DNA of 47,666 nucleotides, from the NCBI GenBank assembly GCA_903929355.1, contig CAIYUN010000055.1, positions 1 to 47,666 of the forward strand, read 5' to 3'. The notes beneath the pieces were generated by a model that worked only from the letters and a program-made list of their open reading frames with translations, searched no databases and had not been told where the DNA came from. The number at the start of each line of letters is the position of its first letter. Within the stretch, counting starts at the first letter, position 1. This DNA is from an uncultured Opitutaceae bacterium (GTDB lineage: Bacteria; Verrucomicrobiota; Verrucomicrobiia; Opitutales; Opitutaceae). This document shows positions 1 to 47,666 of the stretch, piece after piece. The position numbers and the translations under genes were made by a program.

Positions 1-66
1 ACATCGGAAGGAGGGAAGCTTTGGATGTCACCCTGCGGGTGCGGGTATTGCAGCCCCCATTGAATC

Positions 67-139
67 TTTAAGTGGTTTGCTCTGTGAACTCTGTGTCTGC
101 ACTCTGTGTTCTCTGTGTAATCCTTCCGCGCATTTTAGG
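67..139. repeat. Dispersed repeat, CACAGAG family, copy 1
   Basis: On the plus strand this reads as spaced copies of CTCTGTG (several with GAACTCTGTG or TTCTCTGTG spacing) framed by TTTAAGTGG and CGCATTTTAGG. The same block occurs in reverse complement at 37396-37466, with the frame elements conserved and only a handful of differences over about 73 bases. It lies directly before the stop of the small ORF at 141-353. No protein is supported here; the forward ORF through it is an unlikely histidine- and arginine-rich reading. Confidence 0.8.
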
Positions 140-140
140 A

Positions 141-353
141 TTAATCGCCCTTCCCCCTCAACGCCGACCGCAGCCAGAGCACCACGATCACCACCAACAC
201 CACTTTCCAGAGCATGACCAGTGCAACCCCGCCGATCTCCATGAAGGCGAAAAACCGGCCCAGCGCCATTCCCCGGCCAAGGCCCAACTCCAGCACTGCG
301 AGGAACAGCAGCAGGAGCAGAATCAGACTGGCACGGCGGCCGAAGGAGCGCAT
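141..353 (-). CDS. Small predicted membrane protein, unknown function
   Basis: A 70-residue ORF starting at ATG with a basic N-terminus (MRSFGRR), a leucine-rich hydrophobic stretch at about residues 8-25, a second at about 38-62 (VALVMLWKVVLVVIVVLW), and a basic tail. Two membrane helices are likely. It is on the same strand as kdsA and about 190 bases downstream of it, so it could share that transcript, although the gap is filled by a 14-base tandem repeat. I do not recognise a family. The hydrophobic, charge-bounded layout is protein-like, but at this size chance cannot be excluded. Confidence 0.45.
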   Translation of the reverse strand: MRSFGRRASLILLLLLFLAVLELGLGRGMALGRFFAFMEIGGVALVMLWKVVLVVIVVLWLRSALRGKGD

Positions 354-371
354 GGGTGGCGGGGGGAGTGG

Positions 372-413
372 CAGATGTCAGAGATCAGATGTCAGAAGTC
401 AGATGTCAGAGGA
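372..413. repeat. 14-bp tandem repeat (CAGATGTCAGA core), three units
   Basis: The 11-base core CAGATGTCAGA occurs perfectly at 372-382, 386-396 and 400-410, an exact 14-base period with three variable spacer bases. The array sits in the 193-base gap between the small membrane ORF and kdsA. It is much richer in A and T than its neighbours. It is too short and too close-packed for a CRISPR array and resembles the other short-period intergenic repeats of this window in style, not in sequence. Confidence 0.8.
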
Positions 414-546
414 CGGAGGTCGAAAGGAGAACGAGTAAGAGAACGAGAGCGATTCGGGTTACAGCCTGACGGCGCGGACCGGGGTCGGCGACCCCGGCTA
501 CAACCGGATCGAGACTCCACCCATGGGTGCTCATTCGCCAGACACC

Positions 547-1344
547 CTACCCGGCCCGGGCGGCTTTCCAGACAGCGAGGCATTCGGCCACGAGCGCGGG
601 CAGGTTGGCCAGCGGGATCTGGCTCTGAGGGTCGCTGATGGCCTTGGCCGGGTTGGGATGGGTCTCGAGGAAAAGGCCCTCGGCGCCGGCGGCGAGGGCG
701 GCCTTGGCGAGGGGGGCGACAAACTCGCGCTGCCCACCGCTCGACCCGCCCGCCGCACCAGGAAGCTGGACGCTGTGGGTCGCGTCGAAGACCGTCGGGC
801 AGCGGTTGGCGTGCATGATGGAGAAGGAGCGCATGTCCACCACGAGGTTTTGGTAGCCGAAGGTCGTGCCCCGCTCGGTCTGCCAAATTTCCGCGGCGCC
901 GCCCTCCCGGAGCTTGGCGACGACAAACGGCATCTCCTGCGGCGAAAGAAACTGGCCCTTTTTAACATTGACCGTCCGGCCGCTCGCGGCGGCGGCGAGG
1001 AGGAGATCGGTCTGGCGGCAGAGGAAGGCGGGGATTTGCAATACGTCGCACACCGCGGCGACGGCGGGGACCTGCGCGGTCTCATGGACGTCGGTGAGGA
1101 TGGGGAAACCGTAGTCGCGCCGGACCATCGCCAGCAGCTTGAGCCCGGCATCGAGGCCGGTGCCGCGCGCACCGCCGCGCGAAGTGCGGTTGGCCTTGTC
1201 GTAGGAACCCTTGAAAACGATGCGCAACTGGCGGTGCCGGCGGCCAAGCACGACAAGTTTTTCCGCGACGGCGCGGCAGACGCGCTCGCTTTCCAGGGAG
1301 CACGGGCCGGCAATGAGGAGAAGTTTCCCGGGGACAAAAATCAT
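547..1344 (-). CDS. kdsA: 3-deoxy-8-phosphooctulonate (KDO-8-P) synthase
   Basis: Condenses phosphoenolpyruvate with arabinose 5-phosphate to KDO-8-phosphate, the first committed step to the KDO sugar of LPS; cytosolic TIM barrel. Seen: AGPCSLES at residues 12-19, [13 protein letters not shown] near 43-55, [16 protein letters not shown], and [10 protein letters not shown]. The cysteine at position 15 matches the metal-dependent (Aquifex-type) class, where metal-independent enzymes such as the E. coli one carry asparagine. Length 265 is slightly short of the usual 270-285. The ATG start is directly before the conserved first strand and has no clear Shine-Dalgarno sequence. It follows pyrG on the same strand after 135 bases, a pyrG-kdsA order also known in other Gram-negatives. 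It implies an LPS-bearing outer membrane. Confidence 0.96.
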
Positions 1345-1355
1345 CTAGGGGGGAA

Positions 1356-1393
1356 GTTCACCAAGAAACCGGGCAAAGACACGCAAGAAATGG
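1356..1393. repeat. Dispersed repeat, CAAG family, copy 1
   Basis: In the pyrG-kdsA gap the plus strand reads as evenly spaced CAAG/CAAAG words (CACCAAG, GGGCAAAG, ACGCAAG) at a period of roughly 8-10 bases. The same style recurs at 10213-10250 (minus strand) and 46847-46874 (plus). Copies are degenerate, so this is a family call by eye. Confidence 0.55.
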
Positions 1394-1479
1394 ACCGGGG
1401 CTGGCGCCCTCATTCTCGGGCCCTTGAGCTTGCGTCAGGAATTTGATTCCCGGAGAAGAACGAGGTGGGAGGGCAGAGC

Positions 1480-3105
<1,626 letters not shown>

Positions 3106-3202
3106 TTATGGGTCGCCGGGAAACGTGACAAGTAAAAGCGCGCCGCCGCCGCGCCAATTCCCCGCTTGCGCCGGCCGCCGGCCCCCGCGCACCATCCCGG
3201 CC

Positions 3203-3586
3203 ATGCAGTCCAAACCACAGGTCCTCACCTGGCTCACCTGCGACGCCGTCCACATCGACCCGTCCACGGGCAAGCACACCATCCTCGGCGTGTTCTCCAA
3301 CATCCGCGCGCGGCAGTTTCCGGTCACGCACCCGCACATGGTCTGGTTCCTGACCCTGAGCGACGTGCCGGCCGGCGAGCATAAAATCCGCATCAGCATG
3401 GGGCTGGATCCGGCCAACACCCAGATGCTCATCGACCGGCCGTTCCAGTCACAGAGCCCCCTCCAGCGCATCAACCTCATCAATGAGATCCGCAACCTCA
3501 CCTTCCCCGAGGCCGGCGACTACGCGATCATCATCGAGGTGGACGACGAGCCACTCCTCGCCACCAGCATCGGGGTGGGAGGCTGA
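3203..3586 (+). CDS. DUF6941-type conserved protein, unknown function
   Basis: A 127-residue protein starting at ATG 3203; the open frame extends further upstream but that part is proline/arginine-rich and overlaps the pyrG promoter region. The pattern LTCDAVHIDPSTGKHTILGVFSNI followed later by FPEAGDYAIIIEVDDEPL is the layout I associate with the small beta-rich DUF6941 family, whose function is unknown. No signal peptide or membrane segment; likely cytosolic. It stands alone: 265 bases containing an inverted-repeat element separate it from the PfkB-family kinase. Confidence 0.8.
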   Translation: MQSKPQVLTWLTCDAVHIDPSTGKHTILGVFSNIRARQFPVTHPHMVWFLTLSDVPAGEHKIRISMGLDPANTQMLIDRPFQSQSPLQRINLINEIRNLTFPEAGDYAIIIEVDDEPLLATSIGVGG

Positions 3587-3608
3587 GGGAGGAAGAATTT
3601 CTTATCGC

Positions 3609-3833
3609 TTATTGGTTATCGCTCATTGGATTATTGATGCGATCCGTGCGCAACCCGAATGCCCTCGTCAGCGATCGCAAACTGCCAATCCCGTCCCACT
3701 GTCCGACCGGGTGCCACACCATCGGAGGGTCAGCCACCTCGAATTTTCACCCGATCTGCTGCCTGATCCCTTGAATTGGTGCCATGGCGAGACCGGCGAG
3801 GCTTGAAATGACCCAATAAGCGATAACCAATAA
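3609..3833. repeat. MITE-like element bounded by 21-bp inverted repeats
   Basis: The ends are TTATTGGTTATCGCTCATTGG at 3609-3629 and, reverse complemented, the same 21 bases at 3813-3833 with one mismatch (C to T), giving a 225-base block that almost fills the gap between two plus-strand genes. The terminal word is itself part-repeated at 3602-3610. A related partial copy lies at 14164-14200. No ORF of note inside. It could be a miniature transposable element or a pair of dispersed palindromic repeats; no clear target-site duplication was found. Confidence 0.65.
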
Positions 3834-3851
3834 CCCCCAGCCATTTTTCCC

Positions 3852-4793
3852 ATGCCGCCTCCCGCCTATCCCCGTAAAGCCCGCCCCTGTCTGGTCATCG
3901 GCTCCATCGCCATCGACCGCGTCGCAACGCCCTTCGCCCAGGCCGAAAACCAACTCGGGGGTGCGGCGAGCTACGCCGCCATCGCCGCCAGCTATTTCGC
4001 GCCGACCCGGCTGACCGGCGTGGTGGGGGCGGATTTTCCGCCTGCGTTCCGGCGGGTCTACCAGAAGCACCACCTCGATCTGGCCGGCCTGCAAACCGAA
4101 CCGATGGGGAAAACCTTCCGCTGGTCGGGCCGGTACCACGAGCATTTCGCCGGGCGGGACACGCTCGAAATCCAGCTGAATGTCTTCGAGCGGTTCACCC
4201 CCGTGCTGCCCCCGGCCTGGCGCGACACGCCATTCGTGATGCTGGGCGCGATCCAGCCGGCGCTGCAGCACCAGGTCATGGACCAGCTCACGGGCGGACG
4301 GAAAAGGCCCTTTGTGCTCGCCGACACCTTCGACCTCTGGATCCACACGACCAAGGCCGAACTGCTGCGCCTGCTCCGGCGCATCGACCTGTTCGTGATC
4401 AACGAGGACGAGTCGCTGCTCCTCACCGGGGAGCGCAACCTCGTGCTCGCAGGCCGCGCGCTCCGCCAACTGGGGCCGCGCATCGTCGTCATCAAGAAAG
4501 GCGCGCACGGCTCGCTGTTGTTTCACCCGGCGGGATACTTCTCCATCTCGGCCTACCCGGTGGTGAAGTTCGTCGACCCGACGGGCGCGGGCGACAGCTA
4601 TGCGGGGGCGCTCATCGGCTGCCTGGCTGCGGCCAACCGCACCGACTTCCCCACCCTGAAACGGGCCGTCGCCTATGCGACCGCCGTCGCAAGCCTCACC
4701 GTCGAGAGTTTCAGCCTGAGCCGCCTCAGCGCCGCCGGTCGCGCGACGATTGACCGACGTTACCGCGAGCTGGCGGCCATGACCCGGTTTTGA
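3852..4793 (+). CDS. PfkB-family carbohydrate/nucleoside kinase
   Basis: A cytosolic ribokinase-fold sugar or nucleoside kinase of 313 residues. The N-terminal PfkB signature region is seen as NQLGGAASYAAIAASYF at about residues 33-49 and the C-terminal signature as DPTGAGDSYAGALIG near 246-260, with the catalytic aspartate in GAGD. Substrate cannot be assigned; candidates are ribose, adenosine or an LPS-precursor sugar. The ATG start at 3852 is 18 bases after the inverted-repeat element. The next gene, a histidine kinase, begins within 70 bases on the same strand but is unrelated in function. Confidence 0.9.
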   Translation: MPPPAYPRKARPCLVIGSIAIDRVATPFAQAENQLGGAASYAAIAASYFAPTRLTGVVGADFPPAFRRVYQKHHLDLAGLQTEPMGKTFRWSGRYHEHFAGRDTLEIQLNVFERFTPVLPPAWRDTPFVMLGAIQPALQHQVMDQLTGGRKRPFVLADTFDLWIHTTKAELLRLLRRIDLFVINEDESLLLTGERNLVLAGRALRQLGPRIVVIKKGAHGSLLFHPAGYFSISAYPVVKFVDPTGAGDSYAGALIGCLAAANRTDFPTLKRAVAYATAVASLTVESFSLSRLSAAGRATIDRRYRELAAMTRF

Positions 4794-4858
4794 CGCCGCC
4801 CCATGGCCGGGTCCGTAAACATGGTTGCCAAACCGGATATGCCCGTCAGATTGCCGCC

Positions 4859-5995
4859 ATGGTGAAATTTGCCACGAACCATCCCGCCGCGCGCGAACCG
4901 GCGGCGGCCTGGTCGGCCAGCCGGTCGTTGATGATGCCGCCCGAGTCCCCCTTTGCCCGCTTCATCAAAAAACCAACCTGGAGCCGGGCCCGGTCCATCG
5001 CGATGATCGGGATCCTCCTCGTGGTGCTCGGATGCCTGGATTGGATCACGGGCCCGTATATCGCACTCCGGTTGCTTTATGACATACCGGTGGCCATGGC
5101 GGTGATCTGGATTGGCCGGCCCGCCGGGGTCGTGACCTCAGGAATCATCGTGCTGGTCTGGTTGGCCGCAGCCAGCGCGAGCAACGCAATCTATGTCCAG
5201 TGGCCGCAAATCCTTTGGAATGTGCCGGTCTATTATGCCGCCTACCTGGTGTTTGTCTGGCTGCTCGAGGAGTTTCTGCAGCTGCACTGCCAACTGGAGC
5301 TAAGGGTGCGCCAGCGCACCGCGGCGCTGGAGCGGGAGGTCTCGACCCGGCTGCAGTTGCAGCGGGAGGTGCTGCTGACCGGTGACCGCGAACGCAGCGC
5401 CATCGGGCAGGACCTGCATGACGGCCTCTGCCAGCATCTGGTCGGGACGGCTCTCTCCGCCCAGGTGCTCGCCCAGCGCCTGGCAGAGCGTAACGCCCCT
5501 TGCACCGACGACGCGCGCAGCCTGGTGCGGCTGGTCGAGGAAGGCATCGCCCAAACCCGCCAGCTGGCCCGCGGGCTGCTCCTGGCCTCGATCAAGCCGG
5601 AGCAATTGCCGGCCGAACTGGAGGAGCTCGCCTCCTCCATGAGCCGGCAAAGCGGCGTGCCCTGCCGGTTCGTGCAGCAGGGTGAGTGCGATGCGCAGGA
5701 CGAGCAGACCGCCTCCCACCTTTTTCTCATCGCGCAGGAGGCGGTGCGCAATTCCCTGCGCCACGCCCGGCCCCGCAGTCTTGAGATCATGCTGTGCGCC
5801 CATGACGGCCGACTCACCCTGGTCGTTTCCGACGATGGCACCGGCCTGCCGTCCAAGCGCGCCGGCCGCGGCATGGGCCTGCGCATCATGGAGCACCGGG
5901 CCAAAATCATCGGCGGCGACTTCACGGTCGAACGCGGGCCGGCAGGCGGCACGTCCATCCACTGCTGCGTGCCAGCGGGCGGCGGTACGGACTGA
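4859..5995 (+). CDS. Membrane sensor histidine kinase, HisKA_3 (NarL-partner) type
   Basis: Sensor of a two-component system, autophosphorylating on histidine and passing phosphate to the regulator encoded 7 bases downstream. Start ATG 4859 was chosen; ATG 4931 is also possible. Roughly residues 45-140 hold three to four membrane helices (MIGILLVVLGCLDWITG, IVLVWLAAASAS, YYAAYLVFVWLL), then a short coiled segment and the dimerisation/phosphoacceptor helix with IGQDLHDGLCQHL. The ATPase domain has the N-box EAVRNSLRHA, DDGTGLP, and GRGMGLRIM. The input domain is only the membrane region, so the ligand is unknown; it may sense an envelope or membrane-soluble signal. Confidence 0.92.
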   Translation: MVKFATNHPAAREPAAAWSASRSLMMPPESPFARFIKKPTWSRARSIAMIGILLVVLGCLDWITGPYIALRLLYDIPVAMAVIWIGRPAGVVTSGIIVLVWLAAASASNAIYVQWPQILWNVPVYYAAYLVFVWLLEEFLQLHCQLELRVRQRTAALEREVSTRLQLQREVLLTGDRERSAIGQDLHDGLCQHLVGTALSAQVLAQRLAERNAPCTDDARSLVRLVEEGIAQTRQLARGLLLASIKPEQLPAELEELASSMSRQSGVPCRFVQQGECDAQDEQTASHLFLIAQEAVRNSLRHARPRSLEIMLCAHDGRLTLVVSDDGTGLPSKRAGRGMGLRIMEHRAKIIGGDFTVERGPAGGTSIHCCVPAGGGTD

Positions 5996-6002
5996 GCATC
6001 CC

Positions 6003-6686
6003 ATGGCGACAAAACCGGCCCGCATCTTCATCGTCGACGACCACCCGCTGGTGCGGGAATGGCTGGCGACCTTGCTGCGGCAGCAGCCCGATCTGGTCGT
6101 GAGCGGCCAGGCGGAGGACATCGGCGAAGCCCTCGCCGCGATCGCCAAGGATCCACCCGATGTCGCCATTGTGGACCTTTCCCTCAAGACCGGCTCCGGG
6201 CTGGACCTGATCAAGGATCTGCGCGAGCGGCACCCGAAGATCGCCATCATCGTGCTCTCCATGCATGAGGAGACCTATTATGCGGAGCGGGCCCTGCGGG
6301 CGGGGGCGCGTGGCTACATCATGAAACGGGAGTCCACCTCCCAGATCATCGAGGCCATCCGGCAGGTGCGCGCCGGCCGCATCTATGCCAACAGCGAGAC
6401 CATGGCCCGGCTCGCGGAGCGCCTCGTCGGACGCAAGCCCTCGGCCCGCGACCCGGTGGAGACGTTGAGCGACCGCGAGCAGGAGGTTTTCCGCCGACTC
6501 GGTCAGGGCCAGCCCACCCGGCAGATCGCCTCGGAGCTGAGCGTAAGCATCAAAACGGTGCAGGCCTATTGTGCGCGCATCAAGGACAAGCTCGGCCTGC
6601 CCAGCGGCGCCCAGTTGGTCAGGGAGGCCGTGCGCTGGGTGGAGCTGGAGGGGCGGAGCGAGCACCCTGCGTCGGGCCAGACCTGA
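6003..6686 (+). CDS. NarL/FixJ-type response regulator
   Basis: A 227-residue DNA-binding regulator. The receiver domain shows IFIVDDHPLVREWL with the acidic pair at 12-13, the phosphoacceptor aspartate at position 58 (AIVDLSLKTGSG) and the conserved lysine in GYIMKRE. The C-terminal LuxR-type helix-turn-helix runs LSDREQEVFRRL to SVSIKTVQAYCARIKDKLGL. Start ATG 6003 is directly before the receiver domain; the longer open frame upstream overlaps the kinase. It is paired with the kinase at 4859-5995 and is presumably its cognate partner. Target genes are unknown; the deacetylase/glycosyltransferase pair just downstream is a natural first guess from position alone. Confidence 0.95.
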   Translation: MATKPARIFIVDDHPLVREWLATLLRQQPDLVVSGQAEDIGEALAAIAKDPPDVAIVDLSLKTGSGLDLIKDLRERHPKIAIIVLSMHEETYYAERALRAGARGYIMKRESTSQIIEAIRQVRAGRIYANSETMARLAERLVGRKPSARDPVETLSDREQEVFRRLGQGQPTRQIASELSVSIKTVQAYCARIKDKLGLPSGAQLVREAVRWVELEGRSEHPASGQT

Positions 6687-6884
6687 CACCGGATTGCGCA
6701 TGCGCCCGGCAGACGCCCCGGTCACGCCGGCTTAGAGTGGGGGGGTGCAATCCCGGCTTCCCTAACCGTCACGGCCCCCGTCTACGCCAGCACGGCGGGC
6801 TCCACGCGTGCCGGGACCGCGGGTCGCCAGCCCACCCTCCCCCGGCAGCCGGGGGCGGAAACGCGCGGCCGCGCGAGCCTGCTG

Positions 6885-7598
6885 GTGCTCATGTTTCACC
6901 GGGCGCAGCCGGGCCCGCTGGGAAATTCACCTGAAATGCTGGACGCCCATTTCGCCCATCTGGCCGAGCACCATCCCTGTGTCCTGCCGGGTGAACCCCT
7001 CCAGCCCGGACTTAATGTCTGCCTGAGCTTCGATGATGGGTATTATGATTTCCACCGCACGGTTTTTCCACTGCTGGAAAAACACCATTTGCGGGCGCTC
7101 CTGGCCATCCCGCCCGGCCTGATCCTGGATCAAACCAGCATGCACCCGTTCGCCCGACTGCGACTGCCCAACCAGAGCCCGAACCCCCACGAGATTTCCA
7201 GCGGACTGTGCACCTGGGACGAACTGCGCGAGCTGGCCGCCAGCGGCCGGGTCGCCTTCGCCGCCCATGGCATGACCCATGCCCGGCTCGACGAACCCCA
7301 GGCCGATCTGGCCCGGGAAATCTGCGATCCCGGGCTGCTGCTCTCGGTCAAGCTGATGATCGAGGTGGAAAGCTTCGTCTTCCCCTTCGGGCGCCATGAC
7401 CCACGCTCGCTCAAGACGGCGCAAACCCACTATCGCCATGTGTTCCGGATCGGACAGGCGCTCAACTCCGGCTGGCAGGCGCCGGTGCTGTATCGGGTGA
7501 GCGGTGACAACATGGAGACCCCCGCCGCGCTCCTCGCGCCCGCCCGGCTCCGGCGCTACCGCGCGCGGGCCTGGTGGAACCGCCTGCGCCGCCGCTGA
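6885..7598 (+). CDS. Polysaccharide deacetylase (NodB homology) family protein
   Basis: Likely a metal-dependent carbohydrate esterase family 4 enzyme removing N- or O-acyl groups from a surface polysaccharide. Seen: SFDDGYYDF (catalytic and metal Asp pair) near residue 48, HGMTH (HxxxH metal site) near 129, and FPFGRHDPRS. At 237 residues it is a compact NodB domain with no clear signal peptide. The start is uncertain: GTG 6885 begins LMFHRAQPG, ATG 6891 is possible, and the frame is open further upstream. It precedes the GT25 glycosyltransferase by 21 bases, so the two are probably co-transcribed and act on the same glycan. Confidence 0.85.
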   Translation: MLMFHRAQPGPLGNSPEMLDAHFAHLAEHHPCVLPGEPLQPGLNVCLSFDDGYYDFHRTVFPLLEKHHLRALLAIPPGLILDQTSMHPFARLRLPNQSPNPHEISSGLCTWDELRELAASGRVAFAAHGMTHARLDEPQADLAREICDPGLLLSVKLMIEVESFVFPFGRHDPRSLKTAQTHYRHVFRIGQALNSGWQAPVLYRVSGDNMETPAALLAPARLRRYRARAWWNRLRRR

Positions 7599-7619
7599 CC
7601 GCATCCGTCCCTTCCACCC

Positions 7620-8471
7620 ATGCCCCTGCAGACCTCCGACCACCCCGGCTGCGCCACTTGTCCGCCCCCCCCCGACCGGAAGGGCTTTTCCAACCCGCGC
7701 GCATCGTCCCGGCGGGCGACGCCGGTGCTGATCATCAACCTCGACCGCTCACCGCACCGTCTCGCCCGGATCGAGGCCCAGCTCACCGCGCTCGATCTCC
7801 CGTTTCACCGGCTCGCCGCCACCGACGGGCACACCCTGCCCGAGACCGAGCGCGCCCGCCATTACGACGTGGCGCTCAACCGGCGCAGCTACCACAAACC
7901 GCTGGTCGCCGGCGAAATTGGCTGCTACATCAGCCATCTGCGCGCGTGGCAGTGGCTGCTTGACTGCGGTGAGGAGCACGCTGTCATCCTTGAGGACGAT
8001 GTCGTGCTCGGCGATAATTTCCGGGCCGCCCTCGACCTGCTGCCCGGGTTGCCACCGACATGGGACCTCGTCAAGCTCGGCTCCTGGAGCCGCAAGCCCG
8101 TCCTCTCCTCCCGGTCTTGCGGTGAATTCGCCCTCTGCCGCTATGGCAAAACCCCCATTTCCGCCTTTGCCCAGGCAGTCAGCCGGCGCGGCGCGGAGAA
8201 ATTGCTCCGGGCCCGCGTGCCGTTCGCCCGGCCCGTGGACGTTGATCTGCAACATGTCTGGGAGACCGATCTCGAGGTTTGCGGCCTCGAACCCTACCCC
8301 GTGGACGTGGCCGCCGGCGTGGCCAGCGACATTGGCGTGGCCGAACCACGCCACACCGTCCGCGCCAACCGCCTCGCCTTTTTCCGTCAACGCCTGCAGT
8401 TCGCCGCCCAGCAATGGCGGCACAACCTGCGCCGGCATGGGTTGCGGCCCGTGATGCGCACGATGTTGTGA
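7620..8471 (+). CDS. Glycosyltransferase family 25 protein
   Basis: Likely transfers a sugar, typically galactose or similar, to LPS or another surface glycan. The domain begins about residue 36 with PVLIINLDRSPHRLARI, the family's characteristic first strand, followed by GEIGCYISHLRAWQWL and the acidic VILEDDVVL (metal/sugar-nucleotide site). The first 35 residues are proline/serine-rich and may not be translated; GTG codons near 7725 are alternative starts. The C-terminus is basic (RQRLQFAAQQWRHNLRRHG), typical for membrane-associated enzymes. It forms a pair with the deacetylase upstream. Confidence 0.88.
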   Translation: MPLQTSDHPGCATCPPPPDRKGFSNPRASSRRATPVLIINLDRSPHRLARIEAQLTALDLPFHRLAATDGHTLPETERARHYDVALNRRSYHKPLVAGEIGCYISHLRAWQWLLDCGEEHAVILEDDVVLGDNFRAALDLLPGLPPTWDLVKLGSWSRKPVLSSRSCGEFALCRYGKTPISAFAQAVSRRGAEKLLRARVPFARPVDVDLQHVWETDLEVCGLEPYPVDVAAGVASDIGVAEPRHTVRANRLAFFRQRLQFAAQQWRHNLRRHGLRPVMRTML

Positions 8472-8549
8472 GCCCGCCCGGCGACCGGGAGGCCGGCCAG
8501 TCATTTTCGCTTTGCGCCGAGGGCGCTTTGGGTGAGATTGGATGTCGCC

Positions 8550-9824
8550 ATGGCCGCCGACCTCACCCAACTCGTCACCCTGCTCGCCCGCCGCGCCCGC
8601 GCCGCCGCGCTGGTACTCGCGACTGCACCCACGCGGCAGAAGAATGCCGCGCTCGAGTTTCTGGCCAGGGCGATTGAAAGCTCGGGCCCGGCGATTCTCG
8701 TCGCCAACGCGACCGATCTCGCCGCCGCGGATGCCCATGGCCTGACGGCGGCGGAAACCGACCGCCTCACCCTCACCCCCGCCCGGCTCTCCCACCTCGC
8801 GGCGTCGGTTCGCCAGGTCGCCTCCCTCCCCGACCCGGTCGGCGAGATTCTCGCCGACTGGACGCGGCCCAACGGCCTCCACCTCCGGCAGATTCGTGTG
8901 CCCATCGGGGTCATCGCCATCATCTACGAGGCCCGCCCCAACGTGACGATCGACTGCGCAGCCCTCTGTTTGAAAAGCGGCAATGCCGCCATCCTCCGCG
9001 GCGGGCGGGAGATCTTCCACACCAACACCGCCCTCGCGGGGCTGCTCGCGGACGCGCTCGAGTCCGCCGGCCTGCCCGCCGCCGCCGCCCAGCTCATCCC
9101 CACCACCGACCGGGCCGCGCTCACGGAACTCCTGAAACTCGACACCCTCATCCACTGCGTCATCCCCCGCGGCGGCGAGGGCCTGATCCGTTTCGTGGCG
9201 GAAAACTCCACCATCCCGGTCATCAAGCACTACACCGGGGTGTGTTTCGTCTATGCGGACCGCGACGCCGACCCGGAGATTGCGGAGAAAATCCTGGTCA
9301 ACGCCAAGGTCTCCCGCCCGGGCGTCTGCAACGCGGCCGAGCAGCTCCTCCTCCATGCCGAGGCGGCCGGGACGCTGCTCCCGCGGCTCGCGGCCGCGTT
9401 GATCGCGCAAGGGGTGGAGTTGCGCTGTGATCCGGCGGCAGCTGCCATCCTCGCGCATGCCGGACTCGCGCACACCCCCGCGCAGCCCGCCGATTTCACC
9501 GCCGAGTTTCTCGGCCTCATCCTCGCCGTGCGGGTCGTGGACTCACTGGAGACCGCCATCGCCACGATCAACCGCGACGGCTCCGCACACACCGACGCCA
9601 TTGTGACGCGCGACCCCGCCGCCGCCGCCCGTTTCCAGGCCGCGGTCGACAGCGCCGTGGTGCTCTGGAACGCGAGCACCCGCTTCAACGACGGGTTTGA
9701 GTTCGGCTTCGGGGCGGAGATCGGCATCTCGACCGACCGCCTCCATGCCCGCGGCCCGATGGGCCTGCGCGAGCTGTGCAGCTACAAGTACCTGGTGGAC
9801 GGGACGGGCCAGGTGCGGGGGTAG
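8550..9824 (+). CDS. proA: Gamma-glutamyl phosphate reductase
   Basis: Reduces gamma-glutamyl phosphate with NADPH to glutamate semialdehyde, second step of proline synthesis. Length about 424. Motifs: VPIGVIAIIYEARPNVT, GNAAILRGGRE, SRPGVCNAAEQLL with the catalytic cysteine, and the family's terminal GPMGLRELCSYKYLV. Start ATG 8550 (MAADLTQL) is preferred; a GTG at 8532 in frame would add six residues. proB is not in the window, so the first enzyme of the pathway must be elsewhere. Separated by 78 bases from the glycosyltransferase; no functional link with it is evident. Confidence 0.97.
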   Translation: MAADLTQLVTLLARRARAAALVLATAPTRQKNAALEFLARAIESSGPAILVANATDLAAADAHGLTAAETDRLTLTPARLSHLAASVRQVASLPDPVGEILADWTRPNGLHLRQIRVPIGVIAIIYEARPNVTIDCAALCLKSGNAAILRGGREIFHTNTALAGLLADALESAGLPAAAAQLIPTTDRAALTELLKLDTLIHCVIPRGGEGLIRFVAENSTIPVIKHYTGVCFVYADRDADPEIAEKILVNAKVSRPGVCNAAEQLLLHAEAAGTLLPRLAAALIAQGVELRCDPAAAAILAHAGLAHTPAQPADFTAEFLGLILAVRVVDSLETAIATINRDGSAHTDAIVTRDPAAAARFQAAVDSAVVLWNASTRFNDGFEFGFGAEIGISTDRLHARGPMGLRELCSYKYLVDGTGQVRG

Positions 9825-10289
9825 GTTGAACACGAACTCATCGAAGGGGACCTACGACCTGAGATTTTAAGGGGGAAGCCAGGAAACCATGAATTCTGAT
9901 ATCCACCTTCTGAGCCTGCTGGGAGAATTTAGATTTTGGAATTTCGATTTTGGATTAAATATCAACGCCAACGTCACTTCGAGCCAGCGCATGGAGGTCC
10001 CGGCCAGCGCGTAAGGCTCCGGCGGGGTCGACGGCGGCGCTTTGACGTGGCCCACGCCCCGTGGCGCATGCGCCGGCTTGACTGGGTGCGCTGCGAAGCC
10101 GGACTTTTGGTGCAGAGCTTCCCATGGTTCGCGTCCGCGGAATTCGTCTGCGCCCACACGACGTCCGGTGCCCATGATGTGCAAATGGGCTTTCCTCACG
10201 CGGCCGGACGCGCCCCTTGGCCACCTTGGCATCTTCGCGCTTAACCTTCCGTGCTTGCCGCCGTCTCACACCCGGTGTCCGCTCGCTTC
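9825..10289. other. Intergenic region with degenerate repeats before nadC
   Basis: About 465 bases without a convincing gene. It holds an A/T-rich short-period stretch at about 9920-9960 built of ATTTTGGAATTTCGATTTTGG, unlike the flanking GC-rich DNA, and a CAAG-family repeat at 10213-10250. The short ORFs across 9936-10269 on both strands are arginine/proline-rich and show no family features. The nadC promoter should be here, but no convincing -35/-10 pair was identified. Confidence 0.6.
10213..10250. repeat. Dispersed repeat, CAAG family, copy 2
   Basis: On the minus strand this reads GGTTAAGCGCGAAG, then ATGCCAAG, then GTGGCCAAGG, i.e. AAG-ending words at a period of 8-9 bases, the same style as 1356-1393 and 46847-46874. 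It ends at the base before the GTG that opens the longest nadC frame. Confidence 0.5.
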
Positions 10290-11276
10290 ATGCGCACCGC
10301 CGCCAGCCTGCTCCACCGCCTCGCCTGGGCTGATCTTGACCCCGCGTATCTGCGGCGATTGGTGGCGATGGCGCGCGACGAGGACCTGGCGGGGCTGGGC
10401 CTGCGCGTGAAACCCCGCCGGACCGGCGACTGCTCCACCGCCGTGCTGCCCATGCCCAAACGCGGGGCCCGGGCCGTCCTGATCGCCCGGAAGCCCATGG
10501 TGGCCTGCGGCCTGCCGCTGATCCCTTTGATCCTCGCCGCGTATGGGGGCCGGGCTACCATCAAGGTCCGCCACCGCGACGGGCGCGCCGTGGCCGCGGG
10601 CGGAGTGCTCGCGACGCTCAGCGGCGACCCACGCACCCTGCTCGCCGCCGAGCGGGTGATCCTGAATTTTGTCCAACGCCTCTCGGGCATCGCCACCCAC
10701 ACCCGCCATCTGACTGACGCGCTGGGCCGCGGTCACACCCGCGTGCTTGACACCCGCAAGACCACGCCCGGCCACCGGATGCTGGAGAAATATGCCGTGG
10801 GATGCGGCGGGGGCTGGAATCACCGCCTGGGGCTGTTCGACCGGGTCATGCTCAAGGACAACCATCTGGCCGTGCTCGGCTTCATCTCGCCGGAAAGCTC
10901 AAAGCTCAAACCCCAAACCTCAAACGACACCGGCCGCTCCGCCCACCGCCCACCGCCCTCCGCCCTGGCCGCAGCGGTGGCGGCCGCGCGCCGCGCGGCA
11001 CCCGACCTGCCCGTCGAAGTCGAGGTGGATGCCCTGGCGCAAATCCCGCCGGTCCTCGTGGCCGGAGCCGACGTGATTCTCCTGGACAACTTCACCCCCG
11101 CGCAGATCAGGCGCGCCGTCGCGCTCATCGCCGGCCGCGCCCGGACAGAGGCGAGCGGGGGCATCACGGAACGCACGATCGGACGTTACGCCGGGCTCGG
11201 GCTGGACTTTGTCTCCACCGGCGCGGCCGTCCACCATAGCGTCTGGGCCGACATCGGCCTCGACTGGCGGTCATGA
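10290..11276 (+). CDS. nadC: Nicotinate-nucleotide diphosphorylase (carboxylating), with an internal insertion
   Basis: Quinolinate phosphoribosyltransferase of de novo NAD synthesis: quinolinate plus PRPP gives nicotinate mononucleotide and CO2. Motifs: GDCSTAVLP, RVILNFVQRLSGIAT, LDTRKTTPGHRMLEKYAV, RVMLKDNHLA, VEVEVDAL, VILLDNF and ASGGITERTI. About 25-30 residues after KDNHLAVLGF (SPESSKLKPQTSN...PPPSAL) are not part of the family pattern; their DNA is a short-period repeat at 10894-10925. The insertion falls between KDNH and the alpha-helix before VEVEV, a surface loop in known structures, so the enzyme may still work. Start ATG 10290 is preferred; GTG 10251 is an alternative. Its stop overlaps the birA start (ATGA). 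Confidence 0.95.
   Translation: MRTAASLLHRLAWADLDPAYLRRLVAMARDEDLAGLGLRVKPRRTGDCSTAVLPMPKRGARAVLIARKPMVACGLPLIPLILAAYGGRATIKVRHRDGRAVAAGGVLATLSGDPRTLLAAERVILNFVQRLSGIATHTRHLTDALGRGHTRVLDTRKTTPGHRMLEKYAVGCGGGWNHRLGLFDRVMLKDNHLAVLGFISPESSKLKPQTSNDTGRSAHRPPPSALAAAVAAARRAAPDLPVEVEVDALAQIPPVLVAGADVILLDNFTPAQIRRAVALIAGRARTEASGGITERTIGRYAGLGLDFVSTGAAVHHSVWADIGLDWRS
10894..10925 (+). repeat. Short-period repeat inside the nadC reading frame
   Basis: Reads AAAGCTCAAAGCTCAAAC followed by CCCAAACCTCAAAC, a 7-base-style repeat of purine/CA-rich words just like the intergenic repeats of this window and unlike the GC-rich codons around it. Encodes the KLKPQTSN part of a loop that family members lack. The following CCACCGCCCACCGCCCTCCGC (10940-10962 region) is also locally repetitive. 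Confidence 0.6.
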
Positions 11277-12277
11277 AAACGCCCGCCCGCGCCAGTCCCG
11301 AAGTCCTCATCCTGGAAGCGCTGCTCGCCGCCGGCGGAAGCCCGGTCTCGGGGGTGGCGCTCGCACGGCAGCTCGGTGTGAGCCGGGTCGCGGTCTGGCA
11401 GCAGATGGAGAAACTCCGCGCGCAGGGGTTCGCCTTCTCCGCCGTGCGCGCACGCGGTTACCGGCTGGCCAAGCTCCCCGCCGCCCCGCACCCGGCGCTC
11501 ATCGCCGCCCATCTGCGGGGGCTCGGGCACGCCTGCCCGGTCACGCTGTTGGAGGAGACAGACAGCACCAACGACGAGGCCGCACGCCAGCTGGCGGCCG
11601 GCCGCCCCGCGCCATTTGCCGTCCTCGCCCGCCGCCAGACGAACGGCCGCGGCCGTCTCGGCCGGGCGTGGCACAGCGCCGACAACGGCAACCTTTACGC
11701 CAGCTTCGCCTTCCGCCCCCGCCTCGCGCCGGCCCGCATGCAGACCTTCACGCTGTGGATGGGGGTCAATCTCTGTGAGCTGGTCGCCAACTTCTGCGGC
11801 GCCACCCCGGGGCTGAAATGGCCCAACGACCTGCTGTTCGCGGGCCGCAAGGCCGGCGGGATGCTGACGGAGGCGCGCATGGACGCCGACCAGATCCGCG
11901 ATCTGGTCTTTGGCCTCGGCCTCAACGTCAACAGCCCCGCCGGCGGGTGGCCGCCCGAACTGGCCGGACGGGCCATCTCGCTGGCCGAGCACACCGGGGC
12001 GCCCCTTGACCTGAACCGTTTTGCCGCCGCGCTGCTCGGCCGGGTGCTCCTGGCCTACGACCGCTTTCTGGACGGCACCTTCACCACCGGGTTCGCCGAG
12101 CTTTGGCACCGTTACGACGTGCTCCGCGGCCGGCCCGTAACGGTGCTGCAGGGCGCCCACCGCGTGGCGGGCGTGGCCCTGGGGATCGACGACGAGGGCG
12201 CCCTGATCCTCCGCACCGCCAATGGCCGCACCGAGCGATTCCGCGCCGGCGAGGTCACGCTGGAGAAAAATCCTTGA
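11273..12277 (+). CDS. birA: Biotin--[acetyl-CoA-carboxylase] ligase with N-terminal HTH
   Basis: Activates biotin with ATP and attaches it to the biotin carrier protein of acetyl-CoA carboxylase. Residues 1-65 form a winged helix-turn-helix (VSRVAVWQQMEKLRAQG), as in bifunctional BirA proteins that also repress biotin genes. The ligase domain has the biotinyl-AMP loop NGRGRLGRAWHS, GLKWPNDLLF and GLGLNVN, and a C-terminal SH3-like cap (LRTANGRTERFRAGEV). Length 334 fits. Overlaps nadC by four bases, and coaX follows after 56 bases; a birA-coaX order is common in bacteria. Whether it represses transcription here is inference. Confidence 0.96.
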   Translation: MKTPARASPEVLILEALLAAGGSPVSGVALARQLGVSRVAVWQQMEKLRAQGFAFSAVRARGYRLAKLPAAPHPALIAAHLRGLGHACPVTLLEETDSTNDEAARQLAAGRPAPFAVLARRQTNGRGRLGRAWHSADNGNLYASFAFRPRLAPARMQTFTLWMGVNLCELVANFCGATPGLKWPNDLLFAGRKAGGMLTEARMDADQIRDLVFGLGLNVNSPAGGWPPELAGRAISLAEHTGAPLDLNRFAAALLGRVLLAYDRFLDGTFTTGFAELWHRYDVLRGRPVTVLQGAHRVAGVALGIDDEGALILRTANGRTERFRAGEVTLEKNP

Positions 12278-12333
12278 GCATCGCGTCTCGGCTTGCCCCT
12301 TGGGCCATGGTCATTGGACAGTGGACCTGCTCC

Positions 12334-13122
12334 ATGCGCCTCCTCTGTCTCGATCTCGGCAACACGCACACGCATTTTGGCGTGGTGGGTCCGGCGGGCG
12401 CGGACGTGATGGGCGAGGTGCCGACGGCAGCCATCGATGAGCCGGCCACAGGTTTCGGCAGGCGGCTCACCCGCCTGGTCGCCGACCAACCGGCGCCTGT
12501 CGGCGTCGCGTTTTGTTCGGTCGTGCCGGCCGCGACCCCGCGTCTGCGCCAGGTGCTCGCCACCGCCCTGCCCGGCTTGCCGGTGTTCCAGCTCACCGCT
12601 GCGTGCGAACTCGGGGTGCCCATCACCTATCCCCGACCGACTGAAATCGGCCAGGACCGTCTCGCCAATGCGGCGGGCGCCCGGAGTCTCGCGACCGGCG
12701 CGGCCGTCGTGATCGACCTCGGCACCGCCGTCACGTTCGACATCATCACGGGGCACGGTGGCTACGAGGGCGGCATCATCGCCCCGGGCCTCGCGGTCAT
12801 GCGCGCCTATCTGCACGAGCGCACCGCGCAGCTGCCGCTCCTCGACGACTCGCTGGCACTCGACGGGGCCATCGGCCGGTCCACCGTCGAGGCGATGCGG
12901 ATCGGCATGGTGGTCGGATTCCACGGCATGATTCAGGCGCTGCTGGACGCGGTGCTGGCCGAGCTCGCCGCCCGGGGCGGGCCCATGCCCGCCGTGTTCG
13001 CCACGGGCGGCGATGCGGGGCGGTTGCTGGGCCGGCTGCGTCCGCCAGCGCAAATCGTGCCCGACCTCACCCTGCGCGGCCTGGCCGTGGCGTGGCGGTT
13101 GAATTTTTCCCCATCGAAATAA
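12334..13122 (+). CDS. coaX: Type III pantothenate kinase
   Basis: Phosphorylates pantothenate with ATP, first step of coenzyme A synthesis; type III enzymes are feedback-insensitive and need a monovalent cation. Seen: LDLGNTHTHFGV at residues 4-15 (ASKHA phosphate loop), GQDRLANAAGA, VVIDLGTAVTFDII, and YEGGIIAPGLAVM. Length 262 is normal. ATG 12334 sits at the conserved N-terminus; an in-frame ATG at 12307 would add nine residues. Third gene of the nadC-birA-coaX cofactor run. Confidence 0.95.
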   Translation: MRLLCLDLGNTHTHFGVVGPAGADVMGEVPTAAIDEPATGFGRRLTRLVADQPAPVGVAFCSVVPAATPRLRQVLATALPGLPVFQLTAACELGVPITYPRPTEIGQDRLANAAGARSLATGAAVVIDLGTAVTFDIITGHGGYEGGIIAPGLAVMRAYLHERTAQLPLLDDSLALDGAIGRSTVEAMRIGMVVGFHGMIQALLDAVLAELAARGGPMPAVFATGGDAGRLLGRLRPPAQIVPDLTLRGLAVAWRLNFSPSK

Positions 13123-13171
13123 ACCTTTTGCGTTAGTTGCTGTCATGGTTGGATGCTCCTCACCTGTACCC

Positions 13172-14167
13172 ATGTCTGATCCCACCCCTGCCATCGAAGT
13201 CCGCGACCTGGTGAAAACCTACGCCGGGGTCACCGCCGTCAACGAGGTGAGCTTCACCGTGGCGCGGGGCGAGGTGCTGGGTTTCCTCGGGCCCAATGGG
13301 GCGGGCAAGAGCACCACCATGCGCATCCTCACGGGGTGCATGCCCGCCACCTCGGGCCACGCGGCCATCTGCGGCCGGTCGGTTGCCGCGCACGCGGACG
13401 AGGTGCGCCGGCTGATCGGCTACATGCCGGAAAACAACCCGCTGCCGGAGGACATGCGCGTCTCCGAGTATCTGCACTACCGGGGGCGGCTGAAGGAGAT
13501 CCCCCGCCGAGCGCTGGGTCCCCGGCTGGACGAGGTGCTCGAGCTGTGCGATCTCAAACGGGTGCGCCACCGGATCATCGGCACGCTGTCGAAAGGCTAC
13601 CGCCAGCGCGTCGGCCTGGCCGAGTGCGTCCTCGCGGAACCTCCCGTCATCATCATGGATGAGCCGACCATCGGCCTCGACCCGCACCAGATCCTGATTG
13701 TCCGCGACCTGATCGCCAGCCTGCGCGGCCGCATGGCCATGATCATTTCGTCGCACATCCTGCCCGAGATCGAGGTGACCTGCGATCGTGTGCTCATCAT
13801 CAACCAAGGCCGGGTTGTCGCCCAGGGCGCACCCGCCCAACTCCGCCGCGAGGTGCTGGGCGCGGCCCGGTATGAACTCGAGCTCGCGGCCGGGGCCGCC
13901 GGCCTCGCCGCCCTCCCGGCTCTCCTGGCCACCGTGGAGCCCACCCTCCAAATCGTCGCCACCGGCGCGCCGGCCGAGGACGGATTCGGGCAGTTCCGGC
14001 TCGCCGCCACCAACCCCGTGGAACTGGGCGAACCCCTCCTGCGGGCGCTCGCGGCAGACGGCCGCTTCCGCGTCCGTGCCCTCAACCGCCTTCAGCCCTC
14101 GCTGGAGGAGGTGTTCCTCGCCGCGACCAAGCGGAGCTGGGACACGGTGGATCGGAAGATTGCTTAA
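13172..14167 (+). CDS. GldA-like ABC transporter ATP-binding protein
   Basis: ATPase subunit of an ABC-2-type complex. Walker A GPNGAGKST at about residue 38, Q-loop in GYMPENNPLPEDM, the unusual signature LSKGYRQRVGLAE typical of GldA-like proteins, Walker B VIIMDEPTIGLDP and H-loop ISSH. The C-terminal 110 residues form the regulatory extension usual in these ATPases. Start ATG 13172 is preferred over 13145. The permease, GldG-like protein and DUF4340 protein follow on the same strand. In Bacteroidetes the GldA/F/G complex is tied to gliding; in this lineage such clusters are widespread and their substrate is not known. Confidence 0.93.
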   Translation: MSDPTPAIEVRDLVKTYAGVTAVNEVSFTVARGEVLGFLGPNGAGKSTTMRILTGCMPATSGHAAICGRSVAAHADEVRRLIGYMPENNPLPEDMRVSEYLHYRGRLKEIPRRALGPRLDEVLELCDLKRVRHRIIGTLSKGYRQRVGLAECVLAEPPVIIMDEPTIGLDPHQILIVRDLIASLRGRMAMIISSHILPEIEVTCDRVLIINQGRVVAQGAPAQLRREVLGAARYELELAAGAAGLAALPALLATVEPTLQIVATGAPAEDGFGQFRLAATNPVELGEPLLRALAADGRFRVRALNRLQPSLEEVFLAATKRSWDTVDRKIA

Positions 14168-14200
14168 TGGTTATCGCTGATCTCTCATTGAGTCATTTCC
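14164..14200. repeat. GGTTATCGCT-type repeat, partial copy
   Basis: Reads TTAATGGTTATCGCTGATC then TCTCATTGAGTCATTTC, closely matching the right-hand end of the 3609-3833 element as read on the minus strand (TTATTGGTTATCGCTTATTGG followed by GTCATTTC). It begins within the last codon of the ATPase gene and lies in the 167-base gap before the permease. No partner inverted repeat was found on the other side. Confidence 0.55.
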
Positions 14201-14334
14201 GATCCTTGACCCTGCGACCAGGAGCGTCGGTCTGACTTCCGTCGCCCCAGCGGTAGGAAGATTGTAACAGGTCAGATCACCAACCATAACAGACCGAAGC
14301 CCCATCAAGCCGCCAACAACTTATCCCCTCCCCT

Positions 14335-15099
14335 GTGCGCCACTTCCTCACCATTCTGAGCCATGAAATCCGCATGCTGCTCGTCAGCCCGAGCACCTAT
14401 GTCGCGGCGGTGCTGTTCATGACGTTGATGGGCTTCATTTTCACCACCGTGCTCGAGACTTACACCAAAGAGGCCCAGGATCTGCCCCCCGCCGCGATGT
14501 TTTTCCAGCTCTTCTGGCTGCCGGTGTTTTTCATGGTGCCCCTGCTCACCATGAAATGTCTGGCTGAGGAGCGGCGCCTCGGCACGTTGGAAACGCTCCT
14601 CACCGCGCCGGTCAACGCCGCCGAAGTCGTGCTCGGAAAATTCGGGGCCACCTACCTGCTCTACCTCGGTCTCTGGGGTGCCACCGGGGGGTTTTTTGTG
14701 ATTCTCCACCACTTCGACCGGGATCCGCGGCTGCTCGAACCCGGGCCGCTGCTCGGAGGCTACCTGTTCATTGCGGTGTCGGGTCTGATGTTCGTCGCCC
14801 TCGGGGTGCTGGCCAGCTCGCTCACCCGCAACCAGGCGGTCGCCGCGATCATCACCGTGGTGCTGACCCTGCTGCTGGTCTGGGGTCCGCGGATCGCCCT
14901 CAATCATCTCGCCGTGCTCGACCTCCCCGGCCTCCAGCCGGTCCGCGCCGTCCTCGACTACATGCTCGTCTTCCGGCACCTGGACGACTTCTCCCGGGGC
15001 GTGGCCGACACCCGGGAACTGCTTTATTACCTGAGCGGGACCGCCCTCGCGCTGGTGTTCAGCGTGTTCAGCGTTGAGGCGAAACATCTCCACAGCTGA
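14335..15099 (+). CDS. ABC-2-type permease (GldF-like)
   Basis: Membrane subunit of the GldA-like transporter. 254 residues with about six hydrophobic segments (YVAAVLFMTLMGFIFTTVL, MFFQLFWLPVFFMVPLLTM, YLLYLGLWGATGGFFVIL, LFIAVSGLMFVALGVLA, AVAAIITVVLTLLLVWG, and a C-terminal helix LLYYLSGTALALVFSVFSV). The motif CLAEERRLGTLETLLTAPV after the second helix is the hallmark of this permease family. GTG start at 14335 fits the family N-terminus (MRHFLTILSHEI). Two bases separate it from the GldG-like gene, so the two are translationally linked. Confidence 0.92.
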   Translation: MRHFLTILSHEIRMLLVSPSTYVAAVLFMTLMGFIFTTVLETYTKEAQDLPPAAMFFQLFWLPVFFMVPLLTMKCLAEERRLGTLETLLTAPVNAAEVVLGKFGATYLLYLGLWGATGGFFVILHHFDRDPRLLEPGPLLGGYLFIAVSGLMFVALGVLASSLTRNQAVAAIITVVLTLLLVWGPRIALNHLAVLDLPGLQPVRAVLDYMLVFRHLDDFSRGVADTRELLYYLSGTALALVFSVFSVEAKHLHS

Positions 15100-15101
15100 C
15101 C

Positions 15102-16586
15102 ATGCGCCGCGACCCAAGCTTCCGCACGGTGCGCTGGATCCGCACCCTCAACCTCCTTGCGCAGGCCGTGCTCCTGCTGACCCTGTGCGGTGGGCTCAAC
15201 TACCTCGCGCTGCATTACGGCTGGCGCTTCGACCTGACCGCCACCCACCGGCATTCGCTCTCGCCGGAGACCATCTCCTATCTCCGCGGCCTCAAGGAAC
15301 CCGTGCGCATTGTCGTCACCATCGCCGACGACGCGGACAACCAACCGGAGCTCCGCAAGGCCCGCCGCGACCTCGGCGACCTGCTCGACGACTATGCCCA
15401 CGCCACCGAGCGCCAGGACACCGGCCGCGTCACCACCGAGTTTCTGGACGTCTTCCAGAACCGCCGCGAAGCCGCGCGGCTCGGGATCAACCAGGCCAAC
15501 AGCCTCCTCGTGCTCTGCGGCGACCGGCGCCGCGTGGTCAGCCTGGCCGAGCTCTATCGCATTGAGAACAAGGAGATCAAATCCTTCCAGGGCGAGCAGG
15601 CGGTCACTGCGGCGATCGTGGCGGTGACCAACCCGGTGAAGAAAAAAATCTTTTTCCTGAAGGGCGACGGTGAAATGGCCCCCGACGACGTCAGCACCGA
15701 CCGGGGTCTGTCGGCCGTCGCCGATGAGCTGCGCCAGCGAAATTTCGCCGTGGACACGCTCGACCTCACCACCGCACCCGCCGTGCCGGCCGACACCGAC
15801 CTGTTGGTAATCGCCGGCCCGCAGGGGAAATTGCTGCCCACGACCGTGGAACAACTCCGCCAGTATATGAGAGCCCACGCCGGCCGGATGCTGGTCCTGC
15901 TGGCCCCCGACAGTCCGCACGGGTTGGACGACCTGCTCGACGACTGGGGCGTGCTGGCCGACGACGACGTCATCAACGACAGCAGCCCCGCCGGTCGCAA
16001 CGACACGGGCGACCTGATCCTCACGGCCGCCGCGGCCAACGACCACCAGGTCATCCACACGCTGGTGGAATTTGCGCTGCCGGTCCGCTTTGGCGTCGCC
16101 CGTTCCGTCCGTCCCGACCCGGGTCGCAGCACGCTGGACACCAGCCTGGTCGTCACCTCGCTGATCGGCACCTCGGCGACCACCGCCTGGGGGCAGCGCA
16201 ATTACCGGGAGCAGGGCGTGCCGGCCTACCGGGCCGGGATCGACCTGCCTCCTCCCCTCACGGTGGTGACCGCAGCTGAACGGGTCACCACCGGCGGAGG
16301 CCTTAGTTTCAACGTGCCAGGCGGCCGCTTGGTCGCGTTTGGCGGCACCGACTGGATTGCCAATAGCCGCGAGACCACCCCGGGCAACCTCGCCCTGTTT
16401 CTCGACGCCGTGAACTGGGCCGTGGGGCGCGACCCGCGATTCAACATCCCCGCCCGCCCGGTGGAACGTCTCCAACTGGCGCTCACCCAGCAGCAGTTGC
16501 AGCATCTCCGCGTCAGCCTCATTTTCGTTGGCCCGGCCGCCCTCGCCCTGCTCGGCATGCTCGTCTGGTGGGCCCGGCGCCGGTAG
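15102..16586 (+). CDS. GldG-like ABC auxiliary membrane protein
   Basis: 494 residues: an N-terminal membrane helix (LAQAVLLLTLCGGLNYLALHYG, about 16-37), a large periplasmic part, and a C-terminal helix (LIFVGPAALALLGMLVWWARRR). The segment FDLTATHRHSLSPETISYL right after the first helix is the conserved entry to this family, and the middle holds a Rossmann-like domain (TDLLVIAGPQGKLL, GRMLVLLAPDS) as in ABC_transp_aux/GldG proteins. Probably forms a complex with the permease and ATPase upstream. Substrate not known. Confidence 0.9.
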   Translation: MRRDPSFRTVRWIRTLNLLAQAVLLLTLCGGLNYLALHYGWRFDLTATHRHSLSPETISYLRGLKEPVRIVVTIADDADNQPELRKARRDLGDLLDDYAHATERQDTGRVTTEFLDVFQNRREAARLGINQANSLLVLCGDRRRVVSLAELYRIENKEIKSFQGEQAVTAAIVAVTNPVKKKIFFLKGDGEMAPDDVSTDRGLSAVADELRQRNFAVDTLDLTTAPAVPADTDLLVIAGPQGKLLPTTVEQLRQYMRAHAGRMLVLLAPDSPHGLDDLLDDWGVLADDDVINDSSPAGRNDTGDLILTAAAANDHQVIHTLVEFALPVRFGVARSVRPDPGRSTLDTSLVVTSLIGTSATTAWGQRNYREQGVPAYRAGIDLPPPLTVVTAAERVTTGGGLSFNVPGGRLVAFGGTDWIANSRETTPGNLALFLDAVNWAVGRDPRFNIPARPVERLQLALTQQQLQHLRVSLIFVGPAALALLGMLVWWARRR

Positions 16587-16670
16587 CCGCCCGGGGAACC
16601 CCAGCCGAGAACAACCGCCTCACTCCTGCCGCGCCGACCCTCGCCATCCGTCCTGCCGCCCTTCTCCATC

Positions 16671-18713
16671 ATGCGCACCAAAGTCACCCTCGTTCTGGTC
16701 CTCCTCAACGTCGCGCTCTTCTTTTTCATCGTCCACGCCCGCCACCGCTGGTCCCTTGAGGAGGCGGCCGCGGCGGCGAACCATCATGTGTTCCCGCCCG
16801 AGGCGGCCAACATCCAGTCGCTCACTTTCACCGTCCCCGGGGGCAGCTCCCCCATCAAGCTTGTGCTTCACGGCAAAAATTGGAGCCTCGCCTCACCCCT
16901 CGACTGGCCCGCGAACCCGAACGCGGTCGACCGCATTCTCTACGAGCTCCAGAATTTGGAATACAAACACCCCCCCTTTGCCGTCGCGGACCTCAGCAAA
17001 AGCGGCCAGTCCCTCGTTGACTACGGCCTCGATCACCCGGCGTTGACGTTGACCTTTACGGCCGGCACCGGCAACCCGCCCACGACCTTTTCACTCCGGC
17101 TCGGCACGACCACCGCGTTGGACAACCAGCTCTATATCCTCTCACCCGACGGCACGCAGGTTGAGGTGGTCGAACGCAGCCTCCTCAACGCCCTTCAGCT
17201 CGGTTTGGACCAGCTCTGCTCCAGCGCGATTTTCAACATCCCGCCGTTTGAAGCCCGGGAACTCAGCCTGCAGGGGCTCAGTCAGCCCGAGACGACCGCT
17301 GCACGCATCCGCCTCCACCGCGACGGTGCCCGATGGTCGTTTGAATCCCCCATTGTCACCCGGGCTGACAAAGCCGCCACCGACCTTGCCATCGGCAGCC
17401 TCACGTCCCTCAACGTGGTCCGTTTCCTCAACCAGCTGGACGCGCCGCCCGAGCGCACCGGCCTGCCGGCCAGCCCGGTGCTCCGCGTCAACCTGCTGGG
17501 CAACAACCGCCAGGAGACCCTCCTCCTCGGCCGGGCTGTCACCGAGAGCCCGACGACCGCCGGTCAACCCGGTCCCCGCCCACCCGGCGCCCACACCCTG
17601 CGATTTGCCAAACTCGAGGAGCGGGACCCCCTCTTCGTGGTTGATTTTCCCGACCAGTTGCTCACCGACCTTGACCGGGCGCAGGAGACCCTGCGCGACC
17701 ACCGCGTGCTCGCGTTTGACCCGACCACCGTCACCGCCATCACCCTGACGGCCCCCGGCCAGCCCAATCTCCTGCTCCAGCGGCTCGAGTCACCCGCCGG
17801 CAGCGCAGCCGCCTGGCAAATTGCCCGTCCAGGAGGCACGCCACCCCTCCTGGCCGACCATGATTTGGTGCAGTTTCTCCTCGACCGGCTGTCGCTCCTC
17901 TCCGCCACCCGCTTTGTGAGCGACGCCCCCACCCCGGCGGAGTTGGAGACCTGGGGGTTTAACCGCCCTGAACGCGTGGTCACCCTCGCCCTGGCGCCGA
18001 CGGCCAGTCCGCCGCCTCCGGCGGGGCCCGCCGCCACCACCTCCCTCTCCCTGGAGATCGCCCACACCAACGCTTCCGACTCCGCCCGCGTCACCGGCGA
18101 GACCTTCATCTACTCGGTCCCGGCAAACACCCTTTACGACCTCCCGGTGGCCGCCCGGGTTTACCGCAACCGCACCGTGCGCGAATTGCCCGCCGGCGCC
18201 CAAATCACCGGTCTCACCCTCACGGCGATCGGCGAGGCCGTCCCCCTTTACGACCACCAACTGGCAGCCGGGGAGGACTGGGCGGCCCTCAAGGGCGAGG
18301 AGCCAGGGCGCCAGCGCGCGCTGACCGCCATGCTGGTGGGTGGGACCGGAACGGACGCCGCCAAGCCGGGGCTGCTGCGCAAACTCCGCGCGAAGCAGTT
18401 TGTGGGCGACGAATACAGTGACACGGTCATGACCAACGGACAGGTCGGAGCCTGGAAATACCGCCTCGATCTCAAGATCGCACTCACCGGGGGTGCGGCC
18501 GGCGCCCAAACGATCACCAGCACGCTCATGCTGGCCGAGCGCTCGGGAGGCGGCACCCAAATGGCCGCCTCGCCGAAGAGCGAGTCCGATGTCGTTTTCG
18601 AACTCGACCAGCCGCTCGTCGACGCCCTCTTCACCCTCACCAATGGCACCCGCGATCCCGGCCCCCCGGCACCCGCCCCGACCGCCACCCCGCCGGTTCC
18701 CGCCCAGAAATGA
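16671..18713 (+). CDS. DUF4340 domain-containing membrane-anchored protein
   Basis: 680 residues beginning with one membrane helix (VTLVLVLLNVALFFFIVHAR, about 4-23), the remainder presumably periplasmic. The part around WSLASPLDWPANPNAVDRILYELQNLE is the repeated DUF4340 motif, which recurs in weaker form at about residues 220-245 and 375-410. C-terminal tail is proline/alanine-rich. DUF4340 proteins regularly follow GldG-like subunits; a partner role in the same envelope complex is the usual inference, biochemically untested. It lies 84 bases after the GldG-like gene. Confidence 0.88.
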   Translation: MRTKVTLVLVLLNVALFFFIVHARHRWSLEEAAAAANHHVFPPEAANIQSLTFTVPGGSSPIKLVLHGKNWSLASPLDWPANPNAVDRILYELQNLEYKHPPFAVADLSKSGQSLVDYGLDHPALTLTFTAGTGNPPTTFSLRLGTTTALDNQLYILSPDGTQVEVVERSLLNALQLGLDQLCSSAIFNIPPFEARELSLQGLSQPETTAARIRLHRDGARWSFESPIVTRADKAATDLAIGSLTSLNVVRFLNQLDAPPERTGLPASPVLRVNLLGNNRQETLLLGRAVTESPTTAGQPGPRPPGAHTLRFAKLEERDPLFVVDFPDQLLTDLDRAQETLRDHRVLAFDPTTVTAITLTAPGQPNLLLQRLESPAGSAAAWQIARPGGTPPLLADHDLVQFLLDRLSLLSATRFVSDAPTPAELETWGFNRPERVVTLALAPTASPPPPAGPAATTSLSLEIAHTNASDSARVTGETFIYSVPANTLYDLPVAARVYRNRTVRELPAGAQITGLTLTAIGEAVPLYDHQLAAGEDWAALKGEEPGRQRALTAMLVGGTGTDAAKPGLLRKLRAKQFVGDEYSDTVMTNGQVGAWKYRLDLKIALTGGAAGAQTITSTLMLAERSGGGTQMAASPKSESDVVFELDQPLVDALFTLTNGTRDPGPPAPAPTATPPVPAQK

Positions 18714-18766
18714 GCGCAGCGGTGAAAGGCTGAGGGCCGGACACCGGTCCCGAAAAATTTCGCGCG

Positions 18767-21589
18767 ATGCCACTGCTCCGCAACCTCTGGCTGAACTTCG
18801 TCCGCGTGGTCCGCTCGCTCGGCCGGATTTCCCTGCTGCTGCTCTGGGCGCTCCTTCTGGCCGGGCTTTATGTCCAAATTCAAGTCGCGACCCTCGACGG
18901 GCTCACCCTGCCCGATCCCGCCAAACGCGCGCTCCTGGATCATCTGGCCGCACTTGGCCTGCAGGCGGACTTTGCCCGCGCCCGTTTCGACCCCACGGGA
19001 CGCATTCTGATCGAGGATGTCCGCCTGGGCGACCCCAAAATCCCCGGCGCCCTCATCACCGCGCGCAGTCTCTCGACACGGGTGAATCCCTGGCTGCTGC
19101 TGGTGGGGGAGTTTGATTGCCACGAGCTGCAGGTGAACGGGGCCAGTTTGTTCAGGCCGGTCGAAAATCAACCGGATCCGTTTTCCTCCAGCCCACGATC
19201 GCCCTTTACCACCGTGGCCAAGGTGGCGCAGGACTTTGCATTCACGCTGCTTCTCACCCATCATGATTTGGTGGTGACACAACTGACCGGACGGGTGGGC
19301 GCGTTTGCGGTCAGCGCCAACGGGGCTTTGCGCCTGCCGCCCGCAACACCGTCGTCACCGGACTTAAGGGCCGCACTGGCCGCCTATCAATCGCTGGCCA
19401 TTGAACTCTCCTCTTGGGATGACGGGGCCCATCTGCTGGCCCCGCGCGTCGACCTCCACCTCACACCAGTGGACAACCAAATTGCCATCGCGGATGTCGT
19501 GGTGGACGCCAACGGCTATCCGGACAAAACTCCTTCGGTCGCGAACGGGGCTGGATTGATGGAATGCGGCCCGATGCACCTGACCGCTCGAGTGCCCTTG
19601 CTCGCGCCTGAGTCCGATCCGGTGGAAATTACGGGTGACATCGAGCACGCGACCCTGCCCAAATTGGGCGATGCGACGGCCGGCCGCCTCCATTTCATTC
19701 TGCGCGGCGATTTGCGACGCCCAGCCCCCCCCGCGGTTTCTTTTCCGGGACCCTACCCCACTTGGTGGCGCCTGGAGGCAACGCTCAATGCCGTCACCAG
19801 CCGGGCCCGTAATTTTTCAACCGGCCCGGTTGCCGCCACCCTCGCCCTCGACCTGGGGAAAATTTCCGTCGACGCCAGTGTGCAGGTGGCTGGCGCCCCC
19901 TGGGGCGTGCACGCACGGGCCGACTCCCTTGATCACCCGGTTCAAGTCTCCCTCGCCGGACCGGTGGACCACGCACTCCTCGCGCTCGCCGGTGAGCTGA
20001 CCGGTCACGACCTCGGCACCATCGTCCAACTCGCCGGGCCCGCGCAGCTGGATGCCACGGTCACGATCACCCCGGACGGAAAGCTGTCGGCTGCCGGGGG
20101 CCGGCTCGACGCCGGTGCCGTCCGCGTCGCCGGAGTGCCGCTCGACGCGGCAGCCGGGTCCTTCACGTTCGATGGCATCCACCTGCTTTGTCAGGACGTT
20201 TCGCTTAAAACCGGCGCAAACGTCGCGCGGGGCAGCTATGAGATGAACACCGCCACGCTCGATTACCGCTTCCTGCTCGCCGGTCACGCCCAGCCCGCCG
20301 CGCTGGCAGGGTGGTTTGGCAGCTGGTGGCCGGCGCTCTGGCATAACGCCGCCTTCCCCACCCCGCCGGAAGCCGATGTGGATGTCCAAGGCCGCTGGGA
20401 TGCGCCGGAACTCACTTCAGTGTTTGTCTCCGCTGCCGCCGACGGAGCCTCGATCGGTGGAATCGCGTTTGACGAAGCCCGCGCCCGGGCATTCATCCGG
20501 CCCGGCTGGGAAGACGTGCTCAGTTTTTCCGCCACGCAGGGAGCACGGGGTGTACGCGGCTCCGGAACCCTGGCTTGGGCGGCGGAGGGCACACTGCTCC
20601 GCTCCGTCGGGTTCGACCTCACGACCAACCTTGACCCCGACCAGCTCGCCCCCCTGCTCGGCCCGGAAGGCGTGACATGGGTCGCACCCTACCGTTTCGC
20701 GCAGCCACCCGACATAATGTTGCATGGCCGGCTCGAGGGTGAGACGGCTGCGGGATGGGCCCAGGTCACGGTTGACCTCGGCCTGCAGTCAACGGGCGAC
20801 CTGACCTATTACGGATTCCCGCTCCGGGACCTCGCGGCGCAGCTGCGGGTGCGCGACCACACTCTGGAACTGCCCTCCGTGACTTTCGGCTTTGCCGGCG
20901 GTCAGCTCCAGGGCAACGCCAAAGTGTCGGCTGAAAACGGCCCGGTTCACCATCTCTCCCTCAACGCGCACCTGACCGGTGCGAATCTCGGGGAAACCAT
21001 CCGGACTCTGGAGGATTACAGTGCCGCCCGGCAGGGCCTGCCCGCGCCCGCCACCAGCAAATTCCAGCAACGCCTCGCCACGGGACGGCTTGATCTAACG
21101 CTCACCGCCGAGGGTGACCCCACCCTCCCTCCCCAACTGCACGGCCAAGGCCATGCTGACATCACCGGAGCCGACTTCGGTCAGATCCAAATATTCGGAC
21201 TGCTATCCACCCTGCTCAACCACACCTTGTTGAATTTCAGCAGCATGAGTCTCGATACGCTGCACACCGACTTCGCGCTCGACGGGGAGAAGGTTTCCTT
21301 TCCCGGCGGGCTGACCCTCAGCGGTCCCCGCGCCAAAATCGGGGCCACAGGAGATTACCAGCTCGACTCGAACAAGTTGAATTTCAAGGTCAAAATCCAA
21401 CCCTTTGAGGAAAGCCGCACGCTGCTGGGCGACGTGGTCAAGGTGGTGATCAAACCGATCGAAACGGCCATGGAGGTCAATCTCCAAGGGACCCTGGAAA
21501 AGCCCGACTGGGTTTTCATCCTTGGGCCCACCAGTTTACTGCGCAAAATCACCGGGGCGCTCGACCAAACTCCATCCGATAAAAAATAA
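18767..21589 (+). CDS. AsmA-like envelope protein, large
   Basis: 940 residues with an N-terminal membrane helix (ISLLLLWALLLAGLYVQIQV) and a long beta-rich, repeat-like body, as in AsmA/TamB/YhdP-type bridge-like proteins that span the periplasm and are implicated in lipid or protein traffic to the outer membrane. The last 200 residues (GHADITGADFGQIQIFGLLS, LDTLHTDFALDGEKV, NLQGTLEKPDWVF) match the AsmA-like C-terminal domain. It follows the DUF4340 gene by 53 bases on the same strand, so it may be transcribed with the ABC cluster. Specific substrate unknown. Confidence 0.82.
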   Translation: MPLLRNLWLNFVRVVRSLGRISLLLLWALLLAGLYVQIQVATLDGLTLPDPAKRALLDHLAALGLQADFARARFDPTGRILIEDVRLGDPKIPGALITARSLSTRVNPWLLLVGEFDCHELQVNGASLFRPVENQPDPFSSSPRSPFTTVAKVAQDFAFTLLLTHHDLVVTQLTGRVGAFAVSANGALRLPPATPSSPDLRAALAAYQSLAIELSSWDDGAHLLAPRVDLHLTPVDNQIAIADVVVDANGYPDKTPSVANGAGLMECGPMHLTARVPLLAPESDPVEITGDIEHATLPKLGDATAGRLHFILRGDLRRPAPPAVSFPGPYPTWWRLEATLNAVTSRARNFSTGPVAATLALDLGKISVDASVQVAGAPWGVHARADSLDHPVQVSLAGPVDHALLALAGELTGHDLGTIVQLAGPAQLDATVTITPDGKLSAAGGRLDAGAVRVAGVPLDAAAGSFTFDGIHLLCQDVSLKTGANVARGSYEMNTATLDYRFLLAGHAQPAALAGWFGSWWPALWHNAAFPTPPEADVDVQGRWDAPELTSVFVSAAADGASIGGIAFDEARARAFIRPGWEDVLSFSATQGARGVRGSGTLAWAAEGTLLRSVGFDLTTNLDPDQLAPLLGPEGVTWVAPYRFAQPPDIMLHGRLEGETAAGWAQVTVDLGLQSTGDLTYYGFPLRDLAAQLRVRDHTLELPSVTFGFAGGQLQGNAKVSAENGPVHHLSLNAHLTGANLGETIRTLEDYSAARQGLPAPATSKFQQRLATGRLDLTLTAEGDPTLPPQLHGQGHADITGADFGQIQIFGLLSTLLNHTLLNFSSMSLDTLHTDFALDGEKVSFPGGLTLSGPRAKIGATGDYQLDSNKLNFKVKIQPFEESRTLLGDVVKVVIKPIETAMEVNLQGTLEKPDWVFILGPTSLLRKITGALDQTPSDKK

Positions 21590-21655
21590 GCTGGGGTCGT
21601 AACAGGAAATCCCATTGCACGACGCCCCGTGAATCGCATAGGGTAAACAACCTAG

Positions 21656-24600
21656 ATGGCGTCACTGCCCACCCTTCCCAAAAAATCGTGGCCGTACCGG
21701 ACCACAATCGTCCTCGCCTGCGCGGCGCTGGGGGTGGCTGGTGCCTTGTTTTTTGACCTGATCGATCTGCCCCTCGTGGGTCGGACGGAAGGGCCACCCT
21801 GGCATTTTGTCCTGGCCGCCGGCGGCGCCGTCGTGGCGGCCGTGGTTCTGATCACCCAGCTGACTGGCTGGACGCAGGGGACGTGGTTCGCGCTGATCGC
21901 CGCCGGCTTTGGCGGCACCGAGCTGGTCGGCCTCCTGCTCGGCAAAGAGTCCCTGCTGGATGCGTGGTTCGCCCTGATGGTGCTCGAGGCCCCCCCGGCC
22001 GGCGGGAACGCCATGCCGCCCGTCGCCGCGCTCGCGCTTCTGCTCGCCGGTCTCGGCGTGGCCTGGTTCGCGGTGCCCTTTGGTCGCACCACCCGGGTCC
22101 CACTGCTCGCGCTGGTCGCCTCATTGCTCGCCGCCGTGGGCGGCGCCACCCTCGCTGCCCACGCATTTAACATGCCTGCAGCCACCCGGTGGGGCGCAGA
22201 CACCAGCCTGACACCGGGCGCGGGGCTGCTGGTGCTGACGCTGGGCCTCATGCTCCTCGCGCTCGCCACGCGCGAGCAATCCCGCGGGCCGGGCGGGCCG
22301 CCCGGGTGGCTGCCGCTGCCATTTCTCGCCGGCTCGGCCGCACTCACGTTTGTCTTCTGGGCCGGATTACGCGAGCGCGAGCTCGAGTACCTCGGAGCCA
22401 ACGCCCAGATCGGCGCCAGCAACCTCGCGAACGCCATCCACCTTGAGTTTCAACGCCAGGCCTCCCTGCTCGAACGTCTGGCCCAGCGCTGGACCGCCGG
22501 CCTCGTGCCCGAACCCGTCACCCGCGAGTCGGACGCCAAGATCCAGCTGGCCGACGCGCCCGGGGCCCAATCTCTCGCCTGGGTCACGTCGGACCTGAAC
22601 ACCGCCTGGTATTATCCACGGGAAGGCAACGAGGCGCTGATCAGCTTTAATCAGGGAAAGGACGACGAACGCCGGATCGCGCTCAACGCCGCCAGCCGCA
22701 GCGGCTACCCGGCCATTTCCGGCACCGTCCGGCTGGCCACGGTCGGTCCCGGCTTCGTCATCTTCGCGCCCGTAATGCGCGCCGGCGAGCTGGAAGGCTG
22801 GATTGCGATGGAGTTTGCGTACGACCGTTTTTTCTCCGCCCTGGACCAACGCGTCGGGGCCAGCCTCCACTACCGCTGCAGCATTTATGTGGGCACCCAG
22901 TCCGTCTATGAGTCTTCGCCCGCGAACGGCCCGACCGATGAAAACCAGGCCATCAGGCAGGAATTCGAAATCCAGCAGCGCCGCATTCAAATCGTCCTCG
23001 CGCCCACCCGCGAATACCTCGAGCGCAACCGCAACAGCCTGCCCGACCTGGTCCTCGTCACCGGCCTGGGCATCACCCTTCTGCTCGGGCTCACGGTCCA
23101 TCTCGCGCGCGCCGCCAGCGCCGGCCTGCGCACCACCCGGGATTCCAACCTCCGGCTCGTCTCAGAAAATGAGGAGCGCCGGGTGATTGAGGGCCGCCTC
23201 AAGACCTCCGACGAACGCCTCAACCTCGCCCTCGACTTGACCGCCATCGGTATTTTCGAATGGAATGTCGTGGCGGGTGACATCCACGGCAACCCGGGCT
23301 TGTGGTCGCTGCTGGGCCTCCCCCCCAATGTCCATTCCAACATCCCCGCCCTCTGGGAATCTCGGGTCCACCCCGCCGACCTGGACGCGTACCGCGCCAC
23401 CCGGGCCGCGCAGCTCGGCGGCGCCAAGGATTTCACCGACGCCGAGTACCGCATGCGCAACCCGGGCGGCGAATGGCGCTGGCTGTCCGTCCGCTCCAAG
23501 ACGGTCGCCGCCGCCACCGGCACCCCGGCCCGGATCGTTGGCACGGTCCAGGACATCAGCGCCCGGAAGAGGGCGGAAGCCGCCCTGGGGGAGAGCCAGA
23601 CCGCCGCCCGCAAGCTGTCCCTCGTCGCCAGCAAGACCGACAATCTGGTGATCATTGCCAAGCCCAACGGGACCATTGAGTGGGTCAATGAATCGTTCGT
23701 CCGCGTGATGGAGTACGCGCTCGACGAGGTGATCGGCCGCAATCCCGCGCATTTCATGATCGGCCCGGAAACCAGCCCCCGCGCCATCCGGCGGATCCGC
23801 CTCGCGTTCGCCCAGGGTCAGGGCATCAGCACGGAGATCGTCAACTACGCCAAATCCGGCCGCCGCTTTCATCTCCAGCTCGAGATCCAACCCGTCCGCG
23901 ATGCCCACGGGGTGCTGGAGAATTTCATCGCCATCCAGGCGGACATCACCGCGCGCGTCGAGGCCGAGACCGCGTTGCGCCGGGCCAAGCTCGAGGCCGA
24001 CGCCGCCTCCCGCGCCAAGAGCGAGTTCCTCGCCTCGCTCTCCCACAAGATCCGCACGCCCATGAACGGGGTGATTGGGATGACCAGCCTCCTCCTCGAC
24101 ACCACGCTCAACCCCGACCAGCGCGATTTTGTGGGCACCATCCGCTCCAGCGGCGAGGCCCTGCTCGGCATCATCAACGACATCCTGGACTTTTCCAAGA
24201 TCGAGTCCGGCAAGTTCGAGATCGACCACCAGCCGTTTGAGCTCGCCGCCTGTCTCGAGGACACCCTCGACCTGTTCAGCGGCCAGGCCGCCGCCCGCAA
24301 GCTTGAGCTCTCCCACTCGATTGCGGCCGATGTGCCCGCGGTGATTCTCGGCGACGCCGCCCGGCTCCGCCAGGTTATCTCCAACCTCGTCAACAACGCC
24401 ATCAAGTTCACTCCGGCCGGCCGGGTCACGGTGGAGGCACGCCTGCTCCCGTCCGAGAGCCGCAGCCCTTTCAGCCCCGGCAAGGTGGCCGGCCGGGCCC
24501 GGCTGGAGGTGGTGGTGCGCGACAGCGGCATCGGAATCCCGCCCGACCGGCTCAACCGCCTGTTCAAACCGTTCTCGCAGGTGGATTCCTCCACCACGCG

Positions 24601-25429
24601 GAAATACGGCGGCACCGGCCTTGGCCTCGCCATCTGCCACCGCCTCTGTGCGCTCATGGGCGGCGGGATCCGGGTCGAGAGCATTGCCGGCCAGGGCTCC
24701 GCGTTCATCGCGACCATCGCCGTCGAGCTGCCCCCGAAAGGTCGGCTACCGGCCCCCTCCGCGCTCCCACCCCAGCTTCCCCCGGGCAGTCGCGTGCTCT
24801 GTTTTGACGACAATCCGGTGACGCTCCGCTGGCTCACAATCTTTTTTGAACGCTCGGGTCTGGCGGTCCTCCCGGTCACCACCCCCGCCGCCGCGCTGAG
24901 CGCCCTCCGCGCCATCGACGCCCCCGTCCTGGCGATCCTGGACCTTGACCCCGCCGCCGAAACCGCGTCCTTCCACGCGGTGCTCGCGACCCTGCCCGTG
25001 CGCGTCCTTGGTCTGCTGCCTGCCGGCGCCCCGGCCCTTCCGTTGTCCGCTCGTTTTGCCGGATTCACCAAACCGCTCCGCACCCTGGCTTTTGTCCGCG
25101 CCCTGCAGGCCCTCTTCCAAAGCGAAGCCGGCGCGGCCCGTGCCTCGCCCGCCGCGCCCGTGCGCCTGCTCGCCGAGGAGATCCCGCTGGCCGTGCTCCT
25201 CGTCGAGGACAACCCGGTGAATCAAAAGGTCGGCGTGCGCTTTCTCGAGCGTCTCGGCTACCGGGCCGATGTCGCCGCCAACGGCCGCGAGGCGCTGGCC
25301 GCCTTCGCCGTCCGTCATTACGATTTTGTCCTGATGGACATCCAGATGCCGGAGATGGACGGTTATGAAACCACGCGGGAAATCCGCCGCCGGCAGGATC
25401 CCAAACGCGCCCCCGGATTGTCGCATTGA
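21656..25429 (+). CDS. Hybrid sensor histidine kinase, frameshifted near its 3' end
   Basis: As it stands 1257 residues. Order: N-terminal membrane region with about eight helices (1-235), a CHASE-like extracytoplasmic domain (about 245-460), a helix at 462-485, PAS domains at about 520-640 and 650-765, HisKA (783-850), HATPase (895-1020: ISNLVNNAIKF, DSGIGIP, GGTGLGLAI), a degenerate receiver (1041-1150, DDN kept but the phosphoacceptor region reads ILDLDPA), and a second receiver (1176 on: LLVEDNPVNQK, phosphoacceptor D1228 in LMDIQMPEMDG). Two anomalies: the H-box reads SHKIRTP, with lysine where Glu normally follows the phosphoacceptor His; and the frame breaks in a run of five C at 25410-25414, ending in PGLSH instead of the receiver's last third. 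Likely impaired unless the assembly is wrong. Confidence 0.9.
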   Translation: MASLPTLPKKSWPYRTTIVLACAALGVAGALFFDLIDLPLVGRTEGPPWHFVLAAGGAVVAAVVLITQLTGWTQGTWFALIAAGFGGTELVGLLLGKESLLDAWFALMVLEAPPAGGNAMPPVAALALLLAGLGVAWFAVPFGRTTRVPLLALVASLLAAVGGATLAAHAFNMPAATRWGADTSLTPGAGLLVLTLGLMLLALATREQSRGPGGPPGWLPLPFLAGSAALTFVFWAGLRERELEYLGANAQIGASNLANAIHLEFQRQASLLERLAQRWTAGLVPEPVTRESDAKIQLADAPGAQSLAWVTSDLNTAWYYPREGNEALISFNQGKDDERRIALNAASRSGYPAISGTVRLATVGPGFVIFAPVMRAGELEGWIAMEFAYDRFFSALDQRVGASLHYRCSIYVGTQSVYESSPANGPTDENQAIRQEFEIQQRRIQIVLAPTREYLERNRNSLPDLVLVTGLGITLLLGLTVHLARAASAGLRTTRDSNLRLVSENEERRVIEGRLKTSDERLNLALDLTAIGIFEWNVVAGDIHGNPGLWSLLGLPPNVHSNIPALWESRVHPADLDAYRATRAAQLGGAKDFTDAEYRMRNPGGEWRWLSVRSKTVAAATGTPARIVGTVQDISARKRAEAALGESQTAARKLSLVASKTDNLVIIAKPNGTIEWVNESFVRVMEYALDEVIGRNPAHFMIGPETSPRAIRRIRLAFAQGQGISTEIVNYAKSGRRFHLQLEIQPVRDAHGVLENFIAIQADITARVEAETALRRAKLEADAASRAKSEFLASLSHKIRTPMNGVIGMTSLLLDTTLNPDQRDFVGTIRSSGEALLGIINDILDFSKIESGKFEIDHQPFELAACLEDTLDLFSGQAAARKLELSHSIAADVPAVILGDAARLRQVISNLVNNAIKFTPAGRVTVEARLLPSESRSPFSPGKVAGRARLEVVVRDSGIGIPPDRLNRLFKPFSQVDSSTTRKYGGTGLGLAICHRLCALMGGGIRVESIAGQGSAFIATIAVELPPKGRLPAPSALPPQLPPGSRVLCFDDNPVTLRWLTIFFERSGLAVLPVTTPAAALSALRAIDAPVLAILDLDPAAETASFHAVLATLPVRVLGLLPAGAPALPLSARFAGFTKPLRTLAFVRALQALFQSEAGAARASPAAPVRLLAEEIPLAVLLVEDNPVNQKVGVRFLERLGYRADVAANGREALAAFAVRHYDFVLMDIQMPEMDGYETTREIRRRQDPKRAPGLSH

Positions 25430-25560
25430 CCGCCAATGCGATGCAAAGCGACCGTGATCAGAGCACCATCGTGGGGATGGATGGTTTTATCACGAAACCG
25501 GTGAAGTTGCAGGAGATCACCGATGCAATCCGCCGGCTCTTTCCCCCCGTCGTGCGCTGA
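25415..25560 (+). other. Out-of-frame 3' remainder of the hybrid kinase receiver domain
   Basis: In the next frame this reads IVALTANAMQSDRDQS, then GMDGFITKPVKLQEI and a TGA at 25558-25560: exactly the missing last third of the second receiver, including the conserved lysine of TKP. Adding one C to the run at 25410-25414 joins the two parts into one 1301-residue protein. No independent start is needed. The restored stop lies 23 bases from the convergent sulfatase-like gene. Confidence 0.9.
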
Positions 25561-25583
25561 AGGAGCCGGACTGGCCGGTTGGA

Positions 25584-26948
25584 TCACCGGAGTCCCGCCG
25601 ACTCCAGCAGCGCGGCCATCTCGCTTTTCCGTGCCGGATTCCGGGCCAGATTCGCCTCCTCCCCTGGATCCTGTTCCAAATCAAAAAACAGCCACGGCGA
25701 ACCACCCTCGCCCGGTTCGGCCGAAGGACCGGCCGACAACACCAGCTTCCGGGTTCTCGTGCGCACGCCCCGCCAGACCCGATCGCATTGGAGCGGCAAC
25801 CGCACCAGGCTCGGCATGGAAATGTTTGCCACGGTGGGGTGCGTGGCCCCGACCGTGGCGGCTCCATCCGCCCACGCCCTTGTCATGGCGGGCAGATCCA
25901 ACAAGGAAATCGCGTCGTCGCACCTGGCCCCCGGGGGCTCCGCCTTTCGGCTGCCACCCGCCGACCCGGATGCGGCGGCCTTGTCACCCTGACGCGGGGC
26001 CCCGCCCTCCGTCGGCAACCGCACCAGCAGCGGCACGCGCACCGACTCCTCATGGGGCCAGCCCTTGCGAAATCGTCCATGGGCCCCATGCATGTCGCCG
26101 TGCACGGAGGTGAAGACGACCAGGTTCGGACGGTGGCCTGGACCACCTGCCCGGGGCAGGGCTTCGGTCAATCTGCCCACCGCCCGGTCGGTGGCCTCGA
26201 TATGCGCATAGTAGCCCGCCAGCTCCCGGCGGGCGCGAATCTCCACCGCGCCGCCGCGCGGCACGTTGGCCGGCAGGCTGAGGTCTCCCGGGTCACGTGC
26301 CGGGACGCCCGCCGCCGGAGCGTCGTAGGGAGGATGCGGGGCCTCCAAACTCACCAGGCAAAACCACGGCGGTCCGGCTGGTTCATCGGACCATGGTCCC
26401 AGGTCATTGTGCATGGTGCCACGCCCGATCCACTCGGCCGCCCGACCGCATAGGACGTCGCTCTGATATCCGTGGAACTGGGTCGGCGCCAGGAAACGCG
26501 TGCCATGGAGCCAGGGGTCGTTCAGCAAAAATCCACCGTCAAAACCCTCCCAGAACCCGAAGCCGCCGCGTCCCTCCGGGGGCACCACGGTGGTCGCGGC
26601 CGCCCGCCCCACCAGCGGGATGGCCGGATCGCGCCGGCCCAGATGCCATTTGCCAAAAAACGCGGTCGCATAACCACGCGCACCCAGATCGTGCGCCAGG
26701 GTCCGGGCGCCCTCGGGCAGACCGTCAAAGTAATCGCGCACCCCGTTGGCCGGCGAGGGCACTCCGGTGAGCAGGGCGGCCCGGGCGAACGGCCCGAAGG
26801 GATGGGGCGTCACCGCCTGGGTGAAGTTTACGCTCTCCGCCGCCAGCCGGTCGAGCCAGGGCGTGCGGGCATTGACATCACCCGCGCTGCCGAGCGCCTG
26901 GGCCCGCCATTGCGTCGTCACGATCCAGAGGATGTTGGGCCGCGCCAT
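25584..26948 (-). CDS. Sulfatase-fold protein lacking the catalytic residues
   Basis: 454 residues from ATG 26948 (MARPNILWIV); the frame is open upstream to 27029 but that part is not family-like. The alkaline-phosphatase/sulfatase scaffold is clear: RPNILWIV at the N-terminus, RAALLTGVPSPANGV, ATAFFGKWHLG, APHPPYDAP, EESVRVPLLVRLP, LFFDLEQDPGEEANLA. However, the sites that define activity are changed: the family's TDQQRAD metal motif reads TTQWRAQ; the C/S-x-P-S-R formylglycine site reads GPFAR (Gly at position 52); and TSDHGD reads TSVHGD. It therefore looks like an inactive, possibly binding or regulatory, relative. No signal peptide. A double-RHH gene lies 37 bases upstream on the same strand. 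Confidence 0.85.
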   Translation of the reverse strand: MARPNILWIVTTQWRAQALGSAGDVNARTPWLDRLAAESVNFTQAVTPHPFGPFARAALLTGVPSPANGVRDYFDGLPEGARTLAHDLGARGYATAFFGKWHLGRRDPAIPLVGRAAATTVVPPEGRGGFGFWEGFDGGFLLNDPWLHGTRFLAPTQFHGYQSDVLCGRAAEWIGRGTMHNDLGPWSDEPAGPPWFCLVSLEAPHPPYDAPAAGVPARDPGDLSLPANVPRGGAVEIRARRELAGYYAHIEATDRAVGRLTEALPRAGGPGHRPNLVVFTSVHGDMHGAHGRFRKGWPHEESVRVPLLVRLPTEGGAPRQGDKAAASGSAGGSRKAEPPGARCDDAISLLDLPAMTRAWADGAATVGATHPTVANISMPSLVRLPLQCDRVWRGVRTRTRKLVLSAGPSAEPGEGGSPWLFFDLEQDPGEEANLARNPARKSEMAALLESAGLR

Positions 26949-26985
26949 GGGAGTGACTGTCCCGGACCACTCGCCGCGTGGGCGG

Positions 26986-27297
26986 CTATTTTTTCCGCCG
27001 ACCGGTGGAGAGTCCCGCGATGGCCGCACGCAGCAGTTCCCCCACGCTCACCTTTTTCTTTTTGGCGGTCTTGAGGAGAAAGCGTCGCACGTCCGGGGGC
27101 AGCCGCACCGAGATTTGCCGGCGTTCGGGCTCAGCCGACTCGTAGCTCCCAAAATCAAACTCGCGCAACGCCTGGCGCACGACCTCGCTCGTCGATCCCA
27201 GCCCGGCCTGTTTGCGGCGCGACCCAATTTTGGTGAGCAGCTCAAGCGGCAGGTCGAACGTCAGCGGAGCTGACGCCGGAGAGGATTTTAAGGCCAT
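26986..27297 (-). CDS. Small protein with two tandem ribbon-helix-helix-like motifs
   Basis: 103 residues. The first half, LTFDLPLELLTKIGSRRKQ then STSEVVRQALREF, is ParD/NikR-like (strand-helix-helix); the second, QISVRLPPDVRRFLLKTA then VSVGELLRAAIAGL, is a CopG/Arc-like repeat of the same pattern. RHH proteins bind DNA as dimers, so two motifs in one chain could form a single-chain pseudo-dimer. Basic C-terminus. No ParE/RelE-like toxin ORF lies next to it; the neighbour is the sulfatase-fold gene, 37 bases downstream on the same strand, which it might regulate. DNA-binding role is an inference from the fold. Confidence 0.75.
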   Translation of the reverse strand: MALKSSPASAPLTFDLPLELLTKIGSRRKQAGLGSTSEVVRQALREFDFGSYESAEPERRQISVRLPPDVRRFLLKTAKKKKVSVGELLRAAIAGLSTGRRKK

Positions 27298-27554
27298 GAG
27301 AGAGGAAGGGGAACCGGCCGCAGCATGACGGCCCGTGCATCAAAGTCGTCCCAAGCCCGCCGGGGCAACAAAAATTTTCCCGCACGTCCACCCGCCGCCT
27401 CCGCCGTCGTCGGTGGCGCCGGGGACGATTGGTCCAATCCCACCGGCCGGGAAGACCGCCCGCCGCCCCTTTGGCATTTATTATTCATCCGGCATCATTC
27501 CTTACTCCTCCTTCGCGCTTCCCCTCCGCCGCCTTTCCCCCATCGTTCACCGCG

Positions 27555-28727
27555 ATGGTCCGGATTACCCTCGAAAACATCTCCAAAACCTACCCCGGCC
27601 GGCATGGGGGCACCCCCGCCGTGCGCGGCCTCACTCTGACCGTGGCCGAAGGCGAGTTCATGGTGTTGGTCGGCCCTTCCGGCTGCGGCAAGTCCACTTT
27701 GCTCCGTCTGGTCGCCGGTCTCGAGACTCCCGACACCGGCACGATTTCGATCGGCGGCCGGGTGGTCAATGCCGTGCCCCCCAAGGATCGCGACCTCGCG
27801 ATGGTTTTCCAAAACTACGCGCTCTACCCGCACCTCACGGTCTTCGACAACCTCGCGTTCGGTCTGAAACTGCGCAACACCCCCCGCCCCGAGATTGCGG
27901 CCCGCGTCCGCGCCGCCGCCGACCAGCTTGGGCTGGGTGACGTCCTCGACCGGCTGCCCAAGGCGCTCTCCGGCGGCCAGCGCCAGCGCGTGGCAGTCGG
28001 CCGCGCCCTCGTCCGGCAACCGAAGCTTTTCCTTTTCGATGAGCCGCTTTCCAACCTCGACTCCCAGCTGCGCACGGCCACCCGCACCGAAATCGCCCGG
28101 CTCCATCTTCGCCTCGGTGCGACCATGCTTTACGTCACCCACGACCAGGTGGAGGCGATGACCCTGGGGGACCGCATCTGTGTGCTGAAGGACGGATGCA
28201 TCATGCAGGTCGCCGCCCCGCTGGAGCTCTACCACCGGCCGGCGAATCTGTTCGTCGCCGGCTTCATGGGCAGCCCGCCGATGAATTTTATTCAAGGCAC
28301 GCTGCAACCTTCCGCCGCGGGGGTGGTTTTTTCCGCTGCGCCGACGGCGGGCGCAACTCCCAGCCTCCTCCCGGATGCAAACCACCAACCCGACCGCCAG
28401 CCGTTCCGCGTGCCGCTCCCCGACGTCCTGGCCGCGCGTGCCGCCCCCCAGCTCGGCCGACCGGTCATGCTGGGCTTGCGCCCGGAACATCTGCTCGACG
28501 CCCGCACCTTGCCCGGGGCCAACCCCGGGCCAATGCTCCCGGGCACGATCGAAGTCTGTGAGCCAATGGGCGCGGAGACCCATCTCCACCTGCAAACTGC
28601 CGCCGGCCCGATGGTCGCCCGCGTGCCGCCCGGCCCCCGTTATACGGTCGGCGAAACCATCCCCCTTGCCCTCACGCTGGCCCAGGCCCACCTCTTCGAC
28701 CTAGCATCCGGACAGGCTCTCCGCTGA
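27555..28727 (+). CDS. MalK/UgpC-type ABC transporter ATP-binding protein, orphan
   Basis: 390-residue ATPase for an ABC importer of sugars or similar solutes, or a shared ATPase serving several importers. Walker [11 protein letters not shown]-loop [13 protein letters not shown], signature [16 protein letters not shown], Walker [18 protein letters not shown]-loop [15 protein letters not shown], then a C-terminal regulatory MalK/TOBE region ([25 protein letters not shown]-like). Start ATG 27555 begins right at the family N-terminus ([13 protein letters not shown]). No permease or binding-protein gene is adjacent, so the partners are encoded elsewhere. Confidence 0.95.
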
Positions 28728-28796
28728 TCCAGGCGATGTGCCCCGGGGGGTGTGGTTGTTCCTCGACGTAAAAATATCCAGCGGGTGCCGGAGGTT

Positions 28797-28980
28797 ATAC
28801 CAAACGCCCTTAGCTTCTACACCGATGCCCGGGGGAATCGAGCCTGCGGCGAGGCCGATACGCAGCTCCAGCCCAGAGCGGCGCGCCCATCCGCCTTCGC
28901 CAAGCCTTCGTCGCGACAAGGCGGTCACGCCCTACCCTCAGAAGCTGGTCTAAAGTCTATTAGCTAAGGGCGATTGGTAT
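28797..28980. mobile_element. 184-bp MITE-like element with 19-bp terminal inverted repeats
   Basis: The left end ATACCAAACGCCCTTAGCT (28797-28815) and the right end AGCTAAGGGCGATTGGTAT (28962-28980) are reverse complements with one mismatch; similarity continues weakly outward (TTAT / TATTA). The interior has no transposase and consists largely of the GC-rich repeat at 28877-28937. Size, ends and lack of coding content fit a non-autonomous miniature element; target-site duplication is not clear, perhaps TA. Confidence 0.6.
28877..28937. repeat. GC-rich dispersed repeat ending GCCCTACCC, copy 1
   Basis: Shares AGCGGCGCGCCCATC, CCTTCGCCAAGCCTTC, GCGACAAGGCGGTC and CGCCCTACCC in the same order with 38455-38545, which has about 30 extra bases in the middle. 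CCGCCTT and AAGGCGG inside can pair as a stem. This copy lies within the inverted-repeat element 28797-28980. Confidence 0.75.
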
Positions 28981-29309
28981 TATCCCTGCCCAACCGTGGA
29001 ATCCGTGGTTTCAACTGCGGTTTTAGCCTGAAAAGCTCGCCGGTTGACAGCGGGTGAGCGGAGCCTTGACTCTCCGCCTCGTGATCCCCGCGAACGACGC
29101 CGAAAATCAAGCCAACGCGCCGGAGAACCAAGCCGGGCGACAGGGTTTCGGCCGTCCCACTTCCGCTGCTGGAGACACGGGGCTGAAACGTGGGGGACTA
29201 CGGGGGTCTGCCGCCGTTTTTCTCCGTCACCCTCCCCTGAAGCCCCCCCGGAAAATCCATTTTCCTCTCAGAAAAAAGACCGGGACTGAACTCTACTCCA
29301 GGACCCACC

Positions 29310-29960
29310 ATGCCTAAACTCGTCGTCCGCAGTTTCACCCTCTCTTTGGACGGCTTCAGTGCCGCCCCCGGGCAGAGCCAGGAGGCCCCCTTCGGCAAGG
29401 ATGGCCTCCGCCTGATGAACTGGGTCTTCGCCACCAGGCATTTCAACGCGATGTACGGCCGGCCTGGCGGCGTCGAAGGCGTCGACCACGACTTCATGGC
29501 CAAGTCGGATGAGAACATCGGTGCGAGCATCATGGGCCGCCACATGTTCGGCCCGCCGCCCGACACCAAGGACAAGGCCGCGTGGAAGGGTTGGTGGGGC
29601 GAGAACCCGCCTTACCACCACCCCGTCTTCGTGCTGACGCATGAGAAGAAAGCCTCCATCGCCATGGAAGGCGGCACCCGCTTCACTTTCGTCAATGACG
29701 GCATCGAGTCAGCCTTGAAGCAGGCCTTCACCGCCGCCCACGGCAAGGACGTCCGGCTGGCCGGCGGCGCGGACACGGTGCGTCAGTACTTGAAGGCAGG
29801 CCTGATCGACGAGCTGCACCTGGTGCAGGTGCCCCTCTTGCTGGGCCAGGGCGAGCGCATCTTCGAGGGCTTGGGCGGCGTGGAGGATCTTTATGAGTGC
29901 GTTGAGTTCACGCCTTCGCAGGCGGTGTCCCATTTGCGCCTGGTCAAAAAAAAGCCCTAG
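29310..29960 (+). CDS. Dihydrofolate reductase family (RibD C-terminal-like) protein
   Basis: 216 residues with the RibD_C/DHFR-like reductase fold: KLVVRSFTLSLDGF at the start, GASIMGRHMFGPPP (cofactor region), VRLAGGADTVRQYLKAGLIDELHLVQVPLLLGQGERIFEG, the most conserved family stretch, and VSHLRLVKKK at the end. An NADPH-dependent reductase; many such stand-alone proteins have no known substrate and are not true folate enzymes. An AGGA precedes the ATG by about six bases. Neighbours on both sides are repeat-filled gaps, so it is probably monocistronic. Confidence 0.88.
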   Translation: MPKLVVRSFTLSLDGFSAAPGQSQEAPFGKDGLRLMNWVFATRHFNAMYGRPGGVEGVDHDFMAKSDENIGASIMGRHMFGPPPDTKDKAAWKGWWGENPPYHHPVFVLTHEKKASIAMEGGTRFTFVNDGIESALKQAFTAAHGKDVRLAGGADTVRQYLKAGLIDELHLVQVPLLLGQGERIFEGLGGVEDLYECVEFTPSQAVSHLRLVKKKP

Positions 29961-30107
29961 GTTTGGTCGCGTCGAATCTCGAAGTCGGCGGCCGACATCT
30001 GGCCTCTGGACTGGGAGTCTGCTTCCACAATTGCCGTCGAACCTTTCATCCGTCTGCGAGGTAGTTGCAGACAGAGGCAGAAAGCGCCTCCCTCCCTCCC
30101 CCCTCCT

Positions 30108-30250
30108 TGCCCTCCGCATCCTCGTCTTAAACCTCTGCCGTCAGTCTCCTGTCTCCTGGCTCCTGAATCCCCTCTCCCCGCCCCTCCGTGCCCTCCGCAT
30201 CCTCCGTCTTAAACCCCCGCCGTTCTGCTGACTCCTGGCTCCTGACTCCC
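30108..30250. repeat. Tandem duplication of about 63 bp, period 81
   Basis: Copy 1 (30108-30171) and copy 2 (30189-30250) share TGCCCTCCGCATCCTC, GTCTTAAACC, GCCGT and CTCCTGGCTCCTGA in order with few changes. They are C/T-rich on the plus strand. Copy 2 runs into the 5' end of the GxGYxYP reading frame and supplies its first candidate codons, so the true start of that gene is uncertain. Confidence 0.75.
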
Positions 30251-32029
30251 TCCATTCTGGTCCTTGCCCTCTCCAGCCTGCTGCCGCTCTTCTGCGCGGG
30301 CCAGACCACGGACCAGGGCGGGGAACGGTGGTGGCCGGTGCAGACCGTGCCCCAATACTTGGTGCGAACCACCAATCAGCAACAGTTCCCGGAACCCCGC
30401 GTCGCGCTGCAGATGATGGTGTAATCGGTCGCGGGGCTCGCCGCCAAGGCGGTCAACGCGGGTCGGGGCGACGAGCTGGTGTGGGTGGACAACGCGAACC
30501 AGGATGACGAGCGCTGGTATGCACGTCTGCTCGCGCAGCATCCGGGCCTGGCCTCCCTGGGCACCTTCGCTCCATGGGACCTGGTGGATCGCTATGCCGG
30601 GCGGGGACTCATCAAGGGGTATATCCTTTACCGCCGCGACCGGTCGGTGGGGGACGACCACCCGGGCAGGCTGAACGGCTCGGTGAATGTGGCCACCAGT
30701 CTCGCCGGCATCCTGGATGCGATCATCGTGGACGAGGACCTGGAGCCTGCGGCCAGGACCCACGGCCTGAAGCTGCTGCTCGACGCCCGTGACAAGACCC
30801 CACAATGGTGCTTTGACACCTACAGATCCCAGTTCAACCGCCGGATGCTTTGCACCCAGGATCCGCGGAAGCCCCATGTCCGCGACCTCGCCATCGCCCA
30901 CCAGGTGTTCACGCTTTACGGGCCGGCCGAGCCCCTGGCCGCCGCGATGGCGTGGCTCGAACCGCTCTCGCCCATCCTCGGCTGGAACGGCGGCGACGAG
31001 TATGACAACACCGACCTCGCCACCCGTTTCGGGCACTTCCAAACCGCCACCGACTGGTGCATGAACCTGCCCGTCCTGATGGCCGGGAGCGAACAACTCC
31101 CCCTCCCGAAGGCCGGAAATCTTGATCCGCGCACGATCGACTGGCACGACTCACGCAGCGCCGTCAGCTTCATCGACACCGACGGGGACAACGTCCAATG
31201 GTGGCAGGGCAGCTTCTTCAGCGGCACCGACAGCTACTGGGGCAGCCCCGCCCGGGGCACGCTGCCCTTTGGCTGGTCCGCCTGTTTCGCCCAGCTCGCG
31301 CAGCTCTGTCCGCAGGCGATTGATCATGCCTTCGCCACCCGGACGCCCAACGACTCGCTCATTGAATGGGGTGGAGGCTATTACTACCCGGACCGCTTCG
31401 GCCTGCAGCGCGCCAACCGCTGGGACCTGGTGGCCGGGCAGGCCCGGCGCACGCTGGCGCTGATGGCCAAAACCAATTCCCGAATCATCGGCTTCAATTT
31501 CTCCCAATGGGATTCGCCCGACGCCCGCCGGGCCTGTGCGTTGTTTGCCGGCCAGACCGATCGCCTGCTGGCGATCCTGGCCTTCCAATACTCGGGCTAC
31601 GAGGCGGGCGCGGGAAAGGTGTTCTGGGTGCAGGACCGCAACGGGAACGACGTGCCGGTCATCAGCGCCCGCTATGACATTTGGGAACACGCCAACGACC
31701 GCGAGCGGGTCGGCACCCCCGCCAAGGTCGCCCGGGCCATCCAGCAGACGGTGGCGCAGGCGCCGCCGGGCCAGCCCCGCTATGATTGGGTGATCGCCCA
31801 TGTCTGGTCATATTTCCGGCGCGTGCCCGGAACCGACGAGGACGCCGAGAACATGCCCCAGAACAACGCTGCGGCCCATGGGGGCGTCCGTGGTTACCTC
31901 CCGGTGACCTGGTGCGCCGAACGCCTGCCCGCGAACATCCGGGCGGTCAGTCCCGAGGAGTTGGTCTGGCGCATCCGCATGCAACACGATCCGGTTCAGA
32001 CGCAGAAGCTGATCGGGCAGTTGCGGTGA
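30188..32029 (+). pseudogene. Exported GxGYxYP-domain protein gene, interrupted by an in-frame stop
   Basis: GxGYxYP proteins (putative glycoside-hydrolase-like, mostly exported) are named for the motif seen here as WGGGYYYPDRFG. From 30479 the body is open for 516 residues: WYARLLAQHPGLASLGTFAP, PILGWNGGDEYD, the GGGYYYP motif, NFSQWDSPDARRACALF. In the same frame upstream lies a signal-peptide-like sequence (SILVLALSSLLPLFCAGQ) and mature N-terminus ending FPEPRVALQMMV, then TAA at 30422-30424, then SVAGLAAKAVNAGRGDELVWVDN, which joins the body without a gap. One base change (for example CAA to TAA) separates export signal and body. A restart at GTG 30479 would make a protein without an export signal, so I call it a probable pseudogene. 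Confidence 0.8.
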
Positions 32030-32697
32030 AGTCATGAGGGCTTGGTTCTTGGTGAAGGGGTGCAGAGGCTGGCAATTGTGCAACTTCTACGGGAGGCTGG
32101 CCGAAGAGGGCAACGTTGAGCAAGTCGGCCTCAGTGGCGTATAGGAGCGAGGCCTGCGACTTGGTGACGGCGGGCGGCAGCAGCGTCTCGCGGATGGCAT
32201 CGGTGTGGATGCGGTAATTGATCTTGGCGAGGGTGCGCTGGAGATTCCAGCCGAGCTTGAGCCGGTCGTTTTCCTCGTCCTTGAGGCGCTGAAATTCCTT
32301 GATGAGGTAGAGTTTGAACTCCGGGCTGAGCCATGAGCCAAACTCGAAGGCGATGTCCGGTGGGCGTAGGTGCCGCCGTAGCGACCCGCGCTGGCGATCA
32401 GGCCGGTGGCATGGGTGAGGGCGATCCATTTTTTGGCCGAGAGGAAAAAACTATTCCGGCCCGCCTCATTTCTAATTCCCTCGAATTCGATGGAATTAAA
32501 ACCGGGGTTGTTGATCCGCTCCCAGACGCCAAGAAACAGGACGGTGTCCTTGTTCTTGAGCCACTGCTCAATCAGGGCGCCGGCGCCGTCAAAATTACGC
32601 ACCATGTCAGTGAGCGAAATAAAGTCACCGGCTGGCTGCGAAAGGACGCTGATGGATGTGCCTTGAACCGCGATGGTGCTTTTTTGACCTTGGGCAT
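31947..32697 (-). pseudogene. KilA-N domain gene remnant, frameshifted and 3'-truncated
   Basis: KilA-N is a DNA-binding domain of phages, large DNA viruses and many bacterial accessory loci. Read from 32697: MPKVKK is followed, after a one-base shift in a run of six A (32680-32685), by STIAVQGTSISVLSQPAGDFISLTDMV, QWLKNKDTVLFLGVWE, FEGIRNEAGRNSFFLSAKKW, GRYGGTYAH; then a second one-base shift near 32357-32360 leads to PDIAFEFGSWLSPEFKLYLI, EFQRLKDEENDRLK and LLNVALFG. Family likeness stops there (about 32102), and the remaining frame to 31947 overlaps the convergent GxGYxYP gene. Two frameshifts plus a lost C-terminus indicate decay or, for the shifts, homopolymer miscalls. Confidence 0.8.
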
Positions 32698-32833
32698 GGA
32701 AAATTTGCGGGGGACGACGGTCGAGGGTGGAGCGAACAAGATCGGGGGCAAGACGGAAGCGCAGCGAGTCATCGTCGTGCCAGGCGCGCGGATGTTTCAG
32801 GACCGGATAATCCGCGATCATGACCTCCGCCAC

Positions 32834-32909
32834 ATTCCGTATCCGTGCAGACTGCGTCCTACGAAGCCTCGGCGAAGTAGGATCCGTGTAATCCGAGGTA
32901 AAATCCGAG
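32834..32909. repeat. Dispersed repeat, CACGGATT family
   Basis: On the minus strand: TCGGATTTTACCTCGGATTA then CACGGATCCTACTTCG and later CACGGATACGGAAT, i.e. GGATT words spaced 10-12 bases. The centre holds CTACGAAGCCTCGGCGAAGTAGG, an imperfect palindrome. Related to 47542-47570 and, more weakly, to 28994-29012. It lies in the gap before the ABC transporter gene at 32974. Confidence 0.5.
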
Positions 32910-32973
32910 CGCCGATTTTTTGGGGAAAGGACTTGGCGTCGCGACGGCCCCGGGTAGGTTCCGCACTCCCTCC

Positions 32974-34659
32974 ATGCTGGCCTGCCGCAACTTCAACGTC
33001 CGCCCCCGCGCGGGTGCGCCCGCGCTCGTGCAGGGCGCGACAGCGCGCTTCGCCGCCGGGGGGCTGCACGCCCTCATCGGCCCGTCGGGCTGCGGCAAGA
33101 CCACCCTCCTCAAGGGCATCCTCGGCATCCTCCCCTCTGAGGGTGAGATTCTGCTGCGCGGCCAGCGCGTGACCGATCACGAGCAGCTGCTGCGCGAGGT
33201 GGCGTTTGCCCCGCAGTTCAGCATCGCGCACGGCAAGCTCACCGTGGGCGAGTCGCTCGCCTGCGCGCTCCGGCTCTACCAGGGGCTGGGCGGGACGGCG
33301 GTGCAGACCCGCATCAGCGAGGTCCTCGCGCTGGTGGGACTGCAGGAGCGGCGCCACACCCTGGTCGAAAAGCTGAGCGGCGGCCAGCTCCGTCGTCTCG
33401 GGCTGGCGCTCGAGCTCTCCACCGACCCCGCCTGCCTGCTCTGCGACGAGGTCACCAGCGGACTCGATCCGCGCTCCGAGGACCAGATCCTCGCGGTGCT
33501 GCGCACCCTGGTGACGGAGCGGGGCAAGACGGTGGTGTGCGTCATCCACAATCTCGCCAAGCTCGTGCAGTTCGACACCGTGACGGTGGTTTACGAGGGC
33601 GTGGTGGTTTTTCAGGGGGCGCTCACCGCCATGCTCGCGCACTTCGACATCGCCGACGCGCTGACACTCTACGACCGCCTGAGCGAGCAGCCCCGCGAGG
33701 CCTGGCAACGCCAATGGGGCGTGGCCGCGCGGACGCTGAAGTCGGCCGAGACCAACGAGGCCCGCCCGCCCGCCCGTCCGCCCCGCGAACCCCCACCGGC
33801 GCTGGCGCAGATCTGGACCCTGCTCACGCGGCGCTGGCGACTGATGGTGCGCGACCGCGGTTACCTCTGGCTCACGCTGGCGATCACCTTTGGCTTCCCC
33901 TGCCTGGTGGTGATCTTCGCGCTGCGCGGGCTGCCCCAGCCCCATGTGATGCCGATCGACCAGCTTGGCGTGGGCACGATGGAGAAAGGGCGGGAGATGG
34001 CCGACTTTTACCTGGGCAAGGCCAAGGACGGCACGATGGTCATGGGGCTGATCATCTTCCAAGTCATCCTACTCTGTCTGACCGGCAGCAACAACGGTGC
34101 GCGGGAGATCGCCGGCGAGCGGGCGCTCTACGAAAAGGAGCGGATGTCGGGCCTGCGACCAGTCGCCTACTCGCTGTCCAAGCTGATCTTTGCGGCCTCG
34201 GTCGGCGCCGCCCAGGGCGTGTGGATGACGGTATTTGTGAAGGTGCTCTGCAAATTCCCCGGGCCCTGGTCCGACCAACTGATGGTGCTGGCCGCGACCT
34301 GCGCGGCGATGAGTGTGGTGTGCCTGGGGATCTCGGCGCAGCTCACCTCGCCCGACAAGGCGTCGCTGCTCTCGATTTACCTGGTGGGCTTCCAACTGCC
34401 GCTGTCGGGCGTGGTGCTGGCGCTGCCGGCGGGGATTGTGTGGCTGGTGCGACCGCTGATCGCGACCTACTGGGGCTGGATGGGATACCTGAAAGCGATG
34501 GGAGACACGGGCAACACCGGGCTCTACGATGCGGTCGTGGGGATGGACAAAGGCTGGTGGTTCACCGATCCAAGCATCTGCCTCGCGGTGCTTGGGGCGC
34601 ATTTCCTCGTCGGCGCGGTGCTGGTGTTTTGGGGTTGCCAGCGAAAACATTGGCCCTAA
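32974..34659 (+). CDS. ABCG-like transporter: ATPase and permease in one chain
   Basis: 561 residues with the nucleotide-binding domain first and an ABC-2 permease second, the order of ABCG/White half-transporters. NBD: GPSGCGKTTLLKGIL (Walker A), Q-loop FAPQFSIAHGKLTV, signature LSGGQLRRLGLALEL, Walker B CLLCDEVTSGLDP, H-loop VVCVIHNLA. Membrane part from about residue 290 has six hydrophobic segments (LWLTLAITFGFPCLVVIFAL, MGLIIFQVILLCLTG, LIFAASVGAAQGVWMTVFV, LMVLAATCAAMSVVCLGI, LSGVVLALPAGIVWLV, AVLGAHFLVGAVLVFWG) and the motif GEREALYEKERMSGLRP-like (GERALYEKERMSGLRP). Probably works as a homodimeric exporter. It is followed after 16 bases by a lipoprotein and a large exported protein, suggesting envelope export or assembly. 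Confidence 0.92.
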   Translation: MLACRNFNVRPRAGAPALVQGATARFAAGGLHALIGPSGCGKTTLLKGILGILPSEGEILLRGQRVTDHEQLLREVAFAPQFSIAHGKLTVGESLACALRLYQGLGGTAVQTRISEVLALVGLQERRHTLVEKLSGGQLRRLGLALELSTDPACLLCDEVTSGLDPRSEDQILAVLRTLVTERGKTVVCVIHNLAKLVQFDTVTVVYEGVVVFQGALTAMLAHFDIADALTLYDRLSEQPREAWQRQWGVAARTLKSAETNEARPPARPPREPPPALAQIWTLLTRRWRLMVRDRGYLWLTLAITFGFPCLVVIFALRGLPQPHVMPIDQLGVGTMEKGREMADFYLGKAKDGTMVMGLIIFQVILLCLTGSNNGAREIAGERALYEKERMSGLRPVAYSLSKLIFAASVGAAQGVWMTVFVKVLCKFPGPWSDQLMVLAATCAAMSVVCLGISAQLTSPDKASLLSIYLVGFQLPLSGVVLALPAGIVWLVRPLIATYWGWMGYLKAMGDTGNTGLYDAVVGMDKGWWFTDPSICLAVLGAHFLVGAVLVFWGCQRKHWP

Positions 34660-34675
34660 GCGTGGGCCCACCAAC

Positions 34676-35038
34676 ATGCCCTCGCCCAAATTTCTCCCCG
34701 CCATGCGCTTGCCCGCGTTGGTGCTGCTGTTATTTGTTGCCTTGGCGGCCGGTGGCTGCAGCCACGGCGAGCCCTTTCCCGTCGCCGACTATCTCAAGGC
34801 CCCCGGTGACCTGCAGGGCAACCACTATGTCCTCGACGGCGAGGTGGACGCACAACTCCAAGGCAAGGAGGGGGTGGGCCGGCTCATCGCCGTGCATCCG
34901 CTTAAGGAAAAAACCCGACTGGCCGTCTTCATCTCGGACAGCCTCAGCGCCAACCTCCTTGTCGCCCAGCGCTACCGCTTCACCATTTTGGTCCGCAAGG
35001 GTGGTTTGCTCTACGTGACCAAGTTGGACAAAATCTAA
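34676..35038 (+). CDS. Small predicted lipoprotein, unknown function
   Basis: 120 residues from ATG 34676, or 111 from ATG 34703. The N-terminus LPALVLLLFVALAAGGCSHG is a lipoprotein signal with the lipid-modified cysteine after AAGG. The mature part of about 90 residues alternates short strands (NHYVLDGEVDAQLQ, GRLIAVHPL, TRLAVFISDSL, QRYRFTILVRKGGLLYVTKL), suggesting a small beta-barrel such as an OB-like fold; this is inference. It lies 16 bases after the ABCG-like transporter and 4 bases before the 783-residue exported protein, so the three should be one operon. Confidence 0.8.
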   Translation: MPSPKFLPAMRLPALVLLLFVALAAGGCSHGEPFPVADYLKAPGDLQGNHYVLDGEVDAQLQGKEGVGRLIAVHPLKEKTRLAVFISDSLSANLLVAQRYRFTILVRKGGLLYVTKLDKI

Positions 35039-35042
35039 TCCT

Positions 35043-37394
35043 ATGAAAACGCGCCCTGCCCCGCTCCGTTTCATGACCCTGGTGGTCATTGCCGTGTTGT
35101 CTGTCGCCCAGGTCATGGCCCAACAAGGGAACGCCGCCGGACGCCGCGGTCGCAACAACGCTGGTAACACCAACCCGACGGGAACCGGGAATCCCACCGG
35201 CACTGGCACCACCCCGGGCACGGGTTCTGGCAGCGGGACCGGCCCGGCCGCCCCCGGCGCAGGTGGCGATGATGGCAGTGGTGCCGGCGGGATTGGCGGC
35301 GCGGTGACCTCGGCCGCAGGCGCCCTGAGCCAGCTGGCTGGCGGCGGCACCGGTGCGACGAGCAGCTCCAGCACCCAGAGCAACAGCATTGAGAGCGGCA
35401 CGCTCCTCCAGGTCATCAACAAGGCTTTCAACACCGACTCCGACATCGTCAACCCCGAGAACAACACGATCACCTACAAGGGGCAGACGATGGACCCCAC
35501 CCAGACGCGCGAATTTCGCTCCCGCTTTGAGCGCTATCTGGCGCTTGCGCCCACCACCGACATGCAGGCCTACCAGACGGTGCTCGACCAGGTCACCACC
35601 CTGCTCTCGACCCAAAACGCGGGCAACGTCGAGGACCGGATGCGTCAGGCCTGGACGCTCCTTTACCAGGCGGGCGAATTTCAAGCCGACGGCGGGGTCA
35701 GCCTGGGCGTGGCCAACCAGGTGTTCAATACCTGGCGGATCCGCGACGAAAGCACGGCGCAACAGGTCGCCTACTCGGAGCTCCAGCGCCTCAAAACCCT
35801 CCGACAACGCGATGTCGCCTATGGCACTGACACCATGGCCCGCGAAGCGACCGGCGCTGCCAACACCGCGCTCAACACGCAGGCGAACAATCTGTCCACC
35901 GTCGCCTTGAACAACCCGCTCAGCATGGCCAGCAGCGCCACCAATTCCAGCACGACCAGCACCACCAGCACGACCAGCAACACCCCGAACACGCCCGCCG
36001 CCCCGGCCAACCAACGCGGCGCGGGGGCTGGGGGCGGCAACTCCACCCCACCCTCCTCGAGCAGCACGGGCACGGTCGGGGTCGGCCACCAGCTGCTGGC
36101 GGGCGAATTGCTCGGGGAGACGATCTCCAAGATGGGCCTCCTTCAGGCCAACAACCTGCTCACCGTCCAGCAGGCCAAGCTCCAGTTTCAGCTGCAGATC
36201 ATCACCCTGTTTGTCGGACGCCGGTTCCAGCACGCCCTGATCGCCGCCAGCTTCTACCGCTTTATCTTCAAGGGCGACCAACAGGGCGTGGACCCCAAGT
36301 TCAAAAAGGATCTGGGCTCAATTTTCGGCGCCAACAACCCCACCTCGTCGAGCCTCGGCGACCTGCCCTTCACGGTTGACTCCCTCGAGTATCTGTCCCG
36401 GGCCGCCATCACGGATGTGCAGTCCGGCATGGAGGCCGTGCGCTCCAATTTCGAGTCCCACCAGAACATCGCCGCGCTCGAACGGCTTGAGGAGACATTT
36501 TTCTCCGGCGAATATCTGCCCGCGGTCACCCAGTTCGAGCGGGACAAGCGCCAGAAGCTCTACGCGCTGTACAAAAAGTGTGATGAGGCGCGCAAACTCG
36601 CCGACCTGAAGGACTACGAGGCCGTGGTCCGGCTCAGCACCGAGATCAGCGACCTGACCGGTGACTTCCGCGCCTCCGAGGTCGCGGCGGCCGTCCGTGG
36701 CCAGGAGCAGATGAGCTCGCTCGCCTACAGCGGCGCCCAGCAGGCCCAGGCCCTGGGCGATTTCGACCGCGCCGCCACCTACACCGAGAAAGCCGTGGCA
36801 CTGTGGCCGCTCAATCCGGTGATCACCGGCGGCATCAGCACCTCGACCACCATGACCAGCATCAGCGGCAAGGCCAATCTGCTCTTCGACGACGCGTTCC
36901 AACACAAGGACTGGCGCCGCATCTACGAGCACAAGGAGGAACTCGCGGTCGGGCTGATGAACGACAAGACGCGGGGTCCGGAGTTCCAGGACGTGATCGA
37001 GAAGATGTCGAAGATCGACCTGTGCCTGGCGCAGGCGCAGGAGATGGTTGCGCAAAACAACTCGTTCGCCGCCTGGGAGGCCCTCGCCGCCGCCGCCCAG
37101 ATCAGCCCCAATGATGTGGAGGTAAACCAGCGCAAGGCCGAGCTCGCCCCCCGGGTCGCGGAATACGTCGGCAAAACGGACGCCGCCAAACGCGCGGAGG
37201 ATGCCGGCGACACTGCGGCCAGCCTCACCTATTATCTCGCCGTGCAGGACATGTATCCCGCCAGCCAGCTCGCGCGTCTGGGTATTGACCGGGTGTCGGG
37301 CCAGCTGCTCACCAGCCTCGCCGCCGAGGCTGCGGCCAATGTCACGGCCGGCCCCAACGGCACCGGGGACAAGGCCGCACCCGCGGCCAAATGA
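35043..37394 (+). CDS. Large exported protein, Gly/Thr/Ser-rich N-terminus, unknown function
   Basis: 783 residues. Signal peptide MKTRPAPLRFMTLVVIAVLS with likely cleavage after VMAQ. Residues 27-120 are low-complexity (GTGNPTGTGTTPGTGSGSGTG), followed by a helical region, a second low-complexity linker at about 295-345 (SSTTSTTSTTSNTPNTP), and a long helical C-terminal half with TPR-like pairs (RQKLYALYKKCDEARKLADL, DFDRAATYTEKAVALWP, NNSFAAWEALAAAAQISPND, GDTAASLTYYLAVQDMYP). I do not recognise a named family. The layout suggests a periplasmic or surface scaffold exported or assembled with the help of the adjacent ABCG-like transporter and lipoprotein. No catalytic motif is visible. Confidence 0.85.
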   Translation: MKTRPAPLRFMTLVVIAVLSVAQVMAQQGNAAGRRGRNNAGNTNPTGTGNPTGTGTTPGTGSGSGTGPAAPGAGGDDGSGAGGIGGAVTSAAGALSQLAGGGTGATSSSSTQSNSIESGTLLQVINKAFNTDSDIVNPENNTITYKGQTMDPTQTREFRSRFERYLALAPTTDMQAYQTVLDQVTTLLSTQNAGNVEDRMRQAWTLLYQAGEFQADGGVSLGVANQVFNTWRIRDESTAQQVAYSELQRLKTLRQRDVAYGTDTMAREATGAANTALNTQANNLSTVALNNPLSMASSATNSSTTSTTSTTSNTPNTPAAPANQRGAGAGGGNSTPPSSSSTGTVGVGHQLLAGELLGETISKMGLLQANNLLTVQQAKLQFQLQIITLFVGRRFQHALIAASFYRFIFKGDQQGVDPKFKKDLGSIFGANNPTSSSLGDLPFTVDSLEYLSRAAITDVQSGMEAVRSNFESHQNIAALERLEETFFSGEYLPAVTQFERDKRQKLYALYKKCDEARKLADLKDYEAVVRLSTEISDLTGDFRASEVAAAVRGQEQMSSLAYSGAQQAQALGDFDRAATYTEKAVALWPLNPVITGGISTSTTMTSISGKANLLFDDAFQHKDWRRIYEHKEELAVGLMNDKTRGPEFQDVIEKMSKIDLCLAQAQEMVAQNNSFAAWEALAAAAQISPNDVEVNQRKAELAPRVAEYVGKTDAAKRAEDAGDTAASLTYYLAVQDMYPASQLARLGIDRVSGQLLTSLAAEAAANVTAGPNGTGDKAAPAAK

Positions 37395-37395
37395 A

Positions 37396-37466
37396 CCTAA
37401 AATGCGCAGTAGGATTACACAGGGCACAGAGCACTGACACAGAGTTCACAGAGCAAACCACTTAAA
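37396..37466. repeat. Dispersed repeat, CACAGAG family, copy 2 (inverted relative to 67-139)
   Basis: Begins one base after the stop codon of the 783-residue gene with CCTAAAATGCGCAGTAGG and runs through CACAGGGCACAGAG and CACAGAGTTCACAGAGC to CCACTTAAA. Its reverse complement matches 67-139 almost base for base at both ends and with few changes in the middle. Confidence 0.8.
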
Positions 37467-37535
37467 AAGTCCAAAGCGGCTCCAACTATCCCACCCAGAG
37501 GATGATACCAAGACCTTCCTCCGTCCGATGCATTT

Positions 37536-37578
37536 CTCTGTGACCTCGGGTTTTACCTCTGTGGTCTCCGTGACCAAC
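37536..37578. repeat. 43-bp inverted repeat, left arm (flanks DUF6580 gene)
   Basis: Reads CTCTGTGACCTCGGGTTTTA then CCTCTGTGGTCTCCGTGACC and AAC. The reverse complement of 38259-38301 matches it at 38 of 43 positions. The arms enclose the DUF6580 gene and little else. Confidence 0.8.
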
Positions 37579-37641
37579 TGCTGAATCCGGGATGAACCGG
37601 GCTTGTCTTCCGCCACCGCGCCACCCAACGTTGCCGACATC

Positions 37642-38250
37642 ATGCTGCCCGCCCTGCTCCTTGTGCTGATCGGCACGGCCTGCCGCCTGCTGTCGGCCGC
37701 CCATCCCGTTCTGGCCAATTTCTCGCCACTCATGGCGATGGCCTTCTGTGGGGCGGTATATTTCCGGCGCGGCGGCCTCTGGTTCGTGCCGTTTGTGGCC
37801 CTGAGCCTGTCCGATGTGTGGCTCAACCATCATTATGCCGCGGAGGGTTATGGCTGGACCCTGGGGGCGGCGCTGGTCCGCACGGGCTGCTTTGCCGCCG
37901 CCCTGGGCCTCGGCGCGCTCGTGGCGCGGCACCGGACCTGGGCCAACCTGTTCAGCGGGGCGCTTGGCGGCGCGCTGTTGTTCTACCTTGTCACCAACAC
38001 CGGCGCGTGGTGGGACGACGTTTTCTACGCCAAGACCGCCGCCGGTTGGTGGCAGGCGATGACGGTGGGGCATCCCGAATGGGCCCCCACCCTGTACTTC
38101 TTCCGCAACACCCTCGTGAGCGACCTGCTCTTCACCGGGCTGTTTGCGCTGGCCATGGAGACGACCGCGCAACGTCGGGGCGAGCCCAGCCTGCTGGCCC
38201 GCCGCGTCGCGGACGCATCCTCTTTATCGCAAGACAGCACCGGAGCCTGA
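37642..38250 (+). CDS. DUF6580 family membrane protein
   Basis: 202 residues from ATG 37642; a TTG 39 bases upstream could extend it. Five to six membrane helices: LPALLLVLIGTACRLLSA, LMAMAFCGAVYF, GGLWFVPFVALSLSDVWLN, LVRTGCFAAALGLGALVA, GALGGALLFYLVTNTGAWW, LVSDLLFTGLFALAMET. The opening pattern (NFSPLMAMAFCGAVYF then PFVALSLSDVWLN) fits DUF6580, described as putative transport proteins with an ECF S-component-like look; substrate unknown. The gene is bracketed by 43-base inverted repeats and stands alone. Confidence 0.85.
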   Translation: MLPALLLVLIGTACRLLSAAHPVLANFSPLMAMAFCGAVYFRRGGLWFVPFVALSLSDVWLNHHYAAEGYGWTLGAALVRTGCFAAALGLGALVARHRTWANLFSGALGGALLFYLVTNTGAWWDDVFYAKTAAGWWQAMTVGHPEWAPTLYFFRNTLVSDLLFTGLFALAMETTAQRRGEPSLLARRVADASSLSQDSTGA

Positions 38251-38258
38251 ATTCAGCG

Positions 38259-38301
38259 GTTGGTCACGGAGGACACAGAGAGATAACCCGAGGTCACAGA
38301 G
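38259..38301. repeat. 43-bp inverted repeat, right arm (flanks DUF6580 gene)
   Basis: Starts eight bases after the DUF6580 stop codon: GTTGGTCACGGAGGACACAG then AGAGATAACCCGAGGTCACA and GAG. Reverse complement of the left arm at 37536-37578 with five mismatches. Confidence 0.8.
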
Positions 38302-38454
38302 CATCGACCGGACCGGTAATTTTGGTGGCAGCCACCAGGCGGAAAAACATCTGCTCGTATCCTGATAGGAGTTTTTCTCTGTGCCCTCTGGGTCCGCCCT
38401 CTGTGCTCTTGTGTCACCTTGCGGAGATTTTGGGCTGAGTTCACGGAGGGATCC

Positions 38455-38545
38455 AGCGGCGCGCCCATCCTCCTTCGCCAAGCCTTCCACCTTCGCTAAA
38501 GCTACGGCGGACAAGCCGGCGCGACAAGGCGGTCGCGCCCTACCC
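38455..38545. repeat. GC-rich dispersed repeat ending GCCCTACCC, copy 2
   Basis: Same outer blocks as 28877-28937 (AGCGGCGCGCCCATC, CCTTCGCCAAGCCTTC, GCGACAAGGCGGTC, CGCCCTACCC) with an extra internal part CACCTTCGCTAAAGCTACGG then CGGACAAGCCGG. 40227-40281 may be a third, more diverged member (ends CGGTCCCTACCCC). Confidence 0.75.
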
Positions 38546-38558
38546 CGATCCAGCCCCC

Positions 38559-40088
38559 TCACAACAGGTCGGCGGCGAGCTCGGCGAGCTTGGATCGCTC
38601 ACCCTTCATCAGATGCACATGCGCGGAAAGGGCGTGGCCTTTCATCCGGTTGTGGGCATAGACGAGGCCGTTGCTCCGGGAGTCCACATAGGGGTTGTCG
38701 ATCTGCGCGGGGTCGCCGATGAGAACGATCTTGGAGCCCTCGGCAATGCGCGTGATGACGGTCTTCACCTCGTGCGGGGTGAGCTGCTGCGCCTCATCGA
38801 GAATGAAAAAACGCCGCGCAATCGAACGCCCGCGGATGAAGCACAGCGCCTCCACGTCCACCAACCCGCTGCGGATGAGCCGCTCGTAGGGTTTGAGGAT
38901 CGGACCGCCTGCGCCTCCCCCGGGGGCCGGCGCGGTGGCCGGCGCATAGGCGGGTTCGTTGTGGGAGCGGTGTTTTTTCTTGGAAACCTTCTTGGCGGCA
39001 AACTGCGGCTCCTTGGGCGGCTTGGACGGCATGAGCACCTCCAGCGCGTCGAAGTAGGGCTGGAGCCAGGGCTTCATCTTCTCCTCCAGCGTGCCGGGGA
39101 GAAACCCGATGTCCTTGCCCAGCGCGATCACCGGTCGGGAAACCGACACCCCGTCATAACGGGAATGGTCGTCGTGCGTCTGGTGCAGCGCACAGGCGAT
39201 GGAGAGGAGGGTCTTGCCCGTCCCGGCCTTGCCGAAGCAGGTCACCAACGCCAGGCTGTCATCCAGCAGGGCGTCCATGAAAAACTGCTGCTCAAGGTTG
39301 CGCGCCCGGACGGGGATGCCGCCGGGGGCCTTGACGAAATCCGGCAGGCGGAGGCGCCGGACCTCACCGTCGCCATAGTAGCGCGCCGGCATGGTCTTGC
39401 CCTCGTCGGACCGGAGCAGGACATACTCGTTGAGAAAGAGTCCGCGCGACAGCGATGCGCTGAGCTTAAAGCCGCCCTCCGAGCAAAAACGCTGGATGTC
39501 ATAAACCGAGAGCGGGAGCTCCTGATAGGCCTTTTCCTCCTCCTCGCCGTCCGGAACCTTGTCGTTGAGGTAATCCTGCGCCTCCAGACCGACGGCTCGC
39601 GCCTTGAGGGCGACGTTCACATCCTTGGTGACCAGAATGGCGGGCGGGGGGTAGTTCTCCTTGACGTAAAGCGCCGCGGCGATGATGCGGTTGTCCTTCT
39701 TGGCGAGATCGGGCAGGATGGCGCGAAAGCGCTGCATCGCGGCGGATTCGGCCCGGCCGCCGGTCCCGAGCCCGGGGTTGATGATGATCGAAAGCGTGCC
39801 CCCGGTCTCGAGCCGGACGCCCTCGTGCATCGAGCGCGTGTCCGGCAGCAGCTCGGACAGAATGCGGTGAACCCGGCGGGCGTTGCGGCCTCGCTCGGTG
39901 GACTGCTCCGACTTGATGTTGTCGAGCTCCTCGAGCACTTCCACCGGGATGGCCAGGTTGTTGTCGGCGAATTTGAAGATCGACTGCGGATCGTGCAGAA
40001 GAACGTTGGTGTCCAGGACGTAGGTTTTAACCTTCGCGGACACTTTGAGCTGCGGTTTGGAGGCGTGAACCCCGCTCAGTGTTTCCAT
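38559..40088 (-). CDS. PIN domain plus PhoH-type ATPase
   Basis: 509 residues of the PhoH2 kind: an N-terminal PIN nuclease-like domain (TYVLDTNVLLHDP at about 23-35, EVLEELDNIKS, ILVTKDVNVALKARA) joined to a PhoH ATPase (GKAGTGKTLLSIACAL Walker A, FFILDEAQQLTPHEVKTVITR Walker B region, KIVLIGDPAQIDNPYVD). PhoH2 proteins are linked to RNA unwinding and cleavage. Between the ALGKDIGFLPGTLEEKMKPW motif and GLVDVEALCFIRGRS is a lysine-rich then proline/alanine-rich insertion of some 40 residues that the family usually lacks. ATG start at 40088. Confidence 0.95.
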   Translation of the reverse strand: METLSGVHASKPQLKVSAKVKTYVLDTNVLLHDPQSIFKFADNNLAIPVEVLEELDNIKSEQSTERGRNARRVHRILSELLPDTRSMHEGVRLETGGTLSIIINPGLGTGGRAESAAMQRFRAILPDLAKKDNRIIAAALYVKENYPPPAILVTKDVNVALKARAVGLEAQDYLNDKVPDGEEEEKAYQELPLSVYDIQRFCSEGGFKLSASLSRGLFLNEYVLLRSDEGKTMPARYYGDGEVRRLRLPDFVKAPGGIPVRARNLEQQFFMDALLDDSLALVTCFGKAGTGKTLLSIACALHQTHDDHSRYDGVSVSRPVIALGKDIGFLPGTLEEKMKPWLQPYFDALEVLMPSKPPKEPQFAAKKVSKKKHRSHNEPAYAPATAPAPGGGAGGPILKPYERLIRSGLVDVEALCFIRGRSIARRFFILDEAQQLTPHEVKTVITRIAEGSKIVLIGDPAQIDNPYVDSRSNGLVYAHNRMKGHALSAHVHLMKGERSKLAELAADLL

Positions 40089-40226
40089 CGTGGTAGGTGT
40101 GGAGATAACGTGTGAACGGAATGTGAATAACCCTTCACCGGTTGTCGAGAAAAAACGCCATAAAGTTGCGAAAAAACTCCCTCCGCTTCCGGGGCGCCGG
40201 GCAATGGCTCAGTTTGCCTTGTTTGG

Positions 40227-40281
40227 GGAGGGACGTCACTCCGTGGCGTCCGCGGACAGCGCGGAGAGCGGTCCCTACCCC
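40227..40281. repeat. GC-rich repeat, possible third member
   Basis: GAGGGACGTCACTCCGTGGC then GTCCGCGGACAGCGCGGAGA and GCGGTCCCTACCCC, overlapping nothing but the 3' flank of the protease gene. GTCCGCGGAC is a perfect 10-base palindrome. Kinship to the other two GC-rich copies rests on the shared end CCCTACCC only. Confidence 0.4.
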
Positions 40282-40283
40282 GG

Positions 40284-41663
40284 TCACCGCTTCAGCCGCA
40301 CCCGGTAGGAGGGAAGGCTGTTCTCAATCTCATTGAAGCCCTTGATCAACAGATTCCGGTAGGCCACCTGGTCCGGCACGCTGGTCGCCCAATCCAGGTT
40401 GGTGTGAAAGTAGTCGTAGTAGTCGGCGTTGGCGAAACCCTTCTCCCCCTCAGCGGCGTAGGCGAGCACCGACCGGATAAAATCACCCGCCAGTTCGTCC
40501 GGTGTGCCGGCGGTGCGGGACTCAAAGCGCTCAATCAGGGAGCGCAGGCGCGGGTTTTGCCCGGCGGCGGGCAAATTGCCCTGATAGGCATTCCACAGGG
40601 CGATGGAAGTGGCCCGAAAATCGTCCACCTGATTGGCCTGGCTCCGCCATTTGGCGGGGTCGATGGACTCCCATTTCGCCACGGAATCGATCCGGTAGCC
40701 AAACCACCGGGTCTCGGTCTTGACCCCGGGGTTGGTCTGGGAGGCGGCATCGGCGGGATTGCTGTTTAGGTCCACCGTCATGAGGTGGGTGAAAGCCGCC
40801 ACGCCGACCACCTCTTGGCTGTTCAAATCGAAAATGGGGCTGCCGCTGTTGCCAGGATGGAAGGCTGCGTCCACCTCGACCCGGTCGGGACCGATACCCT
40901 TGACCTGTCCGGTGATCTGGGTGGCAACGCCGCCTCCGAGCTGGTCGCCCACCACCACCACATGGTCCCCGATTTTGGCCGATTGCAGCACATTGTCCGC
41001 CGTAACCAAGGAGGAGGGTTTCGTCAGCGGTTTGGTCAGGCGCAGCAGGGCGATGTCGGCCCCGACCGCGCCGATGATGCCGTGAACTTCCAGCACCGCA
41101 CCGGTCAGGTCCTTGACCGTGATCTTCTCATTGTCCAAAAGCACATGCAGGTTGGTGACGACGCAGTCGGTGTCATGAACCCGGGTGATGAAGCCCGTGG
41201 CCACCCCCTTGTCGCCCTCGATGAGCACGATCTCGGCCATCTGCGGCTCCGAGAGGGTTTTCGGCGCCGGGGTGGATGCGGCCGGAACGGAGACGCCGGA
41301 CGCGTTATCCACCAGTACCATATAGCTTAGCTTTTGCTCGCCATTCAAGGTGAGACTGTGGGCCGCACCCCGATAGGTGTATTCGATGACCAGGTTTTTC
41401 CAACTACCCTTCGGCATCGGCACCGCAAGGTTGGTTGGAGTGACGACGATTTCGCCAGCCTCCGGCCGGACCAATTCAGCGACTCGTAAGGTGACATCAA
41501 CACTGCGACGCAGAAAATTCCAAGTGGCCGAAACAATCGTGATGTCGTCAGGGGAGGAACTCACCACCGCGACCGGTCCCGCCGAACCCGGCATCACTGC
41601 AACTCCAACCGCAGCCAGAAAACAGAGCAAGCATGCGAACTGTAAAGGACGGCGAGATGTCAT
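40284..41663 (-). CDS. Exported trypsin-like serine protease
   Basis: 459 residues from ATG 41663; the frame is open further upstream but that part is arginine-rich antisense of the DUF1552 gene. Signal peptide FACLLCFLAAVGVAVMPGSAG. The catalytic triad of a chymotrypsin-fold protease is in order: His in CVVTNLHVLL, Asp in GADIALLRL, Ser in HPGNSGSPIFD. No PDZ domain is visible, unlike DegP/HtrA; about 100 residues before the protease domain and 190 after it have no recognised family. Acts in the periplasm or outside. It follows the DUF1552 gene by 173 bases on the same strand. Confidence 0.88.
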   Translation of the reverse strand: MTSRRPLQFACLLCFLAAVGVAVMPGSAGPVAVVSSSPDDITIVSATWNFLRRSVDVTLRVAELVRPEAGEIVVTPTNLAVPMPKGSWKNLVIEYTYRGAAHSLTLNGEQKLSYMVLVDNASGVSVPAASTPAPKTLSEPQMAEIVLIEGDKGVATGFITRVHDTDCVVTNLHVLLDNEKITVKDLTGAVLEVHGIIGAVGADIALLRLTKPLTKPSSLVTADNVLQSAKIGDHVVVVGDQLGGGVATQITGQVKGIGPDRVEVDAAFHPGNSGSPIFDLNSQEVVGVAAFTHLMTVDLNSNPADAASQTNPGVKTETRWFGYRIDSVAKWESIDPAKWRSQANQVDDFRATSIALWNAYQGNLPAAGQNPRLRSLIERFESRTAGTPDELAGDFIRSVLAYAAEGEKGFANADYYDYFHTNLDWATSVPDQVAYRNLLIKGFNEIENSLPSYRVRLKR

Positions 41664-41836
41664 GGAAATCAAGGGACAAGACGGACGCCCCACCAAAGGG
41701 TTACGGACGGCGCAGGGCAAGCGGAAAGCCCATGCCATCGATCTGAGATGGAAAACGACGGACTGCGGCGGGGTCGCCGCAGCTCCATTTCCGAGCAGTG
41801 ACCATCCTCGCCCGTGAGAAGGAGACCGGCGGGCGG

Positions 41837-43267
41837 CTAAATCCCCGCGAGGCGGGTGTCGGCGTCGCCGAAGCGGGGGAGCTGCACGCCCATGCGGTCC
41901 ATGATCGAGAGGTAGAGACTGCAGAGCTTGCGCTCGTCGTCGCTTTTGACGCCGTAGTCGAGGGTGCGGCCGGTCGCCAGCGTGCCGCCGAGGCCGCCGA
42001 GCGTGAGGATGGGCAGCTTGGTGTTGTCGTGGCGGGAGCCGGAGAACATGCTCGAGAGATAGAGCAGGCAGGTGTGGTCGAGCACGGTGCCATCGCCCTC
42101 GGGCATCGCGTCGAGGCGCGTCGCCAGATACGCGAGCTGCGTGACGTAGTAGCGGGAGATCGCCTCGTAGCCGTCGGAGAGGTCGTCGTGCGAGGCCCCG
42201 TGGTGCGCGGCGCGGACGCCCAGAAACGGGTAGTACAGCCCCGAAAAATCGCGGCAGAGCACGAGCGAGGCGAGGCGGCTCTTGTCGGTCTGGAACGCGA
42301 GCGCGACGATGTCGCACATGAGCCGCATGTGCTCGCGGATGTCCTCCGGCAGGCCGTTGTCGGGGCGCGCCATCGTGATGAGCGGCTGGCTGGCTCCCCG
42401 GGCGTTTTCCGCCGCCCGGTTCTGGTCGGCGCGCATCCGGTCCACGCGCTGCTCAACCTCGCGGACGCTCGCGAGATACTCGCCCAGCTTTTGGTTGTCC
42501 TCGGAGCTGAGCTTGCGGCTGAGGCTGGAGGCGTCGTCCTTGACGCGGTCGATGACGCTCTGCATCCGTTTGCTGCCGCGGTTCTCAAAGAGCGAGTCGA
42601 ACGCGAGCGAGGGATAGACCTCCATCGGCACGAGGGAGTCGGGGCTCTGCCACGAGATGTGCGAGCTGTAGGCCATCGAGAAATTCGTCTCGTGGTAGCC
42701 GCTCATCGGCTGCTCGCAGCCGAGCACGAGGCTGGGCTGCACGGTCTCCTGGCCGATGCGGTTGGCGAGCACCTGGTCCAGGCTGATGCCGCCGTGCAGC
42801 ACGGCCCCCTTCATCAGCGGCATGCCGGAGAGGATGTTGCCGGTCTGGCCGGGGTGGATGCCCACGCCGACGGCGGGGCGGTTGAACAGGCCGTCGATGA
42901 CGTTGAGCTTTTTCTTCAGCGGCGCGAGGGGCTGGAGGGTCTTGCTCAGCTCCATGGCGTCGCCCTGGCCCTTCGCCCACCAGTGGTCGGGGTTGATGCC
43001 GCAGCCCATGAAGATGGCGGCGAAACGCTGCGGGTAAGGCGACGGCGGCATGGCCGGGGTGGCCGGCCCCGGCGCGGCGGCCGGCGCGGCGGCGAACGAG
43101 GGCAGCGAGTCGAAGAACGGCAGCGCCATCAGCACGCCCGTGCCGTGCAGGAAGCGGCGACGCGTGACCACGCCCAGGTTTTTCGGCTGAACGTAGCGGC
43201 GCAGGCGGCGGTTGAGGCCGAGGCCAAGTTCGTCGGGGGTGTGGTCGGAGTCGTGGTCGTGGGGCAT
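41837..43267 (-). CDS. DUF1552 domain protein, Tat-exported
   Basis: 476 residues with a twin-arginine signal TRRRFLHGTGVLMALPFF at about 35-52. The body shows the DUF1552 pattern: FAAIFMGCGINPDHWW, LAPLKKKLNVIDGLFN, MPLMKGAVLHGGISLDQVLA, SMAYSSHISW, LGEYLASVREVEQRVD, and HHGASHDDLSDGYEAI near the end. In Planctomycetes and Verrucomicrobia this family sits beside DUF1587/1592 cytochrome proteins, exactly as here (42 bases after it). Its function is not established; a periplasmic enzyme or partner of the c-type protein is inferred. Confidence 0.93.
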   Translation of the reverse strand: MPHDHDSDHTPDELGLGLNRRLRRYVQPKNLGVVTRRRFLHGTGVLMALPFFDSLPSFAAAPAAAPGPATPAMPPSPYPQRFAAIFMGCGINPDHWWAKGQGDAMELSKTLQPLAPLKKKLNVIDGLFNRPAVGVGIHPGQTGNILSGMPLMKGAVLHGGISLDQVLANRIGQETVQPSLVLGCEQPMSGYHETNFSMAYSSHISWQSPDSLVPMEVYPSLAFDSLFENRGSKRMQSVIDRVKDDASSLSRKLSSEDNQKLGEYLASVREVEQRVDRMRADQNRAAENARGASQPLITMARPDNGLPEDIREHMRLMCDIVALAFQTDKSRLASLVLCRDFSGLYYPFLGVRAAHHGASHDDLSDGYEAISRYYVTQLAYLATRLDAMPEGDGTVLDHTCLLYLSSMFSGSRHDNTKLPILTLGGLGGTLATGRTLDYGVKSDDERKLCSLYLSIMDRMGVQLPRFGDADTRLAGI

Positions 43268-43309
43268 GGTGGGAAAGAAAAGGATGAAGAGGGAGTTACG
43301 ATTTACGAG

Positions 43310-46300
43310 TTACGATTTACGGGTTACGAATGAGGCAGAACCGGTTAGCGGGCTCCCGGGCTGGGCGAGAGTGCGGGCCATGGGATCAGTTGTCGCCTGC
43401 AACGCGGGCGCGGGCGCGACGGCGGGGGCGGTGGCGGTGGCGGTGGCACGCTTGGTGAGGAACTGCGGGCTGGTCACGATCGTCGTGACCAGTGAGTCAA
43501 ACCGGCCGCCGCTGGCGGCGAGTTTCGCCTTCATCTCATCCAACAGCGGGCCGTCGGTCAGCAGCAGCGTGCGGCCGAGGCCGTAGGCGAGAAACTTGGC
43601 GGCGAGGTTGTCGACGAACTGGCCCTCGCGGTGGGCGTGCAGCTCGGCGCGCAGGCCGTCGAGTCCGCTGCCCGTGCCCCCGCCGGGAAAGTCGGCGGCG
43701 GTTTGCACCGGGTGGCCGGCGAAATCCTTGTCGCGCCGCTCGCCGATGGCGCCGTAGCCCTCAAACACGAGGCCGAAGGCGTCAAACTTCGCGTGGCAGC
43801 CCGCGCAGACGGGGTTGGCGCGGTGCTTGGCCAGCGTCTCCCGCAGCGTGAGGTCGCCGAGATTTTTCTCGTCCGCGGGCAGGACCGGCACGTTGGGCGG
43901 GGGCGGCGGGATCCGCTCGCCGAGCAGCCGGCGCACGACCCAGTAGCCGCGTTTCACCGGACTGGTGCGGAGGCCGGGCGAGTTGGCGGTGAGGAAGACC
44001 GCCATCGGCGGCAGCCCGCCGCGCCCGAACCGGTCGGCGTGATCCACCCGCACCCAGGTGTCGTTGTCCGCCGGGGCGGCGTCCGTCATGCCGTAGTGTT
44101 TCGCCAGGGCTGCGTTGACGAACGTGTAGTCGCCATAAAGAAAATCCTGCACGGGCCGCCCGGTCTGCACCAGGTTGACGAAGAAGCGCAGCGGTTCCTG
44201 AAACATCGCCTCGCGAAGGTTGCTGTCAAACGATGGGTAACGCTCCCGGTCGACGGCGTTGTGCCCCTCAAACTGGCGGAAATCGAGCCAGTTGCCCGCA
44301 AACTCCGTGGCGAGGCCGAGGACGCGCGCGTCCTGCAGCATCCGTCGCGCCTCCGCGGCGAGCACCTCGGGGCGGTGCAGGTCGCCGGCGGCGGCGTGGG
44401 CCAGCAGTCCGGCGTCCGGCAGGCTCGACCAGACAAAATAGCTGAGGCGGCTCGCCAGCGCGTAGTCCGAGAGCGGCAGCGCGGGGAGATCGGACGGAGC
44501 CGCCGGGCTCGCCGCGGGGGCGGGGGACGAACCCGCCCGGGCCAGGGACACGGAATGAGCGAAGCCCTGCGGCACCTTCGTGGTGGCGTGATCCGCGGTC
44601 GGGGCACTCCCGCCCGCCGCCTCGACCAGGTCGATGCGATAGCAGAAGTTGGGCGACATCAGCACGCGCACGATGCAGTCCCGGATCGCGTCCTCGTGGC
44701 CAAGGCCGTTGGCCTCGCGCGACTCATGGTAAAACGCGAGCAGGCCGTCGCGTTCCACCGCCGAAAGCGGCCGGCGCCACGCGCGCGAGGCAAATTCCAG
44801 GAGGGACTTGAGATGGGTCGGCTCCGCCGCCGCGCGCGTCTGCTCGAGCCACAGGTTGTCGGCCGCCGTGCGCGCGAGGTGCTCCTTGAGCTGCACGGTC
44901 ACGTTGCCGCCCTGCGCGTAGATGAGATCGGTGAGTTTCTTGATCATCGCCTGCGACGTGGCGTCGTGGTTCTCCGGCCGGAACGCCTCGAAGCCGGCCC
45001 CATGCGGCGCGCCGCCCTCGGTGGTGAGATAAGCGAGGTGCATCCGCGGGGCGATCTCGGCATTGTAATTGAAGGTGTCCCAGAGCTGGTCGAGCGTGTG
45101 CCGCTCCGTGTCGTCGAGGATCAGATCCTGCAGCGGGCCGTCGTCGCGAAAGTACCCCGTCTGCGCGTGCAGTCCGGCGCTGAGCAGGCGGCCTTCGAGC
45201 GAGAGCTCCGTCTCCGCGTCGTTCAGCACCCGGGCGCGCTCGCTGATGAAAAAAGCGTCGGGGAAAATGCCGGCGAAGCGGGCGAACGCGGCCTCGTAGG
45301 GCGCACGCGCGACGGGATCGGCGGGGACAATGAGGTCGGGGTCGGCCTGGTTGCCCCGCTTTTTGGCGCGGGCCAGTTGCGCCGTGACCGAGGAGGCGGT
45401 GGTGACGACCTGCGCGTCCAGAAACACGCCGCCATACTTGACGATGTCCGGCGTCTTGGGCAGCGGCCCGCCCGCCCGGCGCTCCGGCTGCGCGGCGAGG
45501 GCGAGGTCGGCGATTTCCAGGGCGGAGAGTTGCCGGCCGTCGGCCGCCTTGCTCGCCACGGGCGCGGCGGGCGTGCCGAGCCCGGCGGCGAGACGTTCGC
45601 CAACCTTGGGCGTGGGGTTGATGTGGGCCACCAGGGTGGCCTCACCCTCGATCGCCGCCTTGGCCTTGTTGGCCGAAGCCACGGCGAGCAAGGTGAGGCC
45701 GGCATCGGGCAGGTTGGGCGCGACGGTGGGGGTGCCGGGCTTCAGCCTGACCGGGTCGTAGGTGCGGCGGTTGGCGGCCATCTGGCGGTCCATCCAGAGC
45801 ACCGCCGGCTGCGCGCCGACCCCGCGCGGCGCGGCCACCACGGGCACGAGCTGGTCGCGGAGGTTGAGCACCCAGTCGCGCATCTGGCCGGCGCGGGCGC
45901 GCAGCGCGGCCGGATTGGTGTCCGCCGGGGCGGGCAGCGCGTGCCAGAGGATTTGGAGCTTGGCGATGGGACCGACTTTTTCGTTGGGGTCGTTCAACGC
46001 GGCCCAGACGGTGGCCAGATACTTGGGGCTGACCTTGCCCTCCGCCGCGACCTCAGCCAGCGTGGCCGGTCCGCGGCCCAGCTCGGCGCGATGCTGGTAG
46101 CTCCAGGCGGCGAGGAAATACTCCGCGTAGTCCGTGGGCTGGCGGAGGTAAAAATCGACAATGCGCAGGATGGAATACTTGTCGCGGTCGTTGTCATCGA
46201 GCATCGGATGGGGCGCAAAGACGAAGCCCACCGGCTGCAGCACGACATTGTCGGCCACCGCCCGGGCCGCGAGGTAGTATTTTTTCCACAGGGCGGGGGA

Positions 46301-46822
46301 CATGGCGAGCGACTCGGCGGAGTTGGCGAAGCCGGCCTCGTTGGCGGGGTCGAGCGGAAACTCCTTCGTCGGGCGCAGGTCCACCCCGGTCAGGTCGCGG
46401 ATGCTGTAATCATATTCGGCGTTGCTGAGGCGGCGGGCGGGGACCGGGCCGGGGTCGCCGGCATGGCGCAGGGTTTCCGCCGCGACCACGGCGTTGATCC
46501 AGTCGATCACCGGCTTCCGCTGGGCCGCCGTCGGGTGCAGCCGGGCCTCGTCCGGCGGCATGTCCCCGGCGGTGAGCCGGTCGAGCACGAGTTTCCAGCG
46601 GGCGAGATCGTTGGTGACCGCGCCCATGCTCCCGTAGGCACCCAGGTCCAGGTCGGCCTTGGGTTTGTCGCCTCCGTGACAGGTGACACAGTAGGTCTGG
46701 AGAAAAGGCCGGGCGGTGGCGCCAAAATTCCGCGCCAACGCCGCATCATTCGATGGGGTCAGGCCCGCGCCCAGCGCGAGTGGAGCAAGGGCAAGGACAA
46801 AGACGGTGGACAGGAATCGCAT
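43310..46822 (-). CDS. Large planctomycete-type cytochrome-c-like protein (DUF1587/1592/1588/1585)
   Basis: 1170 residues with a signal peptide (MRFLSTVFVLALAPLALGAG). A c-type haem site CVTCH at residues 45-49 opens the chain, followed by DUF1587 (RLSNAEYDYSIRDLTGVDL), a long middle region, a DUF1595/1592-type part (WRRPLSAVERDGLLAFYHE, DYALASRLSYFVWSSLPD, FVNAALAKHYGM), DUF1588 with a second CxxCH (NPVCAGCHAKFDAFGLVFEGYG) and DUF1585 at the end (AKFLAYGLGRTLLLTD). Near 44480-44620 a 50-residue Ala/Pro/Ser-rich stretch separates two conserved DUF1592 blocks. These proteins are common in this phylum and their electron partner or substrate is not known. First gene of a pair with the DUF1552 gene. 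Confidence 0.94.
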   Translation of the reverse strand: MRFLSTVFVLALAPLALGAGLTPSNDAALARNFGATARPFLQTYCVTCHGGDKPKADLDLGAYGSMGAVTNDLARWKLVLDRLTAGDMPPDEARLHPTAAQRKPVIDWINAVVAAETLRHAGDPGPVPARRLSNAEYDYSIRDLTGVDLRPTKEFPLDPANEAGFANSAESLAMSPALWKKYYLAARAVADNVVLQPVGFVFAPHPMLDDNDRDKYSILRIVDFYLRQPTDYAEYFLAAWSYQHRAELGRGPATLAEVAAEGKVSPKYLATVWAALNDPNEKVGPIAKLQILWHALPAPADTNPAALRARAGQMRDWVLNLRDQLVPVVAAPRGVGAQPAVLWMDRQMAANRRTYDPVRLKPGTPTVAPNLPDAGLTLLAVASANKAKAAIEGEATLVAHINPTPKVGERLAAGLGTPAAPVASKAADGRQLSALEIADLALAAQPERRAGGPLPKTPDIVKYGGVFLDAQVVTTASSVTAQLARAKKRGNQADPDLIVPADPVARAPYEAAFARFAGIFPDAFFISERARVLNDAETELSLEGRLLSAGLHAQTGYFRDDGPLQDLILDDTERHTLDQLWDTFNYNAEIAPRMHLAYLTTEGGAPHGAGFEAFRPENHDATSQAMIKKLTDLIYAQGGNVTVQLKEHLARTAADNLWLEQTRAAAEPTHLKSLLEFASRAWRRPLSAVERDGLLAFYHESREANGLGHEDAIRDCIVRVLMSPNFCYRIDLVEAAGGSAPTADHATTKVPQGFAHSVSLARAGSSPAPAASPAAPSDLPALPLSDYALASRLSYFVWSSLPDAGLLAHAAAGDLHRPEVLAAEARRMLQDARVLGLATEFAGNWLDFRQFEGHNAVDRERYPSFDSNLREAMFQEPLRFFVNLVQTGRPVQDFLYGDYTFVNAALAKHYGMTDAAPADNDTWVRVDHADRFGRGGLPPMAVFLTANSPGLRTSPVKRGYWVVRRLLGERIPPPPPNVPVLPADEKNLGDLTLRETLAKHRANPVCAGCHAKFDAFGLVFEGYGAIGERRDKDFAGHPVQTAADFPGGGTGSGLDGLRAELHAHREGQFVDNLAAKFLAYGLGRTLLLTDGPLLDEMKAKLAASGGRFDSLVTTIVTSPQFLTKRATATATAPAVAPAPALQATTDPMARTLAQPGSPLTGSASFVTRKS

Positions 46823-46846
46823 GGGATGGGCCGGGTGGGGTTAGGT

Positions 46847-46874
46847 GCGCCACCAAGAGGGCAAGGGCACACGG
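46847..46874. repeat. Dispersed repeat, CAAG family, copy 3
   Basis: GCGCCACCAAGAGGGCAAGG then GCACACGG, AAG words at 8-9-base spacing, within the 255-base divergent gap between the DUF1587/1592 gene and the YXWGXW lipoprotein. Resembles the CACCAAG/GGGCAAAG stretch at 1356-1393. Confidence 0.45.
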
Positions 46875-47077
46875 CTGAAAACCTAGGATTAAATCGCATC
46901 CGGCTCAAGCCCTTTTGCACGACCAATCTTTGCCGGCTTTGCCCGCGTGAGACCAGATTACACCCCATCGCACCCGCCCGCTATGTGGCCTATGCTACAG
47001 ACATGAAGATCCATCGACGGGCAAGCGGGCGGACCAACTCCACCTGCTCCATTCCGCCATCGGCCTTCGCCAAAAAC

Positions 47078-47473
47078 ATGCGCACAAAACTCTCGCTCGT
47101 CGCTGGCGCCATCGCGCTCGCTTTGCTGGTAGCCTGCGTGGCGCCGGGTCCTTATGTCCGGCGTCCGCCCCCGCCGCCCCCGCCACCCCGGGTGGTATAT
47201 TATCAGCCGGCGCCGGTCGCACCGCCACCCGAGGTCGTGTTCGAGCAGTCGCCTCCGCCCCTGCCTCCGCCGCTGCAGCAACTGGTCATCGTCAGGCCGG
47301 GTTCCAGTTATATCTGGATTGAAGGCTACTGGTCGTGGCAGAGCCGGTCCCGCCGCTACGTCTGGATGGGGGGCCGCTGGGAAAACCCGCCCCGGCAGGG
47401 TGCGCAGTGGGCCAACGCCCATTGGGAACGACGGAGTGGCGGCAGCGTCTTCATTGAGGGCACCTGGCGCTGA
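47078..47473 (+). CDS. YXWGXW repeat lipoprotein
   Basis: 131 residues from ATG 47078. Lipoprotein signal LSLVAGAIALALLVACVAPG, with LVAC as lipobox, then a proline run (RRPPPPPPPPRVVYY) and a second proline-rich stretch up to about residue 65, which would form an extended stalk. The C-terminal 55 residues carry the YXWGXW-type repeats: WIEGYWSWQ, RYVWMGGRWENPP, AQWANAHWERR, FIEGTWR. Family function is unknown; an outer-membrane or periplasmic anchor is likely. Confidence 0.88.
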   Translation: MRTKLSLVAGAIALALLVACVAPGPYVRRPPPPPPPPRVVYYQPAPVAPPPEVVFEQSPPPLPPPLQQLVIVRPGSSYIWIEGYWSWQSRSRRYVWMGGRWENPPRQGAQWANAHWERRSGGSVFIEGTWR

Positions 47474-47541
47474 CCTAGACCGTTGCAGATTCGAATTTAA
47501 TTTGGAAATCAGGAAATCAGGAACGGAGGGGTGGAGTTTTT

Positions 47542-47638
47542 AACCACGGATTGCACGGATTCACACGGATGGGATGGTGTCGGAGCAGAAGTTGTAACAC
47601 GGAGGACGCGGAGCACACGGAGGAGAGAGAGAGAGGAC
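47542..47638. repeat. CACGGATT-type then CGGAG/CACGGAG-type repeats at the window edge
   Basis: 47542-47570 reads AACCACGGATTGCACGGATT then CACACGGAT, a 9-10-base period. 47596-47638 continues with AACACGGAGGACGCGGAGCA and CACGGAGGAGAGAG, a different but related period, close in style to the CACGGAGGACACAGAG of 38266-38280. A minor stretch GGAAATCAGGAAATCAGGAA lies at about 47504-47524. No gene is visible from 47474 to the end. Confidence 0.6.
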
Positions 47639-47666
47639 CAAGGCCCAGAGACTGGTTTGGCCTGAG

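Follow-up and report, generated by a model that had tools for sequence, protein, structure and literature searches.

The 47,666-nucleotide stretch of DNA analysed here (the window) is an Opitutaceae contig that carries, on the minus strand at positions 25584–26948, a gene for a protein of 454 residues with the sulfatase fold of the alkaline phosphatase superfamily, referred to below as the pseudo-sulfatase. Both its location and its open frame agree with the first-pass annotation of this DNA; an alternative upstream start, a GTG at 27029, would add 27 residues. Residues 4–316 match the sulfatase family PF00884 with 92 bits (cut-off 25, E = 5.6e-26), and a scan of the protein against NCBIfam gave no model at or above its cut-off. 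No regulatory domain was found in it. No other PF00884 match occurs in its genome (G000; 3.8 Mb, 96% complete). In the same genome we count fifteen matches to PF03781, the formylglycine-generating-enzyme type, and found no intact PF00884 sulfatase; the PF03781 proteins may serve other functions.

The AlphaFold2 model of the protein has a pLDDT of 88.4 and a pTM of 0.91. Its input alignment (A1) used 54 of 81 aligned members, 27 being left out. A Foldseek search with this model places S1 sulfatases at the top of the solved matches, with 6j66 and 2qzu leading. Superposition on 2qzu (Bacteroides fragilis yidJ), the best solved match, gives a Z-score of 39.7 over 402 residues at 2.7 Å, and comparison with the choline sulfatase structure 6g5z gives a Z-score of 32.9 over 366 residues. 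With the 50 top structural matches listed, the protein shares 20–28% sequence identity. The sulfatase fold read from the sequence in the first-pass annotation is thus borne out by both the PF00884 match and the superposition on S1 sulfatases. The window copy starts MARPNILW and no signal peptide is apparent on reading, so the protein is expected to be cytosolic. The start codon lies 2–8 codons ahead of the first strand in 103 of the 115 family rows with enough upstream frame; the same placement is seen in 11 of 23 other relatives.

Two plus-strand genes converge on the pseudo-sulfatase gene. The nearer (21656–25429) encodes a hybrid histidine kinase with the domain order CHASE-PAS-HisKA-HATPase-REC and the farther (18767–21589) an AsmA-like protein, whose PF05170 match of 24.4 bits is under the cut-off of 29.8. 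The kinase frame is broken near 25411, inside the receiver domain, and the remainder continues in another frame at 25411–25560 (+), which reflects either a frameshift or an assembly error. We compared 113 distinct loci, 96 of which include 5 kb downstream. Among these 96, the N-terminal half of the kinase is convergent in 56 (one of them, L048, a weak match) and the AsmA-like gene in 63. Both kinase halves accompany the AsmA-like gene in 55. In seven the AsmA-like gene occurs but the kinase does not, and 33 lack both the AsmA-like gene and the kinase N-terminal half; the deep-subgroup loci L194–L200 belong to these 33. The convergent pair looks like inherited synteny and says little about function.

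On the strand of the pseudo-sulfatase gene, none of the 45 neighbour clusters printed that is centred within 1 kb upstream occurs in more than 20 of the 113 loci. One same-strand cluster is present in 38 of 113, with a median midpoint 2.3 kb upstream and an example copy that ends 3 kb upstream. Other recurrent neighbours, named by reading their sequences, are peptide deformylase, ribonucleotide reductase, dienelactone-hydrolase-like and ECF sigma genes. Of the 80 loci that include 4 kb upstream, three, the window itself among them, have a match above 400 bits to the window's UgpC gene, and the window's RibD-C and GxGYxYP genes recur in no other locus compared. We rejected an assignment of function from an operon, as no operon partner was found at the loci compared and the recurrent neighbours are convergent.

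Residues of the former active site

The report on the choline sulfatase SmCS (PMC5870055) names Asp14, Asp296 and His297 as metal ligands. Cys54, or the formylglycine made from it, touches His104 and the metal; Lys102 and Asn75 hold the sulfate oxygens; and the pair His201–Lys309 is the general acid, with Gln15 touching Lys309. We mapped these residues onto the pseudo-sulfatase by motifs and spacing, not by coordinates. On this mapping Asp14, Gln15, Cys54, Asn75, Lys102 and His104 correspond to T12, Q13, G52, Y73, K100 and H102, and His201, Asp296, His297 and Lys309 to H205, V282, H283 and K295. Each position was then read in 133 distinct family rows, reached by adding members of the deeper subgroups to a first set of 81 sequences, and in the 30 next-best relatives fetched, of which 23 come from non-family genomes and seven are paralogues inside family genomes. 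The fragment L007 and all matches below 150 bits were left out.

Both metal-binding aspartates and the nucleophile are gone. Position 12, in T12–Q13 (26910–26915, minus strand, as are all segments below), is Thr in 130 rows and Ser in two, with one gap, compared to Asp in all 30 relatives. Position 52 (26793–26795), in the segment H49 to F54 (26787–26804), is Gly in 132 rows and Ala in one, compared to Cys in 30 of 30. The second metal Asp is replaced at position 282, in V282 to G288 (26085–26105), by Val in 113 rows, Ala in 18, Met in one and Thr in one; the relatives again have Asp in 30 of 30. None of the 133 copies read keeps the Cys or either metal Asp, whereas all 30 relatives have the three together. 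In the first alignment of 81 sequences, T12 was present in 81, G52 in 80 and V282 in 78. A fourth replacement concerns the sulfate-binding residue: Y73 (26730–26732) is Tyr in 133 of 133 rows, where the relatives have Asn (15), His (12) or Thr (3). These replacements are beyond chance, because they are common to 133 distinct homologues. Formylglycine formation is signalled by a C/S-x-P/A-x-R motif, according to PMC10154612. This motif is absent from the family, in which the position of its Pro, 54, is Phe, Met, Gln, Leu or Trp.

Much of the remaining site is retained. The Arg of the CxPxR motif, R56 (26781–26783), is present in 133 of 133 rows, and so are the lysine and the His–Lys general-acid residues of S1 sulfatases, namely K100 in K100 to L103 (26640–26651), H205 in E202 to P207 (26328–26345) and K295 in K295 to W297 (26058–26066). 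H283 and D285 are likewise found in all 133 copies. Q13 is kept in 132 rows, with one gap, and Gln is also found in all 30 intact relatives. In the window copy position 102, the equivalent of SmCS His104, is still His, as in 79 of the 133 rows, but it drifts. The His of GKWH is Gly in 31 of the 133 copies (L105, L123–L126 and L160, for example, read GKWGVG) and Gln in 23. Overall, residues that would hold or protonate a substrate stay, and those that form or assist the nucleophile have been lost (C52, P54) or are drifting (H102).

Several residues are new to the family. H49 is nearly fixed (132 of 133), and position 202 is acidic throughout (Glu 111, Asp 22), compared to Gly (15), Gln (14) or Met (1) in the relatives. 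W297, G139, F140 and Q162 are each found in 133 of 133 copies and C388 in 130.

The first-pass annotation had correctly read the motifs TTQWRAQ, GPFAR and SVHGD at these sites and had concluded that all key catalytic sites were replaced. That conclusion holds for T12, G52 and V282, but R56, K100, H205, H283, K295 and Q13 are intact, and the replacement by Tyr73 had been missed. Of its metal motif TDQQRAD, the first Asp is a metal ligand in SmCS, but the last is not among the ligands named in the part of the SmCS report used here. In SDHGD, given as changed to SVHGD, the first Asp is replaced, but the His and the second Asp are kept.

The pseudo-sulfatase resembles S1 sulfatases in its whole fold, in the GKW, PH, HGD and K segments and in the Arg of CxPxR. 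It differs from intact-site relatives (such as L132–L135 and L188–L193) in all 133 rows at the Cys nucleophile, the two metal-binding Asp and the Asn/His that binds sulfate, and specifically from the choline sulfatase BetC/SmCS (PDB 6fny, 6g5z) in having T12, G52, Y73 and V282 in place of Asp14, Cys54, Asn75 and Asp296. The SulfAtlas paper (PMC5066984) describes PF00884 proteins that lack the canonical signature and are putatively inactive or misfiled, in which the positively charged residue of the motif is lost (nine Lentisphaerae and Planctomycetes sequences) or a TXNXE motif is found. The signature is absent here too, but compared to those cases, the pseudo-sulfatase keeps the Arg, loses the Cys and the metal ligands, and does so across a bacterial family. 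The bacterial pseudo-orthocaspases (PMC6426788) are likewise a bacterial pseudo-variant with a fixed replacement of catalytic residues, in an unrelated fold. Searches of open-access literature on inactive sulfatases, sulfatase pseudoenzymes and Opitutaceae sulfatases gave no earlier description of the pseudo-sulfatase among the papers listed.

Distribution, ancestry and selection

A scan of a genome collection of 84,980 species of bacteria and archaea gave 191 confirmed loci. The best 80 of these have 55–66% identity, and all 80 are named Opitutae, Opitutia, Opitutaceae, Opitutus, Ereboglobus, Cephaloticoccus, Rariglobus, Verrucomicrobia or Verrucomicrobiia. A profile search of 252 Opitutaceae genomes found matches with E ≤ 1e-60 in 235 of them, in 162 of the 165 good genomes and in all 49 genera. 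Since intact relatives reach 1e-85, we chose E ≤ 1e-100 as the threshold for counting, which leaves 228 of the 252 genomes and again 49 of 49 genera; this is a count by score, and the sites were read in 133. Set aside at this threshold were G001 (a fragment), G009, G109, G122, G156, G237 and G242. Three good genomes (G160, G229 and G251) gave no match, repeat search included. The best match outside Opitutaceae is 1.0e-85. The profile searches stayed within Verrucomicrobiota, and those of the class and the phylum covered samples, with about six first-look candidates scored per genome: the best non-family match has 273.5 bits among 286 genomes of the class, where 30 of the hits listed belong to the family, and 288 bits among 288 genomes of the phylum. 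Genome G014 contains two different copies (L175/L201 and L178/L202), each with an AsmA-like gene near it; with a stated contamination of 7%, the genome may be a mixture of two strains.

A maximum-likelihood tree (quick method) was built from 45 family rows and 30 others, 88 of the 133 family rows being left out, and after removal of the seven diagnostic columns 12, 52–54, 73, 102 and 282. A long branch (0.91), with an SH-aLRT support of 100, separates all 45 sampled family copies from the other rows. If the root lies among the intact relatives, the family is a clade with an apparent single origin.

Pairwise dN/dS ranges from 0.098 to 0.388 in the 40 printed of 45 pairs, which have 80–99.9% identity; the pairs are non-independent and the highest values occur at very low dS. 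As far as these ratios indicate, the altered pocket is under purifying selection in the pairs measured. Eight of the ten columns of the former active site are at least 98% conserved, compared to 74 of 363 overall (p = 7e-5), the two below this level being H102 and 282. Since the intact relatives, too, show no variation at several of the eight, the test is not specific to a new role and part of the pocket conservation may belong to the fold.

The frame itself is mostly complete. In 132 of the 133 rows it extends to position 420 or beyond in the model of 469 positions, in place of the broken or relaxed frame of a pseudogene, and L165 (genome G102) is the sole copy that ends well short, at model position 364. 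About ten matches in the search tables run over a stop codon. Five of these, read from stop to stop (L120, L131, L161, L162 and L166), cover the model to 432–452 of 469, and the stop in those five therefore lies at the C-terminal end.

An enzyme fold, clade-wide loss of catalytic residues, purifying selection and wide retention thus occur together, as in pseudoenzymes. Because nearly every member of Opitutaceae keeps the same replacements, the gene has probably been repurposed rather than broken. The first-pass annotation had argued for a selected protein over recent decay and had proposed a survey of orthologues and an estimate of dN/dS. Orthologues with intact sites, part of what it had named as a refutation, were not found: none of the 133 copies read is intact, all have the same replacements in common, and the ratios point to purifying selection in the pairs measured. 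Its argument is strongly supported by these results and by the near-universal presence according to profile score.

Possible roles of the altered pocket

We consider it rather probable that the protein is a cytosolic pseudo-sulfatase with a metal-free pocket that binds a small anionic or sugar-like ligand without desulfating it. The directly observed part of this explanation is the exchange, relative to intact relatives, of Cys for Gly52, Asp for Thr12, Asp for Val282 and Asn/His for Tyr73. Formylglycine chemistry requires the Cys and a metal (PMC10154612). With the Cys lost along with the two metal carboxylates, transesterification at a formylglycine, and with it desulfation by the known route, would be impossible. 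The first-pass description of the protein as non-enzymatic is apt for this formylglycine and metal route, which is left without its parts, but is too broad as regards new metal-free chemistry, for which there is still room. The kept residues R56, K100, H205, H283 and K295, together with the new H49, Y73, E/D202 and W297, would form the metal-free pocket. With two carboxylates lost and the basic residues retained, it would also be more positive, and it may hold a small anionic or sugar-like ligand. Binding itself would then be the function, with the protein acting as a housekeeping sensor or scaffold through protein contacts; this is the least certain part.

We favor a ligand-binding, non-hydrolysing protein because the binding-side residues are kept and nucleophile-dead mutants bind ligands. 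By their entry titles, the solved nucleophile-dead sulfatases 6pt6, 6ptk and 7pth still hold ligands. These mutants presumably retain their metal, and therefore show only that the nucleophile is dispensable for binding. For the ligand-binding regulator that the first-pass annotation had put forward as a possibility, the retained basic pocket is compatible with binding, but neither an operon, a regulatory domain nor a ligand was found. Tyr73 hints at a ligand other than a plain sulfate ester, or at a partly filled site. This residue could occupy the old sulfate site, which counts against the binding model.

If the old pocket were filled altogether, the protein would be a purely structural or protein-binding scaffold with no small ligand. 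Tyr73, Phe54 and Val282 exceed the residues they replace in bulk or hydrophobicity and would suit such a site, but the five basic residues are invariant in 133 of 133 copies although they would be costly to bury without a metal or a sulfate, and we regard this explanation as unlikely. About equally unlikely is a re-invented enzyme that runs a different, metal-free reaction through H49, H205, K295, E/D202 and possibly Tyr73. New, near-fixed reactive residues (H49 in 132 of 133 copies, Y73 and E/D202 in 133 of 133) do lie within segments of the former active site, and H205/K295, once the general-acid pair, is retained. Against this, the nucleophile position is Gly (with one Ala), and the superfamily has, to our knowledge, no member that functions when nucleophile and metal are both missing.

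It is very improbable that the protein assists or regulates active sulfatases as a non-catalytic partner, or serves as a decoy for the formylglycine-generating enzyme. More than one PF00884 match is listed in 24 of 30 family genomes (match counts only, sites not read), intact-site paralogues occur in some family genomes (L139, L150, L151 and L179–L182), and the window's genome has the fifteen PF03781 matches. However, the pseudo-sulfatase is the only PF00884 match in five of the 30 genomes (G000, which is the window's, G032, G033, G169 and G171), which represent three genera with a completeness of 96% or more each, and the protein has lost the CxPxR motif that the maturase reads. With no other PF00884 match in these five, helping active sulfatases or acting as a maturase decoy was rejected as a general role. 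A sixth genome, G001, also has one PF00884 match, which is not the pseudo-sulfatase gene. A decaying gene or a sequencing artefact, to which the lost catalytic residues, the early end of L165 and the matches that run over a stop codon might point, is refuted by the orthologue survey unless the frames themselves are artefacts, given dN/dS well below 1 in the 40 printed pairs, the wide presence, the same replacements in 133 copies and the near-complete model coverage of the five stop-bearing matches read.

Returning to the pseudo-sulfatase as a ligand-binding protein, a broader proposal can be made, with more doubt than conviction: it might be a near-universal core protein of Opitutaceae whose sulfatase pocket underwent a single, early conversion into a metal-free site, which either senses a central anionic metabolite or carries out a metal-free reaction new to the alkaline phosphatase superfamily. 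On the sequence evidence, the family is a clade-wide pseudoenzyme of S1 sulfatases. With intact relatives and an apparent single origin, it offers a clean natural example of how a formylglycine enzyme can become something else. Annotation of sulfatases often relies on the fold alone, and their counts are used to argue that Verrucomicrobiota eat sulfated sugars. The pseudo-sulfatase inflates such counts, because it matches PF00884 although the parts needed for the known mechanism are missing, and because nearly the whole family carries it.
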